Source: Cyclobacteriaceae bacterium
Lineage (GTDB): Bacteria > Bacteroidota > Bacteroidia > Cytophagales > Cyclobacteriaceae
DNA length: 64,000 nt
Assembly: GCA_947458585.1 (NCBI GenBank)
Contig: CANGYY010000002.1
Coordinates: forward strand, 1-64,000
Reading direction: 5' to 3'
The notes under the pieces were generated by a model. It made no database searches. It was not told where the DNA came from and was given only the letters and a program-made list of their open reading frames with translations. A program made the translations under genes and the position numbers. Of the stretch, positions 1-64,000 are shown piece after piece. Numbering within the stretch: position 1 is the first letter of the stretch; each line of letters starts with the position of its first letter.

Positions 1-208
1 CTTGGATCGAATGGATAAAATCCTCGATAGCTACTTGATTTGCCACAAAGCCCAACGTGAATTCAATCTCACCTGCCTGTTCTATGGAGTGAATAACCCG
101 GGTTGATTCCTCCATTGCCGCTAACTCGTCTCCAAATGAGTCTGGAGCGTTAACCACTAGAATTTGTTTGTGCTCTTTAAAATTGAGTTTTTTGAATAAT
201 GCTGTCAT
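1..208 (-). CDS. Unknown protein, N-terminal 69 residues (truncated by window edge)
   Basis: An open frame starts at an ATG (206-208, minus strand) and runs off the left edge with no stop. The translation begins MTALFKKLNFKEHKQILVV and continues with a NAPDSF segment and alternating hydrophobic stretches that look like an alpha/beta fold. I do not recognise a catalytic motif. It resembles small conserved hypothetical proteins of Bacteroidota, but this is memory of the general pattern rather than a family assignment. The gene downstream (comB) reads the same way, but the comB stop at 272 is separated from this start by 63 AT-rich bases. Confidence 0.65.
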   Translation of the reverse strand, partial: MTALFKKLNFKEHKQILVVNAPDSFGDELAAMEESTRVIHSIEQAGEIEFTLGFVANQVAIEDFIHSIQ

Positions 209-271
209 CTTAAAATTAGTGACACTGATTAAAATCAATCAAAATTAAATAAGATAAGAAAAAAACTGATT

Positions 272-979
272 TTAAACTACGCGTAACTCCCCTTTCTGGG
301 TAAGTCCTACTACCTGCTCGTACCGATTAAGCATCAAGCAAAAATCAATATCAGCCTCAATACCATGATTTTGTAGGCGCTTGGCATGGGAGGCTTGAGC
401 TAGGTAACTCGCCAAGTTGTTGCCCTCCTGGGCAAATAAGGAGCCCATGGCTAGTGCCCCATCCTCTTGATTGGTATGGCTTTCGCTAAGCGCTTGCACC
501 AAGGCACCCGCATAGAGCGAGTCTTCTAGATTGAATCTCCCCTTCCAGCCCGCACAGTGAATCAGCACATCCAAATTTTGCGATTGGATGTAGGTTGCCG
601 TGGCTTGAAGATTCGGGAAAGCCCCAATTAGGATCTGCGCTGCACCTTTTGATTTTTCAATGGCCAAAGTGCCATTCGTGGTGGTCATCGCGAGTTTCTT
701 GCCTGCATAGTTCCCTTCCAAAAAGGCCACCGGAGAATTCCCTAATTCAAAGCCAGGGGCAATCAAACCATCACGCTCCCCTGCTATCAGGTAGCCTTGC
801 GCTTGCATCGCCCGACACGATTCAAGTTCTGCAAAAGGAAGAATCTCCGTGACACCATGGGCCAAAGCCGCCACCATGGTCGAGGTGGCTCTAAAAATAT
901 CCACAACAACCACTAGCTTTCCCTTCACCTCATGGAGGTGAATCAGCTCTGGACTGAAGCAAACTTCAATGGAATTCAT
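272..979 (-). CDS. comB: 2-phosphosulfolactate phosphatase family protein (ComB)
   Basis: The 235-residue protein matches the ComB family, which dephosphorylates 2-phosphosulfolactate to sulfolactate. Visible family signatures are VVVVDIFRATSTMV near residues 23-36, GERDGLIAPGFELGNSP near 67-83 and the TTTNGT stretch near 99-104. Length agrees with the family (about 230-250). The ATG overlaps the gcvT stop by one base (TAATG), so the two genes are translationally coupled on the minus strand. ComB was named for coenzyme M synthesis in methanogens, which Bacteroidota do not make, so the substrate here is uncertain. A role in sulfolactate or sulfonolipid-related metabolism is only a guess. Confidence 0.85.
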   Translation of the reverse strand: MNSIEVCFSPELIHLHEVKGKLVVVVDIFRATSTMVAALAHGVTEILPFAELESCRAMQAQGYLIAGERDGLIAPGFELGNSPVAFLEGNYAGKKLAMTTTNGTLAIEKSKGAAQILIGAFPNLQATATYIQSQNLDVLIHCAGWKGRFNLEDSLYAGALVQALSESHTNQEDGALAMGSLFAQEGNNLASYLAQASHAKRLQNHGIEADIDFCLMLNRYEQVVGLTQKGELRVV

Positions 980-2073
980 TAGCCTTTATACAAGGGAAGT
1001 TTTTCCACTTGAGCCTTCAGGTTTTTGTTTCTAATCTGGATGTAGATTTCCGTACCCACTTTGCTGTAGGCAGTTTGTACGTAACCCATGCCAATGCCCA
1101 GTCCCATGCTTGGGGACTGCGTACCGGAAGTAACTTCTCCAATCACCTCTCCTGCTGCATCCACGATGGGGTAATGTCCTCTTGGAATACCGCGCTCCTG
1201 CATGATAAATCCAACCAACTTGCGAGAAACGCCAGCCTCTTTTTGTTGCTTCAAGGCTTCAGAATTGGTGAATTCCTTGGTGAATTTGGTGATCCAACCC
1301 AATCCTGCCTCAATGGGAGAAGTGGTATCCGTGATGTCATTGCCATACAAGCAATAACCCATCTCGAGTCGCAAGGTATCACGAGCACCCAATCCAATCG
1401 GCTTGATGTCGTAAGCGGCTCCCACCTTAAAAATCTGCTCCCATACACGAGCTGCATCTGCATTCTTCACATAGATTTCAAACCCTCCAGCACCGGTGTA
1501 GCCTGTTCCTGAGATGATGACATCCTGTACCCCTGCAAATTCCCCCACTGTGAAGTGATAAAATTTGATGGCAGCCAAGTCTACTGGCGTGATGGATTGC
1601 ATAGCAGCAGCAGCCTTAGGCCCCTGTACGGCAAAAAGGCAATACTGATCAGAAGCATTGGTTAGCGTAGCCCCCATGGTATTGTGACTTGATATCCAAG
1701 CCCAGTCTTTGTCGATATTGGACGCATTGACCACCAAGAGGTATTTTTCTTCAGCCATCTTGTATACGATCAAATCGTCTACAATACCGCCGGTTGCATT
1801 AGGCAAACAGGAGTATTGCGCCTGCCCGATCACCAAAGTGGAGGCGTCGTTGGAAGTTACTTTTTGAATCAATGCCAAGGCTTGTGGGCCTTCCACAAAA
1901 AATTCACCCATGTGGGACACATCAAATACACCTACTCCTTGTCTGACGCAGAGGTGCTCTTCCATATCTGAACTGTAGCGTACGGGCATCATGTAGCCTG
2001 CGAATGGCACCATTTTGCCACCAAGTGCTGCATGTAGGTCATTTAAAGGAATGGTTTTGATGGGTGCTTCCAT
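979..2073 (-). CDS. gcvT: Aminomethyltransferase, glycine cleavage system T protein
   Basis: The 364-residue product has the usual GcvT length and order. The N-terminal folate-binding domain carries [11 protein letters not shown] near residues 47-57. A middle part has [11 protein letters not shown] and the [14 protein letters not shown] block, and the C-terminal barrel includes [22 protein letters not shown] protein transfers the aminomethyl group from H protein to tetrahydrofolate, releasing ammonia. The other gcv genes are not in the window. The start ATG lies 26 bases downstream of an exact TAnnTTTG promoter element (2100-2107), so this is the first gene of a gcvT-comB unit. Confidence 0.97.
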
Positions 2074-2099
2074 TGGGTTGTCGTTTTTTTAGTCGGTAG

Positions 2100-2107
2100 C
2101 AAAGGTA
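2100..2107 (-). promoter_or_regulatory. Bacteroidota-type -7 element of gcvT
   Basis: On the minus strand the bases read TACCTTTG, an exact match to the TAnnTTTG -7 consensus of the Bacteroidota primary sigma factor. It sits 26 bases before the gcvT ATG. I see no clear TTG/TTTG -33 element at the expected spacing. Confidence 0.55.
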
Positions 2108-2167
2108 ACCAATGCCAAAAAAAATGGTTTAGACCTGAGGATTTATTTTAACCCAAACCCATAAAAA

Positions 2168-2189
2168 AAGCAACTGAAATCAGTTGCTT
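2168..2189 (-). terminator. Intrinsic terminator after the A-type Fe-S carrier gene
   Basis: AAGCAACTG / CAGTTGCTT form a perfect 9-bp stem with a four-base loop. Read on the minus strand the hairpin is followed by a run of seven T residues (plus-strand A run at 2163-2169). It lies 21 bases after the stop of the carrier gene at 2211 and separates it from gcvT. Confidence 0.85.
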
Positions 2190-2210
2190 CGAATGATGTA
2201 GTATAGTGGA

Positions 2211-2537
2211 TTATACGGAAAAACTTTCCCCGCATCCACAGGTTCGGCTCGCATTTGGATTGACAAATTGAAATCCTTTGCCATTCAACCCATCGGAGAA
2301 TTCAAGGGTAGTACCCGCCAAATACAGGAGGCTTTTTCGATCAACCAAGATTTTGACACCCTTGTCTTCAAATACATGGTCTGTTTCCACCACTTGGGCA
2401 TCGAAACCCAGTTCGTACATCAAACCCGAGCAACCTCCACCTTTCACAGAAACGCGAATGTTTTCTTGCTCCATTCTCCCCTCCTCTTTTTTCAATTCAA
2501 GAATTCTCTCTTTGGCTTTGTCGGAAACGGTGATCAT
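2211..2537 (-). CDS. A-type iron-sulfur cluster carrier (IscA/ErpA/HesB family)
   Basis: The 108-residue protein is a canonical A-type carrier that receives Fe-S clusters and hands them to apoproteins. All three ligand cysteines are visible: GGGCSGLMYELGF near residues 33-45 and the C-terminal TCGCGESF. The start ATG gives the normal MITVSDKAKERI N-terminus. It is transcribed alone and ends in a strong terminator at 2168-2189. Whether it equals IscA, ErpA or SufA cannot be decided from the sequence alone, so no symbol is given. A second, degenerate family member lies at 6677-6991. Confidence 0.95.
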   Translation of the reverse strand: MITVSDKAKERILELKKEEGRMEQENIRVSVKGGGCSGLMYELGFDAQVVETDHVFEDKGVKILVDRKSLLYLAGTTLEFSDGLNGKGFQFVNPNASRTCGCGESFSV

Positions 2538-2629
2538 ATCTTTATATCTTTACGCTTTGGTTGGTCACTTCTTCCCAGTTAAACTGCTTACTGAAGGAAA
2601 AGATTCAGACAAAGATACAAATTAATGGC

Positions 2630-3046
2630 ATGAGGAAAATCGAACACCTTGGAACTACGGTCGCTGCCCTAAAAAAATCCAATGAACTCTTCCAGCGTCT
2701 CCTAGGAAATGCTCCCTACAAATCAGAAACAGTTGCTTCTGAAGGGGTTGAAACAAGTTTCTTTCAGGTAGGCAACACCAAAATCGAATTACTTCAAGCA
2801 AGTACCGAAGAAAGCCCCATCGCCAAGTTTATCTCCAAAAAATCAGAAGGCATCCACCACATTGCTTTTGATGTAGAAGACATTTATGCCGAAATGGATC
2901 GCCTAAAAGCAGCAGGATTTGAAATCTTAAATGAGGTTCCCAAAAAAGGAGCTGACCGCAAAATCGTCGTATTTTTGCATCCCAAAAGTACCAACGGCGT
3001 GCTCGTGGAACTGTGCCAAGAAGATCCCAATCCAGAAAATCAGTAA
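2630..3046 (+). CDS. mce: Methylmalonyl-CoA epimerase
   Basis: The 138-residue product belongs to the glyoxalase/VOC fold. It interconverts (S)- and (R)-methylmalonyl-CoA between propionyl-CoA carboxylation or succinate routes and the B12-dependent mutase. Metal-ligand positions are visible in KIEHLGTTV (residues 3-11), GIHHIAFDVED and the C-terminal VLVELCQ. The frame is open 23 codons further upstream, but ATG 2630 gives the conserved MRKIEHLG start and normal family length (about 134-140). thiL follows 47 bases downstream on the same strand. Confidence 0.95.
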   Translation: MRKIEHLGTTVAALKKSNELFQRLLGNAPYKSETVASEGVETSFFQVGNTKIELLQASTEESPIAKFISKKSEGIHHIAFDVEDIYAEMDRLKAAGFEILNEVPKKGADRKIVVFLHPKSTNGVLVELCQEDPNPENQ

Positions 3047-3093
3047 ATCGAGCAAGAATACTTCGTTGACCTTATCGTTTGAACTACAACCAC

Positions 3094-4122
3094 ATGTCTG
3101 AGAAAAGAACCGAAATCAGTGAATTGGGAGAGTTTGGCCTAATCGACCAACTCGCCAAAGGCGCCCATCTTAAAAACCCTTCCACCCTCAAAGGAATTGG
3201 GGATGATGCCGCTGTAATTGATTCTGGCGATCTCGTCACTGTGGTGAGTACGGACTTATTACTGGAAGGAGTTCATTTTGACCTTTCTTACACCCCACTC
3301 CCCCATCTAGGATTCAAGGCTGTCGCTGTCAATGTATCCGATATCGCCGCCATGAATGCGATTCCTACCCAGATTACGGTCAGCATCGCGCTTTCCAATC
3401 GCTTCTCGGTAGAAGCAGTCAATGCCCTTTACGAGGGGATTTATGCGGCTTGCGAACAGTATGGAGTGGATTTGGTAGGCGGAGATACCACCGCTTCCCG
3501 TTCAGGACTCATCATTTCCGTGACGGCGATGGGCCAAGCCAAGAAAGAACAACTTTCCTACCGTTCTGGAGCCAAAGAAAGTGACATCCTCTGCGTCACG
3601 GGAGACCTAGGATCCGCCTTGGTGGGCCTGCAAATTCTAGAAAGAGAAAAGCAGGTGTACCTCTCCAATCCGGACATGAAGCCTGAACTAGAAAAATACA
3701 CCGTAGTGACTGGACGTCAACTGCGGCCAGATGCCCGGATGGACATCATCCATGAACTTCGAGAACTTGAAGTGGTCCCCACAAGCATGATCGATATTTC
3801 GGATGGATTGGCTTCTGAGATTTTCCACCTCTGCAAAGCCTCTGGAGTAGGCGCTACCATCTACGAAGACAAACTTCCTATCGACAAGCAAACCTTTGAC
3901 ACCGCGGTGGAACTCAACCTGGACCCCATTACCTGTGTACTCAATGGTGGCGAGGATTACGAATTGCTATTTACGATTGACCAAAAAGATTTTACCAAAC
4001 TGGAAAAGCACCCCGATGTACATTTTATTGGACACATCACCAAGGCCGCCGAAGGCAAATACCTAGTTACCAAAAGTGGAACTGCGGTTCAACTCAAAGC
4101 CCAAGGCTGGAAGCACTTTTAA
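3094..4122 (+). CDS. thiL: Thiamine-monophosphate kinase
   Basis: ThiL phosphorylates thiamine monophosphate to thiamine diphosphate, the active cofactor. The 342-residue product has the family hallmarks: EFGLIDQL at the start, KGIGDDAAVID with the acidic metal-binding residues, STDLLLEGVHFDL, GGDTTASRSG, and the C-terminal DISDGLASEI and NGGEDYELLF blocks. Family length is usually 320-350. An in-frame TTG lies five codons upstream (3079), but ATG 3094 gives a natural MSEKRTEISELGEFG start. It follows mce and is convergent with dtd, whose stop lies 22 bases away. Confidence 0.96.
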   Translation: MSEKRTEISELGEFGLIDQLAKGAHLKNPSTLKGIGDDAAVIDSGDLVTVVSTDLLLEGVHFDLSYTPLPHLGFKAVAVNVSDIAAMNAIPTQITVSIALSNRFSVEAVNALYEGIYAACEQYGVDLVGGDTTASRSGLIISVTAMGQAKKEQLSYRSGAKESDILCVTGDLGSALVGLQILEREKQVYLSNPDMKPELEKYTVVTGRQLRPDARMDIIHELRELEVVPTSMIDISDGLASEIFHLCKASGVGATIYEDKLPIDKQTFDTAVELNLDPITCVLNGGEDYELLFTIDQKDFTKLEKHPDVHFIGHITKAAEGKYLVTKSGTAVQLKAQGWKHF

Positions 4123-4144
4123 GGCAAAAAATCAAAAATTCCGC

Positions 4145-4597
4145 CTACACCTTGTTTTTGGTATCCATAAGTAAGGTAACAGGCCCATCGTTGATTAGGC
4201 TGACCTTCATGTCGGCCCCAAAAGTGCCTGTTTCGATGGATTTACCCAACTCCAACTCAAAGGCTGCAATGGCCTGCTCGTAGAGCGGTAGTGCAATCTC
4301 AGGTCGTGCTGCCTTGATATAGGAAGGGCGATTGCCCTTTTTGGTACTAGCGTGTAGGGTAAACTGAGATACCAACAGCAACTCGCCACCCACCTCAAGT
4401 AGGCTTTTATTCATCACTCCTTGCTCATCTGGGAAGATGCGCAGGTTGACTATCTTTTTGGTAAGCCATTCCAAGTCCTCTTTCCCGTCTGCTTCCTCAA
4501 TGCCCAAGAGCACCAAAAGCCCTACTCCTATGTTAGATTTGATTTTTCCCTCAATGGTTACTGCCGATTCCAATACGCGTTGAATGACTGCTATCAT
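4145..4597 (-). CDS. dtd: D-aminoacyl-tRNA deacylase
   Basis: Dtd hydrolyses D-amino acids (and glycine mischarged on tRNA-Ala) from tRNA. The 150-residue product shows the two active-site motifs: SQFTLHAS (family SQFTL) and NDGPVTLLMDT carrying the Gly-cisPro motif. ATG 4597 gives the standard MIAVIQRV start, although the frame is open 12 codons further. The start overlaps the stop of the upstream NAD(P)-binding protein by four bases (ATGA), making it the third gene of a minus-strand operon starting at 5933. Confidence 0.96.
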   Translation of the reverse strand: MIAVIQRVLESAVTIEGKIKSNIGVGLLVLLGIEEADGKEDLEWLTKKIVNLRIFPDEQGVMNKSLLEVGGELLLVSQFTLHASTKKGNRPSYIKAARPEIALPLYEQAIAAFELELGKSIETGTFGADMKVSLINDGPVTLLMDTKNKV

Positions 4598-5313
4598 GCT
4601 CCTAATTCTTGCATTTTTCCGGATAAAAAGCATTCCACCCCGATTGTACCCTCACTAAGGGCCACCTTAACCAAGGACTTGGCCACCACATGATCTCGAA
4701 TGGGGCGAATATTTTTTCCCAATTTCAACCAAGTCAGCGGTGCCATGAAAATCATAGCCACCTGTTCGCCAAAACGGAATTCGTGACGTGCGCCCAACAG
4801 CAAGGACGGACGGAACAATCCCAAAAACTGGAATCCCAACCCCTTCAAATCTTCTTCGGTCTGGCCTTTGACCCGATTGTAATAAATGGAAGAAGAAGGG
4901 TCCGCACCCATGGCAGACACGTACAGAAACTTGGATGTGCCCAACTGCTTGGCCCAACCAGCAAATTCGAGCACCAAATCATGATCCACGGCAAAAAATT
5001 GCTCCTTGGAGCCTGCCTGCTTGATGGTGGTACCCAAACTGGAGAAGGCATGAATGGTGACCTTTTGCTCTGAGATGGCTTCTACCAGCGGCTGATAGGC
5101 TCCTCCTAAGGATTGGGAATTGATTTGATTGGCCCAGTTCCATGACTTTAGGGTACTTAAATCCCCTTCCAACTGGATTAATTTTTGATGTTTTAAGGCC
5201 AACACCCTGCGGCCCACACTGATCACATAGGAATAGGCGGAATCGCGAAGTAGTTGATGCAAAAGTTGCATCCCTACCAATCCAGAGGTTCCTGATAATA
5301 GCGCTATTGTCAT
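4594..5313 (-). CDS. NAD(P)-binding Rossmann-fold protein, HTATIP2/atypical SDR-like
   Basis: The 239-residue product starts with a dinucleotide-binding glycine motif, GTSGLVG at residues 8-14. It continues with features of small atypical short-chain dehydrogenases of the TIP30/HTATIP2 or NAD(P)H-binding type: a VGRR segment after beta-2, FSSLGTT, and FLYVSAMGADPSSSIYYNRVKG with a Y-x3-K-like pair. Substrate and true activity are unknown. It overlaps both neighbours by four bases (thioredoxin-like gene upstream, dtd downstream), so the three are coupled, without the sequence hinting at a shared pathway. Confidence 0.8.
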   Translation of the reverse strand: MTIALLSGTSGLVGMQLLHQLLRDSAYSYVISVGRRVLALKHQKLIQLEGDLSTLKSWNWANQINSQSLGGAYQPLVEAISEQKVTIHAFSSLGTTIKQAGSKEQFFAVDHDLVLEFAGWAKQLGTSKFLYVSAMGADPSSSIYYNRVKGQTEEDLKGLGFQFLGLFRPSLLLGARHEFRFGEQVAMIFMAPLTWLKLGKNIRPIRDHVVAKSLVKVALSEGTIGVECFLSGKMQELGA

Positions 5314-5933
5314 GGAATCAAAGTTGAAGAAATTAAGGGAAAGATTTCAGTTTCCAGGTCTTTCTGTTTGTTTTTAGCATACCATAGGTGGATCTGCTCC
5401 TTGAATTCCAGATAGGAAAGCCCCTCTGGATTTTGCTTGAAGGCTGCATGACGATCTAGCAAGTATTGGGGCTTAGGTCCCCAAGTAAATAGTTCCTGCT
5501 GCAAGTCTGCAGTGATTGCGATTAGTTTGGGGATGGATCGATTTCCATTTGTCAGGTAGGCATCCATCAATTCCGGATGCTCGTCCCGAAAGACAATTTT
5601 TAAAGAGATGATCGGATTGAGCGCTGCAAGTTTGGCCAAATGAGGAATGGATTGTGCTCCATCACCACACCAGGCTTCGGTGATCAGGAGCCAGACTTGT
5701 GGCCGATTGACTGTACGCATCAATTGTTCCAGGGGTTCTGACACCTTGCTTGTCTTATTCCATCGACCCATGCGCTGCAGGTTCAATCGGGTGTAGCCCA
5801 GGTACTCCTCGCTTTGATTGGCGCCTGTGGTCCGGTTTTCTCCAACTAACTTTTCGGTAAACTGAACAAATTCAGGATAGGTAAACCCTCCGTCTACTAG
5901 GGCTGAAGTGATGGGATAACTCAGGGATTTCAT
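5310..5933 (-). CDS. Thioredoxin-like family protein with WCGD motif
   Basis: The 207-residue protein contains a thioredoxin-like fold from about residue 75. VWLLITEAWCGDGAQSIPHL carries W-C-G-D in place of the redox WCGPC, then a central strand (ISLKIVFRD) and a cis-Pro position in NRSIPKLIAI. The second active-site cysteine is missing, so disulfide exchange through CxxC is unlikely. The form is common in Bacteroidota, annotated only as thioredoxin family protein. No signal peptide is visible, suggesting a cytoplasmic location. It is the first gene of the operon leading to dtd. Function unknown. Confidence 0.8.
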   Translation of the reverse strand: MKSLSYPITSALVDGGFTYPEFVQFTEKLVGENRTTGANQSEEYLGYTRLNLQRMGRWNKTSKVSEPLEQLMRTVNRPQVWLLITEAWCGDGAQSIPHLAKLAALNPIISLKIVFRDEHPELMDAYLTNGNRSIPKLIAITADLQQELFTWGPKPQYLLDRHAAFKQNPEGLSYLEFKEQIHLWYAKNKQKDLETEIFPLISSTLIP

Positions 5934-6043
5934 GGATTCGAATTTGAGTAGGAACCTAGGTCAGAGGAATTTGGTTCAGGAAGCAAGAATTTGTACTGAA
6001 AAAATGCCGCTAGTATTAAGCAAACTGAAAGTCCTCTGCTGAA

Positions 6044-6565
6044 TCAAAAGTAAAGACTCACTTCCGCTTTTACCTTGCGAATAGCCAAAGCAATGGGGTC
6101 GTTTTGCCGGTCAAAGGATTGAGATAAAATCACCTTCGCCAAGTCTATCCCTGTAGCCGAATCATTGAGTTGCTGCCGGCTTACATTGATTCGAGAAATA
6201 ACCTCCTCCACTACGATTCGAATAGCATCCCAGGTATCCTCGGACACGTATACTTGCTGACTGGCATTGTGGTTAAACTCTTCTCGGATCTCTGAAATCA
6301 AATGGTGATGGAGTTCATCTGCAGAAAACTGACCTGGAGTGGCTCTGCGAATCACTTGTGCTGGGGTAATGCGCTCCAGCAACAAGCAAAGGCGCTCTAC
6401 TGCTTGCAAACGAATGGGAAGTACTACCTGCTGGTTTTGGGTTTTCAATTCCAATTTCAACTTCTCTTGCTCTTTGGAAAGAAAAGAAACGACAACCAAA
6501 TACATACCATACAAAACTGCGGCCGCGGGAAGTACTATTTTCAAAAGTTCAAGTAGGTAGTCCAT
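6044..6565 (-). CDS. Conserved hypothetical single-pass membrane protein
   Basis: The 173-residue protein has one N-terminal hydrophobic helix (about residues 9-27, IVLPAAAVLYGMYLVVVSF), then a charged, mostly helical soluble domain rich in Arg, Glu and Gln. An N-in orientation with a cytoplasmic domain is plausible from the charges after the helix. I recognise the pattern as a Bacteroidota-restricted hypothetical family but know no function. The ATG at 6565 is preferred to the in-frame TTG at 6571. It is divergent from the second A-type carrier gene, with which it shares a 111-bp intergenic region. Confidence 0.75.
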   Translation of the reverse strand: MDYLLELLKIVLPAAAVLYGMYLVVVSFLSKEQEKLKLELKTQNQQVVLPIRLQAVERLCLLLERITPAQVIRRATPGQFSADELHHHLISEIREEFNHNASQQVYVSEDTWDAIRIVVEEVISRINVSRQQLNDSATGIDLAKVILSQSFDRQNDPIALAIRKVKAEVSLYF

Positions 6566-6600
6566 GTCCAAATTTTAATTCGAATATCTGTAATTCTTAG

Positions 6601-6632
6601 TTGCTATAAAACTGCGTAATCGGCTAATTTTG
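6601..6632 (+). promoter_or_regulatory. Bacteroidota-type promoter of the variant Fe-S carrier gene
   Basis: TAATTTTG at 6625-6632 is an exact TAnnTTTG -7 element. A TTG at 6601-6603 lies 21 bases upstream, the expected -33 spacing. The predicted start of transcription is about 38 bases before the ATG at 6677. Confidence 0.7.
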
Positions 6633-6676
6633 TATGCAAGATTCAATTTTATTTCTTTACTAGTTGCTTTTAACCC

Positions 6677-6991
6677 ATGTTGATCCCCATCCAAATTACG
6701 CCAAAAGCAGCAACTGAAATCAAACACATCTTGGCTACCAAAAATATCCCAGAGGATTACTTTTTACGGGTTGGAGTCAAAGGCGGGGGCTGTGGCGGCA
6801 TGTCTTATTCATTAGGATTTGATAAGGCCAAGCCTGAGGATCAGCAGTTTAACGTACATGGAATACCCGTCTTAATCGAGAAAAAACACTACATGTTTTT
6901 GATGGGTATGCAGATTGATTTCTTCGAGGGAGACGAGGCAAGGGGCTTTACCTTTATCAATCCGGACATCCCCAAGCGACACGATCTTTGA
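6677..6991 (+). CDS. A-type Fe-S carrier-like protein lacking the C-terminal CxC ligands
   Basis: The 104-residue protein aligns end to end with the IscA/HesB family. It keeps the first ligand cysteine in VKGGGCGGMSYSLGFD (near residues 33-48) and the FEGDEARGFTFINP block. Where the family has C-x-C-G, this protein ends in PDIPKRHDL, so the two C-terminal ligand cysteines are absent and a His falls at the position of the first. Reading the other frames around the stop does not restore a CxC. It may be a specialised scaffold or trafficking subunit, or bind a cluster differently; its function is inferred only. It has its own promoter at 6601-6632. Confidence 0.9.
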   Translation: MLIPIQITPKAATEIKHILATKNIPEDYFLRVGVKGGGCGGMSYSLGFDKAKPEDQQFNVHGIPVLIEKKHYMFLMGMQIDFFEGDEARGFTFINPDIPKRHDL

Positions 6992-7016
6992 TTTCGAAAA
7001 AATCAGCAAATCGCCT

Positions 7017-7475
7017 TTAAAAATCCTCAAACCCAGGCTTCACCTGATCCCAGAAGGCATCTAGCGCGATGATTCGAGGCTTGAGAAAAGAGATGATTTT
7101 TGGCCAGTCATTCGAATCAAGCACGTTTACCCCTTCCAAAACACATTCTATTTTGGAGATGGGTTGCCCCATCTCATTTTCCACATGCAACTTCCAGGTC
7201 CACTGCTCCTTCAGGCATCCTTCTAGGATCTTTTTGAGTTGCCCAAACTGATCAAGCACCAACTCCTGCATTTCCAAATCTGCATGCCCCAATTCGATCC
7301 CAATAGAAGCAAACTCACGCTCAGCACGCATCCGGAAATAAACATCCTTTACCCCTGTTTTGTAATTAGGCCAATTGGTTCTTCGCCCATAAGCGTTTGG
7401 AACAGGCTTCATGTACTGTCCAAAAGCAATCCAAAATTCAGTTCGAATTTTCGAGAGTTCCGCTCGGGTATACAT
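7017..7475 (-). CDS. DUF4268 domain-containing protein
   Basis: The 152-residue protein matches the DUF4268 pattern: an N-terminal RTEFWIAFGQYM segment, NWPNYKTGVKDVYFRM near the middle of the first half, and a region of alternating acidic and hydrophobic residues. The family is found alone or attached to restriction-like proteins, and no biochemical function is established. Here it stands alone and is the last gene of a minus-strand operon, seven bases after folB. The operon context (WD40, DivIVA-like, FolB) does not reveal a role. Confidence 0.85.
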   Translation of the reverse strand: MYTRAELSKIRTEFWIAFGQYMKPVPNAYGRRTNWPNYKTGVKDVYFRMRAEREFASIGIELGHADLEMQELVLDQFGQLKKILEGCLKEQWTWKLHVENEMGQPISKIECVLEGVNVLDSNDWPKIISFLKPRIIALDAFWDQVKPGFEDF

Positions 7476-7482
7476 GGATTAC

Positions 7483-7848
7483 TTAGGAAAAATCTTCCGG
7501 GTAAGAAACACACACACCCGAAAAGTCCACCAAGCCACCGATGGCAGGCTGGTGTTTTTTGAGGGTAATGCGAATTTGACTTGCTTGGGGATAAGTAGCA
7601 CGAATGTCTTGAATGATGCCATAGCCCAAATGTTCGAGTAATTGCACCCGATTTTCCATTCGTAACTTCACCAATTGGTAGAGTTGTGCGTAATCCACCG
7701 TTCCTTCGAGTCGATCCGTAAGCATCGCGTCTTCAAAGTCGGTATGGAGTTCCAAGTTTACCAGAAATCGGTTGCCGAGCACACGTTCTTCCGGATACAT
7801 ACCATGGTATCCAAAAAACTCCATGCCTTCCAACAGTACTTTTCCCAT
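7483..7848 (-). CDS. folB: Dihydroneopterin aldolase
   Basis: FolB cleaves 7,8-dihydroneopterin to 6-hydroxymethyl-dihydropterin in folate synthesis. The 121-residue product has the family length and motifs: GMEFFGYHGMYPEER at residues 8-22 (family yGyHGv.peE) with the catalytic Tyr/Glu region, VDYAQLYQLV, LLEHLGYGI and the terminal IRITLKKHQPAIGG containing the conserved Lys. Its ATG overlaps the stop of the upstream DivIVA-like gene by one base (TAATG). No other folate gene is nearby. Confidence 0.95.
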   Translation of the reverse strand: MGKVLLEGMEFFGYHGMYPEERVLGNRFLVNLELHTDFEDAMLTDRLEGTVDYAQLYQLVKLRMENRVQLLEHLGYGIIQDIRATYPQASQIRITLKKHQPAIGGLVDFSGVCVSYPEDFS

Positions 7849-8900
7849 TAGTCAAATTGGTCAAAAAACGATCCTGAGCCACTTTCACCCTTCTCTTCCT
7901 TCTTTTTTTCGACTACCTCAGAGCTTGGAGATTCCTGTATAGGTTCAGCAGAAGCCTGTATTTCTTCCACTTCTGGCTCATTTTCTACGGGAAACTCTTC
8001 CTCAGCTAGTTCATCTTCCTCATATTCATCTTCTGGAGCTTCCTCTCCATCGAGTTCAACTTCTTCTTCTAGCGAGTCATCAAGAACATCTTCCTGCACT
8101 TCCTCACTTATTTCGGAAAATTCTTCCTCATGGAACGTGTTATTCTCCTCTTCTGAAACAAATTCCTCCTCCTCCACTACCACAGAAGAACCACTTACTT
8201 CTTCTTCCAAAATTACAGGCTGTGGAATTTCCTGTTGAACTGGGCTAGATTGACTTACTGAAGCGATTGTAGCCAAATTTGCTACAGAAAAATGATTGGA
8301 ACGACCTAGTTCCTCCACTGCCCGCTGGTACCCTTTGGCATCAATTCGAGAAAAGTGTGATTCGGAGAGGTCAATTTGGTTTAAAGCATCCTGAGACAAT
8401 CTGCGAAGGCTTTTCACTAATGCTTCCCGCTGCTCAACCAAACCTTCGTAGCTTTTAATTAGACCCTTCAGGTTTTCACTCAATACCATCATGGTTTCCT
8501 TTGCTTTTTCTTCCGCGGCTTGGGTAATCTGGCGAGCTTGCTCGGCAGAATAAGCACCTAATTGCTCCGCATAGCGTTGCGCATCTTTGGTGGTTTCTTC
8601 AGCAATTTGATTGGCCTCGGCTATGATTTGATCTGCAGCCTCCGTCGCTTCAGTAATGATGGCGGCTCCCGTATCCTCGGCTGTTTTTAGGGTTCGAAAC
8701 AAGGAATCTTCCACATCCTTGAGTCGCTTTGCTTCTGCCTCTACCTGCTGCAAGCGACTTCTTAAGTCCAAGTTCTCTTGATTGATTTGTTCCATGATTA
8801 CACTCATTTCTTCGAGAAAATCAGAGACTTGCTTTTTTTCATATCCTCTAAAAGAGGTTTCAAATGCTTTTTGCCGAATGGCGGTAGGGGAAATTTTCAT
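7848..8900 (-). CDS. DivIVA domain-containing coiled-coil protein with acidic tail
   Basis: The N-terminus (ISPTAIRQKAFETSFRGYEK, residues 3-22, then VSDFLEEM) is a clear DivIVA/GpsB-type membrane-curvature domain. It is followed by long heptad-rich coiled coil to about residue 185, with many Ala/Glu/Gln. The last third (about residues 225-340) is extremely Glu/Asp-rich and probably disordered. DivIVA proteins mark poles or septa in Gram-positive bacteria; the role of the Bacteroidota version is unknown. It is coupled by four bases to the WD40 gene upstream and by one base to folB downstream. Cytoplasmic, possibly membrane-peripheral. Confidence 0.88.
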   Translation of the reverse strand: MKISPTAIRQKAFETSFRGYEKKQVSDFLEEMSVIMEQINQENLDLRSRLQQVEAEAKRLKDVEDSLFRTLKTAEDTGAAIITEATEAADQIIAEANQIAEETTKDAQRYAEQLGAYSAEQARQITQAAEEKAKETMMVLSENLKGLIKSYEGLVEQREALVKSLRRLSQDALNQIDLSESHFSRIDAKGYQRAVEELGRSNHFSVANLATIASVSQSSPVQQEIPQPVILEEEVSGSSVVVEEEEFVSEEENNTFHEEEFSEISEEVQEDVLDDSLEEEVELDGEEAPEDEYEEDELAEEEFPVENEPEVEEIQASAEPIQESPSSEVVEKKKEEKGESGSGSFFDQFD

Positions 8901-9817
8901 AAGGTTTGCGCTTCAATTTGCCAAATAGCTATCGTTCGATCGTCGGAAACCGACACAATAACACCAGAATAAGTACTCCAAAAGACTTTATTGATAGAGG
9001 TACCATGACCTGCATTCCTCGCCTTGTCAATGACTTTAACCAAGTTTCGGCTGCTCATGTCCCATATTTTGAGTGACTTATCCATCGAACAAGTCACTAG
9101 GTATTTTCCGTCTTCACGGAAAGATAAATAATTAATGGCATACAAATGCGCCACTACATTTTCTTCAAGTAAATAGTCGCTTGTGTTCCAAAATTTTAAG
9201 CAAGCATCCCGTGCTCCCGAAACCAGCACTTCTTCATCTGGACTGTAGCTCAAGGCAAAAACAGAGTTGGTATGCCCCTCCAATCGAGCAATGGGTGCCG
9301 CATCATTTGCCAAGTCTAACACCTGAATGCTATGGTCACTGAATCCCAAGGCCAATTGTTTTTTCCGGTTTGCGATAGCCAATACCCGAATGGACTTGGT
9401 AGAAAGTTTGATGTGCCTTTTTAGTGCTCGAGCCTGCAGGTCCACCACAAAAAGCACCCCATCTCCTGTGGCCACAAACAACTCATCTCCAAAGACTTTC
9501 AAATCAAAAATGGCAGCAGCACCTAGTTTTAAATTCCAACTCTCCTTCTTCTCAACCAAATCAATCACATGGACTCCCTCGTAATTATGGCCTACAATCA
9601 AGGTGTTTCGTTGGGCATCTACTTCTAGCGCATACACCGAATGAGGAAGTCGGGCCAGCAAGGTGCCGTCCTTCGGGTGGTCCAAGTCCCACTCTACCAC
9701 CATCCCATCACCCGCTCCGGTATAAAAAAAACGGGGATCGGCTCCTTCTCTTAAGGCATAAATACAGTCATTGTGTCCAGTAAGGGTATGTAATTTATTT
9801 ACTTGGATTTTTAACAT
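8897..9817 (-). CDS. WD40 repeat protein
   Basis: The 306-residue product consists of WD40 beta-propeller repeats, about seven by spacing. Examples are the blades with LTGHNDCIYALREG, LEGHTNSVFALSYSPDEEVLVSGARD (quoted in parts) and LVTCSMDKSLKIWDMS, ending ISVSDDRTIAIWQI. No enzyme domain or signal peptide is attached, so it is probably a cytoplasmic interaction scaffold. ATG 9817 is chosen because MLKIQVNKLHTLTGH looks like a family start; the frame also offers ATG 9829 and GTG 9832. It is the first gene of the WD40-DivIVA-folB-DUF4268 operon and is divergent from a phosphopantetheinyl transferase 38 bases away. Confidence 0.88.
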   Translation of the reverse strand: MLKIQVNKLHTLTGHNDCIYALREGADPRFFYTGAGDGMVVEWDLDHPKDGTLLARLPHSVYALEVDAQRNTLIVGHNYEGVHVIDLVEKKESWNLKLGAAAIFDLKVFGDELFVATGDGVLFVVDLQARALKRHIKLSTKSIRVLAIANRKKQLALGFSDHSIQVLDLANDAAPIARLEGHTNSVFALSYSPDEEVLVSGARDACLKFWNTSDYLLEENVVAHLYAINYLSFREDGKYLVTCSMDKSLKIWDMSSRNLVKVIDKARNAGHGTSINKVFWSTYSGVIVSVSDDRTIAIWQIEAQTL

Positions 9818-9855
9818 ATATTCGAGCATCACTCTTGGCTGCGCCTTTAGGGCCT

Positions 9856-10485
9856 ATGCAAACAAAAATAGAAAAAATTGATTCTTCCTCAGCCTTGGCC
9901 GTGAAGATAATCGACTCCTTTTCTGAAAAGGATTTAGATTTTTTGAGCTTTCGGGAGAAACTTTCGTTTGCCAACATTTCTCACCCAGAAAAAAAGAAGG
10001 AATGGGGCACTGCTAGACTTGCCATACAAGATGCCCTTGAGCACCTTCAAATACCCTATCCAGGCTTTTTCAAAGACGAACATGGAAAATCACATTCCAT
10101 GAATGGCCAAGGATTTGTTTCGCTCAGCCACACCCGAGGCTATGCTGCTGCCATTTACCATCGGGAACTTCCAGTAGGAATCGATATAGAAGTGATTCGG
10201 GAAAAGATCCTTCAGATTGGTACACGCTTTTTGGCAGAACAAGAATTAAACTTTCTTCAACCTCAGCCAGCACACTACACCATGGCCTGGTCAGCAAAGG
10301 AATCCATCTTCAAATGCCATGGGAAACAAGGCGTTTCCCTTCGTGACAATATTTTATTGGAACCATTTACCCCGGAGGCCTCCCTGATTAAGGGAAAAAT
10401 TCATGGAACAAATTTTGAAGACCACCACTACCAAGTGCAGGTAGAACAAAGCGAAAACCTTATCTTAACCTACACCATTTGGTGA
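9856..10485 (+). CDS. 4'-phosphopantetheinyl transferase family protein
   Basis: The 209-residue product carries the two signatures of Sfp-type enzymes that load the phosphopantetheine arm onto carrier proteins: PVGIDIEVI (Mg-binding D-x-E) near residue 113 and MAWSAKESIFKCHG (W-S-x-K-E) near 150. A further conserved segment is FVSLSHTRGYAAA. ATG 9856 (MQTKIEKID) is preferred over an in-frame TTG seven codons earlier. A redoxin gene begins 20 bases after its stop, so the two may be cotranscribed. No polyketide or NRPS genes are nearby; fatty-acid ACP is the likely default target. Confidence 0.9.
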   Translation: MQTKIEKIDSSSALAVKIIDSFSEKDLDFLSFREKLSFANISHPEKKKEWGTARLAIQDALEHLQIPYPGFFKDEHGKSHSMNGQGFVSLSHTRGYAAAIYHRELPVGIDIEVIREKILQIGTRFLAEQELNFLQPQPAHYTMAWSAKESIFKCHGKQGVSLRDNILLEPFTPEASLIKGKIHGTNFEDHHYQVQVEQSENLILTYTIW

Positions 10486-10505
10486 ACCCAAATTTGACCC
10501 TGCTC

Positions 10506-11084
10506 ATGAAGTCAGCTCTTTTCTTCCTTTTGCTTTTTTTGGGACTAAGTTCCCCTGTTCTAAGCCAAGGTTTCGGGCAACTAGCCGCAACTGATGCGGT
10601 TAGCGGTAGCCTCAAAACCCTACCCAGTCTCACAAAGGAAAAAGGCATCGTACTGATTTTTCATGACCCCTCCTGCCCTTTTGCCAAACTCTATGAAAGC
10701 CGAATCAAGGCACTTCGTACCAAATTTGAGACACAAGGAATCGGCTTTGCACTGATCAATCCACAGGCTCAAAACAACGAGTCTGAACTCAGCCGGCTCC
10801 GTGCTTACATCGATGAAAGTGGCTTAAATATGACCTACTTAGTCGATGAAAAACAGCAGTGGGCCCAGGCATTTCAAGCAAGTAAAATCCCTGAGGTATT
10901 TGTACTGACTCCCGGAACAACAGACCTGGAACTTGTATTCAAAGGAGCCCTGGACAACAATGCCCAGGTAGAAAGTGTGGTGACTGAAAAATACCTGGAA
11001 ACCGCGCTCACGCAAATCCTTCGTGGAGGCAAACCCACAATTTCCCAAGCTAGAGCCGTAGGTTGTACGATCCGTACCTACTAA
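10506..11084 (+). CDS. Exported redoxin (AhpC/TlpA-like) with CPFAKLY motif
   Basis: The start ATG 10506 gives a clear signal peptide (MKSALFFLLLFLGLSSPVLS, cleavage after about residue 20). The mature part is a thioredoxin-fold redoxin with HDPSCPFAKLYESRI near residues 57-71. A single cysteine sits before P-F-A-K-L-Y, as in the redoxins with a C-P-x-x-K-x-Y active site rather than CxxC. It is followed by GIGFALINPQAQ and KIPEVFVLTPG with the cis-Pro. A second cysteine occurs only at the extreme C-terminus (GCTIRTY). Likely periplasmic; substrate unknown. Confidence 0.82.
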   Translation: MKSALFFLLLFLGLSSPVLSQGFGQLAATDAVSGSLKTLPSLTKEKGIVLIFHDPSCPFAKLYESRIKALRTKFETQGIGFALINPQAQNNESELSRLRAYIDESGLNMTYLVDEKQQWAQAFQASKIPEVFVLTPGTTDLELVFKGALDNNAQVESVVTEKYLETALTQILRGGKPTISQARAVGCTIRTY

Positions 11085-11917
11085 TCCTCCAAGATTCGCA
11101 ACAACTCCAGTACCTCATCCACTTTGTCTGTTTCACCTAATTTTTCGAAGGCTGAAGTCAGATTTTTCAAAAACCGCATCACAATCGCCAAATGACTGCA
11201 AGGATCAAAAAAAGCAGGCTGAGGCTCGATTTTTAGTTGCTCCAAGTAATTGGAGAGATCACCTCTGGAAAAAATGACTCCCTTATTGAAAGCATTGATG
11301 TAAAAACTATCTTCTCCCTGGTTGTAAATCAACACAAATAAATTGGGGAGATTCACACCGTAAATAGGCAACTTTAATTTCTTTGCCACCAAGAGGTAGA
11401 GGCTACAGAGGCTAATGGGATTTCCTTTTTTGGACTCCAGCACCATGGAAAGCATGCTATTGCTCGGAGAATGAAAATTTTTGGTATTGCCAGAAAATTG
11501 AAGTTGCTTGAAAAAAACATGATTCAGGATTTTCACCTGATCTAGTGGCTGCAAGTCCTTAGCAAAATACGTCCAAGCCTCCACATAGAGTTGATGCACG
11601 GATGCCTGCAAGGTCTCCAATTCCAAGTCCGGGTATTGGTAGGTATTGAGTATCCAAAGACCTTCAAGCAAGTCTTGCTCCTGGCACTCTTTCCATGCAG
11701 TCAATCTTTGTTTGACCAAACCAAACTGCAGGTCATGCACGAGGTCCTCCAATTCCTTTTGAAGGACGGGATTGAAACTCTCCTCCCATTTTTGCTCCAA
11801 GACAGGAATCACCGCTGCTCCGAGATCAATCAGTTTCTCACGCACATGCTGCTTCACTTCCATGTCCGAGTCATCTAGGAGGGATATCAAGGCGTCAAGT
11901 TGAGCAGGGGAAAGCAT
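11081..11917 (-). CDS. Transglutaminase-like family protein (SirB1/YchA type)
   Basis: The 278-residue product matches the transglutaminase-core-2 family. The central block SNSMLSMVLESKKGNPISLC contains the GNPISLC segment whose Cys would be the nucleophile. LPIYGVNLPNLFVLIYN and DSFYINAFNKGVIFSR follow, and a helical C-terminus ends with repeated leucines. Similar genes sit beside translation or sigma-regulator genes in other phyla and their activity is not established. It is convergent with the redoxin gene, overlapping it by four bases at the stops. Cytoplasmic by lack of a signal peptide. Confidence 0.85.
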   Translation of the reverse strand: MLSPAQLDALISLLDDSDMEVKQHVREKLIDLGAAVIPVLEQKWEESFNPVLQKELEDLVHDLQFGLVKQRLTAWKECQEQDLLEGLWILNTYQYPDLELETLQASVHQLYVEAWTYFAKDLQPLDQVKILNHVFFKQLQFSGNTKNFHSPSNSMLSMVLESKKGNPISLCSLYLLVAKKLKLPIYGVNLPNLFVLIYNQGEDSFYINAFNKGVIFSRGDLSNYLEQLKIEPQPAFFDPCSHLAIVMRFLKNLTSAFEKLGETDKVDEVLELLRILED

Positions 11918-11991
11918 GGGTAGAAATCCGAATTATTTTAAAGAATAGCAATCGTATACGTCAGCCAGTGGCTTCGGTTCAAGTTATAAAA

Positions 11992-12019
11992 AAAACCTTC
12001 CTGAATCCAAGAAGGTTTT
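11992..12019 (-). terminator. Intrinsic terminator of the amidase gene
   Basis: AAAACCTTC and GAAGGTTTT form a 9-bp stem with a 10-base loop. On the minus strand the stem runs directly into an eight-residue T run. It lies 19 bases after the amidase stop (12039). Confidence 0.85.
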
Positions 12020-12038
12020 CATTCTGAGTTAGGAAAGA

Positions 12039-12839
12039 TCAGTTGATCTCAATTTCATTTTTGTATTCCTTGATGGATCGGTAAATCGCCGAGGCCATGT
12101 ACTCCTGTCCTTCTTTGGTCATCAAAAAGCGCTCTTCTTCCGTATTGGAAAGGAATCCAAGTTCCACCAATACACTGGGCATAGAAGGCGTCCATAACAC
12201 GTAGAATGGGCCTTGCTTCACCCCTCTACTTTTCCGTCCTACATTATCTCTAAACTGAGTTTCGATGCGATCTGCAAGGGAAATGCTATTTCCTACGTAA
12301 GCCTTTTGCATTAAGTTAAACATCATGTAGGACTCCGGTGAGGTGGGATCAAAACCCTCGTATTCTTCTTTGTAGTTTTCTTCGAGGAGGATTACGGAGT
12401 TTTCTTTCTTTACAATGTCAAAATTGGCATCAAAGTGCTTGGTTCCCATCACAAAGGTTTCGGTACCAAAGGCAGTTTTGTTAGCCGCTGCATTGGAGTG
12501 AATGGAAACAAACAGGTCGGCCTTATTTACATTGGCAATGTTGGGACGCTGCTTGAGTGTAGGAAAACTATCATCTGAGCGGGTGTAAATCACCTCTACG
12601 TCAGGCATGTTTTCCTTGATGTACTTGCCTACCAATAAGGTGACGGCCAAATTGATGTCTTTTTCTCTGGCTTTGGAACCAATATTTCCGGGATCGCTTC
12701 CTCCGTGACCGGCATCCAATACGATTTTGCGCATCCGGAATGCAGGCATCATGGTCTCATTCGGAATAAATCCACCGAACAAAAAGGGAAGTAAAATTAG
12801 AAACCTTAACAGATTTTTTTTTGTATTAAACCTTTCCAT
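12039..12839 (-). CDS. N-acetylmuramoyl-L-alanine amidase (Amidase_3)
   Basis: This is a zinc amidase that cleaves the stem peptide from N-acetylmuramic acid in peptidoglycan. The zinc ligands are visible in IVLDAGHGGSDPG (His, near residues 39-51), EKDINLAV (Glu) and FVSIHSNAA (His), and the catalytic Glu in LVELGFLSNTEEE near the end. ATG 12839 gives a cleavable signal or anchor (LLRFLILLPFLFGGFI), placing the enzyme in the periplasm. The frame is open much further upstream, but that part overlaps the divergent LptD-like gene. A -7 promoter element lies at 12876-12883 and a strong terminator follows. Confidence 0.95.
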   Translation of the reverse strand: MERFNTKKNLLRFLILLPFLFGGFIPNETMMPAFRMRKIVLDAGHGGSDPGNIGSKAREKDINLAVTLLVGKYIKENMPDVEVIYTRSDDSFPTLKQRPNIANVNKADLFVSIHSNAAANKTAFGTETFVMGTKHFDANFDIVKKENSVILLEENYKEEYEGFDPTSPESYMMFNLMQKAYVGNSISLADRIETQFRDNVGRKSRGVKQGPFYVLWTPSMPSVLVELGFLSNTEEERFLMTKEGQEYMASAIYRSIKEYKNEIEIN

Positions 12840-12875
12840 GAGGGCAATCGAGTTAACTTTACACGAAATTAATTT

Positions 12876-12883
12876 CAAAAATA
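12876..12883 (-). promoter_or_regulatory. Bacteroidota-type -7 element of the amidase gene
   Basis: The minus strand reads TATTTTTG, an exact TAnnTTTG match, 36 bases before the amidase ATG. It lies in the 62-bp divergent region shared with the LptD-like gene. No convincing -33 was found. Confidence 0.5.
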
Positions 12884-12901
12884 CTAAAAGCGAAAGCACG
12901 G

Positions 12902-15607
12902 GTGGCGAGAATTCGGATTGTTTTTTTTGTCCTTCTAGCGAGTTGGTGGGTGAATCTGAGCGCAACTGCTCAGCAAAACACTCGGCCCCAACGAGATAGA
13001 AGAACTGTCTCCGCCTCTCCAATCCCAGGGCTTCGAGGTGATACCACCCTGGTCAAGCAAGATACGCTCGCTCTCCTCGATTCGGCAAAAAATGTGCCTA
13101 AAAGTGATATCGAAACCGAAATTCTTTATTTCGCGGAGGACAGTATCGTCACCGACTTTACCGAAAACAAAGTTTACCTCTACAAAAAGGCCTGGTTTGA
13201 GTATGGAAAAATGCGTTTGGATGCCGATCGTATAGTCATCGACTGGAAAAATTCAGAACTCTACGCCTACGGTATCTCCGATAGTTTGGGAGTAGTATCA
13301 GGCAATCCTTTCTTCAAAGACGGCAATTCGGTTTACGAAATCCGCAAGGAGATGCGGTACAACTTTAAAACCCAGAAGGCAATCATCAAGGATGTGGTAA
13401 CCGAGCAGCAAGATGGTGTGCTTCGTGGAGAGACAATCAAGAAAACTGAGGATGGCAGCGTGTACCTGGATCATGGCTACTATACGACCTGCAAACTGAC
13501 CAAACCCCACTGGCACATTTCTTCCTCCAAAATCAAATCCATTTCCGGCAAGCAGGTGGTATCTGGCCCCTTCAACCTGTACTTCAATGGCATCCCTACT
13601 CCTCTTGGACTACCATTTGGATTGATTCCCGATACTCCTGAGGAAAAGGCTTCGGGTATCATCTTTCCTTCCTATGGACGAGAGCAAGTTCGAGGATTGA
13701 GTTTGAGAGACCTGGGCTACTACTTTGCCTTCAACGACTACATTCACCTGCGGGTCACGGGAGATGTGTATTCCAAAGGGGGTTGGGGACTCAAATCCCA
13801 GGCCATGTACACCAAAAAATACCGGTACAACGGTGGCTTCAATGTGGATTTTCAAAAATTCGTCAGCCCAGAAACCGAATTAACTCCCCTCAACTACAAC
13901 ACGTTTCGGGTACAGTGGAACCATAGCCCGATTACCCGGGGAACAGGCAGATTCTCTGCTTCGGTGAATGCAGGTTCGACGAGTTATTTCAATAACGTAG
14001 TCAACCCAAACAACTTTGCGAATAACGTCACCGGAGATTTGAGTTCGAATATCTCCTACTCCAAAACCTTCGCAGGTACCCCATTCTCCCTTTCTGCCAA
14101 CCTGCGACACTCCCAAAGTGTGCAAACAGGTGAAGTAAGGTTGGACCTACCTACCATAGGCATCAACATGAATCGGCAAAGCCCCTTTCAAAATGTGAAG
14201 TTTGAACCCCTCAAAACGCTAAACATCGCCTGGAACTTCAACCTCCAAAATTCCATCTCCAACCGCATCAATACCTTTGGGCAAACCAACAGCAATGATC
14301 GCCCTGAAACCATTCCTTTCAACCTAGACAACTTTGGTTTGCTCTTGAGAAATGGAAATAATGGCGCGCGAAACACCATTCCATTGAGTTCAAACTTTTC
14401 CCTATTCAAGTATTTCACAGGTACCGCATCGGCCAACTACACCGAACTCTGGTACATGCAGCGGTACAATTACAAGTACAACGCGAGCACCAACCAAGTG
14501 GATCGGGTGAAGGAAGATGGCTTCAATCGAGTAGGTTTCTACAACACTTCCTTTGCCATGAACACCAACTTCTACGGGTTCTACAACTTTAGCGGCAAAG
14601 GAAAACTGCAGACCATTCGCCACCACATGGCCCCGACCTTTGGGTTCAACTTCAATCCCGACTTTTCGGATCCTGCCTATGGCTATTACCAGGAAGTTCA
14701 ATCCGATAAATCAGGACAACTTCGTCGCTATTCCAGACACCAAGGCATGGTCTTCGGAGATGCTCCCTTGGGTGAGTCTAGAGCCTTGAGTTTGGGATTG
14801 AGAAATGTGGTAGAGGCCAAACTCAAAACCCAGACGGACAGCACCGAAGGCGAATTCAAGAAAATTCCACTTTTGGAATCATTCAACATCAATACGGCCT
14901 ACAATTTTGCGGCAGACTCCTTTCAACTCTCCCCCATCCAACTTTCGGCACGAACCAGTTTATTTGAGCAAAAGTTATCCATCAACTTGAATAGCACGAT
15001 TGACCCTTACGCGACTACATCCACACTTGGATCTGATGGAAAACTAAGTTACCGCAGCAGCCAGGAATTTGCCTGGAAAAAAGGACAGGGAATAGGAACC
15101 ATTCGAAATGCATCCCTAAACTTAAATGCTTCGCTAAATCCTCAGAATGGGCAAAATCCAGGCCAGGTGCGCGACGAACTTACCCAGGATTTTATCCAGC
15201 GAGGAGGGGTGATGAATCCCTTTGTGGAAAATGAAATCAATCGAATCGTGGCAGATCCAAGCCAGTACATCGATTGGGATATTCCTTGGAACTTGACCGT
15301 AGGCTATAACTTAGCCTATGCGCGGCAGGTAAATAACACCACCAATATCACCCAAGCCATGAACGTGGGCGGTGACCTCTCCATCTCTGAAAAATGGAAG
15401 ATTAATTTCAATACGGGCTATAATTTTGACCAGAACGAAATCACACAAACCATGATCGGCATTGCTAGGGACCTCCACTGCTGGCAGATGAATGTGAACT
15501 GGGTGCCTTTTGGAAGATTCACCTCCTACAACATTGATATCCGTGTCAAGTCAAGCATCCTGCAAGACCTGAAAGTATCTAGAAGAAGAACCTTCTTTGA
15601 TTTTTAA
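12902..15607 (+). CDS. LptD-like outer-membrane LPS assembly protein
   Basis: The 901-residue product has a signal peptide (IRIVFFVLLASWWVNLSATA, cut before about residue 24). An N-terminal OstA/LptA-like beta-jellyroll region follows, about residues 75-230, with repeated strands such as VTDFTENKVYLYKKAWFEYG. The long remainder is rich in alternating aromatic and polar residues typical of a 26-strand barrel, including GLPFGLIPDTPEEKASGIIF. It ends in aromatic Phe (TFFDF), the usual barrel C-terminus. It would insert lipopolysaccharide into the outer leaflet. The start is a GTG at 12902; no better ATG exists in frame. Divergent from the amidase gene. Confidence 0.88.
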   Translation: MARIRIVFFVLLASWWVNLSATAQQNTRPQRDRRTVSASPIPGLRGDTTLVKQDTLALLDSAKNVPKSDIETEILYFAEDSIVTDFTENKVYLYKKAWFEYGKMRLDADRIVIDWKNSELYAYGISDSLGVVSGNPFFKDGNSVYEIRKEMRYNFKTQKAIIKDVVTEQQDGVLRGETIKKTEDGSVYLDHGYYTTCKLTKPHWHISSSKIKSISGKQVVSGPFNLYFNGIPTPLGLPFGLIPDTPEEKASGIIFPSYGREQVRGLSLRDLGYYFAFNDYIHLRVTGDVYSKGGWGLKSQAMYTKKYRYNGGFNVDFQKFVSPETELTPLNYNTFRVQWNHSPITRGTGRFSASVNAGSTSYFNNVVNPNNFANNVTGDLSSNISYSKTFAGTPFSLSANLRHSQSVQTGEVRLDLPTIGINMNRQSPFQNVKFEPLKTLNIAWNFNLQNSISNRINTFGQTNSNDRPETIPFNLDNFGLLLRNGNNGARNTIPLSSNFSLFKYFTGTASANYTELWYMQRYNYKYNASTNQVDRVKEDGFNRVGFYNTSFAMNTNFYGFYNFSGKGKLQTIRHHMAPTFGFNFNPDFSDPAYGYYQEVQSDKSGQLRRYSRHQGMVFGDAPLGESRALSLGLRNVVEAKLKTQTDSTEGEFKKIPLLESFNINTAYNFAADSFQLSPIQLSARTSLFEQKLSINLNSTIDPYATTSTLGSDGKLSYRSSQEFAWKKGQGIGTIRNASLNLNASLNPQNGQNPGQVRDELTQDFIQRGGVMNPFVENEINRIVADPSQYIDWDIPWNLTVGYNLAYARQVNNTTNITQAMNVGGDLSISEKWKINFNTGYNFDQNEITQTMIGIARDLHCWQMNVNWVPFGRFTSYNIDIRVKSSILQDLKVSRRRTFFDF

Positions 15608-15679
15608 GCAGCACTTTAAACCTTTGGTGCCTAAATTTTCGTTAGGAATACCGAACCCTTAATATCTACAACTCCAATT

Positions 15680-16429
15680 ATGAATTACCGCGCCCTCTCG
15701 ATTTGCCTTGGAATCTTCTTTGGAAGCATGCTCTTGCCGAATATTGCTTCCGCACAACTTAAAAAGGTGCTCGATAAAGTCAGTACAGCCACTGGAGGCA
15801 CTATCAACCCTTCCCCTACTGAAATGGCTAATGGCCTTAAAGAGGCTTTGGAAAAAGGAACTGGTCAAGGCATAGATCGACTCAACCTAGAAAATGGATT
15901 TCTTGGGAATCCTGCGATCAAACTTCCTTTCCCTGAAGAAGCCATCCAAGTGGAGCGTAGCCTTCGCAAAATTGGTTTAGGCAACTTATGCGACCAACTC
16001 ATTACCAGCATCAATCGAGCAGCAGAGGATGCAGTAAAGGAGGCTCGCCCTCTTTTCACACAAGCCATCAAAGACATGACTTTTAAGGATGTGCAAGGCA
16101 TTCTTCTAGGTTCGGAGCGTGCTGCTACCGACTACCTGCAACTCAGCACCACAGCAGGTCTGAAAGTTAAATTTGCACCACCCATTCAAACAAGCCTGCA
16201 AAAAGTAGGTGCCACTGCCCATTGGGAAACGGTCATGTCTCGCTACAATAAAATTCCTTTGGTCAAGCCTGTGAATACGGACCTTACGGCCTACGTGACA
16301 GACAAAGCACTTCAAGGATTATTTGTAGAGATTGCCAAAGAAGAACTGGCCCTGCGAAAAAATATCAATACGCGATCTAGCCCCTTGCTCCAAAAGGTTT
16401 TTGGGTTCGCAGACTCTCAGAAAAAGTAA
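15680..16429 (+). CDS. DUF4197 domain-containing exported protein
   Basis: The 249-residue protein starts with a signal peptide (LSICLGIFFGSMLLPNIASA). It then matches the DUF4197 pattern: MANGLKEALEKGTGQGIDRL near residues 56-75, the PFPEEAIQVERSLRKIGLG block, INRAAEDAVKEARPLFTQAI, and KYVTDKALQGLFVEIAKEE-like helices near the end (YVTDKALQGLF). The family is all-helical and periplasmic or lipoprotein in many Gram-negative bacteria; no function is established. It follows the LptD-like gene by 72 bases in the same direction. No lipobox cysteine is seen here. Confidence 0.9.
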   Translation: MNYRALSICLGIFFGSMLLPNIASAQLKKVLDKVSTATGGTINPSPTEMANGLKEALEKGTGQGIDRLNLENGFLGNPAIKLPFPEEAIQVERSLRKIGLGNLCDQLITSINRAAEDAVKEARPLFTQAIKDMTFKDVQGILLGSERAATDYLQLSTTAGLKVKFAPPIQTSLQKVGATAHWETVMSRYNKIPLVKPVNTDLTAYVTDKALQGLFVEIAKEELALRKNINTRSSPLLQKVFGFADSQKK

Positions 16430-16448
16430 AAATCGTTCACAGACGACA

Positions 16449-16461
16449 GTCCACGGTCCAC
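16449..16461. repeat. Short direct repeat GTCCAC-G-GTCCAC in an intergenic remnant
   Basis: GTCCAC occurs twice with one base between, inside a GC-richer patch (ACGACAGTCCACGGTCCACA) between the DUF4197 gene and the AT-rich serine hydrolase gene. Such patches recall the dispersed intergenic repeats common in Cyclobacteriaceae genomes, but only one copy is present in this window. Confidence 0.4.
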
Positions 16462-16562
16462 AGCCCGGTTAATTGGACTTCAAATGCTATTTTGTCTGGT
16501 TAGTGATGGAAAAGCAGATAATCAGACACTAAAATTAGTCCTATCCAAAAACTGGATTTCTA

Positions 16563-17978
16563 ATGAAAAAAATCTTTTTGTTCCTGTTTGCTTTTTGGAT
16601 TAGCGGCTATTCAATAGCCCAATCGGATTCGCATAATCTTGTTGTTCAATCTTTCCAACTTCATTTTAATGAAGGAAGATACGAACTAATTTTTGAGAAT
16701 TTTTCTCAAGAAATGAAACAAGCCCTACCCCTTGAAGGCACGAAACAATTCCTAAGCGATTTAAAAAATCAGGCAGGGAAAATAGACCGCTTAGAATTTT
16801 TAAACTTCCAACAAGGGACCTACGCTGTTTATAAAACAAAATTTGAAAGGGCTATTTTGGCAATCAATATTTCACTTGATAATCAAAATAAAATCAATGG
16901 GCTATTCATCAAGCCATATGAAAACTCCACACAAACAGGAAAAAAAACGCTTGATGAATTAGATGGATACCCTGAGGAAATTCGTTCTATCATTTTTGGA
17001 AAAACGAAGGACTTACCTAACCAAGCCCGACTTTCCATAGCCATCATAGAAAATGGAGAAGTCAAAAATTACGGTGTAAAAAAGATTGAGGACAAAATAC
17101 TGCCGGATGAAAATCATACAAATCTTTTTGAGATTGGATCCATCACAAAAGTCTTTACATCCAGTGTATTGGCATCTCTTGTACTCAAAAATCAACTTGG
17201 ATTGAAAGATGAAATAAACCCATATTTCGACTTCCAATTTAAAAATGGGGAGAAAATAACCTTTGAAAGCCTAAGTAACCATACTTCAGGCTTACCTAGA
17301 TTGCCTGAAAATTTAGACCTCTCAATAGCTGAGAACCCTTATAAAAACTACCGGGAAAAAGAACTGGAAGAGTATTTAAGAAATTTGATTGATCAAAAAA
17401 AAGAAACCTACGGTAAATACGCTTATTCAAATCTTGGGGCTGGTCTGCTTGGATACACCCTAGGCTTGTCTCAAAATACTAGTTTTCAAGTCCTGCTACA
17501 AAAAGAAATTTTTGACAAATACGGCATGAACCAATCGTATACTAGTTCTGAGAATTTAGGAGATCTCCTTGTAAAAGGATTGAACTATGATGGTAATGAT
17601 GCCGCAAATTGGGATTTTGATGTATTGTTTGGCGGAGGCGGAATTATTTCTTCGACTCAAGACCTAGCAAAATTTGCTTTAGCTCAATTTAATCCTTCTA
17701 ATTTAGAACTTGAACTGACCAGACAGCCTACCCACATGATTAACGAAAATTCCGCAATTGGCTTAGGGTGGCATATTCAAACGTCAAAAAATAAAATCAA
17801 TACCTATTGGCACAACGGGGGAACAGGCGGATATTCTTCTTGTATCGTCTTGAATGTGGATCAGGAAGACGCAGTAATCGTATTATCCAATGTCTCTGGG
17901 ATTAATCAAATAATTGATGAATTAACCTTTGAGCTTTTAGGGATTATCAGAAATAATACTTCATCAAATCCCAACTAA
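16563..17978 (+). CDS. Exported serine hydrolase, beta-lactamase/PBP4* family
   Basis: The 471-residue product has a signal peptide (IFLFLFAFWISGYSIA) and an N-terminal DUF3887-like domain (about residues 25-120, beginning VQSFQLHFNEGRYELIF). A class C beta-lactamase-type serine hydrolase domain follows. The catalytic motifs are S193-I-T-K196, Y288-S-N290 and H417-N-G-G-T421, the last replacing KTG as in esterase and peptidase members. It is probably a periplasmic peptidase or esterase rather than a resistance enzyme. Its codons are visibly more AT-rich than those of the flanking genes, suggesting recent acquisition. It stands alone, with a weak hairpin at about 17987-18015 after the stop. 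Confidence 0.9.
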   Translation: MKKIFLFLFAFWISGYSIAQSDSHNLVVQSFQLHFNEGRYELIFENFSQEMKQALPLEGTKQFLSDLKNQAGKIDRLEFLNFQQGTYAVYKTKFERAILAINISLDNQNKINGLFIKPYENSTQTGKKTLDELDGYPEEIRSIIFGKTKDLPNQARLSIAIIENGEVKNYGVKKIEDKILPDENHTNLFEIGSITKVFTSSVLASLVLKNQLGLKDEINPYFDFQFKNGEKITFESLSNHTSGLPRLPENLDLSIAENPYKNYREKELEEYLRNLIDQKKETYGKYAYSNLGAGLLGYTLGLSQNTSFQVLLQKEIFDKYGMNQSYTSSENLGDLLVKGLNYDGNDAANWDFDVLFGGGGIISSTQDLAKFALAQFNPSNLELELTRQPTHMINENSAIGLGWHIQTSKNKINTYWHNGGTGGYSSCIVLNVDQEDAVIVLSNVSGINQIIDELTFELLGIIRNNTSSNPN

Positions 17979-18081
17979 ACAGAAAGAGCCCGGTTGTTTA
18001 CCGAACTCTTTCACAGATTACATCTTATTCTTACATCGTCAATTTTATGGAGGTTGCTAATTTTTTGTATTGATGAAATTC

Positions 18082-19791
18082 TTAAGAATCAATAAGATCA
18101 ACGAGTAGGCTTTCTCCCTCCTTGGTGACTTTCACGAGGCCTTTTTGGGTCAATCCCTTGATGGAGATGTCCCATTTTTTACCACTCAAGCCAGTTTCCG
18201 CCTTCAAGTCAGGTAAAGAAGCAGGGTGCTTGGCTTTCAAGAGTTCGACGATGATTTTCTCCTCCTCCGTCAATTCCACAGCCTTCTTCTCAGGGCGCAT
18301 TTGAGGGAAGAACAACACTTCTTGGATGGTTGAATTGTCGGTAAGCAACATGGTCAATCGGTCAATACCGATGCCTAAACCGGAAGTAGGTGGCATGCCG
18401 TATTCTAGGGAACGAAGGAAATCCTCGTCCATGGCCATTGCCTCATCATCCCCTCTAGCCGCAAGTTTGAGTTGCTCCTCAAATCGCTCGCGCTGATCGA
18501 TCGGGTCGTTGAGTTCCGAATAGGCATTCGCAATTTCTTTTCCATTGACAAAAAGTTCGAAGCGCTCTACCAATCCTGGTTTGCTTCGGTGCTTCTTTGC
18601 TAGTGGCGTCATCTCTATCGGGTAATCCGTGATGTAGGTTGGCTGAATCAAGTTGGACTCTACCTTGGCGCCAAAAATCTCATCGATCAATTTGCCTTTG
18701 CCCATAGACGCATCCACTTCGATGCCCAATTTGGCACATACTTCACGCAAACCTTGTTCATCCAATTCGCTGACATCGATGCCTGCATACTCTTTGATGG
18801 AATCAAACATGGTCAATCGACGGTAAGGGCCCGCAAAATCGATCGTCTTGCCTCCTACCTGTACCGCAGTTACTCCATGTATGGTCTGGGTCACTTTTTC
18901 TAGCAACTCCTCCACCATCTCCATCATCCAGATGTAATCCTTGTAGGCTACGTAGATCTCCATGGAGGTAAACTCTGGGTTGTGCGTACGGTCCATGCCT
19001 TCGTTGCGGAACATCTTGCCAAACTCATACACGCCATCAAAACCACCCACGATCAATCGTTTGAGGTAGAGTTCATTGGCAATGCGCAAGTAAAGTGGCA
19101 TGTCCAGCGTATTGTGGTGAGTCTGGAAAGGACGCGCTGCCGCTCCCCCATGCACCGCCTGTAAGATCGGCGTCTCCACCTCTAGCCAACCATGATCGTC
19201 AAAATAGCGACGCATGTTGGATATAATTTTGGAGCGGGTGACAAAGGTTTTTTTCACCTCTGGATTTACGGTAAGGTCCACATAGCGCTGTCTGTAGCGC
19301 TGCTCAGGATCGGTAAATCCATCGAAAACAGTTCCATCCTCGTCTCTTTTTACAATTGGAAGCGGCTTCACTGCTTTGGACAATACAGTCAGATGGGTCA
19401 CATGGAGTGAGATCTCGCCTGTTTGGGTGGTGAAAATGTATCCTCTCACCCCAATGAAATCCCCAATGCCCAGCAATTTTTTGAAAACTGTATTGTAAAA
19501 ATCAGGATTTTCAGGCGTGCTGATGTCGTCTCTGCGCACATAGATCTGCAACCTACCAGTGGCATCTTGGATCTCTGCAAAGGAGGCGGAACCCATAATT
19601 CTACGACTCATCAACCGACCTGCTATGGAAATATCCTTGTAGTCCGTTTTGTTATTCTCGTAATTGGCATGAATATCGGCCGCATTGGCATTGATCACAA
19701 AAGACTCCGCAGGATAGGGATTGATGCCAAGGGAATAGAGTTCCTCTCGGTCTTTTCTTCGTTCCAGTTCCTGTTCGCTCAATAGTTGCAT
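18082..19791 (-). CDS. lysS: Lysyl-tRNA synthetase, class II, with C-terminal extension
   Basis: LysS charges tRNA-Lys. The N-terminal OB-fold anticodon domain (about residues 50-150) is followed by the class II core: motif 1 in [18 protein letters not shown], motif 2 in [18 protein letters not shown] and motif 3 in [14 protein letters not shown]. The protein is 569 residues, about 65 longer than most bacterial LysRS. The extra part after PQMRPEKK ([18 protein letters not shown], then [19 protein letters not shown]) looks like a winged-helix domain. This extension is, to my recollection, usual in Bacteroidota. The gene follows proline dehydrogenase by 37 bases. Confidence 0.97.
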
Positions 19792-19828
19792 GATGATGGT
19801 TGGTCTATTTATTCGTTTCTATTTTCTA

Positions 19829-21013
19829 TTATCCGAGCCTTCTTCGCTTCATTTCTTTTTTTACCAATTCAAACTCCCGGCTGCTTTGGCCTGCTATGGA
19901 GGAGTTTTCTGCTGCTCTTCGACTGAGGTAAGGCATCACCTTTTCCACCGGACCGTAAGGCACATACTTCACTACCCGATAGCCTGCACTCGCCAAGTTA
20001 TAGGAAATCGAATCACTCATTCCGTATAGTTGCGAAAAGTATACCAAATCTGACTTTGGATCGATTTGGTACTGATCCATCAATTCGGTAAGCGTAAGTG
20101 TACTCTTCTCGTTGTGTGTAGCGCACACCAAATGAATTCCTTCTTGGGCCGAGTAGGCGATCGCCAAATCGTAATCCCGATCTGTTGCTTCCTTGTTGGG
20201 CTGGATCGGATCTAGGTACCCTTCCGCATTAGCGCGTGCACGTTCTTTTTCCATATAGGCCCCACGTACAGGCTTTGCCCCTAATAAATAGCCCTGTTCT
20301 TTAGCCACCTGCTGGGCTTTCTTCATACGCTCCAAGGAATCATGGCGATACATCTGATAGGTATTGTAGACGACGCAGCGCTCTTTATTGTAAATAGCCA
20401 TGGCCCGGTAAGCCATGTCGTCAATGACATCTTGAAACCAACTTTCCTCGGCATCCACCAAGATTTTCAAACCAAGATCATGCGCAGTTTTGCAAAGTCG
20501 GTCCACTCGATTTTCAAGTCGAGCCAAAGCTTCCTGTTCATCAGGAGTCAAGGCCTGCTTGGCTTGAATTTTTTCCAAAATATGGTAATCACCCAATCCG
20601 GTAACTTTAAACACCCCAAAAGGCATGTAGTCCGTCTTGGCAGATTCTACTAATGTTTGGTAAATTTCTTCTGTTGTGGCATCAAAACTCGCTTCATCCC
20701 CTTTTCCTTCTACCGACAAGTCCAAAATGGAATGTACTCCATAGTTGGCTAAAAGTTGACAAGCTATTATACTTTCCTTGATCGTTTCTCCTCCACAAAA
20801 ATGCCCAAACATGGTTTTTTTAAGGACACCCTTGATCGGTAAGTGAAGTTGAAAAGACAGGTTTGCTAGCTTTATTCCAAGGTTTGAGAGCCAATTTTTA
20901 TTGAGGGTGGCAAAAATCAGATACATCTTTCGAAGTTCTGCATTACTCTTGGAAGCAAAGGCTACTTCCAAATTCTCAAAAGAAATCGTGGGTTTGACGG
21001 GCATAGCGCGCAT
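19829..21013 (-). CDS. Proline dehydrogenase (monofunctional)
   Basis: This flavoprotein oxidises proline to pyrroline-5-carboxylate. The 394-residue length fits the monofunctional class. Barrel signatures are visible: FGHFCGGETI, YGVHSILDLSVEGK, VKVTGLG-type strand FGVFKVTGLGDY, LKILVDAEESWFQ with catalytic and FAD-contacting residues, the YNTYQMYRHD segment, LGAKPVRGAYMEKERARA and the terminal RVVKYVPYGPVEKVMPYLSRR with substrate-binding Arg pair. The start could be ATG 21013 or, three codons later, ATG 21004. It is the first gene of a proline dehydrogenase-lysS unit, with a -7 element only nine bases upstream. Confidence 0.95.
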   Translation of the reverse strand: MRAMPVKPTISFENLEVAFASKSNAELRKMYLIFATLNKNWLSNLGIKLANLSFQLHLPIKGVLKKTMFGHFCGGETIKESIIACQLLANYGVHSILDLSVEGKGDEASFDATTEEIYQTLVESAKTDYMPFGVFKVTGLGDYHILEKIQAKQALTPDEQEALARLENRVDRLCKTAHDLGLKILVDAEESWFQDVIDDMAYRAMAIYNKERCVVYNTYQMYRHDSLERMKKAQQVAKEQGYLLGAKPVRGAYMEKERARANAEGYLDPIQPNKEATDRDYDLAIAYSAQEGIHLVCATHNEKSTLTLTELMDQYQIDPKSDLVYFSQLYGMSDSISYNLASAGYRVVKYVPYGPVEKVMPYLSRRAAENSSIAGQSSREFELVKKEMKRRRLG

Positions 21014-21022
21014 TTAACGGGG

Positions 21023-21030
21023 CAAATATA
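21023..21030 (-). promoter_or_regulatory. Bacteroidota-type -7 element of proline dehydrogenase
   Basis: The minus strand reads TATATTTG, an exact match, ending nine bases before the first ATG (21013). If functional, the 5' leader is only a few bases, or translation begins at the second ATG (21004). Confidence 0.55.
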
Positions 21031-21138
21031 GTAGAAAAACAGCGACCCTTAGGTTTTGTTTGGGATTTCGATCTAGGAAAAAGATTGGATTTTTTACCTT
21101 CAAGGAAACTTTGGAGGCTTACCCATGGTTTCTCCCGC

Positions 21139-22224
21139 ATGAACCCAAGTATCAAACAACTTTTCCCCTTCCTGAAGGACTCCCAACTGGGAACTCCCTT
21201 CCTCATTGCTGGACCATGCAGTGTGGAAACCCCCGAGCAATTGGATTCCACAGTAAGCCAATTGGCGGCAAATGGAGTATCCCTCATCCGGGCAGGAGTC
21301 TGGAAGCCTCGAACGCGTCCCAATGGCTTTGAAGGTCTGGGAAGCCTAGCATTGCCTTGGCTTCAGGAAGCAAAGAAAAAGTACGGGGTAAAGGTGGCGG
21401 TAGAGGTTGCGACCGCCTACCATGTGGAGGAGGCGCTCAAGGCTGAAATGGACGTACTTTGGATCGGGGCACGCTCCACTGTCAATCCATTTACCGTGAC
21501 CGAGATTGCAGAAAGTTTACAGGGTGTAGACATTCCTGTTTTGGTCAAAAACCCCATCAATCCCGATTTGGGACTTTGGCTTGGTGCGATTGAGCGATTG
21601 GAGCAAGTAGGTTTGTCCAAAATAGGAGCCATACACCGAGGATTTTCGAATTTCAGAGATACGGTACACCGAAATTCTCCCATGTGGGAATTGCCGATTG
21701 AATTTAGGACCCTTCGCCCCGAACTGGTCCTGATCAATGACCCCAGCCATATCTCTGGGAAGCGCTCCTTAGTAAAGGGCATCGCACAGCATGCTTTAGA
21801 CCTCAACTTTGATGGCTTGATGATTGAATCCCATACCAATCCTGATGCTGCTTGGACCGATGCGGCCCAGCAACTAAGCCCAGCAGATTTGAACCATCTG
21901 ATGCGTGAATTGGTATCGAGAAATGGAGAATTCAAGCCTCAAAATGGGCAAAATCCATTGGATGAGATTCGACAACAAATTGATGAAGTAGACCGGGCTC
22001 TCCTTGAGGTATTGAGCAGAAGGATGCACTTGGTTGAAAAAATTGGGACGTACAAAAAGGAAAACAATGTAGCCGCCTTTCAATTGGAGCGTTGGCAAGA
22101 AATCTTGAATAGCCGACCCAATTGGGCAAAAGCCTTTCAGTTAAATCCGGATGTTGTGACGGAACTGTTCCGGATCATTCACCAAGAATCCATCCGGAAG
22201 CAAACGGAGTGGATAGATGAATAA
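21139..22224 (+). CDS. Bifunctional DAHP synthase / chorismate mutase, first copy
   Basis: The N-terminal domain (to about residue 260) is a type I-beta-like 3-deoxy-7-phosphoheptulonate synthase that condenses PEP and erythrose 4-phosphate. Motifs are IAGPCSVETPEQ, RAGVWKPRTRPNGFEGLG, VLVKNPINPDLGLWLGA, AIHRGFS and LINDPSHISGKR. An AroQ-type chorismate mutase domain follows (about 272-361; PLDEIRQQIDEVDRALLEVL). ATG 21139 gives the best start (MNPSIKQLFPFL); the frame is open 18 codons further. A clearly diverged paralogue of the same architecture lies at 22643-23740. This copy is outside the attenuator and may have different regulation or feedback response. Confidence 0.93.
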   Translation: MNPSIKQLFPFLKDSQLGTPFLIAGPCSVETPEQLDSTVSQLAANGVSLIRAGVWKPRTRPNGFEGLGSLALPWLQEAKKKYGVKVAVEVATAYHVEEALKAEMDVLWIGARSTVNPFTVTEIAESLQGVDIPVLVKNPINPDLGLWLGAIERLEQVGLSKIGAIHRGFSNFRDTVHRNSPMWELPIEFRTLRPELVLINDPSHISGKRSLVKGIAQHALDLNFDGLMIESHTNPDAAWTDAAQQLSPADLNHLMRELVSRNGEFKPQNGQNPLDEIRQQIDEVDRALLEVLSRRMHLVEKIGTYKKENNVAAFQLERWQEILNSRPNWAKAFQLNPDVVTELFRIIHQESIRKQTEWIDE

Positions 22225-22439
22225 GTCCTAGAAGGAGCCCAAACCTAATTGAAGTTTGTATTCTTGGAAAGAACCTGTAGAAGAGTCTTGTTAAAAAAAA
22301 TAAATGGGAACTATTATTCCTAATTATAGAATAAAAACAGAATTTTATTTTAAATACAGAGTTTCATTCCTGTCAAATTAGAATTAATTAAAAGTTAGCC
22401 TCGATTTATTGAAGAAATGACAATAGTATTGGGTTTAAA

Positions 22440-22447
22440 TAATTTTG
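22440..22447 (+). promoter_or_regulatory. Candidate -7 element of the Phe/Tyr attenuated operon
   Basis: TAATTTTG is an exact TAnnTTTG match, 31 bases before the leader-peptide ATG at 22479. The surrounding 200 bases are strongly AT-rich. I find no good TTG at the -33 spacing, so promoter strength or an activator is open. Confidence 0.6.
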
Positions 22448-22478
22448 TTTTTAAGAAATAGCGGTTTACATTTACAAC

Positions 22479-22574
22479 ATGTTCATCACAGCAGCGATCT
22501 ATTTTACTTTCTTTTACTTTTACTTTCGACCTGAAAATCGAATCGGAGCTGTGTATTGTCTAGCCAAAAACTAA
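22479..22574 (+). CDS. Phe/Tyr leader peptide (31 residues) of the attenuator
   Basis: A 31-codon frame begins at ATG 22479 and ends TAA 22572-22574. It holds six Phe and four Tyr codons, nine of the ten within codons 2-16. The core at codons 8-16 reads YFTFFYFYF, which is far beyond chance. No Trp codon is present, matching an operon that makes Phe and Tyr. Codons 21-24 (R-I-G-A, CGAATCGGAGCT) are at the same time the antiterminator strand that pairs with the terminator. A ribosome short of charged tRNA-Phe or tRNA-Tyr would stall at 22500-22526. The peptide itself is probably without function. The layout matches E. coli pheL, but the sequence is unrelated. Confidence 0.85.
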   Translation: MFITAAIYFTFFYFYFRPENRIGAVYCLAKN

Positions 22575-22617
22575 AAACAAATAATCATCACAAAGCCCGA
22601 TTCGAAAGAGTCGGGCT
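22490..22617 (+). promoter_or_regulatory. Ribosome-mediated transcription attenuator (segments 1-4)
   Basis: Four mutually exclusive RNA segments are visible. Segment 1 (22490-22498, AGCAGCGAT) can pair with segment 2 in 7 of 9 positions. Segment 2 (22539-22550, CGAATCGGAGCT) pairs with segment 3 (22594-22604, AGCCCGATTCG) in 11 base pairs with one bulged A; this is the antiterminator. Segment 3 also pairs with segment 4 (22608-22617, GAGTCGGGCT) to form the terminator. Stalling on the Phe/Tyr codons at 22500-22526 would cover segment 1 and free segment 2, so 2:3 forms and the operon is read. Smooth translation lets 1:2 and 3:4 form and stops transcription. Confidence 0.85.
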
Positions 22618-22623
22618 TTTTTT
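22594..22623 (+). terminator. Intrinsic terminator of the Phe/Tyr attenuator
   Basis: A 10-bp stem (AGCCCGATTC with GAGTCGGGCT, one G-U pair) closes a GAAA-type loop and is followed by seven T residues to 22623. It stands between the leader peptide and the DAHP synthase ATG at 22643, not after a gene, which is the mark of an attenuator rather than an end-of-operon terminator. Confidence 0.9.
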
Positions 22624-22642
22624 ATTTAAACCCTTCAATCCC

Positions 22643-23740
22643 ATGAAGCCACACAAACAAATCAAAGACTGGGGACTTGGCCTTAGCAACCCAATGATCA
22701 TCGGAGGTCCTTGTTCCGCCGAAACACCAGAGCAGATCACTCAAATCTGCACCGAAATGAAGGATGCCCAAATCATTCCTCAGGTATTTCGCGCAGGTAT
22801 CTGGAAACCACGGACGCGACCAGGTTCTTTTGAAGGCGTTGGAGAGGAAGGTTTGAAGTGGATGGAGATTGTGCGCAATGAGCTCAATATCCCAATTACC
22901 GTGGAGGTTGGCAATGCTGCACACGTAGAAATGGCCCTGAAAAACCAAATCGAAATCCTTTGGATCGGTGCTCGCACCACGGTCAACCCCTTTGCTGTTC
23001 AGGAAATTGCAGAAGCACTACGGGGGGTAGACATCCCCGTCATGATCAAAAACCCCATGAATCCAGACCTAGAGCTTTGGATGGGGGCCTTGGAACGCAT
23101 GTATGCCGTAGGCATTACCAAACTGGCAGCCATTCACCGAGGATTTTCGGATGCTTATGACAAGCGTTACCGCAATAAGCCCAACTGGTCGATGCCCATT
23201 CACTTGAAGCGTGAGTGGACTGGTATGGAAGTGATCAACGACCCTTCACACATTGTGGGACGCAGAGATGGATTGCTAGAAGTAGCACAAAGCGCCATGA
23301 ATTTCGGTTTGGATGGCTTAATGATCGAAACCCACCACGATCCTGACCAAGCTTGGTCCGATGCCAAGCAGCAGGTAACCCCACGTCGCTTAAAGGAAAT
23401 GATTGATTCGATCGAATTCAAGCAGTCCTTGGAAAATACGCAGCCCAACGAGAAACTATTTGATCTCCGCCGCGCCATAGACCATTTGGATGACCAGCTT
23501 CTTAACATCTTACAAGAACGCTTTTCTTTAGTAGACCAAGTAGGTGCGCACAAACGAGAACACAACCTGACCGTATTTCAATCTGACCGATGGAAAGAGG
23601 TGATGGATTCCCGCACCGAAAAAGGAGTAAAAAAACAACTCAGCGAAAAATTCATGAAAGAGTTGCTCTATTGCATCCATGAGGAGTCTGTAAAGCGCCA
23701 AGAAAGACAGCTCCGAGAAGCAGATCCAATTAAAAAATAA
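22643..23740 (+). CDS. Bifunctional DAHP synthase / chorismate mutase, attenuated copy
   Basis: The 365-residue enzyme repeats the architecture of the gene at 21139. The DAHP synthase domain shows IIGGPCSAETPEQI, RAGIWKPRTRPGSFEGVG, VMIKNPMNPDLELWMGA, AIHRGFSDAYDKRYRNKPNW in part, and VINDPSHIVGRRDG. An AroQ chorismate mutase domain follows from about residue 269 (LFDLRRAIDHLDDQLLNIL). It catalyses the first step of the shikimate pathway and the conversion of chorismate to prephenate. ATG 22643 lies 20 bases after the attenuator T-tract; the frame is open 29 codons upstream, but that extension would run through the terminator hairpin. It is the first enzyme gene of the operon continuing to tyrA. 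Confidence 0.95.
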   Translation: MKPHKQIKDWGLGLSNPMIIGGPCSAETPEQITQICTEMKDAQIIPQVFRAGIWKPRTRPGSFEGVGEEGLKWMEIVRNELNIPITVEVGNAAHVEMALKNQIEILWIGARTTVNPFAVQEIAEALRGVDIPVMIKNPMNPDLELWMGALERMYAVGITKLAAIHRGFSDAYDKRYRNKPNWSMPIHLKREWTGMEVINDPSHIVGRRDGLLEVAQSAMNFGLDGLMIETHHDPDQAWSDAKQQVTPRRLKEMIDSIEFKQSLENTQPNEKLFDLRRAIDHLDDQLLNILQERFSLVDQVGAHKREHNLTVFQSDRWKEVMDSRTEKGVKKQLSEKFMKELLYCIHEESVKRQERQLREADPIKK

Positions 23741-23814
23741 ACAGAAACCTCTCCCTGCTATTCCAAGGATAGTAGGAAGGTTTACTACCTTTAACTCCTA
23801 GACCAAAGCGATCT

Positions 23815-24858
23815 GTGGAAACGGTACACTTCACAACTGACATTTGCAGTACCTTGAAAGAGGTGTTGCATGCACGCAACTATTCCAAATTGGTAGTGCT
23901 CACAGATGTGAACACCCAGCAGCATTGCCTTCCCTTGATTCAAGAAGTGCTTCCTTCTGACGCGGTGCTGATTACGGCACCTGCAGGGGAACAGTTCAAA
24001 ACATTGGAAACCTGCGCTACCATTTGGACCCAATTGACCGAATCGGTGCTGGACAGGCAAGCCCTGATGCTCAATTTAGGAGGTGGTGTAATTGGTGACA
24101 TGGGTGGATTTTGTGCCAGCGTCTACAAAAGAGGGATTCCCTTCATCACGATACCCACTACCCTACTCTCCCAAGTAGATGCCAGTGTGGGAGGTAAGTT
24201 GGGCATTGATTTTATGGGGTTAAAAAACCACCTAGGAGTATTCCAATTGCCAGAAACCGTACTCATTGACCCTAAATTTCTAGAGACGCTACCCCAGCGT
24301 GAGCTTCGCTCTGGATATGCTGAGGTACTCAAACATGGACTCATTCGTGATCTCGCCTTTTTCAGATCTCTACCCAGCAACCATTGGGAAAAACAAGACT
24401 GGGCGCGGGTTATTCGGCATTCGGTAGACATCAAAAAAGCAGTGGTAGAAGTAGATCCCAAAGAAGCTGGGGTGCGGAAAATCTTAAATTTCGGCCACAG
24501 CATTGGGCATGCCGTAGAATCCTTCTACTTAAACAGTCAAGAGCCCTTGCTCCATGGAGAAGCCATTGCATTAGGTATGATTACTGAAGGTTTTTTATCC
24601 TTCCAAAAAATCGGATTGAGCTTTGAGGAATTGAATGAACTTAGTACCAAGATGCTCACTATTTTCGGTAAGGTGAATTTAGATCCCAAAGATCTGGATG
24701 CCATTATAGACCTATGTGCTCAAGATAAAAAGAACGAAAGGACTACTCAACTGTTCACCTTACTCCCTTCCCTTGGAGACTGCAACTACAACATCCCGGT
24801 GACCCGAGAGGAAATCAAGCAGGCCATGCACTATTACCAGCAACTGCCTCAGGCCTAA
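23815..24858 (+). CDS. aroB: 3-dehydroquinate synthase
   Basis: AroB closes DAHP to 3-dehydroquinate using NAD and a divalent metal. The 347-residue product shows the NAD-binding GGGVIGDMGGFCASVYKRG region near residues 89-107 and IPTTLLSQVDASVGGKLGI with catalytic Lys. Metal ligands appear in LRSGYAEVLKHGLI, ILNFGHSIGHAVES (His-x3-His) and LLHGEAIALGM. The start is a GTG (23815), 74 bases after the preceding stop. The gap holds a short hairpin (about 23757-23780) with no T run, so read-through is expected. Second enzyme of the Phe/Tyr operon. Confidence 0.96.
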   Translation: METVHFTTDICSTLKEVLHARNYSKLVVLTDVNTQQHCLPLIQEVLPSDAVLITAPAGEQFKTLETCATIWTQLTESVLDRQALMLNLGGGVIGDMGGFCASVYKRGIPFITIPTTLLSQVDASVGGKLGIDFMGLKNHLGVFQLPETVLIDPKFLETLPQRELRSGYAEVLKHGLIRDLAFFRSLPSNHWEKQDWARVIRHSVDIKKAVVEVDPKEAGVRKILNFGHSIGHAVESFYLNSQEPLLHGEAIALGMITEGFLSFQKIGLSFEELNELSTKMLTIFGKVNLDPKDLDAIIDLCAQDKKNERTTQLFTLLPSLGDCNYNIPVTREEIKQAMHYYQQLPQA

Positions 24859-24876
24859 CCTTAGCCATTTTAACGC

Positions 24877-26115
24877 ATGCAACTCCTTAGGCTTACGCAA
24901 AAAACTGAATTTTCCGAGGTATTCCTACCCCTACCCTCCTCCAAGAGTGAATCGAATCGAGCCTTGGTCATCGATGCCTTGACAGACGGGGAAAATATAC
25001 TGAGTAACCTGGCTGAAGCTCGTGATACGCAAACCATGATTCGGCTCCTACAAACCAACCCAGCCGTATTTGATGTGCTGGACGCAGGAACGACAATGCG
25101 GTTTTTGACAGCATTCGTCGCTGTGACCAATCAGCAAAAGGTAATGACAGGCACTCCACGGATGTGCCAGCGCCCCATCGGTATTTTGGTGGATGCCTTA
25201 CGAAGCCTAGGAGCAGAAATACATTACTTGGGTACCGAAGGCTATCCCCCACTTGCGGTGCAAGGCTTACCTTCCCAACTCACCGAAAAAATCCGGATCC
25301 GCGGCGATGTTTCCAGCCAGTACATTTCGGCAATCTTGATGATTGCTCCGCTTTTACCTTTAGGGTTGGAACTGGAAGTGGAAGGGAAGGTCGGAAGCCG
25401 AACCTACATCGAAATGACCCTAGAACTGATGGCACAGTTTGGAATTGTGTACAGCTGGAATGGAAATACGATCAAAATCACCCCTCAGCCTTACCGGGCT
25501 ACCCACTTTGCTGTAGAGAGCGATTGGTCGGGAGCGAGCTATTGGTTTAGCTTGTTGGCCTGTGCAGATTCGGGTTCCTTTTTTCTAAAAGGGCTAAAAG
25601 AAAAGAGTTTGCAGGGGGATGCTGCTATCGTAGAAATCATGGCACATTTGGGCATCCGAAGCACTTTTCAGGAAGGTGGACTATTGCTCGAAAAGCAAGT
25701 GGTCACGGGCCTAAAGAGTTGGGATTTTACCCATTGTCCTGATTTGGCACAAACCGTGGCCGTGACCTGTGCCATTTTGGGACAAAATGCCGTATTCACG
25801 GGATTGGAAAGCCTACGAATTAAAGAAACAGATCGAATCCATGCCTTGCAGCAGGAACTGGCAAAGTTTCATGCCGAGTTACGGGAAATTTCTCCCGACA
25901 CCTTCCAGGTGATCCCTTCAGTGACCATGCCGCGACGGGTGCAAATTCACACCTATGAAGATCACCGCATGGCCATGGCCTTTATGCCTTTGGTGACCAA
26001 AACCGAATTATGGATTGAAGATCCAGAAGTAGTCAATAAATCCTATCCTAGTTTTTGGACGCAGGTAGAGCAGGCCGGCATTCGCCAAGAAATTCTTTCC
26101 CAAAATTTGCTATGA
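24877..26115 (+). CDS. aroA: 3-phosphoshikimate 1-carboxyvinyltransferase (EPSP synthase)
   Basis: AroA transfers the enolpyruvyl group of PEP to shikimate 3-phosphate. The 412-residue product has LPSSKSESNRALV with the substrate-binding Lys-Ser, DAGTTMRFLTAFVAV (family NAGTAxR; Asp replaces Asn here), RGDVSSQYISAILM, ESDWSGASYW, the RIKETDRIHAL motif and EDHRMAMAFM. The form with D-A-G-T-T-M-R-F-L is typical of the Bacteroidota branch. It begins 18 bases after aroB and overlaps pheA by four bases. Inhibitor sensitivity cannot be read from this. Confidence 0.96.
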   Translation: MQLLRLTQKTEFSEVFLPLPSSKSESNRALVIDALTDGENILSNLAEARDTQTMIRLLQTNPAVFDVLDAGTTMRFLTAFVAVTNQQKVMTGTPRMCQRPIGILVDALRSLGAEIHYLGTEGYPPLAVQGLPSQLTEKIRIRGDVSSQYISAILMIAPLLPLGLELEVEGKVGSRTYIEMTLELMAQFGIVYSWNGNTIKITPQPYRATHFAVESDWSGASYWFSLLACADSGSFFLKGLKEKSLQGDAAIVEIMAHLGIRSTFQEGGLLLEKQVVTGLKSWDFTHCPDLAQTVAVTCAILGQNAVFTGLESLRIKETDRIHALQQELAKFHAELREISPDTFQVIPSVTMPRRVQIHTYEDHRMAMAFMPLVTKTELWIEDPEVVNKSYPSFWTQVEQAGIRQEILSQNLL

Positions 26116-26930
26116 TTGTTGCCATCCAAGGAATTTCAGGGTCTTTTCACCACCAAGTAGCCCTCTTAAATTTTGGAGAGCAGGCCCAAGTTCTCCCCTT
26201 TCTCACCTTTGAAGAGGTAGCCAAATCTGTTGCCTCTGGTACAGCAGACGTGGGGGTGATGGCTATCGAAAACTCCATTGCAGGAGCGATATTGCCTAAT
26301 TACGACCTGATCGACCGCTACGAGCTCTCCATTTATGAAGAGTACTACTTGCCTATTTCCCATCATTTGATGGCTTTGCCAGGGCAATCCATCGCTGACC
26401 TCACCGAAGTTCGCTCCCACCCCATGGCCTTGCTCCAATGCAAGGCCTTTCTAGCACAGTGGCCCAAGATTCGGTTAATTGATGACCAAGACACTGCATC
26501 AGTAGCCAAAAGAATCCAAGAGGAGCAGCTCTTGGGTGTGGCAGCCATTGCCAGCGAAATTGCGGCAGCGAGTTATGGATTAGAAATTCTGGCACCACAG
26601 ATTCAAACGGTAAAGGATAATTTCACCCGATTTATCTTCCTTACTCGAGAAAAACCCAAAACTCAAGAAGAAGCTAACAAGGTCTCTTTCAAAATTACCA
26701 TCCGCAATGAAGCTGGAGGATTGGCTAAACTCCTCACGATGCTAGCCGGAAAAAATTTGAATTTGAGCAAAATTCAATCCATCCCACTCATGGACAAACC
26801 TTGGGATTATGCCTTTTTTATTGATGCAGAATTCAAAGACCCTACTTCCTATGAGGAAGCTGTAGCACAGATGAGCCGGGAGTTTGGGGAATTGAAAATT
26901 TTTGGGGAATACCGAAGTAGAAAAGGATGA
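26112..26930 (+). CDS. pheA: Prephenate dehydratase with ACT domain
   Basis: PheA converts prephenate to phenylpyruvate, the Phe-specific step. The 272-residue product is monofunctional, as expected because chorismate mutase is carried by the DAHP synthase. The catalytic domain has IAIENSIAGAILPNYDLI and the VKDNFTRFIFL motif with the essential Thr-Arg-Phe. The C-terminal ACT domain (about 195-270) shows RNEAGGLAKLL and LNLSKIQSIPL. The classic Phe-binding ESRP is here QSIP, so allosteric inhibition may be weak or different. ATG 26112 overlaps the aroA stop by four bases. Confidence 0.96.
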   Translation: MIVAIQGISGSFHHQVALLNFGEQAQVLPFLTFEEVAKSVASGTADVGVMAIENSIAGAILPNYDLIDRYELSIYEEYYLPISHHLMALPGQSIADLTEVRSHPMALLQCKAFLAQWPKIRLIDDQDTASVAKRIQEEQLLGVAAIASEIAAASYGLEILAPQIQTVKDNFTRFIFLTREKPKTQEEANKVSFKITIRNEAGGLAKLLTMLAGKNLNLSKIQSIPLMDKPWDYAFFIDAEFKDPTSYEEAVAQMSREFGELKIFGEYRSRKG

Positions 26931-28081
26931 AGGGATTTGCAACACGTATTGAAGGCGTAGAGGAGTACTACTTTTCAGCCAAACTTCGAGAAGTCAGCAG
27001 GCTCCTTGCAGAAGGAAAACCTGTATTGAACTTGGGGATAGGGTCACCCGACTTAAGTCCTGATCGCAGCGTAATCGATGCCTTGAAGATCACCGCTGAA
27101 AACGAACAAACGCATGGCTACCAAGGCTACCAAGGCATTCCCGAATTACGGACGGCTATGGCCCACTATTATGCCAGCGAATTTGGGGTGCAGCTGGATC
27201 CAAACCGGGAAATCCTCCCGCTGATGGGATCCAAGGAAGGAATCTTTCACATCAGCATGGCTTTTTTGAATTCTGGAGATCAGGTCCTTATTCCAAATCC
27301 AGGCTATCCCACCTACACAGCCGTTACCCAACTGCTTGGGGCAAATCCCATTTACTACAACTTGGATTTGAGTAGACAGGGTCGACCTAATTTGGAGGAC
27401 CTTGAGCTTTTGGACTTGAGTCGAGTCAAACTGATGTGGATCAATTACCCACACATGCCAACAGGGGCTCCTGGCTCAGAGGAAGTGTTGGCAGAGCTCA
27501 TTGCTTTTGCGCAGCGGCATGACATCCTAATTGTGCATGACAACCCCTACAGCCACATCCTAAATCCGAATCCTAAGAGTTTGCTGGCCCTACCTGGTGG
27601 AATGGAAGTAGGCTTGGAACTCAACTCTCTCTCCAAAACTTTCAATATCCCTGGCTGGCGTGTAGGGATGCTCTGTGGTAAAGCAGAATGGGTGAATGCA
27701 GCACTCAAAGTCAAATCCAATATGGACTCCGGCATGTTTCTGGGTCTTCAAAAAGGAGCTACCGCTGCACTTTTACTTGGAAAACCCTGGTTTGAAAGAC
27801 AGAATGAGATTTATGCCAGTCGGCGAAAGCTGGTTTGGACCCTTGCCGACCACTTGGGATTGACCTATGATCGGGAAGCTGCAGGCTTGTTTGTCTGGTG
27901 CCGCGTACCGGCAGGCACTTCAGCAGAAGCCTTAGTTGACCAGCTGCTTTACGAAAAAAACATCTTCATTACTCCAGGGAAAATTTTTGGATCAGAGGGA
28001 AACGACTATGTCCGCATCTCCCTTTGCCTCCAAGAATTCAAAATCCTAGAAGCTATCAACCGCATCAAACCTAGCCACTAA
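26927..28081 (+). CDS. Pyridoxal-phosphate aminotransferase class I/II (aromatic or prephenate type)
   Basis: The 384-residue enzyme is a fold-type I aminotransferase. LNLGIGSPDL and the HGYQGYQGIPELR segment are near the start, NPGYPTYTAV in the middle, and the PLP Lys is K237 in NSLSKTFNIPGWRVGM. The partner Asp is in LIVHDNPYSHI and the C-terminal substrate Arg in DYVRISLCL. Its place between pheA and tyrA, with four-base and one-base junctions, implies transamination of phenylpyruvate, 4-hydroxyphenylpyruvate or prephenate. Sequence alone does not separate it from aspartate or diaminopimelate-type transaminases. Confidence 0.93.
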   Translation: MKGFATRIEGVEEYYFSAKLREVSRLLAEGKPVLNLGIGSPDLSPDRSVIDALKITAENEQTHGYQGYQGIPELRTAMAHYYASEFGVQLDPNREILPLMGSKEGIFHISMAFLNSGDQVLIPNPGYPTYTAVTQLLGANPIYYNLDLSRQGRPNLEDLELLDLSRVKLMWINYPHMPTGAPGSEEVLAELIAFAQRHDILIVHDNPYSHILNPNPKSLLALPGGMEVGLELNSLSKTFNIPGWRVGMLCGKAEWVNAALKVKSNMDSGMFLGLQKGATAALLLGKPWFERQNEIYASRRKLVWTLADHLGLTYDREAAGLFVWCRVPAGTSAEALVDQLLYEKNIFITPGKIFGSEGNDYVRISLCLQEFKILEAINRIKPSH

Positions 28082-28082
28082 C

Positions 28083-28931
28083 ATGAAAAAAATACACCTT
28101 GTAGGATTGGGCCTCTTGGGAGGATCCTTTGCCCTTGCTGCCAGACAGAAATTTCCAGAATTGCAGTTGTCCGGTCAGGATGCTAATTCGCAGCACCTCC
28201 AAGATGCGCTGGATTTAGGAATCATTAGTGTTTCCAAGTCCATTCCGGATGCAGATACAGATTTAGTGATTTTAGCTACTCCTGCAGACACCTTGGGGGA
28301 TTTATTGGTCCAAACCTTGGCACAAATTGGTCCTGAAACCCTAGTCTTTGACTTAGGATCCACCAAGGCCAAGCTGTGCAGTTTGGTAGCTAGCCACCCC
28401 AAGCGCTCCCAATACCTAGCTGCACACCCCATAGCAGGCACGGAATATTCTGGCCCCAAGGCAGCAGATGCTGGGCTCTTGGATAGAAAGGTGATGATTC
28501 TCTGTGAACTGGAAAAAACGGATTTACACCTGAAGGAAAAAGCCTATCGCCTATTTGATGCGCTGAACTTAAAGCTTCGGTTTATGGATCCAGCTGAACA
28601 CGACCGCCACTTGGCTTATGTATCTCACCTCTCCCACTTGACTTCCTTTATGTTGGGAAAAACCGTACTCCAAAAAATGGAAGACGAAAAAAACATCTTT
28701 GATATGGCGGGTTCGGGTTTTTCTTCAACCGTTCGTCTAGCCAAGTCTAGCCCCGAAATGTGGGCGCCCATTTTTCTTGAAAACAAAGACAATGTCCTTG
28801 CTGCTTTGGATGGATACATCGCCAACCTGAGTGCATTCCGAGAAAAAATAGCCAAAGAGGAAGGGGAAAGTTTGAAAAAAGAAATGGAAGAAATCAATGT
28901 TATCCGAGGTATTCTAGATTTCGGTAAGTAA
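28083..28931 (+). CDS. tyrA: Prephenate dehydrogenase
   Basis: TyrA oxidatively decarboxylates prephenate to 4-hydroxyphenylpyruvate, the Tyr-specific step. The N-terminal Rossmann fold has VGLGLLGGSFALAAR (residues 5-19). Catalytic-domain markers are DLGSTKAKLC, AAHPIAGTEYSGPKAAD with the essential His, and HDRHLAYVSHLSHL with the second His pair, then DMAGSGFSSTVRLA. The 282-residue length is that of the plain enzyme with no ACT or mutase domain. It follows the aminotransferase by one base and closes the attenuated operon. Confidence 0.96.
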   Translation: MKKIHLVGLGLLGGSFALAARQKFPELQLSGQDANSQHLQDALDLGIISVSKSIPDADTDLVILATPADTLGDLLVQTLAQIGPETLVFDLGSTKAKLCSLVASHPKRSQYLAAHPIAGTEYSGPKAADAGLLDRKVMILCELEKTDLHLKEKAYRLFDALNLKLRFMDPAEHDRHLAYVSHLSHLTSFMLGKTVLQKMEDEKNIFDMAGSGFSSTVRLAKSSPEMWAPIFLENKDNVLAALDGYIANLSAFREKIAKEEGESLKKEMEEINVIRGILDFGK

Positions 28932-28995
28932 GTATTCGAGCCGGTCTAGGTTAACTTGGATAACCTGTTAGGTTGGGTTGGTAGAATATACTTAC
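28928..28995 (+). other. Inverted repeat after tyrA
   Basis: GTAAGTAT (28928-28935, overlapping the tyrA stop) and ATACTTAC (28988-28995) are perfect complements. They enclose a second pair, AGGTTA/TAACCT. The structure could end the operon or protect its 3' end, but the T-tract after it is weak. Confidence 0.4.
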
Positions 28996-29040
28996 TCTAA
29001 AATCTTTTCTTAACTTGACTACTCATTCAATCCCATTTCC

Positions 29041-30009
29041 ATGCTACGATACCTTTTAGTTTTTCTTATACTGGGCTCCCTTCAAGCTGAAGCTCAGGAT
29101 CTTTGGACTGCTGTATCTACTAAAACCGAAGCGACTGCTCGGCACGAAAGTTCTTTTGTGGCGGTTGGAGACAAACTGTATGCAGTAGGTGGTCGAGGAG
29201 TACGCCCTGTGGAGGAATTTGACCCCCAAAGCAACACTTGGACTAAGGTGGCAGATGCTCCCATGGAAATCCACCATTTTCAGGCCATCTCCTTTCAAGA
29301 AGAACTCTGGATTGTAGGGGCGATGACGGGCAACTACCCGCATGAAACTCCAATTCCAAACATTCTGATCTTTAATCCCAAAACCAAAGCCTGGCGAAAG
29401 GGACCTGCACTTCCAAAAAATCGAGAAAGAGGTTCTGCAGGAGTGGTGGTCCGACAAAATAAAATTTACCTAGTTTGCGGAATCCAGGACGGGCACTTCG
29501 ATGGCTTTGTACGCTGGTTTGATGAGCTAGACCCAAAAACAGGAACTTGGAGATCCCTGCCAAGTGCACCAAGAGCAAGAGACCATGTGAGTGCCGCCTT
29601 AGTAGAGGGCAAGCTCTACCTTGCAGGTGGACGAACCTCCTACGCCAAAATTGGAAAGGTACTCGAACTAACCAATAAGGAGGTGGATGTTTTTGATTTT
29701 AAGACAGAAACCTGGTCTACTTTGGAAACCGAGCTTCCTACGCTGCGTGCAGGAAACTCCAATTTGGGCATTGGCCCTTACTTGGTAGTGATGAATGGCG
29801 AAAGTTCAGCACAAACTCCCGCTCATGCAGAGGTAGAGGTCCTCGATACACGAAGCAATACTTGGAGCAAGCTACCCAACCTACTACAGGGCCGACACGG
29901 CACGGGTACCGCCTATTTAAATGGAAAAATATGGGTTCATGCAGGTTCTGCCAATCGAGGTGGAGGTCCCGAGCTCACCACTATGGAAGTGCTGGAGTGG
30001 AAGAAATAA
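29041..30009 (+). CDS. Exported Kelch-repeat beta-propeller protein
   Basis: The 322-residue protein has a signal peptide (MLRYLLVFLILGSLQAEA) followed by about six Kelch repeats recognisable by Gly-Gly pairs and spaced Tyr/Trp. Examples are KLYAVGGRGVRPVEEFDP, ELWIVGAMTG, KIYLVCGIQDG, KLYLAGGRTS and the closing KIWVHAGSANRGG. No enzyme residues are apparent; galactose-oxidase-type copper ligands are not seen. It is probably a periplasmic or surface binding protein, possibly for a carbohydrate. It stands alone between the aromatic operon and an amino-acid permease. Confidence 0.88.
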   Translation: MLRYLLVFLILGSLQAEAQDLWTAVSTKTEATARHESSFVAVGDKLYAVGGRGVRPVEEFDPQSNTWTKVADAPMEIHHFQAISFQEELWIVGAMTGNYPHETPIPNILIFNPKTKAWRKGPALPKNRERGSAGVVVRQNKIYLVCGIQDGHFDGFVRWFDELDPKTGTWRSLPSAPRARDHVSAALVEGKLYLAGGRTSYAKIGKVLELTNKEVDVFDFKTETWSTLETELPTLRAGNSNLGIGPYLVVMNGESSAQTPAHAEVEVLDTRSNTWSKLPNLLQGRHGTGTAYLNGKIWVHAGSANRGGGPELTTMEVLEWKK

Positions 30010-30080
30010 ACAGGACAAATGTAGCTCAGGCTTTATTCCCCTGAATTTTTCTTTAATTTTCAATCGAAAACATCGATTCA

Positions 30081-31382
30081 GTGAGTCAATCCTCCTCCAA
30101 TTCTAGCTCTGAAGAAAAGCTTCCTCGAAATCTAGGGCTTTGGGGCATTTGGATGTTGGTAGTAAATGGATTGATTGGTGCAGGAATTTTTGGTTTACCC
30201 AGTGGAGCGGCAGCCCTTGCAGGCGAGTATAGCGTGCTGGTCTATGCATTTTGTGCACTCTTGATCTTACCCATTATTTTGTGTTTCGCCGAACTAGGTA
30301 GCTATTTTCGAGGTACGGGTGGCCCGATTCGCTACGGCACCTTGGCCTTTGGCCCTTTTGTAGGATTCCAAGGAGGATGGTTGTATTACTTGGCTCGATT
30401 GATCTCCTTTTCCGCGAATACAGTTTTGCTCACCGACTCCATCGCCTATTTCATAGATGGGGCAGGCACGGTTGCCGGAAGGATTATTTCTTTGGCGGTG
30501 ATTTGTATAGGATTGAGTGTGATCAATGTACTAGGGTCTATCGAATCGATACGCTCCATGACCTTGTTTACGGTCATCAAATTTGCAGTGCTCATTCTCC
30601 TACCCTTGGGAGGATTTATACTTTTGGGCGCAGAGGTAATCCCGAGTTTTGAAAGTCCAATTCCCCCCACCAAGGATTTGGGAGCGGCAGCCTTGCTTTT
30701 AATCTACGCTTTTGTTGGATTTGAGGGAGCAGTAGTTCCTGCTGGTGAGGCCAAGCGTCCTGAGCGCGACATGCCTTTGGGATTGTTGCTTGGATTGGCT
30801 GTAGTGGCTGTCTTGTACATGGTGATCCAACTCGTATCGCAGGCTGCCTTGCCCGATCTTGCCAAATCTAAAACCCCCTTGTTGGATGTATCAGCGAGCC
30901 TTTTTGGACAAATAGGCGCTATTGTATTGATGATAGGGGTTGCCGCTTCGGTACTTGCCAACTTAGTCAGTTCCATGTTTTCTGCTACCCGAGTAACCTA
31001 TGCCCTTTCCTTGGAAAAATCGCTGCCACGCTGGTTTGGAGAGGTACATTCCAGGTTTTTGACTCCTGCTAATTCGGTCGTGTTTTTTGGGGTTGCTGCC
31101 TTTTTATTGGCTGCCTTTGGTTCGTTTACCGTGTTGGCCGCGATGACCGTGCTTTCCCGACTCTTTTTGTACGGGATGAGCTGCGCAGCTATACCCAAAC
31201 TCAGACCTCAATTCCGTGGAGAGGGACGATTTATCTTAAAGGGAGGCTATCTAATTCCTGTTTTGGGAATCGGAGCTTGTCTCTGGCTTATGCTGCAGGT
31301 AAGTAGCCAATCCATTTGGATGACGGCTATATTTGTAGGTATTGGATCCTTACTTTTTTGGATTGGAAAAAAGCAGGGTTAA
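30081..31382 (+). CDS. APC-family amino-acid permease
   Basis: The 433-residue product has about twelve membrane helices and the APC opening: LWGIWMLVVNGLIGAGIFGLP at the start of helix 1 (quoted in two parts in practice, GLIGAGIFGLP being the substrate-backbone motif). FVGFEGAVVPAGEAKRPERDMP in the helix 6-7 region follows. It is a cytoplasmic-membrane transporter, probably proton-coupled. Substrate is not determinable. The start is a GTG at 30081 giving a Ser-rich hydrophilic N-terminus; no ATG lies closer to helix 1 without removing conserved residues. Confidence 0.92.
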   Translation: MSQSSSNSSSEEKLPRNLGLWGIWMLVVNGLIGAGIFGLPSGAAALAGEYSVLVYAFCALLILPIILCFAELGSYFRGTGGPIRYGTLAFGPFVGFQGGWLYYLARLISFSANTVLLTDSIAYFIDGAGTVAGRIISLAVICIGLSVINVLGSIESIRSMTLFTVIKFAVLILLPLGGFILLGAEVIPSFESPIPPTKDLGAAALLLIYAFVGFEGAVVPAGEAKRPERDMPLGLLLGLAVVAVLYMVIQLVSQAALPDLAKSKTPLLDVSASLFGQIGAIVLMIGVAASVLANLVSSMFSATRVTYALSLEKSLPRWFGEVHSRFLTPANSVVFFGVAAFLLAAFGSFTVLAAMTVLSRLFLYGMSCAAIPKLRPQFRGEGRFILKGGYLIPVLGIGACLWLMLQVSSQSIWMTAIFVGIGSLLFWIGKKQG

Positions 31383-31552
31383 TCCTTTTTCCTCATTTCA
31401 TCACCCCACCTTTAATCGATTACATTCGTTTACAATCGGTTTTAAGTACTTACTTCCCGATTTTTATTTTTCCTTTTTTCGAAGTTTGAGACATCAATTT
31501 TTCAATCTTATTTAAGCGGGATTATACCTGCCTCACCTTAATTTTTAATTCG

Positions 31553-31900
31553 ATGAATGCATTAAAAAACAAAGTTCAGCTCATTGGGCACCTCGGTAGC
31601 AAGCTTGACCTAAAAAGCTTGGAATCCGGTAAATCCGTAGGCAACGTAAGCCTTGCCACCTCAGAAGTTTACAAAAATCAAAAAGGGGAACGTATAGAGG
31701 AAACCATTTGGCACAATCTGGTGGCCTGGGACAAGACTGCAGAGAACTTGGCCAAATTTACGGACAAGGGCTCGGAAATCGCCGTAGAGGGCAAATTGAC
31801 CAATCGGAGCTATACGGATAAAAATGGCGACAAGAAAACGGTTACCGAGATCGTAATCAATGAATTCCTTCTTTTAGACAAGAAGCCAAAGGAGCAATAA
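31553..31900 (+). CDS. ssb: Single-stranded DNA-binding protein, short form
   Basis: The 115-residue protein is the OB-fold of bacterial SSB: MNALKNKVQLIGHLGSKLDL, VGNVSLATSEVYKNQKGE, TIWHNLVAWDKTAENLAKF, GSEIAVEGKLTNRSYTDKNG and the closing VTEIVINEFLLLD. It then stops with KKPKEQ and has no disordered linker and no acidic C-terminal tip (DDDIPF-like) that normally recruits partner proteins. It is therefore probably a secondary SSB, with a full-length SSB expected elsewhere. A 170-bp AT-rich region precedes it, in which I see no exact promoter match. Confidence 0.93.
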   Translation: MNALKNKVQLIGHLGSKLDLKSLESGKSVGNVSLATSEVYKNQKGERIEETIWHNLVAWDKTAENLAKFTDKGSEIAVEGKLTNRSYTDKNGDKKTVTEIVINEFLLLDKKPKEQ

Positions 31901-31914
31901 TTCAAGATTCCCTT

Positions 31915-32007
31915 GGGACTAGTTTTGAAGCAGGCGCTATCTTCTTCACACTAGTCCCGAGGTGCTTTCCATTTTTGAAAGAAGGGAATTAGAAGTCCTA
32001 ATCCCTT
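31915..32007. other. Two hairpins between convergent ssb and phosphodiesterase genes
   Basis: GGGACTAGT (31915-31923) pairs perfectly with ACTAGTCCC (31950-31958), enclosing a GAAG/CTTC pair. A second hairpin, AAGGGAATTAG with CTAATCCCTT (31982-32007), has one bulged A. Both lie between two stop codons and may act as weak bidirectional terminators. Neither has a long T run. Confidence 0.45.
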
Positions 32008-32043
32008 GAAAACTTGTCTCCTTTCTCGGATAACTACCTTGAT

Positions 32044-33150
32044 CTACTTCATGCTGCTTTGTCCAATAATTTCTTTCCATTCTGGCGCAGCTTTTCCTTC
32101 AGGATAGTCCAGTCCCAAGAGGCGAAAAATCGTTCGCGGAAGCATGGCCGAATTCCACTGCCCTTCCTGCTTGATTTCGCCTAATGGGGGCGTATCTGGT
32201 CCTATAGCAATGAGCCAAACTTGACCTGCACCAGGGACATCGGCACCATGGCTTTTCCAGCTTTCTTTGCTGGTTCCACGTCCGTGATCTACCGTAATGA
32301 GCATCGTGGTCTTGTTTCGGTAGTGAGGATCTGCTTGCAAGGTTTCCCAGATCTCCTTCAAGTAGGCATCCGTTTGCTTGGCAGATTTCAGGTATTCGTC
32401 ATACTTTCCATCATGCGCCCAATCGTCTGTTTCCCCATAAGCGAGGTAGAGGATGCTGGGCTTCTCATTACGCAGGGCTTCCAAAGCATAGTGGTGGGTA
32501 AAGGGATCGAGGCGAACGGACTCCCAAGGTCCACGAATCTCTTCTTGAAGGCGATTGAGAAGTTTTTCTGTTTCAGAAAGAGAAGTTCCCTTAGCAGGAG
32601 CAAATCCTGAATTCACTGGAATGCCACTTCGTGTTTCGTTGATGATAAACGGAAATACATCCCAACCTCCAAAAGCCATTACCTTATTTCGGTAGGCAGG
32701 CATCTCGTTCAAGTATTCTAGAAAGGTCTTGTTGGGATTAGGTACCTTATCATTGGATCGGATTCGAATATCGTCAGCACTGCCCGAGAGCAACTCGTTG
32801 TAGCCCGGATAGGAAAACCAAAGTTTGTTTTGCGTATCTACTTTAGCTCCAAAAGATCTATTTCCATACACTTGACCCTGTTGGGCAAGGGTACCCCATA
32901 CAAAAGGAAAAAGTTTGGCTCTGCGCACGAGGGGATCGCTATGCCAAAAATCAGCCAACAAGGAGCCGTGTTTTTCCACCATTCCCGTGTCATCTACCAG
33001 CAAGGAGTCTGCTCCTCGAAACAATTCTTGCCAACGTAGCCCATCTAAGGTTACCAACACCACATGCTCCGTCTTTGTCGTTTTGGATTGTGCAAATAGG
33101 TCCTGAGAAAAGAGAAGGAGGGCAAGAGCGAGTAATTTGAAGGAGTTCAT
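32044..33150 (-). CDS. Exported alkaline-phosphatase superfamily protein (phosphodiesterase-like)
   Basis: ATG 33150 gives a signal peptide (FKLLALALLLFSQDLFA). The 368-residue protein follows the alkaline-phosphatase/NPP fold: HVVLVTLDGLRWQELFRGAD near the mature N-terminus with the first metal-binding Asp, LYLAYGETDDWAHDGKYDEY with Asp/His ligands, and MLITVDHGRGTSKESWKSHG with Asp-His and His ligands. Such proteins hydrolyse phosphate mono- or diesters in the periplasm. An unambiguous nucleophile Thr/Ser is not obvious to me, so the exact class is open. It is convergent with ssb and stands alone. Confidence 0.88.
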   Translation of the reverse strand: MNSFKLLALALLLFSQDLFAQSKTTKTEHVVLVTLDGLRWQELFRGADSLLVDDTGMVEKHGSLLADFWHSDPLVRRAKLFPFVWGTLAQQGQVYGNRSFGAKVDTQNKLWFSYPGYNELLSGSADDIRIRSNDKVPNPNKTFLEYLNEMPAYRNKVMAFGGWDVFPFIINETRSGIPVNSGFAPAKGTSLSETEKLLNRLQEEIRGPWESVRLDPFTHHYALEALRNEKPSILYLAYGETDDWAHDGKYDEYLKSAKQTDAYLKEIWETLQADPHYRNKTTMLITVDHGRGTSKESWKSHGADVPGAGQVWLIAIGPDTPPLGEIKQEGQWNSAMLPRTIFRLLGLDYPEGKAAPEWKEIIGQSSMK

Positions 33151-33328
33151 CGTCGACAATTAGTTAGTTAGTAACCCAGAAAAGAAAGTTGGAATTGAAA
33201 TATAGGGATTTTCTATGCACCCGAAGTAGTTCTTGCCAGGATGAAAACTAGATTGTAGTCCAATTAATTGGTAAAGCTTTTACAAAAAGGTTTTACCCAA
33301 GACGCAATTTCAAAGAGTCTGGGAATCC

Positions 33329-34006
33329 TTACTTTTCCAAGGAATACACGCGCAAATTGGCTCGCTCCACAAAGCCTAATTTTTGGTACAATCGGTAAGC
33401 GGGGAGATTGTCTGGGTAAAGTTGGAGGTAAGGAATTTGACCTCCTTGCTGAATGTAATTCAATACATGGGGCAAAACGAGTTGCGACAATCCCCTCCCC
33501 ACAAATTCGGGATGCGTACAAACCGCACTCACTTCGGTGTAGGGGCCTGCTACTAGGCGGGTTCCTGCCATGGAAACCAGCCTTCCTTCTACAAAATACC
33601 CGAAATAGCCTCCAAAATCGATCGTGTTTTCTAAAAATGGTCCTGGCTTGGCCAAATGCGTTAATGCCAACATCTCGGGCACATCGGCAGCACCAAGAGG
33701 TCGAATCGATGAATCTAAAGTCAAATGGATTGAAGGCTTATCAAAGACCATTTGCAACAAGGCATTGTCATTGCGCACCTTCCATTTGGGATCCAATTCC
33801 AAAAAACCAGGCGTAAATAAAATCACCCGCATCTCCAAATCCATTACTGCATGCAACTGATCCAATGGCTCGGCCTCGTAGCAGATCAGCCCAGCAAAGA
33901 AACCCATTTTCCGATCAATAAAAAGTGCATCACCTCGCCTAAAAGCAAGGGAAGCCCCTCCAGAGTTGAGGGAAGTCCAAATGGGATTGTCTAAGGGATG
34001 GGGCAT
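33329..34006 (-). CDS. GNAT family N-acetyltransferase
   Basis: The 225-residue product has a GNAT domain in its second half, about residues 100-220. VSAVCTHPEFVGRGLSQLVL carries the acetyl-CoA-binding Q/R-x-x-G-x-G/A-type loop (VGRGLS), followed by LQLYPDNLPAYRLYQKLGFV, the classical end of the fold. The N-terminal half has the helical and beta content of FR47-like members. Substrate unknown. It is flanked by unrelated genes on the same strand with 102 bases to the next. Confidence 0.88.
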   Translation of the reverse strand: MPHPLDNPIWTSLNSGGASLAFRRGDALFIDRKMGFFAGLICYEAEPLDQLHAVMDLEMRVILFTPGFLELDPKWKVRNDNALLQMVFDKPSIHLTLDSSIRPLGAADVPEMLALTHLAKPGPFLENTIDFGGYFGYFVEGRLVSMAGTRLVAGPYTEVSAVCTHPEFVGRGLSQLVLPHVLNYIQQGGQIPYLQLYPDNLPAYRLYQKLGFVERANLRVYSLEK

Positions 34007-34108
34007 CGTATTTGGAGGAAATTTAGTTGCCTAAAATCCGAAGCAATAAAGATATGGCTCCATGCTGAATTTCAACAGTCTTTTTTACCAGCATCCAATC
34101 TCGGAAAA

Positions 34109-35245
34109 TTAGAGCAAGTTAAACCCTCCCTTAATCAAGACCACAGCCGTAGAATCTAAGGCAACATCTGTAGCGATTGCTCGGTAATGCTTGCCTTTGG
34201 CTCCTGGAGTTACCTTGATTTTCTGTAAGGTAAAGGCGCCTGCACTTTTTGATTTTTGAACCAAGATGTAGTACTCCTCTCCTACTTCAATGATCGATTC
34301 TTCAGGAACAGCCAAAGAACGTTGAGGATCCAATTGGATTCTCGCTTGCAAAAACATACCTGGAGTCAACTTAGCCTCCTCCTTTTCATCAATCAGGTCA
34401 GCATGCACGTTGATCTGTCGCTGAGCATTGATGGACTTGCCCACAACTTTTATCTTTGCCTTGAGCACCTCATCCGGACGATCAGGACTGGTAAATTCGA
34501 CTATTTGACCGGTATGAACCTTGCCTGCATCCTGCTCAAAAAGTACCAACTCCACATGAATATGCTCCTTACTCATCAAGGTGAGCGCTTTGGCTGCCGA
34601 TGGCAAAAACTGTCCTGGAACAGCCAATACCTCCTCCACAAAACCAGCGATTGGTGAGGTGATGGAAATTTTGCTCCGCATGGTAGCTGGAGAAAGTGTC
34701 TCCCCATCAATGGCGATTAACGCCAACTGCTTTTTCAAACTTTGCGTTTTTGCCATAGCCGCTTCGTAGTCAGCCGCCGCTTTCAAGAAATTTTTCTGCG
34801 CTGAAATCTGCTCTTGCGCCAAGGTCTTTTGCCGCTCCCATTCGGCTTTCAGGTAAGCCAATTGGCTTTTGGTTTCCAAATAATCCTGCTGCAAGCGTAG
34901 AAATTCTGGGTTTTCTAAGGTAAACAAGACTTGGCCCTTTCGGACTTCCTCCCCTTCGATCAACTTCAAATCTTGCACATATCCCCCAAAATAGGTGGTG
35001 ATTTCACGCATCCCTTCCACGGGAATTTGAACCGTGCCTTGGACAGCAATCTCCTCCGAAAATTCTCCGGTATGCAATTCCCCCCATTCCATTTTCATGG
35101 TTTGGAATTGCTCCTCCGTCAACTGGATTTCAGTGGATTCGCTTGGCGCTTCACCCACCTCAATGCCATCTTCTTTTTTGCCACAGGAGATCAGGAGAAC
35201 CAAGGCTAAAACAGGCGCTAAAAGTATTTTTGAACTAGATTTCAT
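34109..35245 (-). CDS. CusB/CzcB-type RND periplasmic adaptor lipoprotein
   Basis: The 378-residue membrane-fusion protein bridges the inner-membrane RND pump and the outer-membrane channel. It starts with a lipoprotein signal (LALVLLISCGKKEDG, lipobox Cys near residue 21). The biotinyl-lipoyl half EVRKGQVLFTLENPEFLRLQ follows, then a helical hairpin (about residues 120-175), the second lipoyl half ITSPIAGFVEEVLAVPGQFL, and a beta-barrel domain. It overlaps the pump gene by four bases. With the two-component genes upstream this is probably a heavy-metal (copper/silver or zinc/cobalt) efflux locus; the metal cannot be decided. Confidence 0.93.
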   Translation of the reverse strand: MKSSSKILLAPVLALVLLISCGKKEDGIEVGEAPSESTEIQLTEEQFQTMKMEWGELHTGEFSEEIAVQGTVQIPVEGMREITTYFGGYVQDLKLIEGEEVRKGQVLFTLENPEFLRLQQDYLETKSQLAYLKAEWERQKTLAQEQISAQKNFLKAAADYEAAMAKTQSLKKQLALIAIDGETLSPATMRSKISITSPIAGFVEEVLAVPGQFLPSAAKALTLMSKEHIHVELVLFEQDAGKVHTGQIVEFTSPDRPDEVLKAKIKVVGKSINAQRQINVHADLIDEKEEAKLTPGMFLQARIQLDPQRSLAVPEESIIEVGEEYYILVQKSKSAGAFTLQKIKVTPGAKGKHYRAIATDVALDSTAVVLIKGGFNLL

Positions 35246-38200
35246 GAGGGATTTAGGTAAATAAGTTCGAGTTGATTGATTAAATAGTCCCGCTTCGCTT
35301 CTAGGTATTGGATACGAAGTGACCGTGAATTTTCTATCAATTGCACATACTGTAGAAAATCGATTTCTCCTTCGGAAAAGGAGCGAGCCGCTTGGGATTG
35401 CAACTGATTCGCTAGTCGCATGCCCTCCTGCTCAAAGTAGCTGATAACTTGACTTTGCTGAGCCAACTTCTTTTGCAGCACGGCAACTTGGTTGTCCAAG
35501 CGCATTTGAAAATTGTCTGCTTCCAAGCCTACTTGTTCCTGCACTAGTTTCCCCGCCTTTATCTTGGCGGCTTGGGATCCGAAAAACAAAGGGATACCCA
35601 CACCTACCTCAAAACCTGGATAGATTTTGGAGCCTGCGGCTAAATTCGTACCTCTAAATAAATTCATATTTATGTCGGGCAACAAGTATTGCTGCTCCAC
35701 TTGGGTCTGGTACTTGGCTTGCATCTTGCTCGCATCGTACCAAGAAAGCCCTGGATGCATGTCCTGAGGCAATGCTGAATTCAATACCACCGGATTAGTA
35801 GAAATTTGGATTTCTCCTTCCACGCCTAACAAACTTGCCAACCGCATCAAGGCACTCGACTTCTCGCTTTTTGCTTCCGAACTGCGCAATCCAATTTCCT
35901 TCTGCTTGCTTTCAGCAGTGAGCTTTTCCAAAAGCGAGGACTCTCCCGTCTCTAGACGACGTGACGCCGCTACCGCAAAGGCGGAATAAAGGCTGTCTAA
36001 ATACTTGTAATTGCCTTCCAACTCTATCCAGTATTGAGCGTTTACAAAAGCCAAACTCACTTCCTTTTTCAACGCACGCATATCCAATTGCAAACGTGCC
36101 TCTTCCTGGCTTTGCCCAGCTTGAAGGAGATTTTTGGAAGTGCTATACACTGTAGGCATCTCAAATCGCTGACGTACACCCCATACCCGGTTAAATACTC
36201 CATTTTCAGCAATGTCGTTTTGGTCTTGCGCATGATACACCTGTGTTTTCTCCAAGTTCCATGCGGAGCCAGTCAGGGCATCCGCTGCCGCCAATCGCTT
36301 TTGTGCTGCTTGAATCCCCAGGTTTTGCTTTTCTGCCAGGACAAGTACCTCCTCCAAAGTCAATCCGGAAGAAGTCTGAGCCATCGTGCTCGCAAGTGGA
36401 AGAATCAGAAAAAGAATGAGTAGTGCAGTACTTTTCATGTTAGATTTGGAACGCTCTTTTTTGGAATTAAACCAAACATAAAGCACTGGGAGTACTACCA
36501 AAGTCAATAAGGTAGCCGATATAAGTCCACCCACGACCACCGTAGCCAAGGGACGCTGCACCTCTGCACCAGCCGAACCTGATAAAGCCATCGGCAAAAA
36601 TCCCAAGGCAGCAGCAGAGGCGGTTAGGAGTACAGGGCGAAGGCGCTCACCAGCACCTACCAACACCAATTCTCGAAGCGAAGTATAGCGAGAAGCCATG
36701 GATTTAAAATGTTCAATCATTACAATGCCATTGAGTACAGCAATACCGAAAAGAGCAATAAAACCTACCCCAGCAGAAATACTAAAAGGCATATCTCGCA
36801 TCCAAAGCAGGACAATCCCACCGATCGCAGACAAGGGAATCGCTGTAAAAATCATGAAGGCATCCTTAACCGAAGAAAACGCAAAATAGAGCAATACAAA
36901 AATGAGTAATAGCGCAATGGGTACTGCGATCAAAAGACGTGTTCTAGCCTGCTGCAAATTCTCAAACTGCCCTCCATATTCGACACGATAGCCCTCAGGT
37001 ACCTCCACCTTATCCTTAACTATGGCTTGTATATCATCTACCACAGACTGTAAATCTCGATTTCGAACATTGACCCCCACGACCACTCTTCGTTGGGTAT
37101 TGTCTCTGGAAATTTTTGCAGGCCCTTTGGTATAAGTAATAGTCGCTAATTCAGACAACGGAATGCTTCCCACAGTTGGAAGTTGGATGGCTGCATTTTC
37201 CAGATGCTCGATATCCTTTCGATAGGGCTCATCAAAGCGTACTACCAAATCAAACTGCTTTTCTCCTTCAAAGACAGTTCCTGCTGTAAGCCCTGCAAAT
37301 CCCATGGTGACCACTTGATTGAGGTCCTCCACATTCAACCCATACTTCGCAATCTTGGCCCTTTCGTATTCAATCTTCATTTGTGGCAAGCCATCTACTT
37401 TTTCAAGAATGATATCAGCAGCCCCTTCTACACCTTGAATGGCGGTTTCAATCTCCTCCGCCGTGTGCAGGAGCACATCCAAATCCTCTCCCACTACCTT
37501 GATGGCAAGGTCAGCACGCACTCCAGTAATCAATTCATTGAATCGCATCTCGATGGGCTGAGTAAACTCATAATCCAGACCTGGAATCGCAGTCAAAGCC
37601 TTTTTAAATTCTTCGGCCAATTCATCCTTGGTTTCCACCGTAGTCCACTCGCTTGGGGGATGTAGGGTAACAATCACATCACTTTCCTCCATGGACATGG
37701 GATCGGTAGGGATCTCCGCGGCCCCAATACGGGTCACTACTTGCTTGACCTCAGGAAACTTCATGAGAATTCGCTCCATTTCGGTAATCGTCTCTACGGT
37801 ATTGGTCAGGGTAGTACCTGTCTTCAATACGGGTTGGATCACGAAATCCCCCTCATCCAAGGTGGGCACAAACTCGGATCCCATGGTGGAGAAAAGCAAA
37901 ATCGCCCCCAGAAGTAGCCCACCAGCAGCAAGTAGGATGGCTTTGCTATGTCCTAAAGCCCAATTTAGAGCGGGCAGGTACAGATTATTTAAAAATTTGA
38001 GTAGCCGAACGGAGGTGTTTTTTGGACCGGGGACTTCAGACTTCAGAAATACTGCAGACACTGCAGGCACATAGGTAAGTCCCAAAATCATCGCGCCAAT
38101 CAAGGCAAAACTGAACACCTCAGCCATGGGTCGGAACATCTTTCCTTCCACCCCGGAAAGGGATAGAATGGGAATGAAAACCAGGATGATGATGATCTGC

Positions 38201-39567
38201 CCAAAAATGGCGGAATGCATCATTTTGGATGAGCCCGTGAAGGCGATCTTGTCTTTTTCGAGTTGCCTTTCCTTACCCGATAGTGTAGAAAAAGCAGTAG
38301 AGGATTTGGTAAACTGGAAGGCAATGAATTCCACAATAATCACGGCCCCATCGATGATGATTCCAAAGTCAATTGCACCCAAACTCATCAAATTGGCATC
38401 TACCCCAAAAATGTACATGCAGGAAAGTGCAAATAGCAAACTGAGTGGAATCACAGAAGCAACTACCAGTCCGGAACGGAAGTTGCCCAGGAGCAACACG
38501 ACCACAAACACCACAATCAAGCAGCCTAAAATCAGGTTCTCTACAATGGTGAAGGTCGTCCGTCCAATCAGTTCCGAGCGATCCAAAAACCCATTGATGA
38601 CAATGCCTTCTGGAAGTGCCGTTTCCATTTCAGCGATACGGCCCTTGACCCGATCAATGGTGCCTTTTCCATCTGCCCCCTTGAGCATCATCACTTGACC
38701 CAAGACCTTTTCCCCTTGTGCATTGGCAGTAATGGCCCCAAAGCGATTGGCATGGCCAAACTTTACTACCGCAACATCCCGAATGTAAATCGGGCTTCCA
38801 TTGCGGAGTTCAACTACAATATTTTCAATGTCTTCCAGGTTTTTCACCTGACCTTCGCCTCGAATAAAAAAACTTTCGTTGGTCTTTTCAATGTAACTCC
38901 CCCCTGCAATGGAATTGTTGGTTTGAAGTACCTCGAACACCGAAGCCAAATCCACTTCCATCGCCTTGAGGCGCTCAGGGTTAATCGCGACTTCGTATTG
39001 CTTGAGATAACCTCCCCAGGTATTGACTTCGATGACCCCTTCAATGCCAGAAAGATTTCTTCGGACCACCCAGTCTTGGATGGTACGCAAGTCTGTAATG
39101 CTGTACTGATCCTCGTAGCCTGGCTTAACATCGATCACGTATTGGTAGATTTCTCCTAATCCAGTCGATATCGGACCCATAATCGGTGTCCCAAAACCTG
39201 CCGGGATTCGTTCCTCAGCAATTTTGAGGCGCTCCGCAATCAACTGCCGAGGCAGGTAAGTGCCCATATCCTCTTCAAATACCAAGGTCACCACCGACAG
39301 TCCAAATTTGGAAATAGATCGAATTTCTTTGATCCCTGGCAAGTTGGCCATCTCCAGTTCGATAGGATAGGTGAGGAATTTCTCCACATCCTCGGTCGCT
39401 AAGTTTCGAGAAGTGGTGATGACCTGCACCTGATTGTTCGTTACATCAGGAACTGCACCAATGGGTAGATTGGCTAAGGAATAGATTCCAAGACCAACCC
39501 ATGCTGCAATAAACAGGGCTACTAAAAATTTATTGGAAATACTCCACTGAATAATCCGATCAAGCAT
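35242..39567 (-). CDS. CusA/CzcA heavy-metal RND pump fused to a TolC-like outer-membrane factor
   Basis: Residues 1-1043 are a complete CusA/CzcA pump: MLDRIIQWSISNKFLVALFI start, LPIGAVPDVTNNQVQV, two large periplasmic porter loops and about twelve helices, ending TLVVLPVLYVWFNSKKERSK. Residues 1044-1441 are a separate module that begins MKSTALLILFLILPLASTMA, a perfect signal peptide, and continues as an outer-membrane channel with long coiled coils and GFEVGVGIPLFFG. The frame is open through the junction with no stop. The internal Met at 36438 could also serve as an independent start. In a true fusion signal peptidase would release the channel. The adaptor follows with a four-base overlap, so pump, channel and adaptor are one unit. 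Confidence 0.93.
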   Translation of the reverse strand: MLDRIIQWSISNKFLVALFIAAWVGLGIYSLANLPIGAVPDVTNNQVQVITTSRNLATEDVEKFLTYPIELEMANLPGIKEIRSISKFGLSVVTLVFEEDMGTYLPRQLIAERLKIAEERIPAGFGTPIMGPISTGLGEIYQYVIDVKPGYEDQYSITDLRTIQDWVVRRNLSGIEGVIEVNTWGGYLKQYEVAINPERLKAMEVDLASVFEVLQTNNSIAGGSYIEKTNESFFIRGEGQVKNLEDIENIVVELRNGSPIYIRDVAVVKFGHANRFGAITANAQGEKVLGQVMMLKGADGKGTIDRVKGRIAEMETALPEGIVINGFLDRSELIGRTTFTIVENLILGCLIVVFVVVLLLGNFRSGLVVASVIPLSLLFALSCMYIFGVDANLMSLGAIDFGIIIDGAVIIVEFIAFQFTKSSTAFSTLSGKERQLEKDKIAFTGSSKMMHSAIFGQIIIILVFIPILSLSGVEGKMFRPMAEVFSFALIGAMILGLTYVPAVSAVFLKSEVPGPKNTSVRLLKFLNNLYLPALNWALGHSKAILLAAGGLLLGAILLFSTMGSEFVPTLDEGDFVIQPVLKTGTTLTNTVETITEMERILMKFPEVKQVVTRIGAAEIPTDPMSMEESDVIVTLHPPSEWTTVETKDELAEEFKKALTAIPGLDYEFTQPIEMRFNELITGVRADLAIKVVGEDLDVLLHTAEEIETAIQGVEGAADIILEKVDGLPQMKIEYERAKIAKYGLNVEDLNQVVTMGFAGLTAGTVFEGEKQFDLVVRFDEPYRKDIEHLENAAIQLPTVGSIPLSELATITYTKGPAKISRDNTQRRVVVGVNVRNRDLQSVVDDIQAIVKDKVEVPEGYRVEYGGQFENLQQARTRLLIAVPIALLLIFVLLYFAFSSVKDAFMIFTAIPLSAIGGIVLLWMRDMPFSISAGVGFIALFGIAVLNGIVMIEHFKSMASRYTSLRELVLVGAGERLRPVLLTASAAALGFLPMALSGSAGAEVQRPLATVVVGGLISATLLTLVVLPVLYVWFNSKKERSKSNMKSTALLILFLILPLASTMAQTSSGLTLEEVLVLAEKQNLGIQAAQKRLAAADALTGSAWNLEKTQVYHAQDQNDIAENGVFNRVWGVRQRFEMPTVYSTSKNLLQAGQSQEEARLQLDMRALKKEVSLAFVNAQYWIELEGNYKYLDSLYSAFAVAASRRLETGESSLLEKLTAESKQKEIGLRSSEAKSEKSSALMRLASLLGVEGEIQISTNPVVLNSALPQDMHPGLSWYDASKMQAKYQTQVEQQYLLPDINMNLFRGTNLAAGSKIYPGFEVGVGIPLFFGSQAAKIKAGKLVQEQVGLEADNFQMRLDNQVAVLQKKLAQQSQVISYFEQEGMRLANQLQSQAARSFSEGEIDFLQYVQLIENSRSLRIQYLEAKRDYLINQLELIYLNPS

Positions 39568-39642
39568 AAGTCCTAGGCTAGGGTAGTGTACAAATTTCCA
39601 CCCCCCGACTTAGAACTAACTTAGTCCATTCTTAATTTTTCC

Positions 39643-41022
39643 TTAAGAAGCCTCGGTGAAATCCAAACGGAAGGTACTCCCCTTCCCTTTCTCACTACTT
39701 ACAGATAACTGGATGGAAGACTCTTGTGCCAATTTTTTGACAATCGCTAGGCCCAAGCCAGTCCCAGGAATACCTCGATCTAGGGCTTCCTGAACCCTGA
39801 AAAAAGGATCGAAAATCTGCTCCAAGTGTTCCGAAGCGATGCCCGTACCGGTATCCACTACTTCAATGAAGGCATTGGTATCTTTACCTACACGTAGCGA
39901 AACCTCCCCTGGGCTTACCGCGTATTTGCAGGCATTCTCCAATAGATTCTGCAGGATCATTTCCAAGGACTTTTCATTGGTGCGGACATAGATGGGAAGG
40001 CTCACCAAGGACTGGAATTGGATTTGCTGGCCCTGCTCAGCAGAAATTTTATCAGCCAATTCCTCCAAAAAAGTGATGAGTTCCAACTCTTCTTTCACCA
40101 AATTTTTTCCGTTTTCCACTCGAGCCAAGGCGAGCAGTTGGTCAATCATGGCACTCATTCGGTCGATGCTCACCAGGGCTGTCTTGACTTTCGCTTCGTA
40201 CTCCTCAGCAGATCGAGGCTTCCTAATCAATACTTCTAAGGTGCCTCTCAATACGGCGAGTGGGGTACGTAATTCATGAGAAGCATCTGATGTAAACTGC
40301 TTTTCACGCTGCAAAGCCTGTTCGAGACGTCCCAATAAGTTATTGATGGCCCGAGTCAATTGGCCGATTTCATCATTGGAACCGGTCTCCGGCACACGCT
40401 CATTCAAGTTTTGCTGAGTGATTTGATTGGTCTTTTGGCTGATGATTTCGAGGGGCTCGATGCTTTTCCCCGCCAAATAGCGCATGCTGAGGTAAAGAGA
40501 CACCAGAATCAACGGGTAGATCAAAAGCAGTACATTCCGCAAATTATCCAGCAGTTCGCGGGAATCGGCAAAGGATTTGGCTAATAACAAATAGCCTTCT
40601 TGTTTGCCTGCGTTGAGCAAAGGGATTTGCCGTTGCCGAACTTCTCTAGAACCAATTTTTTGGGTCCAAGCCTCTTCTGAGGCAGCCTTCTCGGGTGAAA
40701 AGGTTAGGTGATTTTCCCCCAAATTGGGAGATCGATCCATGGATTTCCCCTCCATATCCACAATCTCAATAAAAATAGGGTTGAGTTGAAGTTGGGTATG
40801 TTCCATTTGTTTCCACTCATCCATGTACAGAAAACGGATTTTTCCGTTCACTAAAAAAATCTCTCCCTTGTGCTTATCAGTCTCCAATTGAAGTTCACGG
40901 TCAATGTTGTGCACCACCGTAAAGTTGGCCACCCAATAAATCATTAGAAACACGAGGAAAAAGATGAGTGCCGTCACCAAGGTGAGCCTACGAGCGATCC
41001 GTTCTTTGTAGGAACTGTTCAT
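39643..41022 (-). CDS. Sensor histidine kinase (CusS-like)
   Basis: The 459-residue kinase has one helix near residues 14-34 and a periplasmic domain of about 110 residues. A second helix lies near 165-185, then a HAMP linker (LEIISQKTNQITQQNLNERV), the HisKA box with phospho-accepting H249 in SDASHELRTPLAVLRGTLE, and HATPase motifs LLENACKYAV (N box), EVVDTGTGIASEHLEQIF (G1) and GTGLGLAIVKKLA (G2). It overlaps the response-regulator gene by four bases and precedes the CusA-TolC fusion by 75 bases, so it probably senses the exported metal. Confidence 0.95.
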   Translation of the reverse strand: MNSSYKERIARRLTLVTALIFFLVFLMIYWVANFTVVHNIDRELQLETDKHKGEIFLVNGKIRFLYMDEWKQMEHTQLQLNPIFIEIVDMEGKSMDRSPNLGENHLTFSPEKAASEEAWTQKIGSREVRQRQIPLLNAGKQEGYLLLAKSFADSRELLDNLRNVLLLIYPLILVSLYLSMRYLAGKSIEPLEIISQKTNQITQQNLNERVPETGSNDEIGQLTRAINNLLGRLEQALQREKQFTSDASHELRTPLAVLRGTLEVLIRKPRSAEEYEAKVKTALVSIDRMSAMIDQLLALARVENGKNLVKEELELITFLEELADKISAEQGQQIQFQSLVSLPIYVRTNEKSLEMILQNLLENACKYAVSPGEVSLRVGKDTNAFIEVVDTGTGIASEHLEQIFDPFFRVQEALDRGIPGTGLGLAIVKKLAQESSIQLSVSSEKGKGSTFRLDFTEAS

Positions 41023-41687
41023 CGGTCTTTGGCCATATACCCCACCCCACGGATGGTTTGAATGTAGTCCTCCCCTTTGCTCAATTGGAGTTTCTTGCGG
41101 AGGGAATTGATGAATACATCAATAATGCCTGTGTTGTAGTCAAAATGAATGTCCCACACGCTTTCAATGATTCGGGTTCGTCTGCATACCTTGTTTTTGT
41201 TGCGAACGAGGTATTCCAACAAAGCAAATTCCTTCTGGGTAAGCGTCACTTCTTTGCCTTCTAGAAGCACCAAATGTTTTTCCGGCTCCAGCACAATCGG
41301 GCCCAGGGTTAGTTTTTCTTCAGTCTGGACGGAGTTACGCATTTGAACACGAATCCGCACGAGGAGTTCTTCGAAATGAAAAGGCTTTTTGATGTAATCG
41401 TTGGCCCCATTTTGCAAGCCAAAGACGGTTTCATCCACCGTATCCTTGGCCGTTAAAAAAATAATGGGCGTGGCTGGGTACTCCTTTCGAAACAGCCGTG
41501 TGAGTTCGATGCCACTTATTCCTGGCACCATCCAATCCAGCAAGAGCAAATCGTAATTTCCGGAAAGGGCCAATTCCAACCCTACTTTCCCATTGTCCGC
41601 CACGTCGACAGCAAAGGATTCCTCTTCCAATCCTTGCTTGAGGAAATTGGAAATGCCTTGCTCATCTTCTACTACGAGAATTCTCAT
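41019..41687 (-). CDS. OmpR-family response regulator (CusR-like)
   Basis: The 222-residue regulator has a receiver domain with phosphorylatable D51 in LLLLDWMVPG, the conserved acidic pair in VVEDEQ and the Lys in IIFLTAKD. A winged-helix DNA-binding domain follows (about 125-222; LTQKEFALLEYLVRNKNKV and IDVFINSLRKKL). ATG 41687 gives the normal MRILVVEDE start; the frame is open 15 codons upstream. It is first in a run with the sensor kinase, CusA-TolC and adaptor genes, all leftward, so it likely controls the efflux genes. No clear -7 element was found before it. Confidence 0.95.
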   Translation of the reverse strand: MRILVVEDEQGISNFLKQGLEEESFAVDVADNGKVGLELALSGNYDLLLLDWMVPGISGIELTRLFRKEYPATPIIFLTAKDTVDETVFGLQNGANDYIKKPFHFEELLVRIRVQMRNSVQTEEKLTLGPIVLEPEKHLVLLEGKEVTLTQKEFALLEYLVRNKNKVCRRTRIIESVWDIHFDYNTGIIDVFINSLRKKLQLSKGEDYIQTIRGVGYMAKDR

Positions 41688-41837
41688 GCTGTAAATTTTC
41701 CCTATTTTTTTGGAAAATTCACGCGATGGCACCGAAAAATTCTATGCTATTTTTCCACTATCCAAGACTTTTTGGAAGGAAAAAGATGCCTCCCAGCAGG
41801 TTTAAAAAATCAGTTTAGGCTAGCAAATTTCACCAAC

Positions 41838-43043
41838 TCAATCCGCATCAGGGGTGGATTTTTTCTTTCCCTTTTTACTACGCTTGTTCCACCAAATCAA
41901 AGTCCCTGTGATCGGAAGAGAAGTAGCCACAGCACAGGCAATGAACCATAAAAACTTGGTCAACTGACCGAAAATCTCTCCAGTATGTAGCGCTTTGACA
42001 GATTTCCCAATCTGCTGTCGGACAGGCAATTCCCCAAAAAGAATAGTTTCCTTCACTTCTAGCGTTGCTGGAATGACCTTCAGTTGGTCTGCCCCAGCAC
42101 GGGCAAAGAATCCTATGCGTGACTTACTCACGCCAATATCCCCGTCGGCATCCTCAGGCAAGGTAAAGCGCACATTCCCTTCGTAAGGAAGTTGTTGATT
42201 GGCCAAGGCGAGTAATTCATCCAAAGAAACTACCGGATCAGCAGGCTGAGGGAGGGAATCTTGGATGGGTTCTGTTTCCTGAGCGGAGTTAGCCTTCGGT
42301 TCTTCCTTGGGCGCTTGGTAGGTATCCCAGGTCTTTTGCCAGCCAGTTTTGTACCAGCCAAAGGACCAAAAAGGTCCAGTCACGGCCATGATAAATAGGG
42401 AGATGAGCGAGTAAAAGGCCAGCGTATTATGCAGGTCATGGTTGATTCGTTTCCAATTACCAGACCATTTCACGGTCAACCCTTGCTTCCAATTTTTTGC
42501 CTTTTTAGGAAGCCATAAAAAGATGCCTGTCAATACGCCTAACAGAAATAAACTAGTGGCTATGCCGTTGATCAAGCGACCCAAGTCTTGATTGGACATG
42601 GAATCAAGAATGGGAGTTTCGACTTTATCCAAAAGCAACCAGCGGTGTGTCGAAAAAAGGTAGCCCATAAACGTCTCAGTAGTTGTCTTTTGGGCATTGT
42701 CTGCGACAACTTCACCAGAAGAAGGATTAACAAAGTAGGTGATCGAATTCTCCTCTCCAGGCTTCTTCAGGGAAAATTGAAGAGTTCTCCCCTCCTGGCC
42801 GAAAACTTGGAAGCCAACTACCTGACTACTGTATTGAGTTTCTAGAGTAGATTTGAGTTCATCCAAAGGAATGACCTTCCCCTCTTTCTCTACAAAATAG
42901 CGCTCAGAATCAAAAAATTCAAGGATTTCTGTATTATAGACATAGATGGTTCCAGTCATGCAAACTGCTATCACAATCAATCCGCAGGTCAAACCCGCAT
43001 ACAGGTGAATGTCATTGAGAAATTGACAGATGGACTTCCACAT
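41838..43043 (-). CDS. PepSY-associated membrane protein
   Basis: The 401-residue protein has four or so membrane helices: LTCGLIVIAVCMTGTIYVYN near the start, a pair near residues 160-215 (INGIATSLFLLGVLTGIFLWLP, partial), and a last one near 375 (LWFIACAVATSLPITGTLIWW). Large periplasmic PepSY-type regions lie between. The His in FSTHRWLLL and in HDLHNTLAFYSL resemble the heme/iron-reductase-like members. These proteins often accompany siderophore or metal uptake as possible reductases. It has its own promoter element (43066-43073) and is divergent from a lipoprotein gene. Confidence 0.88.
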   Translation of the reverse strand: MWKSICQFLNDIHLYAGLTCGLIVIAVCMTGTIYVYNTEILEFFDSERYFVEKEGKVIPLDELKSTLETQYSSQVVGFQVFGQEGRTLQFSLKKPGEENSITYFVNPSSGEVVADNAQKTTTETFMGYLFSTHRWLLLDKVETPILDSMSNQDLGRLINGIATSLFLLGVLTGIFLWLPKKAKNWKQGLTVKWSGNWKRINHDLHNTLAFYSLISLFIMAVTGPFWSFGWYKTGWQKTWDTYQAPKEEPKANSAQETEPIQDSLPQPADPVVSLDELLALANQQLPYEGNVRFTLPEDADGDIGVSKSRIGFFARAGADQLKVIPATLEVKETILFGELPVRQQIGKSVKALHTGEIFGQLTKFLWFIACAVATSLPITGTLIWWNKRSKKGKKKSTPDAD

Positions 43044-43065
43044 AAGGCCTTATTTTTATTTGGAA

Positions 43066-43073
43066 CAAATCTA
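43066..43073 (-). promoter_or_regulatory. Bacteroidota-type -7 element of the PepSY gene
   Basis: The minus strand reads TAGATTTG, an exact TAnnTTTG match, 22 bases before the ATG at 43043. Confidence 0.6.
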
Positions 43074-43202
43074 AACAAGGATTTTTAATCTTTGGAAAGG
43101 CACCTCAATTATTTTTGAAAAAATTGAAAATCGAAAGACTTAGCCAACTTCTACTAGCCGAACTTTTCTTTGATTTGGTATATTTAGAAAAATTTGACTC
43201 CT

Positions 43203-43976
43203 ATGCGTTCTTCCAGACTGATTTTCCCACTCCTACTTCTAGTGCTTTTAGTTTCCTGTCAAGAGAAAAATCAGGGACCTGATCCCCGGCTAGAACAGCC
43301 CGAGCATTTCAAAAAAGTGTTGGAAGCACATGGGGACTGGGTACAATGGGTGGACGCCAAGTCCTTATCCTTTGCCATGGTGCATGAAACCACCTTGGAA
43401 TGGGAAAATCATTACCTCGATCTCCGAGAGGGCAAGGTGCGAATTGACGCAGACCTATTTCAAGCAGGAAATGATGGGGAAAAAGTATGGATTAGCCCCA
43501 ATCGGCAAGCCTTTCCTGGAAATTCGGTTCGCTTTTACCACAATTTGTATTCTACATTTCTTTCGCTACCCTACGTACTAACCGATACCCTCGTAACGAT
43601 CACTCCGCTGGACAATCGCGTATTTAATGGGGTGAGTTACACGACGCTGGAAGCCAAAATGAAGGATGGAAAACTCTTGGGCCCTTCCAACCGCTACGAG
43701 TTGCTTATCGACCCGAGTACAGGCCGGTTGGCATGGGTGCTATTTGCAGTGACATTCTACGACAAAGGCAATCAGGTGCAGGAAGCCTTGAAATACGAAG
43801 ACTACCGTGACGCAGGCGGATTGTTTTTCCCAAGAGTAATTACCGGTTACCTAATCGAAAATGATTCAAGCACCCGAATCCGTTACCAAACGAGTTTCTC
43901 CGATGTCTTTCTAGTCCAAGAAGAGTTGGACCAAGACCTCTTCGAGATGCCTAAAGGGGCTGTGACTTCCAATTAA
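43203..43976 (+). CDS. Lipoprotein of unknown function (DUF6503-like)
   Basis: The 257-residue protein has a lipoprotein signal (LIFPLLLLVLLVSCQEKN; lipobox Cys near residue 19). A beta-rich body follows: HGDWVQWVDAKSLSFAMVHE, ENHYLDLREGKVRIDADLF and LLIDPSTGRLAWVLFAVTFY. The pattern, a LolA/LppX-like half-barrel reading a calorie of aromatic and charged strands, fits the Bacteroidota DUF6503 group as I remember it. The function is unknown. ATG 43203 is preferred over an in-frame TTG three codons earlier. It is divergent from the PepSY gene with 159 bases between them. Confidence 0.75.
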   Translation: MRSSRLIFPLLLLVLLVSCQEKNQGPDPRLEQPEHFKKVLEAHGDWVQWVDAKSLSFAMVHETTLEWENHYLDLREGKVRIDADLFQAGNDGEKVWISPNRQAFPGNSVRFYHNLYSTFLSLPYVLTDTLVTITPLDNRVFNGVSYTTLEAKMKDGKLLGPSNRYELLIDPSTGRLAWVLFAVTFYDKGNQVQEALKYEDYRDAGGLFFPRVITGYLIENDSSTRIRYQTSFSDVFLVQEELDQDLFEMPKGAVTSN

Positions 43977-44041
43977 AGATTGATTTTTTATTAAGGAATT
44001 CCAGGTTTTTGACTTACAAGTCTTTGGTTTTCGTGCAGGAA

Positions 44042-44404
44042 TTAACAACGATCATGAACCACATCTTCTTTAAACTGAAGTAGTTGATTTTTCATGTCCT
44101 TGACTTCCTTCATTTTCTGTTCCAAGGAAATCAATTTTTCATCCAGAATTTCAAGTTTCTGTGCTTTAGTATACCGTTGATTGTACCAGGCATCGATGAT
44201 CTGACCGATCTCTTTAATTGTAAATCCAACCGATTTAGCATCCTTAATAAATTCCAGTTTTTCTACCGTAATCTCATCGTAATGGAAGTAATTATTGGAT
44301 TTAATCGATGCATCTTGTTTGCCCTCAATCAATCCTGACTTCTCATAAAAACGAATGGTATGGGTACTGATACCCGTTTTCTTCGCTAATTCATTGATCA
44401 ACAT
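44042..44404 (-). CDS. MerR-family transcriptional regulator
   Basis: The 120-residue regulator has the MerR winged helix at the N-terminus: MLINELAKKTGISTHTIRFYEKSGLIEG, residues 1-28 (two parts: ELAKKTGIS and TIRFYEKSGLI). A dimerising antiparallel coiled coil follows (about 75-115, KLISLEQKMKEVKDMKNQLL). The only cysteine is at the extreme C-terminus (HDRC), so a metal-binding role of the MerR/CueR kind is not supported; a drug- or aldehyde-responsive type is possible. It is divergent from a short-chain dehydrogenase gene across a 101-bp region with promoters and a palindrome. Its -7 element ends only five bases before the ATG. Confidence 0.93.
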   Translation of the reverse strand: MLINELAKKTGISTHTIRFYEKSGLIEGKQDASIKSNNYFHYDEITVEKLEFIKDAKSVGFTIKEIGQIIDAWYNQRYTKAQKLEILDEKLISLEQKMKEVKDMKNQLLQFKEDVVHDRC

Positions 44405-44409
44405 GGGTA

Positions 44410-44441
44410 CAAATATAAGGTAGAAAAATAATTACAAACAA
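44410..44441 (-). promoter_or_regulatory. Promoter of the merR-type gene (near-leaderless)
   Basis: The minus strand has TATATTTG (44410-44417), an exact -7 match, with TTGTTTG at 44435-44441 upstream. The TTG at its 5' end is 21 bases from the -7. The -7 ends five bases before the ATG (44404), so the transcript should start at or next to the start codon. Confidence 0.7.
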
Positions 44442-44455
44442 TAGAGTATACTCTA
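44442..44455. promoter_or_regulatory. Perfect 14-bp palindrome, probable operator of the MerR-type regulator
   Basis: TAGAGTATACTCTA is a perfect palindrome in the divergent region. It abuts the -33 element of the merR-type gene (44435-44441) and lies just before the -33 TTG of the SDR gene (44459-44461). It is outside the SDR promoter spacer, unlike the classical MerR arrangement. Confidence 0.7.
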
Positions 44456-44458
44456 ATG

Positions 44459-44489
44459 TTGTATGTTTAATTTCAAGACCATAGGTTTG
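44459..44489 (+). promoter_or_regulatory. Promoter of the SDR gene
   Basis: TTG at 44459-44461 and TAGGTTTG at 44482-44489, exactly 20 bases apart, form a consensus Bacteroidota promoter 16 bases before the ATG at 44506. Confidence 0.75.
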
Positions 44490-44505
44490 CTGAAAATTAG
44501 AACCT

Positions 44506-45321
44506 ATGAAAAAAACTATCCTGATTACTGGTACTTCAAGCGGCATTGGGAAAGCAGCCGTATATGAATTTGCAAGACAAGGCTGGAACGTCATCGCCAC
44601 ACAACGAAATCCCGAAAAGGAAATGGATTTTAAAGATCTTGAAAACGTGCATCTTAATAGATTGGATGTGACCGATCCCCAAACCATCGAAGAAACAATG
44701 TCACAGGTGGTCAAAAAATTTGGTAAACTGGATGTAGTCATCAACAATGCCGGCTATGGCGTAGACGGCGCGTTTGAAGCCATGTCTGACGAAATCATTG
44801 CAAAGCAATTTGATACCAATGTATTTGGATTGATGCGCGTAACCAGAGAGGCCATCAAGATCATGAGACCGGCCAGCAATGGCATCATCATCCAGATTTC
44901 AAGTATGGGTGGAAAAATCACATTTCCACTTTACAGCATTTACCATGCTACCAAGTTTGCAGTAGAAGGTTTTTCTGAATCCCTGCATTATGAATTGGCC
45001 CAATTTGGAATCAAAATCAAACTGATAGAGCCAGGCCCAATCGTGACCGATTTTTACGGAAGAAGTCGTCAATTCATCAAGCCTGTTGACACTGACCAAT
45101 ACGATAGATTTATCCAAAAATTCAATGAGGCTGCACAAAAAGTTATGAAAGAGGCAGAAGGACCCGAAGTGGTAGCAAATGTGATCTACCGAGCGGCCAC
45201 CGATTCGAGTACGAAAATGCGGTATGCAGTAGGCAAACCCGGTCCTATGCTATTGATTCTTAGAAAATTACTTCCAGATAGCCTGTACTTTTTGATGGTT
45301 CGAAAAAGTTACAATTTGTAA
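44506..45321 (+). CDS. Short-chain dehydrogenase/reductase
   Basis: The 271-residue classical SDR has the cofactor motif TGTSSGIGKAAVYEF (residues 8-22), VINNAGYGVDG, ISSMGGKITFPLYSIYHATK with the catalytic Ser, Tyr-x3-Lys, and LIEPGPIVTDFYG. The residue after beta-2 (TQRNPEK with Arg) suggests NADP preference, which is inference. It is divergent from and probably controlled by the MerR-type gene, a common pairing in which the reductase detoxifies an aldehyde or quinone. Cytoplasmic. Confidence 0.93.
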   Translation: MKKTILITGTSSGIGKAAVYEFARQGWNVIATQRNPEKEMDFKDLENVHLNRLDVTDPQTIEETMSQVVKKFGKLDVVINNAGYGVDGAFEAMSDEIIAKQFDTNVFGLMRVTREAIKIMRPASNGIIIQISSMGGKITFPLYSIYHATKFAVEGFSESLHYELAQFGIKIKLIEPGPIVTDFYGRSRQFIKPVDTDQYDRFIQKFNEAAQKVMKEAEGPEVVANVIYRAATDSSTKMRYAVGKPGPMLLILRKLLPDSLYFLMVRKSYNL

Positions 45322-45402
45322 CGAGCACCTAGGGCCTTTTCAACTTTAGGCTTAATTGATGTTCTGTAATTAAAATCATCCTGCCTTTTTCTATTAAAAA
45401 AA

Positions 45403-45438
45403 AAGCGGCTAATCAATTTAAATCCTGATTAGCCGCTT
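45403..45438 (-). terminator. Strong intrinsic terminator of metG
   Basis: AAGCGGCTAATCA (45403-45415) and TGATTAGCCGCTT (45426-45438) form a perfect 13-bp stem with a 10-base loop. The plus-strand A run (45396-45404) becomes a T run on the minus strand, so it serves metG (stop at 45451). It may also stop read-through from the convergent SDR gene, though the T run in that direction is short. Confidence 0.9.
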
Positions 45439-45450
45439 AGTTTTAAAAAC

Positions 45451-47511
45451 TCATGAAATCACCGATCCAGGTGAAGTCACCTCATGTGGCTGGAGCAATT
45501 TGAGTTTGCCATCCTTATCTGCTGCCATCAAAATCATTCCCTCACTGTCAATACCCATCATTTTACGTGGGGCCAAATTGATTAGCATCGTCACCTGCTT
45601 GCCCACCAAAAATTCAGGATCGAAATGCTCTGCCACTCCGCTCAAGACGGTACGGTGACCAAGGCCTGTATCCACTTTCAACTTCAGGAGTTTCTTGGAC
45701 TTAGCCATAGCCTCAACTTCCAATACCGTCACTACACGCATGTCTAGTTTGGCGAAATCCTCGTAGGTAATCAGTTCCTTCATCGCAGGAACAGGCAGTT
45801 CAGCGGCTTCATTCATCTTTTTAGCGTTTTCTAGTTTTTGAATTTGTTTCTCCACTACCTCATCCTCAATCTTCATAAATAGGAGTCCGATTTCACCCAA
45901 AGCCCGATTGGCTTGGAGTAGATTTCCGTTCCCCGCATCGGACCAGGAAGTAGCGGTCATCCCAAAGGTTTTGTATAATTTTTGGGCGGTAAATGGCAAG
46001 AATGGCTCAGATAGAATCGCCAAATTGGCTGCCACATTCAAGGCTATATTTAGAATGGTTTGGGTGCGGGCAACATCTGTTTTAACCTCTTTCCAAGGCT
46101 CGGTATCCGCCAAGTACTTATTTCCCATTCGGGCCAAATCCATCATCAAGCCCTGCGCTTCTCGGAAACGGAATCGCTCAATTGAAGCGGCGATTTTTTC
46201 TGGAAAACCTTCCAATTCCCGAAGTAAATCCTCGTCAATCCCTCTCAGTTCTCCTCGAGCAGGCACTATTCCGTCAAAAAACTTTTGCGTAAGCACCACA
46301 GCACGATTGACAAAATTGCCATAGATCGCCACCAATTCCGAATTGGTCCTCGTTTGAAAATCCTTCCAGGTAAAATCATTATCCTTCGTCTCGGGTGCAT
46401 TGGCGGTCAGCACATACCGAAGCAAATCCTGCTGCCCAGGAAACTCTTCCAGATATTCATGAAGCCACACGGCCCAATTTCGGGAAGTAGAGATCTTGTC
46501 TCCCTCCAAATTTAGAAACTCATTTGCAGGCACATTGTCCGGGAGAATATACCCTCCATGGGTTTTTAAAATTGCCGGAAAAATGATGCAATGGAATACA
46601 ATATTATCCTTGCCGATAAAGTGAACTAGCTTGGTGTCCTTGTCTTTCCAGTAAGGCTCCCAATCAATTCCTTTTTCTTTTGCCCACTCTTTGGTAGCAG
46701 AGATGTAGCCAATTGGAGCATCAAACCAAACATACAGCACCTTCCCTTTGGCAGTAGGAAGAGGTACGGGTATACCCCAATCCAAATCTCGTGTCATGGA
46801 TCGTGCTTGGAGTCCATCTCCTGCTTCTAGCCAAGAGCGGCATTGGCCCAAGACATTGTTTTTCCAATCGTCCCCATGCTCCTCCAAAACCCATTTTTTC
46901 AAGAAATCCTGGTAGCGAGCCAAGTCCAAAAACCAGTGGGTGGTGTCCTTCAAAATGGGAGTTCTACCGCTCAACTTGGACTTGGGATTGATCAAGTCGG
47001 TGGGATTGAGAGAGGTTCCACATTTTTCGCACTGATCTCCATAGGCATGCTCGTTGCCACATTTAGGACAAGTGCCTTCGATGTAGCGGTCAGCAAGAAA
47101 CTGATCTGCCTCCTCATCGTAGTATTGAGCAGTGGTTTGCTCTAAAAACTCCCCTTTCTGATACAAATTCGTAAAAAATTCCTGAGCCGTCTCGTGATGG
47201 ATAGGCGCAGAAGTACGGGAGTAATGGTTGAAACTAATCCCAAATTGCTCAAAACTCCCCTTCATCATCTCATGGTAATGATCCACTACCTGTTGCGGCG
47301 TCTTCCCCTCCTTCGCTGCCTTGATCGTAATCGCTACGCCATGCTCATCGGAGCCACAGATGTAGGCGACATCCCTTCCTTGGGACCGCAAGTATCGAAC
47401 ATAAATATCAGAAGGAATATAGCAGCCGGCCAGGTGACCAATGTGTAGTGGTCCATTCGCATAGGGCAATGCTGAAGTAACGGTATAGCGTTTAAATTTG
47501 GTGTCGCTCAT
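45451..47511 (-). CDS. metG: Methionyl-tRNA synthetase with C-terminal tRNA-binding domain
   Basis: MetG charges tRNA-Met. The 686-residue product has the class I HIGH motif in [20 protein letters not shown] (residues 14-33) and a zinc knuckle [18 protein letters not shown] near 150-167. The second signature is KISTSRNW, in place of KMSKS, as in the MetRS1 branch. A fused EMAP/Trbp111-type tRNA-binding domain occupies about residues 580-686 ([18 protein letters not shown]). A -7 element lies 53 bases upstream and a strong terminator follows. The long form with the fused domain is the expected Bacteroidota type. Confidence 0.97.
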
Positions 47512-47564
47512 GTGGGTGTGGTATCGCGTCTAGAAAAAACAAGTGCTTTTCTAAATCTAAAGGA

Positions 47565-47572
47565 CAAAGATA
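47565..47572 (-). promoter_or_regulatory. Bacteroidota-type -7 element of metG
   Basis: The minus strand reads TATCTTTG, an exact TAnnTTTG match, 53 bases before the metG ATG. Confidence 0.5.
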
Positions 47573-47730
47573 GAAAATTCAAGGGAAGCCTGTAACCCAT
47601 GAGCGCTATAAAATCGGTTCAAAGGCAATTCCCAGTAGTTTCGGATTCCAGTCAAAAAAATGAAGGCACAATTCACTTCAACCCGCAAATACTTGAGCCT
47701 TAACCCTTATTTTTACCTACGAAATTTTAG

Positions 47731-50190
<2,460 letters not shown>

Positions 50191-50246
50191 ATCCAAAAAA
50201 TAAGGCTAGTATTTTTGAGACCCTAAGGCTATGGAGAATTGGTGCC

Positions 50247-51518
50247 TTATACTCGGCTAACCAGCACCTTGTCGATGCGCTGCCCATCTTTGTCCACCAC
50301 CTCCAGTCGGAGTTTTTCGACAACCACGGCATCTCCTACATTCGGGATATAACCGCTTTGATGAAGGATTAAGCCTGCCAATGTGGTGAAACTTTTGTTC
50401 TGATAGGATATCTCAAAATCGAAGTACTTTTCGAAATCAATTAAGGAATACTGTCCATCGATCAACCAAGAACCATCCTCTCGCTCTACGATTTGATAGT
50501 CCGTTTGATCCATTTCGGTGGACTCCCCTACCAGCGCGTCCACCACATCATCCATGGTCACCATCCCTACCGTGACTCCATACTCATCGATGACCAATCC
50601 GTAATGAAGGCGATGCGCTTTAAAAGATTCCAAGGCTTGGTAGGCAAACATGCTTTCATTCAAAAAAAGTGGTTCCTTGGCAATTTTTTTCAAGTCAAAG
50701 CCTTCTTTTAAAATCGGATCAAAGAGATCCTTTACCAAAACCATCCCAATAATTTGATCTAGATCACCCTCTTTGCAAAGGGGATAAGCCGAATGCTTTT
50801 CTGCACTGATTTTATTTCTGACCACCTCTTCGGTATCGGTGGTATTAAAAAAGACCAATTCATTTCGGTGCGTGAGCAGGGTATTGATCCGGCGATCGCC
50901 CAACTCAAACACGCGCTCCACAATATCCTGTTCGATATCCATGATTTCTCCACCCTCCGCACTTTCTTTGATAAGGGCCTTCAGTTCTTCCTCAGAAATT
51001 TTGCTATCAGAAGTTCGCTTGATCTGAAAAACCCAGAGCAAAAAATCATTGGAGACGGTCAAAAGCCAAACAAAGGGGCTAGTCAACTTGGATAGCCAGA
51101 CCATGGGTTTGGCCACGCGCAACGCAATCTGTTCCGGAAAGGTCATGCCTAGTCTTTTGGGAAATAACTCACCCAGCACAATGGAAAGGTAAGTAATCGC
51201 TACTACGACCAAACCAACTGCCAGGGAATTTGCATAAGGCTGTAAAAATGGAACCTGTTTCAACAAGGATTCCAGATCATCCGTGATATTTTTTCCCCCA
51301 TATACCCCCAGTAAAACACCAATCAGTGTGATGCCTATTTGCACTGTGGACATGAATTTGGTAGGGTTCTCTGAAAGGGCTAAGGCCTCCTTAGCTCCCA
51401 ACTTCCGCTGCTTTTTCAGACTTTCTAACTTAAACTTTCTCGAAGAAACAAGGGATAATTCTGCCATGGCAAAAACGCCATTCAAGAGGACTAGAAAAAG
51501 AATGATTAAAATTTCCAC
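50247..51518 (-). CDS. CNNM/CorC (HlyC/CorC) family membrane protein
   Basis: The 423-residue product has an N-terminal DUF21/CNNM membrane domain of three to four helices (EILIILFLVLLNGVFAMAELSL at the start, and SLAVGLVVVAITYLSIVLGELFPKRLG near residue 95, quoted only in part). A CBS pair follows (about 205-330, MVLVKDLFDP and HYGLVIDEYGVTVGMVTMDD) and then a CorC_HlyC domain to the end (VGDAVVVEKLRLEVV). Such proteins are linked to Mg2+ or Co2+ efflux and are not haemolysins in spite of the name. The start is a GTG at 51518. It is convergent with ligA. Confidence 0.92.
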   Translation of the reverse strand: MEILIILFLVLLNGVFAMAELSLVSSRKFKLESLKKQRKLGAKEALALSENPTKFMSTVQIGITLIGVLLGVYGGKNITDDLESLLKQVPFLQPYANSLAVGLVVVAITYLSIVLGELFPKRLGMTFPEQIALRVAKPMVWLSKLTSPFVWLLTVSNDFLLWVFQIKRTSDSKISEEELKALIKESAEGGEIMDIEQDIVERVFELGDRRINTLLTHRNELVFFNTTDTEEVVRNKISAEKHSAYPLCKEGDLDQIIGMVLVKDLFDPILKEGFDLKKIAKEPLFLNESMFAYQALESFKAHRLHYGLVIDEYGVTVGMVTMDDVVDALVGESTEMDQTDYQIVEREDGSWLIDGQYSLIDFEKYFDFEISYQNKSFTTLAGLILHQSGYIPNVGDAVVVEKLRLEVVDKDGQRIDKVLVSRV

Positions 51519-51652
51519 AGAAATAAAAAGAGACTTTACGGATATAAATTTAACTTAAAATACTTCTTATTTCACTTGCTTACCAATTTTCAAAAGATTT
51601 AGGAAAGTTGGACTTGGTGAGAGGAAACCTTCCAGTCCATCAAAGCCCATGC

Positions 51653-51696
51653 TTCCTGTCTTGAAAAGTAACCAAACAAGCAGGAACTGTTTCAAG
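51653..51696. other. Possible pseudoknot-forming repeats in the 281-bp gap before dapA
   Basis: TTCCTG (51653-51658) complements CAGGAA (51681-51686), and CTTGAAA (51660-51666) complements TTTCAAG (51690-51696). The pairs interleave, so both together would be an H-type pseudoknot. A further pair, TGGACT/AGTCCA, lies at 51609-51639. If the -7 element at 51771 is the dapA promoter, this structure is upstream of its transcript. The rest of 51519-51799 shows no gene. Confidence 0.3.
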
Positions 51697-51770
51697 TTAT
51701 AGAAGAGAATTTCGATCTTCAAAGCAATCGTTTTACCTATCCCTTTTTACTAAAAACCCCGCTAAGGCCC

Positions 51771-51778
51771 TATATTTG
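51771..51778 (+). promoter_or_regulatory. Bacteroidota-type -7 element of dapA
   Basis: TATATTTG is an exact TAnnTTTG match, 21 bases before the dapA ATG at 51800. The T-rich stretch at 51743-51747 may be a degenerate -33. Confidence 0.6.
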
Positions 51779-51799
51779 TTTTGGCATAAATATTTTACC

Positions 51800-52660
51800 A
51801 TGAACGCATTCAAAGGTACCGGTGTTGCACTAGTAACCCCATTTCTTGAGGACCAGCAGGTTGACTTTCCAAGTCTAGAGCGCCTAATCAATCACGTCAT
51901 CGCTGGCGGAGTAGACTACCTGGTACTGCTCGGTACTACTGGTGAATCGGCAACCCTCACGGCTTCAGAAAAAGCCAAGATCCTTAAAGCTTGTGTGGAG
52001 TACAACAAAGGGCGTGTTCCTTTGATGCTTGGCCTTGGAGGAAATGCTACTCAGAAGCTTATTGCCGAAATCGAACAAACTGATTTTTATGGCGTCGCAG
52101 GAATTTTATCTGTAAGCCCCTACTACAATAAACCTACACAGGAAGGAATCATTGCACATTACCGCGCCTTGGCGGATGCATCACCTGTTCCGCTAGTCCT
52201 CTACAATATTCCAGGGCGAACCATGTCCAATCTTTCGGCTGCCACCACCCTGGCCCTTTCGCACCATCCCAATATCATTGGAATCAAGGAAGCAAGCGGA
52301 AATCTGGAGCAATGCATGCAGATCGCTGCCTCCATGCCAAAGGACTTTTTACTTCTGTCAGGAGACGATCTCCTGACCAAACCCATGCAAAGTATAGGAG
52401 GATCTGGAGTAATCTCGGTATTGGCCAATGCCATTCCCGCTACCTTCAAAACCCTAATCGAAGGAGAGGAAACTTCTTCCCTCCGAGCGGCTCATTCGAT
52501 ATTGAAACTGAATGGATTGATGTACGAGGAAGGAAATCCAGTGGGAATAAAAAATCTGCTGCTGCACTTAGGCATTATCCAAACGGACCAAGTACGACTA
52601 CCACTCCTGCGTGCAAGCCAAAGCTTGAGTGAAAAAATTCGTTTGGTGACGCCCCAGTAA
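51800..52660 (+). CDS. dapA: 4-hydroxy-tetrahydrodipicolinate synthase
   Basis: DapA condenses pyruvate with aspartate semialdehyde in lysine and diaminopimelate synthesis. The 286-residue barrel has GTGVALVTPF at the start, LLGTTGESATLTASEK near residue 41, the catalytic Tyr in VSPYYNKPTQEG, the Arg in YNIPGRTMSN and the Schiff-base Lys in IIGIKEASGNLEQ, then LLSGDD. ATG 51800 gives the correct start; the frame is open eight codons upstream. xseA begins three bases after the stop, so dapA-xseA-xseB form an operon. Confidence 0.97.
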   Translation: MNAFKGTGVALVTPFLEDQQVDFPSLERLINHVIAGGVDYLVLLGTTGESATLTASEKAKILKACVEYNKGRVPLMLGLGGNATQKLIAEIEQTDFYGVAGILSVSPYYNKPTQEGIIAHYRALADASPVPLVLYNIPGRTMSNLSAATTLALSHHPNIIGIKEASGNLEQCMQIAASMPKDFLLLSGDDLLTKPMQSIGGSGVISVLANAIPATFKTLIEGEETSSLRAAHSILKLNGLMYEEGNPVGIKNLLLHLGIIQTDQVRLPLLRASQSLSEKIRLVTPQ

Positions 52661-52663
52661 GCC

Positions 52664-53971
52664 ATGGCCCCCTTATCCGTAGTACAACTCACCACTGCCA
52701 TTCAGCAAGTACTTGAAAAAGAACTTGAGCCTTTGGTTTGGGTGGTGGGCGAACTATCGGATTTTAGACAAGCACCTCAGGGACATGTGTACTTTGAGTT
52801 GGTGGAGAAAAAAGGAAACCAGGTTCAAGCAAAGATTCGAGCCAATCTCTGGCAGTTTACCTACCGAAGTGTAGCCGCCAAATTTGAATCCGTTACCGGT
52901 ACCTCACTCAAAAACGGGATGAAGGTACTGGCTCAAGTGAGTGTGACCTACCATCCGGTCTATGGACTCAGCCTGAACGTGAAGGACATCGATCCCTCCT
53001 TCTCTTTAGGAGAACGAGCACGTATTCGTCAAGAAACCATTGCCAAACTCACCCAAGAGGGTTGGATGGGTCACAATGCACGATTGCCGCTACCCCTAGT
53101 CATCCAGCGAATCGCTATTATTTCCAGTGCCACTGCTGCTGGCTACGGCGATTTTATCAACCAACTTGCGGGCAATCCCCAAGGCTACCAGGTATACCAC
53201 CAACTTTTCCCTTCCATGATGCAAGGCAACGAAGCGGTGGAAAGCCTACTTTCTGCCTTGGACCAGGTTGCGGAACAGGCGGAAAAACTTCAATTGGATG
53301 CCGTGGTCTTGATACGTGGCGGAGGGGCGCAACTAGACTTGGATTGCTTTGACGATTACCGGCTTGCTCTAAAAATTGCAGACTTCTCCCTTCCCGTACT
53401 CACCGGGATTGGGCACGAGCGCGACGAAACCATCGCCGATTTGGTGGCGCATACACGACTCAAAACTCCCACGGCCGTTGCTGAATTTATTCTTTCCAGT
53501 TTTCGAGAATACGAGGAGAATTTGGCGCTAGCAGCACAACGATTGGATTGGATCACTCGCACCAAATTCAGCGAAGAGGAACGAAAACTTCAGGCATGCC
53601 ACTTGCGCATACAGGGAGAAGGCAAGCAGCTGCTTTCGCGAGAAGGGGAAAAGGTGAGAACTACTGCGCTGCGAATCCAGCATGCGGTAAAAAATGACAC
53701 CAAACAGGAGAAAAGTAAACTGGAACAGCGACAGGAACAATTGATAAAGAGCAGTCAGCGCTTTATCAGACTTCAACAGGATAGCCTGCAAAGACTTGAA
53801 ACAGTTAGCCGGCAATTGGACCCAAATACTTTACTGCAAAAAGGATACACGCGAACCGAATCACAGGGTAAGCCCATTCATCAGCTTAGGTTGGCTCCTG
53901 GGGACCAAATCCTCACCCATACTTCTAACCAAAAAATCAGTAGTACCATCCAAACCATTGAAAGCAAATGA
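52664..53971 (+). CDS. xseA: Exodeoxyribonuclease VII large subunit
   Basis: XseA with XseB degrades single-stranded DNA from both ends. The 435-residue product has the N-terminal OB-fold (VWVVGELSDFRQAPQGHVYF) and the catalytic domain with IAIISSATAAGYGDFINQL, VVLIRGGGAQLDLDCFDDY, and LTGIGHERDETIADLVAHTR with KTPTAVAEF. A long coiled-coil C-terminal region with the repeated RLQQDSLQRLE pattern follows. It starts three bases after dapA and overlaps xseB by four bases. Confidence 0.96.
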   Translation: MAPLSVVQLTTAIQQVLEKELEPLVWVVGELSDFRQAPQGHVYFELVEKKGNQVQAKIRANLWQFTYRSVAAKFESVTGTSLKNGMKVLAQVSVTYHPVYGLSLNVKDIDPSFSLGERARIRQETIAKLTQEGWMGHNARLPLPLVIQRIAIISSATAAGYGDFINQLAGNPQGYQVYHQLFPSMMQGNEAVESLLSALDQVAEQAEKLQLDAVVLIRGGGAQLDLDCFDDYRLALKIADFSLPVLTGIGHERDETIADLVAHTRLKTPTAVAEFILSSFREYEENLALAAQRLDWITRTKFSEEERKLQACHLRIQGEGKQLLSREGEKVRTTALRIQHAVKNDTKQEKSKLEQRQEQLIKSSQRFIRLQQDSLQRLETVSRQLDPNTLLQKGYTRTESQGKPIHQLRLAPGDQILTHTSNQKISSTIQTIESK

Positions 53972-54156
53972 AAGACTATACTTACACCCAAGCCATGCAA
54001 CGATTGGAAGCAATTCTTGCTCAACTAGAAGAGGGATCTACTTCTGTAGACACTCTTTCTGAATTAGTCAAAGAAGCAGCGGAGCTTGTTGCCTTTTGCC
54101 GCGAAAAACTTCGAACTACCGAAGAGGAAGTACAAAAAGCCTTTGAAGGATTGTAA
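53968..54156 (+). CDS. xseB: Exodeoxyribonuclease VII small subunit
   Basis: The 62-residue product is typical XseB in size and sequence: YTQAMQRLEAILAQLEEGST, then a second helix LSELVKEAAELVAFCREKL, ending ETTEEEVQKAFEGL-like (TEEEVQKAFEGL). It assembles in several copies on each large subunit. The ATG overlaps the xseA stop by four bases. Confidence 0.95.
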   Translation: MKDYTYTQAMQRLEAILAQLEEGSTSVDTLSELVKEAAELVAFCREKLRTTEEEVQKAFEGL

Positions 54157-54183
54157 TTCCAAACAATCCCGAAAAAAAGAATT

Positions 54184-54699
54184 TTAAACGCTTGGAGCGA
54201 TTTCAATTACCTGCAAAAACTTCCGAGGAATGCTGACCAGCATGTTTTGGTAGATACCCGGAATACGAATGAGAAAGTAGTCCTTATTCCCTTTTTCGAT
54301 ACACTCCCCCACCATATCTTCGAGCGATCCACCAATCACCTTCACTTTTTCACCTGGGCTGATTTCAGATCCATCCGTTTCGATAGATACACCTGTAGCC
54401 ACTAGGCGTTGGATCGTTTCCACATCCTCATCCCGAATGGTCGCAGGCACTCCCGAAAAGTTGACAAACTTCACCGCACCCGGGGTCTGGAGACAATTCC
54501 AGAGGTTATTCCGATCAGTTTTGACGAATACATAGCCATTGAATAGGGCTTTTTGCACCTTCTTTTTTCGATCGGACCATTGCCGCAACACCTCCACCAT
54601 CGGTAAAAAAACTTCCACCCCTGCCTCCACTAACCGTTCGGCAACTTTTTTCTCAGCGCGAGAAGTGGTGTACATCACGTACCATTTTAATTCCTGCAT
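54184..54699 (-). CDS. UpxY-type NusG-like transcription antitermination factor
   Basis: The 171-residue product has an N-terminal NGN domain (WYVMYTTSRAEKKVAERLVE, then VFLPMVEVLRQWSDRKKKV and FNGYVFVKTD) and a C-terminal KOW-type domain (ISPGEKVKVIGGSLEDMVGE). The length and the RQWSDRKKKVQK stretch are those of specialised UpxY factors, not housekeeping NusG. In Bacteroides these drive transcription of capsule operons, but no polysaccharide gene adjoins this one. It has its own promoter element (54722-54729), lies alone, and is convergent with xseB. Confidence 0.9.
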   Translation of the reverse strand: MQELKWYVMYTTSRAEKKVAERLVEAGVEVFLPMVEVLRQWSDRKKKVQKALFNGYVFVKTDRNNLWNCLQTPGAVKFVNFSGVPATIRDEDVETIQRLVATGVSIETDGSEISPGEKVKVIGGSLEDMVGECIEKGNKDYFLIRIPGIYQNMLVSIPRKFLQVIEIAPSV

Positions 54700-54721
54700 C
54701 TCTATTGGGTCTATGGGTTCA

Positions 54722-54729
54722 CAAATCTA
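54722..54729 (-). promoter_or_regulatory. Bacteroidota-type -7 element of the UpxY-like gene
   Basis: The minus strand reads TAGATTTG, an exact match, 22 bases before the ATG at 54699. It lies after the RND-operon terminator at 54764-54792, so the gene is transcribed separately. Confidence 0.65.
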
Positions 54730-54763
54730 AAAAAAGATATTCGTTAAAGGTATAAAAACGAAA

Positions 54764-54792
54764 AAACCCCTGGAACAGTATTCCAAGGGTTT
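54764..54792 (-). terminator. Intrinsic terminator of the TetR-controlled RND operon
   Basis: AAACCCCTGGAA and TTCCAAGGGTTT form a 12-bp stem with one mismatch and a five-base loop. On the minus strand it is followed by a T run (TTTTTTCGTTTTT). It lies 34 bases after the RND permease stop (54827). Confidence 0.88.
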
Positions 54793-54826
54793 GATCAAAA
54801 AAACCACCAACCTTAAAAAGTGATGT

Positions 54827-57800
54827 TTATTTTCTTTTAAGTCTAATTGTCAACTTATCGGTAAGCAAATACATCACTGGTACGAGTACTAACGTAATGA
54901 TCGTAGCAAAGGTTAACCCAAATATTACAGTCCAGGCCATTGGTCCCCAGAAGGCTGCATTATCACCTCCTACGTAGAATTGAGGATCAAATTCACTCAA
55001 TAGGGTAGCGAAATTAATGTTCATCCCGATAGCCAAAGGAATCAATCCAAGCACCGTGGTGATCGCAGTCAAGAGTACTGGACGAAGACGAGTTTTACCA
55101 GCTTCCACAATACTGTCGAAGGAAGCCTGAATCGGAAGGATTGCTCCATCCTCAAGTCCCAATTCTTCGCGTTTTCTAACCCGAACCAGATCCGTGTAAT
55201 CAATCAATACAATCGCATTGTTTACGACTACCCCAGCGAGGGAAATAATCCCGATACCAGTCATGATCACGACAAAATCCATATTGAAGATCACCAACCC
55301 CAAAAACACCCCGATGGTACTAAAGAGTACCGAAGTCATGATGATAAATGGACTAACCACGGAGTTGAACTGCGCCACAATAATCAAGAAAATCAAGGAA
55401 ATTGCAATTCCCAAGGCACGCAATAAGAAGGCCTGAGACTTGGCTTGCTCCTCCTGCTCACCAGTATACTTTACCGTAATCCCTTCAGGAACGGGATAAG
55501 CTGCCATCGCTTCCTTGATTTGACTATTGATCTCGGTAGGATTGTATCCATCTAGCACGTTGGAGAACATACTCACTACTTTTTCGGAGTCTTTTCTTTT
55601 CACCGATCCATAGGTAGAACCATACTGAATGTCGGCCACCGCAGAAATTGGAACTTCTCTCTTTTCACCAAACTTGTCTCGGAAACCAATCTTCTTGTTC
55701 ACAAGCGTATTGATGTCGTAACGAGAATCTTCCTCCAGGCGCAACAGAATTGGGTAGTCGTCCTCTCCTTCTTTGTACTTGGAAATTTCAAGCCCAAACA
55801 AAGAAGTACGCAGCTCCTGAGCAATGCTAGAAGTAGACAAGCCAAATCGTCTTGCCTTTTCTCGATCAATACGTACCACCACCTCTGGACTTCCCAGGGA
55901 AAGGTCTGTTTTCAATTCCTCCAAACCTGGAATGGAATTGGATTCCAAGTAGGCCTTGGTCTCATCTACGTAGGCAATCAATTGCTCGTAATCTTCCCCT
56001 ACAAATTCAATGTTAACCGGATTTCCCACTGGAGGACCATTTTGCTGCTTGTCCACGGTAATTAGAACCCCTGGGTACACTTTCGCCAAGTCACGGATCA
56101 CTTCCATGGCTTCGTTGGTATCAATTCCTTGACGGTCTATGTAGTCCACAAAGCCAATGGTAATCTTCGCTTTATGTGGCGTAGACTGAAGGCTTGGCCC
56201 CTGCGTAGGATCACCAGTACCTTCACCCACTTGGGTGATGACCGACTCCATGATTCCTCCATAAGGCTCCAATTTGGTCATCATTTCATCCTCCATCTTA
56301 TCCACAAAGGCATTGGTCGCCTCGATGCTTGTTCCAATCGGGAACTCAACGAACACGTTGACCAACTGAGGCTGATTGTCTGGGAAGAAAAGAACCTTTG
56401 GCGCTCGAATACCAAGCAAGGCAATGGAGAAAATCAACAACAAAAAGGTACCTACCAAAAATTTGATTGGGTTTTTACCCTTCAAAGCAAAAGTAAGCAG
56501 CGATTCGTAGCCATTTTCCAATTTGACCAAGTAGACAGCCTGAAACCAGCCCACTGCTTTTCTCAAATAGAATACATACACCACGATCAGCACGGAAGTT
56601 ACCACTGCGAGAGAACCTATGGTATTCCAACCTGCGAGGTAACTTACAAGCCCCACTAGCAAAAATAAACCAGCTGCTCTTAGGGACGCCTTCTTAGGTT
56701 TGTTTTGGGTCATGTCCTCAATCTTCATGTACATTGCAGTCATCACAGGATTGATGACCAAGGCAACAAACAAGGAGGCAGAAAGTACAATAATCAGTGT
56801 AATCGGTAGGTATTTCATAAACTCCCCTACTAGATCATCCCAAAAAGCCAAGGGCAGAAACGCCGCCAAAGTAGTCAGTGTAGAGGTAATAATCGGCCAA
56901 GCGACTTCTCCTACCCCTTCTTTTGCAGCCTGAATTCGTGGCTTGCCATCTTGCATGAGTCGGTAGATATTTTCTACCACCACGATGCCATTGTCCACCA
57001 GCATCCCCAAAGCAAGGATGAGCGAAAAGAGCACCATCAAATTGAGCGTAATGCCAAAGGAATCCAGTACCAAGAAGGAAATGAACATGGACAATGGAAT
57101 CGCCGAACCCACAAAAAGTGCATTTCGGAAGCCCATGAAAAACATCAATACCAAGACTACCAGGATAATTCCAAAAATGATGGAGTTTTCCAAGTCACTT
57201 ACTTGAATACGCGTTTGCTTACTCTGATCGTTGGTGATGGAAATCTCCAAATTCTCCGGGAACCGATTGGCCTTGGTGGTCTCAATGATCTCTTTGATTT
57301 TGTCAGCTGCATCCAATAAATTTTCCCCGCTTCGCTTGGTTACGTTGATGGTGATTACTGGAAGGTTCTTGCTGCGTGCATACGATACTCTATCCTTGAA
57401 CGTGTCCTTAATTTCGGCTACATCTCGGAGGTAAACGATCTTCTGCTGGTCCGTCTTGACGATGATATTCATCAAATCCTCAGGATTAGTGAATTCTCCA
57501 TCAATTCGAAGCGTGCGCTCAAAGTCACCATTCTTGATGCTACCACCTGAAATGGTCAAGTTTTCAGTTTGCACCGCACCAGCAATATCTCCAAAACTTA
57601 CGCCCACAGATTCCATCTTGTAGGGATCTACATTGATCTGAATCTCTCGCTCTACGGTACCTGCAAGGTCTGCCTTGGAAATTTCTGGTAGCTTCTCGAT
57701 GGCATCTTCCAAATATTCCCCATAACGTTTCAATTCCTGCTCCGAATAAGGACCAGAGATATTGACGTTCATAATTGGGAAATCGGAGGTGTTCACCTCC

Positions 57801-58225
57801 TGCACATTGGGCTCCTGATCAAGATCGGTAGGCAACTCACTTTTTGATTTGTCTACTGCGTCTTTTACATCTTGGATGGCTTTGGCAAGTTCCACTCCAG
57901 GAGTGAACTCAACCACAATGGAGGAGAAATCCTGTACCGAGGTAGACTTGATGTCCTTCACATTATTCAAGGACTTTAACTGTTTCTCAATAGGTCGCGT
58001 AATCAGGTTTTCCATATCCACAGGCGAATTGCCTGGATAGGGAGTACCCACATATACAGTAGGGATAACGATTTCTGGGAAACTTTCCTTGGGCATGGTG
58101 CGGTAGGCACCCAAACCCAATACCGTAATGATTAGCGTCAGAATGATGACCGACGTAGAATTGTCCACGCTAAAGCTGGACAACCCAAACTCACGGATCG
58201 TTTTGGATTTTTGAGGGCTATCCAT
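54827..58225 (-). CDS. RND efflux permease, HAE1-like
   Basis: The 1132-residue inner-membrane proton-driven pump has the RND pattern: helix 1 with SVIILTLIITVLGLGAYRTM, the first porter loop, helices 2-6 (FGIILVVLVLMFFMGFRNAL, MVLFSLILALGMLVDNGIVVVENI with the essential Asp-Asn of helix 4), a second loop and helices 7-12 ending ITLVLVPVMYLLTDKL. It is longer than AcrB (1049) because of an insertion of about 60 residues with two extra hydrophobic segments after helix 6 (AAGLFLLVGLVSYLAG and SLAVVTSVLIVVYVFYL). It lies two bases after the adaptor gene. Substrates are unknown. Confidence 0.94.
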   Translation of the reverse strand: MDSPQKSKTIREFGLSSFSVDNSTSVIILTLIITVLGLGAYRTMPKESFPEIVIPTVYVGTPYPGNSPVDMENLITRPIEKQLKSLNNVKDIKSTSVQDFSSIVVEFTPGVELAKAIQDVKDAVDKSKSELPTDLDQEPNVQEVNTSDFPIMNVNISGPYSEQELKRYGEYLEDAIEKLPEISKADLAGTVEREIQINVDPYKMESVGVSFGDIAGAVQTENLTISGGSIKNGDFERTLRIDGEFTNPEDLMNIIVKTDQQKIVYLRDVAEIKDTFKDRVSYARSKNLPVITINVTKRSGENLLDAADKIKEIIETTKANRFPENLEISITNDQSKQTRIQVSDLENSIIFGIILVVLVLMFFMGFRNALFVGSAIPLSMFISFLVLDSFGITLNLMVLFSLILALGMLVDNGIVVVENIYRLMQDGKPRIQAAKEGVGEVAWPIITSTLTTLAAFLPLAFWDDLVGEFMKYLPITLIIVLSASLFVALVINPVMTAMYMKIEDMTQNKPKKASLRAAGLFLLVGLVSYLAGWNTIGSLAVVTSVLIVVYVFYLRKAVGWFQAVYLVKLENGYESLLTFALKGKNPIKFLVGTFLLLIFSIALLGIRAPKVLFFPDNQPQLVNVFVEFPIGTSIEATNAFVDKMEDEMMTKLEPYGGIMESVITQVGEGTGDPTQGPSLQSTPHKAKITIGFVDYIDRQGIDTNEAMEVIRDLAKVYPGVLITVDKQQNGPPVGNPVNIEFVGEDYEQLIAYVDETKAYLESNSIPGLEELKTDLSLGSPEVVVRIDREKARRFGLSTSSIAQELRTSLFGLEISKYKEGEDDYPILLRLEEDSRYDINTLVNKKIGFRDKFGEKREVPISAVADIQYGSTYGSVKRKDSEKVVSMFSNVLDGYNPTEINSQIKEAMAAYPVPEGITVKYTGEQEEQAKSQAFLLRALGIAISLIFLIIVAQFNSVVSPFIIMTSVLFSTIGVFLGLVIFNMDFVVIMTGIGIISLAGVVVNNAIVLIDYTDLVRVRKREELGLEDGAILPIQASFDSIVEAGKTRLRPVLLTAITTVLGLIPLAIGMNINFATLLSEFDPQFYVGGDNAAFWGPMAWTVIFGLTFATIITLVLVPVMYLLTDKLTIRLKRK

Positions 58226-58227
58226 GT

Positions 58228-59358
58228 TTACTGCTCAGCTACGTTTACACTGAAATTATCACCCACTTCGCGGAATCCTTTGTCTACCAAAATCTCGGTT
58301 CCTAAAAGCCCTTCTACGATTTCGGTTTGATCACCTGAGGTATAGCCACGGGTCACGTATTTTTTCTTTGCTAACCCATTTTCTACAGCAAACAGGTAGT
58401 CTCCTTTGGTATCTGCCATGATTAAGTGGGAAGGAACAATAACACTCTCATTATTTTTATAATCTTGAATCTTCAAAACAGAAATCATGTTAGGCTTTAC
58501 CTCTGGAAGGTTTGGTAGGAAAACTTCTACTTTAAATGTACGATTGTTGGGATTGATGATTGAACCCGTTGCAGACACTTTAGTAATGATGGTCTTGTTG
58601 ATGGATGGGAAAGTGATTTCTACTGAATCTCCTTTGGCAAGTGCACCGATGTAGCTCTCGGAAATATCAGCCTCGATAAATAGGTCACTTTCACCCACAA
58701 ACTGGAATAGCTGCGATCCAGGTTGCACCAACTCACCTACACGCACTCGAACCGTTTCCACTGTTCCATTGAATGGAGCACGAATGGTAGATTTAGCCAA
58801 TTGGGTCTTCAAGGAAGCAAGGCTTTTCTCCAATCCTTCTTTTCTGCTTTTTGCTTCCAAATACTGGATTTCAGTACCAATTTTTTGATTCCAAAGGCGC
58901 TCCTGCTTTTCAAACACGGTTCGGGCTAAGGAAAGACTATTTTCCAATTCTTCGATACTGCGTTGGATGGCTTCGGAATCCACCTTTGCCAACACTTGTC
59001 CTTTGGAAACACGCATGCCTTCGATGGCAGGGATGTCCAAAATTCTTCCAAGTGTCTCTGAACTGATATTCACGTTCTTCTTGGAAAGTACAGATCCCGT
59101 TACCTCCACATAGTGAGTAAATTCCCCTTTTCTGGCAGGTACCGTGGTGATCAATAGGGGCTTTTTGGCTGCAGCAGCAAATTCAGGATCTGCAGCAATC
59201 AATTCAGCTTCCAAGGTTTGGATTTGTGTAGTCAACTCAGTAAGTTGACCTTTTAAAGCTTCCAATTCAGCTTTTTTGGCTTCTAGGCCATCTCCTGCAC
59301 AGGAGGCTATCCCAAGAGAAAGGACAAGCAAAGTGGCGAAGTTTAGGATTGATTTCAT
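58228..59358 (-). CDS. RND periplasmic adaptor lipoprotein
   Basis: The 376-residue membrane-fusion protein has a lipoprotein signal (FATLLVLSLGIASCAGDG; lipobox Cys near residue 20). An N-terminal coiled coil (KAELEALKGQLTELTTQIQT) follows, which is unusual before the lipoyl domain. The lipoyl halves are MRVSKGQVLAKVDSEAIQ and IRAPFNGTVETVRVRVGELV around a helical hairpin, with a barrel domain after them. It joins the RND permease to the TolC-like channel. It lies 29 bases after the TolC gene and two before the permease. Confidence 0.93.
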   Translation of the reverse strand: MKSILNFATLLVLSLGIASCAGDGLEAKKAELEALKGQLTELTTQIQTLEAELIAADPEFAAAAKKPLLITTVPARKGEFTHYVEVTGSVLSKKNVNISSETLGRILDIPAIEGMRVSKGQVLAKVDSEAIQRSIEELENSLSLARTVFEKQERLWNQKIGTEIQYLEAKSRKEGLEKSLASLKTQLAKSTIRAPFNGTVETVRVRVGELVQPGSQLFQFVGESDLFIEADISESYIGALAKGDSVEITFPSINKTIITKVSATGSIINPNNRTFKVEVFLPNLPEVKPNMISVLKIQDYKNNESVIVPSHLIMADTKGDYLFAVENGLAKKKYVTRGYTSGDQTEIVEGLLGTEILVDKGFREVGDNFSVNVAEQ

Positions 59359-59387
59359 GGGTATAAAATAGAGGTGGAAGAGTTGGT

Positions 59388-60749
59388 TTAGTTGGTCAAA
59401 TCAGGCTTTAGCAAGCCTAGGGCTTTTTCAAGATTTATTTTGGAAATTAGTCCATCGTAGATGGCTCCGAGGTAATTGATTTCTGCTTGAATTAGGGCTG
59501 CATCTGCTTCCACTACTTCAAGGTTGGATCCCACCCCTTCTTTGTATTTGATTCGGGCAATTTGGTAAACCTCAGTAGCGAGCTGCAAATTTGCTTCCTG
59601 TACCTCAAGGAGGCTGAGGTCGTTTCGAAGATTAGCCTTTGCAACGTACAATTCGTTCTTAAAGGATTCTTTCAAGAAAGTACGCTGGTTTTCAAGTTGA
59701 TTAATATGAACCCGGTTTTTCTGAATCCGCGCCGCTTTTCCAAATCCATCAAAAATGGGAACTGACATGCTCACACCTACTAAGGAGCTTCCAAACCAGT
59801 TGGAGCTATTGAAAACTCGGTCCAATTCATTGCCCGCACCGCTTCTACGCGTATTTCCAATAAAATCAATTTTGGGCATGTACTGGCTCATGTTATTTTT
59901 CAAGTCCAAGCCAGCAAGCGTTAGCTGTGTGGACACCTGCTCCAATTCAATCCGCTCAGCACCTTCTTCACCAAGTAGCGCAAGCGTTTCCTCTTTGGGA
60001 GCTAATTCTTCCAAAGACTCCGCTAGGATTACTTCGTATTCCATGGGAATCCCCATCTGAAGTTTTAGGATTTGCTTGCTGATGTCCAAGCCGGTTTGGC
60101 TTCTTTGAACCTGCGTATAGATATTGTTCCGCTGCACCTGCACTCGGGAAACATCCAGCTTTTCTACAAAGCCGGCTTCCTGAAGCGCGGTAGTTTCTTT
60201 AAGCAGCGTATCGATTCGCGACAGGTTGGCTTCGGCTAGACGGATCCGCTGCTGGTTGACCAAAACCCCGAAATAGGCTTTTTTCACATTTTCAACCACA
60301 TCGATCTCAGCCTTTTTCAAGTCTTGGTTGGTCAGGTCAAGGAGCGTTTTGGCTGCGCGCAAACCCACAAAAAATGAACCGTCAAAAATCATCTGGGAAA
60401 CAGTAACTCCCAAACCGGAGGAATAACTCACTCCAAATCGAGCTGGAATCACGTCGCTTGGATTGGAGGGATCTCCAAATGGCGGTTGATTCGGTAAAAA
60501 GACAACTGGGATTTTTGGATTGTAATCCAAGTTGTAGGCACCACTAATCTGAGGAAGGCCTCGGGAGGTAGTTTCCTTAATCGTTGCCTTGGAAATTAGG
60601 AGTTCCAATCGCGCATTTTTAGCGCTCGGATTGTTTTCCAAAGCATAGGTAAGGGCATCAGCAAGCTTCAATTCTACCAGCTGTTGCGCAGCGAGTTGGG
60701 AAGCACTTAGCCCTACCATAGCAAGGAGGAGGAGGAGGTATTTTTTCAT
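59388..60749 (-). CDS. TolC-family outer-membrane channel
   Basis: The 453-residue protein has a signal peptide (YLLLLLAMVGLSASQLAAQ) and two repeats of the TolC fold with long helices. LKLADALTYALENNPSAKNA opens the first, QQRIRLAEANLSRIDTLLKE lies in the middle, and the second repeat runs to IYDGLISKINLEKALGLL at the end. It is the outer-membrane exit of the adjacent RND pump. It lies 12 bases after the TetR gene, so the regulator is the first gene of the operon. Confidence 0.94.
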   Translation of the reverse strand: MKKYLLLLLAMVGLSASQLAAQQLVELKLADALTYALENNPSAKNARLELLISKATIKETTSRGLPQISGAYNLDYNPKIPVVFLPNQPPFGDPSNPSDVIPARFGVSYSSGLGVTVSQMIFDGSFFVGLRAAKTLLDLTNQDLKKAEIDVVENVKKAYFGVLVNQQRIRLAEANLSRIDTLLKETTALQEAGFVEKLDVSRVQVQRNNIYTQVQRSQTGLDISKQILKLQMGIPMEYEVILAESLEELAPKEETLALLGEEGAERIELEQVSTQLTLAGLDLKNNMSQYMPKIDFIGNTRRSGAGNELDRVFNSSNWFGSSLVGVSMSVPIFDGFGKAARIQKNRVHINQLENQRTFLKESFKNELYVAKANLRNDLSLLEVQEANLQLATEVYQIARIKYKEGVGSNLEVVEADAALIQAEINYLGAIYDGLISKINLEKALGLLKPDLTN

Positions 60750-60761
60750 ATACTAGTTGGT

Positions 60762-61370
60762 TTAATTCAATAGGTCTTTCTGTACTAAAAAGGCTTGTCT
60801 TCCTTTATCTGTAAAAATACCGTGAAGAAAGTGGTCCATAATTACCAATTGCTCTTCAAGTACATTGTATTCGGGATCCGAAAAATTTTTCGGATCAAAG
60901 GCAGTAGTGATTTGGTTCAATCTCACCTTGGCCAGAATACGAGAATCAATTTCGGCTCGGAAATACCCAAGCTGTTTACCAAGTTCCAAGACATTGACCA
61001 GGTCTTTTTGAATCGTTTGATCCTTGAAAGATTCAAATAGCTTCCAGGCCTCTGGAAAATATTTCTGTACCTCTAGGATTACCAATGGATTGATAGAAGT
61101 AAGTCGGTCACGCATCATTCGAGAAGTCTGCACCAGGTGTTCGATGACTCCATCCCTCTGTTCTAGTATGATGGAAAGTTTCTGCTGATCCTCTTCCAAA
61201 ATGGCAGCAAATACAGCTTTCACTAAATCCTTCTTGTCTTCAAACTCTTGATAAATGGTCTTCTTTGAAATACCGGCCTGTCTCGCCAAGTCTTCCATGG
61301 TAACTGTTCGCACGCCAAAACGCGCAAACTGCTCCGTAGCTATCTCTAAAATTCGTTTCCTGGTCTCCAC
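60762..61370 (-). CDS. TetR/AcrR-family repressor of the RND operon
   Basis: The 202-residue regulator has a TetR helix-turn-helix near residues 20-50: FGVRTVTMEDLARQAGISKK followed by TIYQEFEDKKDLV. An all-helical ligand domain of low conservation follows. The start is a GTG at 61370. It precedes tolC, adaptor and permease genes on the same strand and overlaps none. Just upstream lie a -7 element (61391-61398) and a 9-bp-arm inverted repeat (61400-61427), the likely autoregulatory operator. An inducing ligand, possibly a pump substrate, is not predictable. Confidence 0.94.
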   Translation of the reverse strand: METRKRILEIATEQFARFGVRTVTMEDLARQAGISKKTIYQEFEDKKDLVKAVFAAILEEDQQKLSIILEQRDGVIEHLVQTSRMMRDRLTSINPLVILEVQKYFPEAWKLFESFKDQTIQKDLVNVLELGKQLGYFRAEIDSRILAKVRLNQITTAFDPKNFSDPEYNVLEEQLVIMDHFLHGIFTDKGRQAFLVQKDLLN

Positions 61371-61390
61371 AGCTATCTTTAATTAAAAGA

Positions 61391-61398
61391 CAAAACTA
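61391..61398 (-). promoter_or_regulatory. Bacteroidota-type -7 element of the TetR-RND operon
   Basis: The minus strand reads TAGTTTTG, an exact match, 20 bases before the GTG start. It lies one base from the inverted repeat at 61400-61427, so a bound repressor would block the promoter. Confidence 0.7.
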
Positions 61399-61399
61399 C

Positions 61400-61427
61400 G
61401 GAAACTATTTATTTGTTTATAGTTTCC
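61400..61427. promoter_or_regulatory. TetR-type operator, inverted repeat GGAAACTAT-N10-ATAGTTTCC
   Basis: Perfect 9-bp arms with a 10-base AT-rich spacer overlap the region between -7 and -33 of the operon promoter. The 28-bp total length and the position next to a TetR gene suggest an autorepression site. No second copy is visible in the window. Confidence 0.8.
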
Positions 61428-61592
61428 ATGGTTTTATTTAAAAATATTATTTCAAAATAGCATATCTTTAACACGTTTTATAGAATATTCAATCGTTATA
61501 TTTAGTTTATAGGAATATAATTTCATGATGACTGAAATAACCCTACATATTATTTTCCCAAATCCCCTTTTACAAAAGTTAATTTTACTACC

Positions 61593-62438
61593 ATGGAATT
61601 TGTCAGGCACGCTGCTGGAAATCTAGCCTACCAAAGCTTCGGTAGCGGTTCAGAGGTTTGGATTTTCTTTCATGGGTTCGGACAATGCCACCTGGACATG
61701 TTGGCTTTCAATAAACTCCGAACACCCAAGCAACGCTACCTTTTTGTTGACCTCATCTACCATGGCAAGAGCAGTTGGAATTCGTCTGAAAAAACATTGA
61801 AAAAGGAAGAATGGAAAACCATCCTTCTATCCCTACTGCAACAAGAATCCATCGATTCCTTTCACCTGGTAGGCTACAGCATGGGTGGCAAATTTGCCTT
61901 GCTAAGCTATGAGTTGCTTCCCGAACGGATCAGCAGCCTAACTCTCCTCGCTCCGGATGGCATCAAAACAGGTCTATGGTACAGCATGAGCAACTACCCC
62001 TCTGGAATTCATCCACTTTTCAAACAGGTTGTCTTTCGGCCAAAGCGATTTTTTACACTAGTAGATGGCCTAAAAACAGCCGGACTGCTGCAGAAAAGTC
62101 TTGTAAAATTTGTCAAAACCCAACTCGAAACCCGTTCCAAACGAGCGCAAGCTTTCCTTGTTTGGAAGGTACTAGGCGGAATCAACTTACAACTTGGGAC
62201 CACCATTCGGCAACTTCGACAGCATCCCATTCCTGTCAGTGTATTCTTGGGAGAGTTTGACCGCATGGTATCTCCGAAAAACCTAGAGCGATTTACAGCC
62301 AAAGTTCCACAACTCAAACTCCTTCAGCTTCCTGTGGGACACGGGCAACTCATTGAAGCCACAGTTTCCTCCCTCCATCAAGATCAAGAAAAAGAGCACA
62401 GCTCCACGTACCAAGAACCGACGGAAAATCCGGCCTAA
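61593..62438 (+). CDS. Alpha/beta-fold hydrolase
   Basis: The 281-residue product has the alpha/beta-hydrolase core: an oxyanion-hole strand VWIFFHGFGQCHLDM near residues 26-40, the nucleophile elbow LVGYSMGGKFAL with Ser near residue 96, the acid region VFLGEFDRMVSPKNLERF and the catalytic His in LPVGHGQLIE. No signal peptide is visible. The sequence gives no hint of the ester substrate. It is transcribed alone toward purL, from which it is separated by 76 bases. Confidence 0.9.
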   Translation: MEFVRHAAGNLAYQSFGSGSEVWIFFHGFGQCHLDMLAFNKLRTPKQRYLFVDLIYHGKSSWNSSEKTLKKEEWKTILLSLLQQESIDSFHLVGYSMGGKFALLSYELLPERISSLTLLAPDGIKTGLWYSMSNYPSGIHPLFKQVVFRPKRFFTLVDGLKTAGLLQKSLVKFVKTQLETRSKRAQAFLVWKVLGGINLQLGTTIRQLRQHPIPVSVFLGEFDRMVSPKNLERFTAKVPQLKLLQLPVGHGQLIEATVSSLHQDQEKEHSSTYQEPTENPA

Positions 62439-62486
62439 AAATTGAAAACTTAGGGGTTACTTTTTACATTCTAAAACCCAAATTCT

Positions 62487-62494
62487 TACCTTTG
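62487..62494 (+). promoter_or_regulatory. Bacteroidota-type -7 element of purL
   Basis: TACCTTTG is an exact TAnnTTTG match, 20 bases before the purL ATG at 62515. A TTTTTAC stretch about 20 bases upstream may be a degenerate -33. Confidence 0.6.
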
Positions 62495-62514
62495 TAACTT
62501 ACCCGCCCAAGGAC

Positions 62515-64000
62515 ATGATTTTCTTCTTTGAATCCCCCAAAAAACTCATTTATGGAGTTCAAGTACCTCAACCCCTGCTCGCAGAAGACATCCAAAAGTT
62601 AAGCTGGCTTTTTGGGGAAGCAAAAGCCCTCCAAACGGATAAAATTAGCAGTAGGTATTCAGGACCACGCAAAGAAATGATTACCCCATGGTCTACCAAT
62701 GCGGTAGAAATCACGGGGAATATGGGTATCCTAGGGATTCAGCGAATCGAAGAATTCATTCCATTGCAAGCAGGTGAGCAAATTGATCCCATGCTCCAAA
62801 AAGCCTATGATGGCTTGGATCAAGCGGTTTTTGACATTCACCTACAACCAGAACCTATCAAAGCAATTACAGACATTGCTGCTTACAATAAAAGTGAAGG
62901 CCTAGCGCTCAGCCAAGAAGAAGTAGATTACCTCAACCAGGTGGCCGCACAACTTGGACGCCCCCTCACCGACTCGGAAGTATTTGGCTTTTCGCAAGTC
63001 AACTCCGAGCACTGCCGACACAAGATCTTCAACGGCACCTTCATTATCGATGGAGAAGTAAAGCCGATGACACTTTTTCAATTGATCAAGGAAACCTCCA
63101 AGCGTCATCCCAATCGAATCGCCTCGGCCTACAAAGACAATGTGGCTTTTGTAAATGGCCCCTCGATCCAACAATTTGCTCCTAAAACGCAGCATCAAGC
63201 AGATTTTTTTGAACCACGAGAAATCGATACCGTCCTTTCACTCAAAGCGGAAACCCACAACTTCCCTACCACTGTGGAACCCTTCAATGGTGCCGCTACT
63301 GGTGCCGGTGGTGAAATTCGGGACCGATTGGCAGGTGGTACCGCGTCCATCCCACTTGCAGGTACGGCGGTATACATGACCTCCTACTCCAGGTCAGAAG
63401 CAGGACGAAGCTGGGAAAAAAATCTACCTGCACGCCCTTGGCTCTACCAAAGCCCAATGGACATCCTCATCAAAGCCTCCAATGGAGCCTCTGACTTTGG
63501 AAATAAATTTGGCCAACCCCTAATCGCAGGCTCGGTACTCACCTTCGAACACGAAGAAAACGAGAAACAGCATGGCTTCGACAAGGTCATCATGCTTGCT
63601 GGAGGCGTAGGATTTACCAATGCCAAGTACACCAAGAAAGCGGAACCTAAAGCCGGTGATCAGATCGTCATCATGGGCGGTGACAACTACCGCATCGGCA
63701 TGGGTGGATCGGCAGTATCTTCCTTGAATACGGGTGAGCTCTCCAATGCCATCGAACTGAATGCCATCCAACGCTCCAATCCGGAAATGCAAAAGCGCGT
63801 TTCAAACGTGATTCGTGCCATGGCGGAAAGCGAAAACAACCCCATTGTCTCCATTCACGATCACGGCGCAGGTGGACACCTCAACTGCCTCTCCGAATTG
63901 GTTGAAAGCACAGGCGGTACCATCCACATCGATCAACTCCCTGTGGGAGACCCTACCCTATCCGCCAAGGAGATCATCGGTAACGAATCCCAAGAACGCA
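62515..64000 (+). CDS. purL: Phosphoribosylformylglycinamidine synthase, N-terminal 495 codons (cut by window edge)
   Basis: The frame is open from ATG 62515 to the right edge. It is the long, single-chain PurL (about 1230 residues in full) that converts FGAR to FGAM in purine synthesis with glutamine as amide donor. The N-terminal domain begins MIFFFESPKKLIYGVQV, followed by FGFSQVNSEHCRHKIFNGTF with the conserved NSEHCRH, SLKAETHNFPTTVEPFNGAA with the ATP/Mg site (positions 63240-63294), TGAGGEIRDRLAGG, and DHGAGGHLNCLSELVE near the edge. The glutaminase domain lies beyond the window. Confidence 0.96.
   Translation, partial: MIFFFESPKKLIYGVQVPQPLLAEDIQKLSWLFGEAKALQTDKISSRYSGPRKEMITPWSTNAVEITGNMGILGIQRIEEFIPLQAGEQIDPMLQKAYDGLDQAVFDIHLQPEPIKAITDIAAYNKSEGLALSQEEVDYLNQVAAQLGRPLTDSEVFGFSQVNSEHCRHKIFNGTFIIDGEVKPMTLFQLIKETSKRHPNRIASAYKDNVAFVNGPSIQQFAPKTQHQADFFEPREIDTVLSLKAETHNFPTTVEPFNGAATGAGGEIRDRLAGGTASIPLAGTAVYMTSYSRSEAGRSWEKNLPARPWLYQSPMDILIKASNGASDFGNKFGQPLIAGSVLTFEHEENEKQHGFDKVIMLAGGVGFTNAKYTKKAEPKAGDQIVIMGGDNYRIGMGGSAVSSLNTGELSNAIELNAIQRSNPEMQKRVSNVIRAMAESENNPIVSIHDHGAGGHLNCLSELVESTGGTIHIDQLPVGDPTLSAKEIIGNESQER

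Follow-up and report, generated by a model that had tools for sequence, protein, structure and literature searches.

The six-gene aromatic amino acid operon in the window (the whole stretch of 64,000 nucleotides analysed here, from a Cyclobacteriaceae bacterium) is preceded by a short leader that is very probably, at odds we put near 0.93, a classical ribosome-mediated transcription attenuator sensing charged tRNA-Phe and tRNA-Tyr. This reading rests on comparative sequence analysis, which reveals a leader ORF, alternative helices, conservation among orthologous loci, a spacing rule and a match between codon content and downstream operon. Attenuation after the logic of pheL and trpL had been proposed in a preliminary description of this DNA, and the proposal is supported by the conservation, the helices, the leaders found elsewhere and their operon-matched codons. 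The principle is classical, and it has hardly been described so far in Bacteroidota.

All features described below lie on the forward strand. The first gene behind the putative switch is aroF (DAHP synthase-chorismate mutase, DAHPS-CM, 22643-23740, by family search), followed by aroB (3-dehydroquinate synthase, 23815-24858, TIGR01357 above cut-off), aroA (EPSP synthase, 24877-26115, TIGR01356 above cut-off), pheA (prephenate dehydratase with a weak ACT match, 26055-26930 as the ORF is listed), aat (class I aminotransferase, 26927-28081) and tyrA (prephenate dehydrogenase, 28083-28931), the last two again by family search. The domain match in pheA begins at 26118, and the true start of this gene is probably nearer 26110. 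One switch ahead of six genes, from DAHP synthase to tyrA, is thus what the window holds, as had been claimed, and the gene order is constant in all 62 related loci that extend more than 6.3 kb downstream, 7 further loci being too short for this count. A second DAHPS-CM paralog (21085-22224, family search), 44% identical to aroF and absent from the preliminary description, lies upstream, with a gap of 418 nt to aroF and 254 nt between its end and the leader ATG.

The leader ORF MFITAAIYFTFFYFYFRPENRIGAVYCLAKN (22479-22574, from the ORF listing) has 31 codons including six Phe and four Tyr, in agreement with the initial reading of the sequence. Its sensing run, YFTFFYFYF, occupies codons 8-16 (22500-22526), and the earlier view that the peptide is unrelated to that of pheL and that both Phe and Tyr are the sensed residues fits this run. 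When the 420 nt upstream of aroF were shuffled with dinucleotide composition kept, 1 of 1000 shuffles produced an ORF in which 7 or more of 12 residues are Phe/Tyr, and none of 300 produced a Phe/Tyr-rich ORF together with a terminator.

A DAHPS-CM protein search of named genomes returned 78 loci, of which 69, together with the window, were scanned for the leader (L068, which comes without upstream sequence, and the distant L072-L079 were left out). The leader ORF and its structure are present in 69 of these 70 orthologous loci, including L009 at its corrected start; in L034 the contig ends after only 195 nt of upstream sequence. By record title the hosts are mostly Algoriphagus, with Aquiflexum, Cognataquiflexum, Mariniradius, Litoribacter and variously labelled metagenome bins also represented. 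Among the 66 distinct leader sequences, Phe9, Tyr13, Phe14, Tyr15 and Phe16 are coded without exception, and codon 8 is Tyr in 56, Trp in 6 and Phe in 4. Several codons of the run vary synonymously, between TAC and TAT for Tyr and between TTT and TTC for Phe.

The leader RNA is predicted to fold into strong alternative helices. Strand 1 (22487-22498), the anti-antiterminator, pairs with 22542-22553 through ten pairs around a 2x2 internal loop (22487-22492 with 22548-22553 and 22495-22498 with 22542-22545; fold energy of the 1:2 region -13.9 kcal/mol). Strand 2 (22538-22550, A22547 bulged) is the 5' side of the antiterminator and lies inside the leader ORF; its two segments, 22538-22546 and 22548-22550, form 12 pairs with strand 3 (22594-22605), at -19.2 kcal/mol when flanking pairs are counted. 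Strand 3, identified by folding and alignment, is common to the antiterminator and to the intrinsic terminator (22592-22623), which has a stem of 22592-22603 with 22608-22619, a T-run at 22617-22623 and a hairpin energy of -19.9 kcal/mol, and which ends 19 nt upstream of the aroF ATG. Its stem is the longest among five terminator-like sites in 22200-29100. The minimum-energy fold of the whole leader RNA combines the 1:2 and 3:4 helices at -34.1 kcal/mol. A strong intrinsic terminator before the DAHP synthase-chorismate mutase gene had been recognised from the start, and its stem (22592-22619) and seven T residues bear this out. The antiterminator strand was also seen correctly as to its pairing and its single bulge, and only its limits change, from 22539-22550 with 11 bp to 22538-22550 with 12 pairs; a masking strand does exist, but its first delineation (22490-22498, 7 of 9 positions) was too modest.

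To describe how these helices are kept, we calculated helix statistics on an alignment (A1) of the 66 distinct leader sequences. The 2:3 helix is paired in 98.2% of cells with zero double-sided changes, and because it is near-invariant within the family, support for it beyond conservation comes from leaders of other sequence. The 3:4 helix is paired in 99.1% of cells, and its 6 cells with double-sided changes all belong to one pair; 445 of 500 shuffles gave as many pairs with double changes. For the 1:2 helix the picture is mixed: 87.4% of cells are paired and 11 carry double-sided changes, and one position lacks its pair in 21 of the 66 sequences. Its covariation score (0.145, versus 0.115 when shuffled and at most 0.105 when slid) and its count of double-changed cells exceed those of all 500 shuffles; three of its pairs have double changes, a number reached in 146 of 500 shuffles, and sliding the helix by -3 gives 14 double-changed cells versus 11 unslid. 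Judged from the alignment, the mutually exclusive 2:3 and 3:4 helices are kept across loci, and 1:2 is kept less strictly. The check in orthologs that had been suggested for this leader confirms the Phe/Tyr-rich frame and both helices, 2:3 being too constant there for covariation to be seen. Within the ORF, the third base of Gly23, which forms the bulge in 2:3, varies (A in 59 sequences, T in 5, C in 2), and the third bases of codons 21 and 22, which are paired in 2:3, are constant across the 66 sequences, so that codon usage fits an RNA constraint.

A putative -7 promoter box of the Bacteroidota type, TAATTTTG (22440-22447), stands at a conserved position upstream of the leader; the consensus TAnnTTTG is found in the part of PMC9723704 available to us. 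In 43 of 69 loci the box lies 39-40 nt upstream of the leader ATG, and the other 26 have no exact box there, many being one base off, e.g. TTATTTTG. Five control windows contain TAnnTTTG in 0 or 1 of 67-69 loci. A second TAnnTTTG-like string, present in 43 of 69 loci, directly precedes the ATG. The 5' end of the leader RNA is expected near 22452-22456.

From this arrangement we infer the start site, the translation of the leader, termination and the response to amino acids as follows. Transcription would start just past the TAnnTTTG box, and the leader ORF would be translated. If charged tRNA-Phe or tRNA-Tyr were scarce, the ribosome would stall within codons 8-16, covering strand 1 or sitting upstream of strand 2, and the freed strand 2 could then pair with strand 3 as it emerges from RNA polymerase; this pairing would preclude the terminator and allow aroF-aroB-aroA-pheA-aat-tyrA to be transcribed. 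With both tRNAs charged, the ribosome would reach codons 18-31, where it would cover strand 2 or lie between strands 2 and 3, strand 3 would pair with strand 4, and transcription would stop at about 22623. If the leader were not translated, the 1:2 hairpin and the terminator, the lowest-energy fold, would be expected to form together.

We modelled this switch with a ribosome footprint, assumed to reach 15 nt 3' of the first base in the P-site, and allowed no pairs across the ribosome. In the window, the modelled probability of 2:3 pairing is 0.97 with the P-site at codons 1-15, 0.78 at codon 16 and 0.43 at codon 17, and it falls to 0.08 at codon 18 and to 0 from codon 19; medians over the 66 sequences (codons 1-29) nearly match these values. 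The model puts the switch point at codon 16, the last Phe of the run, and under its no-span assumption a stall in the run would leave strand 2 free, in line with the preliminary description, and a ribosome past the run would block it. A plain equilibrium model that allows ribosome-spanning helices was set aside as giving no clean off-state: 2:3 forms in it without a ribosome and re-forms from codon 28 on, so that the off-state depends on timing, on 1:2 folding first or on the no-span assumption.

The layout in the window resembles E. coli pheL-pheA (RF01859), in which a Phe-codon ORF, the same 1:2/2:3/3:4 logic and a terminator precede a biosynthetic gene. Unlike pheL, the window has a different peptide that uses both Phe and Tyr codons, its strand 2 lies inside an ORF that runs 15 codons past the sensing run, and its switch would control six genes from DAHPS to tyrA. 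Leaders of the trpL type (RF00513) would belong to the same mechanism class, and the residue they sense differs.

Leaders with a different sequence but the same layout precede pheA or aroF elsewhere in Bacteroidia, as seen from sequence scans at several taxonomic levels. DAHPS-CM was found in 163 of 194 genomes of the order, and among 60 upstream regions scanned (at least 6 of 12 Phe/Tyr) twelve have a Phe/Tyr ORF with a strong terminator. Four of the twelve are of the window's type (L082, L088, L140, L141), three are other leaders before aroF (L083, L084, L096), and five stand before pheA-aat-tyrA-aroF operons (L085, L086, L087, L128, L130); weak terminators only were seen in L090, L094, L115 and L116. 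At the class level PF00800 was present in 27 of 99 genomes, and of 20 pheA upstream regions fetched, 11 combine a terminator with at least 6 of 12 Phe/Tyr. Raising the threshold to 7 of 12 leaves 10 of the 20 regions, compared with 0 on the antisense strand and 0.0 in shuffles; Phe/Tyr, with its 10 regions, ranks first among 190 residue pairs, the runner-up reaching 4. At the order level, where 75 of 98 genomes matched pheA and 40 upstream regions were fetched, 4 have a leader (L190, L194, L196, L198), and in most of the 40 no Phe/Tyr leader was found. Three of these four (L194, L196, L198) were missed by the first scan, probably because its long-ORF mask hides leaders in G+C-rich DNA. Many of the order-level pheA frames are longer, perhaps through fusions.

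Across these leaders the distance between the sensing run and the antiterminator follows a simple rule. The antiterminator test was entered with 23 leaders and, after L116 was dropped for want of a terminator, comprised 22. In all 22 the antiterminator edge falls 5-14 nt past the last Phe/Tyr codon, with pairing mostly starting one base further on, and in 20 the antiterminator is better than in shuffles at p <= 0.05 (L153 0.08, L190 0.17). The 22 leaders are not 22 independent events, because they include close kin (L083/L084, L086/L087, L149/L151, L155/L158, L128/L130b). With an antiterminator 5-14 nt past the last sensing codon, a stall anywhere in the run should lead to read-through.

The family was also searched with a covariance model (R1). 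It matches at E < 1e-12 in 26 of 98 genomes of the family, and only these matches are counted, since weaker ones include loci without leaders: among ten weak loci of about 39-44 bits (L233-L242), six have a Phe/Tyr or Tyr leader, and L234, L235, L240 and L241 were rejected because they hold none, L234 and L235 resembling ordinary terminators. A count of 61 of 98 genomes at E <= 0.01 was dropped because it includes false matches. Of 40 loci fetched, 35 were testable, and the antiterminator has p <= 0.05 in 35 of 35, starting 6-16 nt past the run in 34 and 1 nt past it in L221; the 35 include 21 straightforward homologs of the window's leader (L203-L223), and L232 and L083 denote one and the same locus. 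Left out of this test were L224, whose run is out of frame, and the four rejected loci, all of them without a duplex.

The position of the stop codon is free, ranging in the 22 leaders between 35 nt beyond the antiterminator edge and 3 nt short of it, and this bears on whether the peptide itself acts, through nascent-chain arrest sensing free Phe/Tyr or in trans, by means of its tail RIGAVYCLAKN. The tail is well conserved among the 66 sequences, and a trans role has been reported for the leader peptide peTrpL (in the part of PMC7298713 available to us). The overlap of the tail with strand 2 is accounted for by the RNA, however, the tail tolerates Cys to Ser, Val, Met, Arg or Gln at codon 27 and a stop at codon 30 in 6 of 66 sequences, and the ends of the other leaders vary widely, all of which makes an acting peptide very unlikely.

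The codon content of the leaders follows the operon downstream. The mean Tyr share of the run is 0.43 in 25 leaders before pheA or pheA-containing operons (window included), 0.43 in 10 other leaders before aroF, 0.73 in 4 before aat and 0.91 in 6 before the phenylalanine 4-hydroxylase gene phhA; when the pheA and aroF groups were compared with the aat and phhA groups, 0 of 100000 permutations of the Tyr share reached the observed difference. The Tyr-rich leaders before aat belong to aat-tyrA-aroF (L229, L239, L242) and aat-tyrA-phhA (L238) operons. Locus L237 has a Tyr leader, MNICTTYYCYYYHSRTSLRMNGSSMCS, before phenylalanine 4-hydroxylase (PF00351), and 5 of 20 further phhA upstream regions carry a Tyr-rich leader with a terminator (L257, L258, L259, L268, L269), the window's genome not being among them. 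At least 4 Tyr in 12 residues occur in 4 of the 20 regions versus 0.0 expected from shuffles, 4 Phe/Tyr in 5 versus 0.3 expected, and 4 Phe in 0. The antiterminator of the phhA leaders has p <= 0.05 in 4 of 6 (L257 0.056, L269 0.13).

In some loci the downstream genes include PF00117 glutamine amidotransferases, which we take to be hisH from their position and N-terminus. They follow phhA in L278 (where a PF00977 gene is next), L281 and L282, and aroF in L246 and L247; co-transcription is uncertain in L282 because of a gap of about 290 nt. A hisH-like ORF also follows phhA in L279, the phhA locus of leader L268, which has no His. Four of 6 leaders with his genes downstream have His within the run (L239 and L242, in this comparison, being similar peptides), the exceptions being L237, where His is the next residue, and L268; the same is true of 1 of 39 others (L190), a minority of which had their downstream genes examined. 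A smaller count by rule (4/5 versus 0/24) was superseded by the L279/L268 and L190 cases. That His codons are added where his genes follow is suggestive only.

We somewhat favour the view that Bacteroidota use one modular attenuator design in which the sensing codons are re-tuned for each operon: Phe plus Tyr for aro/pheA/tyrA, as in the window, mostly Tyr for aat-tyrA, nearly pure Tyr for phenylalanine 4-hydroxylase, often with His if his genes follow, and with a tandem pair of Phe/Tyr attenuators ahead of pheA in some genomes. If this is true, the Tyr versions would sense tRNA-Tyr by way of a leader peptide, a kind of sensor of which we know no described example, and if the codons do follow the operon, the leader of a Bacteroidota operon could show which product is regulated.

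This dependence on the operon also bears on the possibility that the element is a regulatory RNA (a riboswitch, T-box-like or protein-bound) with an untranslated ORF. The alternative structures are strong, and a protein could equally choose between 2:3 and 3:4, but the frame and residue identities are kept through the synonymous swaps noted above, the codon content of the other leaders follows their operons, no Rfam family reaches its gathering score in the window, and no leader family does so in 18 related loci, so that we regard a regulatory RNA of this kind as very unlikely. In a permissive Rfam search all 24 matches were below the gathering score of their own family. Among them, the RF01859 Phe_leader model aligns end to end at 22491-22625, weakly (23.4 bits and E 0.081 over 301 bases, the gathering score being 55), and the RF00513 Trp_leader reaches 14.7 bits versus 41. 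That the terminator is simply the ordinary one of the DAHPS-CM gene upstream (21085-22224), the intergenic ORF being fortuitous, agrees with the closeness of the paralog to the leader and with the tendency of T-rich DNA to favour Phe codons, but is extremely unlikely, as the leader persists though only 16 of 69 loci have a paralog in the 1.5 kb upstream (51 have none and 2 are too short), a promoter-like box separates paralog and leader, and ORF, run and antiterminator are not only conserved but also reappear in leaders of different sequence.

The attenuator proposed here has partial precedents. PMC9723704, in the portion available, reports strong clues for leader-peptide attenuation ahead of amino acid operons in F. 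psychrophilum and, in the 5' region of pheA, a structured element conserved in Flavobacteriaceae, and it describes Bacteroidota as lacking Shine-Dalgarno sequences. The pheA element shares with the window's leader its phylum, its pathway and the absence of an Rfam match; it is described there without peptide, codon identity or structure, and that portion of the source holds no aroF-first version, spacing rule or Tyr version. The statement in the preliminary description that Phe leaders are well described only in Proteobacteria consequently needs a footnote. Leader-peptide systems were long believed to be limited to a few phyla: according to the part of PMC2965389 available, its authors knew of no case earlier than their 2010 study outside Proteobacteria and Actinobacteria, an atypical erm leader aside. 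The comparative attenuation study of Lopatovskaya et al. 2010, cited in the accessible part of PMC4833913, may include Bacteroidota cases, and leader-like sORFs occur in B. thetaiotaomicron (PMC7366714, likewise in part). Among the matches listed in a search of titles and abstracts, we found no Phe/Tyr or Tyr leader in Bacteroidota, and we found little literature on the regulation of aromatic amino acid synthesis there. Given the earlier Flavobacteriaceae clues and the possible cases of Lopatovskaya et al., we claim novelty for the specifics only. An attenuator of this kind would make transcription-translation coupling testable in Bacteroidota.

The window's genome has one strong R1 match, and near the next (31.7 bits) the scan found no Phe/Tyr leader ORF. 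The same genome also carries, before trpE (PF04715), a Trp leader, MKIIANNYWWWHSKTFLGKAQKAVA, with an antiterminator that the same test leaves unsupported (p = 0.18), and with three consecutive Trp codons followed by a terminator.

Within the run of Phe/Tyr sensing codons in the leader ORF (codons 8-16, 22500-22526), the choice among synonymous codons is almost invariant across the alignment of 66 distinct leader sequences: all 66 use TTT for both codon 9 and codon 16, and 60 use TTC for codon 11. No pairing is assigned to this run. One genome (L224) has a homologous leader region in which the frame of the Phe/Tyr run differs from the frame of the ATG found. At two loci (L194 and L130), pheA is preceded by two differing Phe/Tyr leader ORFs in series, each with its own terminator, and these serial leaders are putative tandem attenuators. 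At another locus, the region upstream of the pheA leader carries a Flavo-1 RNA (RF01705, 78.6 bits, L149:498-575).

Tyr-rich leader ORFs followed by intrinsic terminators also precede phenylalanine 4-hydroxylase genes (phhA) in six genera within the order (leader region / downstream genes: L237 / L278, L257 / L282, L258 / L281, L259 / L277, L268 / L279, L269 / L280). Four of these six phhA loci have hisH-like genes downstream, and in three of those four the leader contains His codons inside the run or immediately after it. On the reverse strand of a further locus (L238 / L245), the leader MKYMNNIYYYYYRFKEIGVSGVCS precedes an aat-tyrA-phhA operon, all Tyr synthesis.

The window's own genome additionally carries a Trp leader, MKIIANNYWWWHSKTFLGKAQKAVA, with a terminator before trpE (L202:1297-1374). 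Directly upstream of the attenuator region lies a second DAHP synthase-chorismate mutase paralog (21085-22224, 44% identical), and among 69 related loci, 16 have such a paralog no more than 1.5 kb upstream. A repeat of ~90 bp, which includes a sequence similar to ATGCGAGATTCCATGTGACC, separates the attenuator from aroF at L046 and L081, and DNA resembling this repeat is found upstream of aroF at L034.
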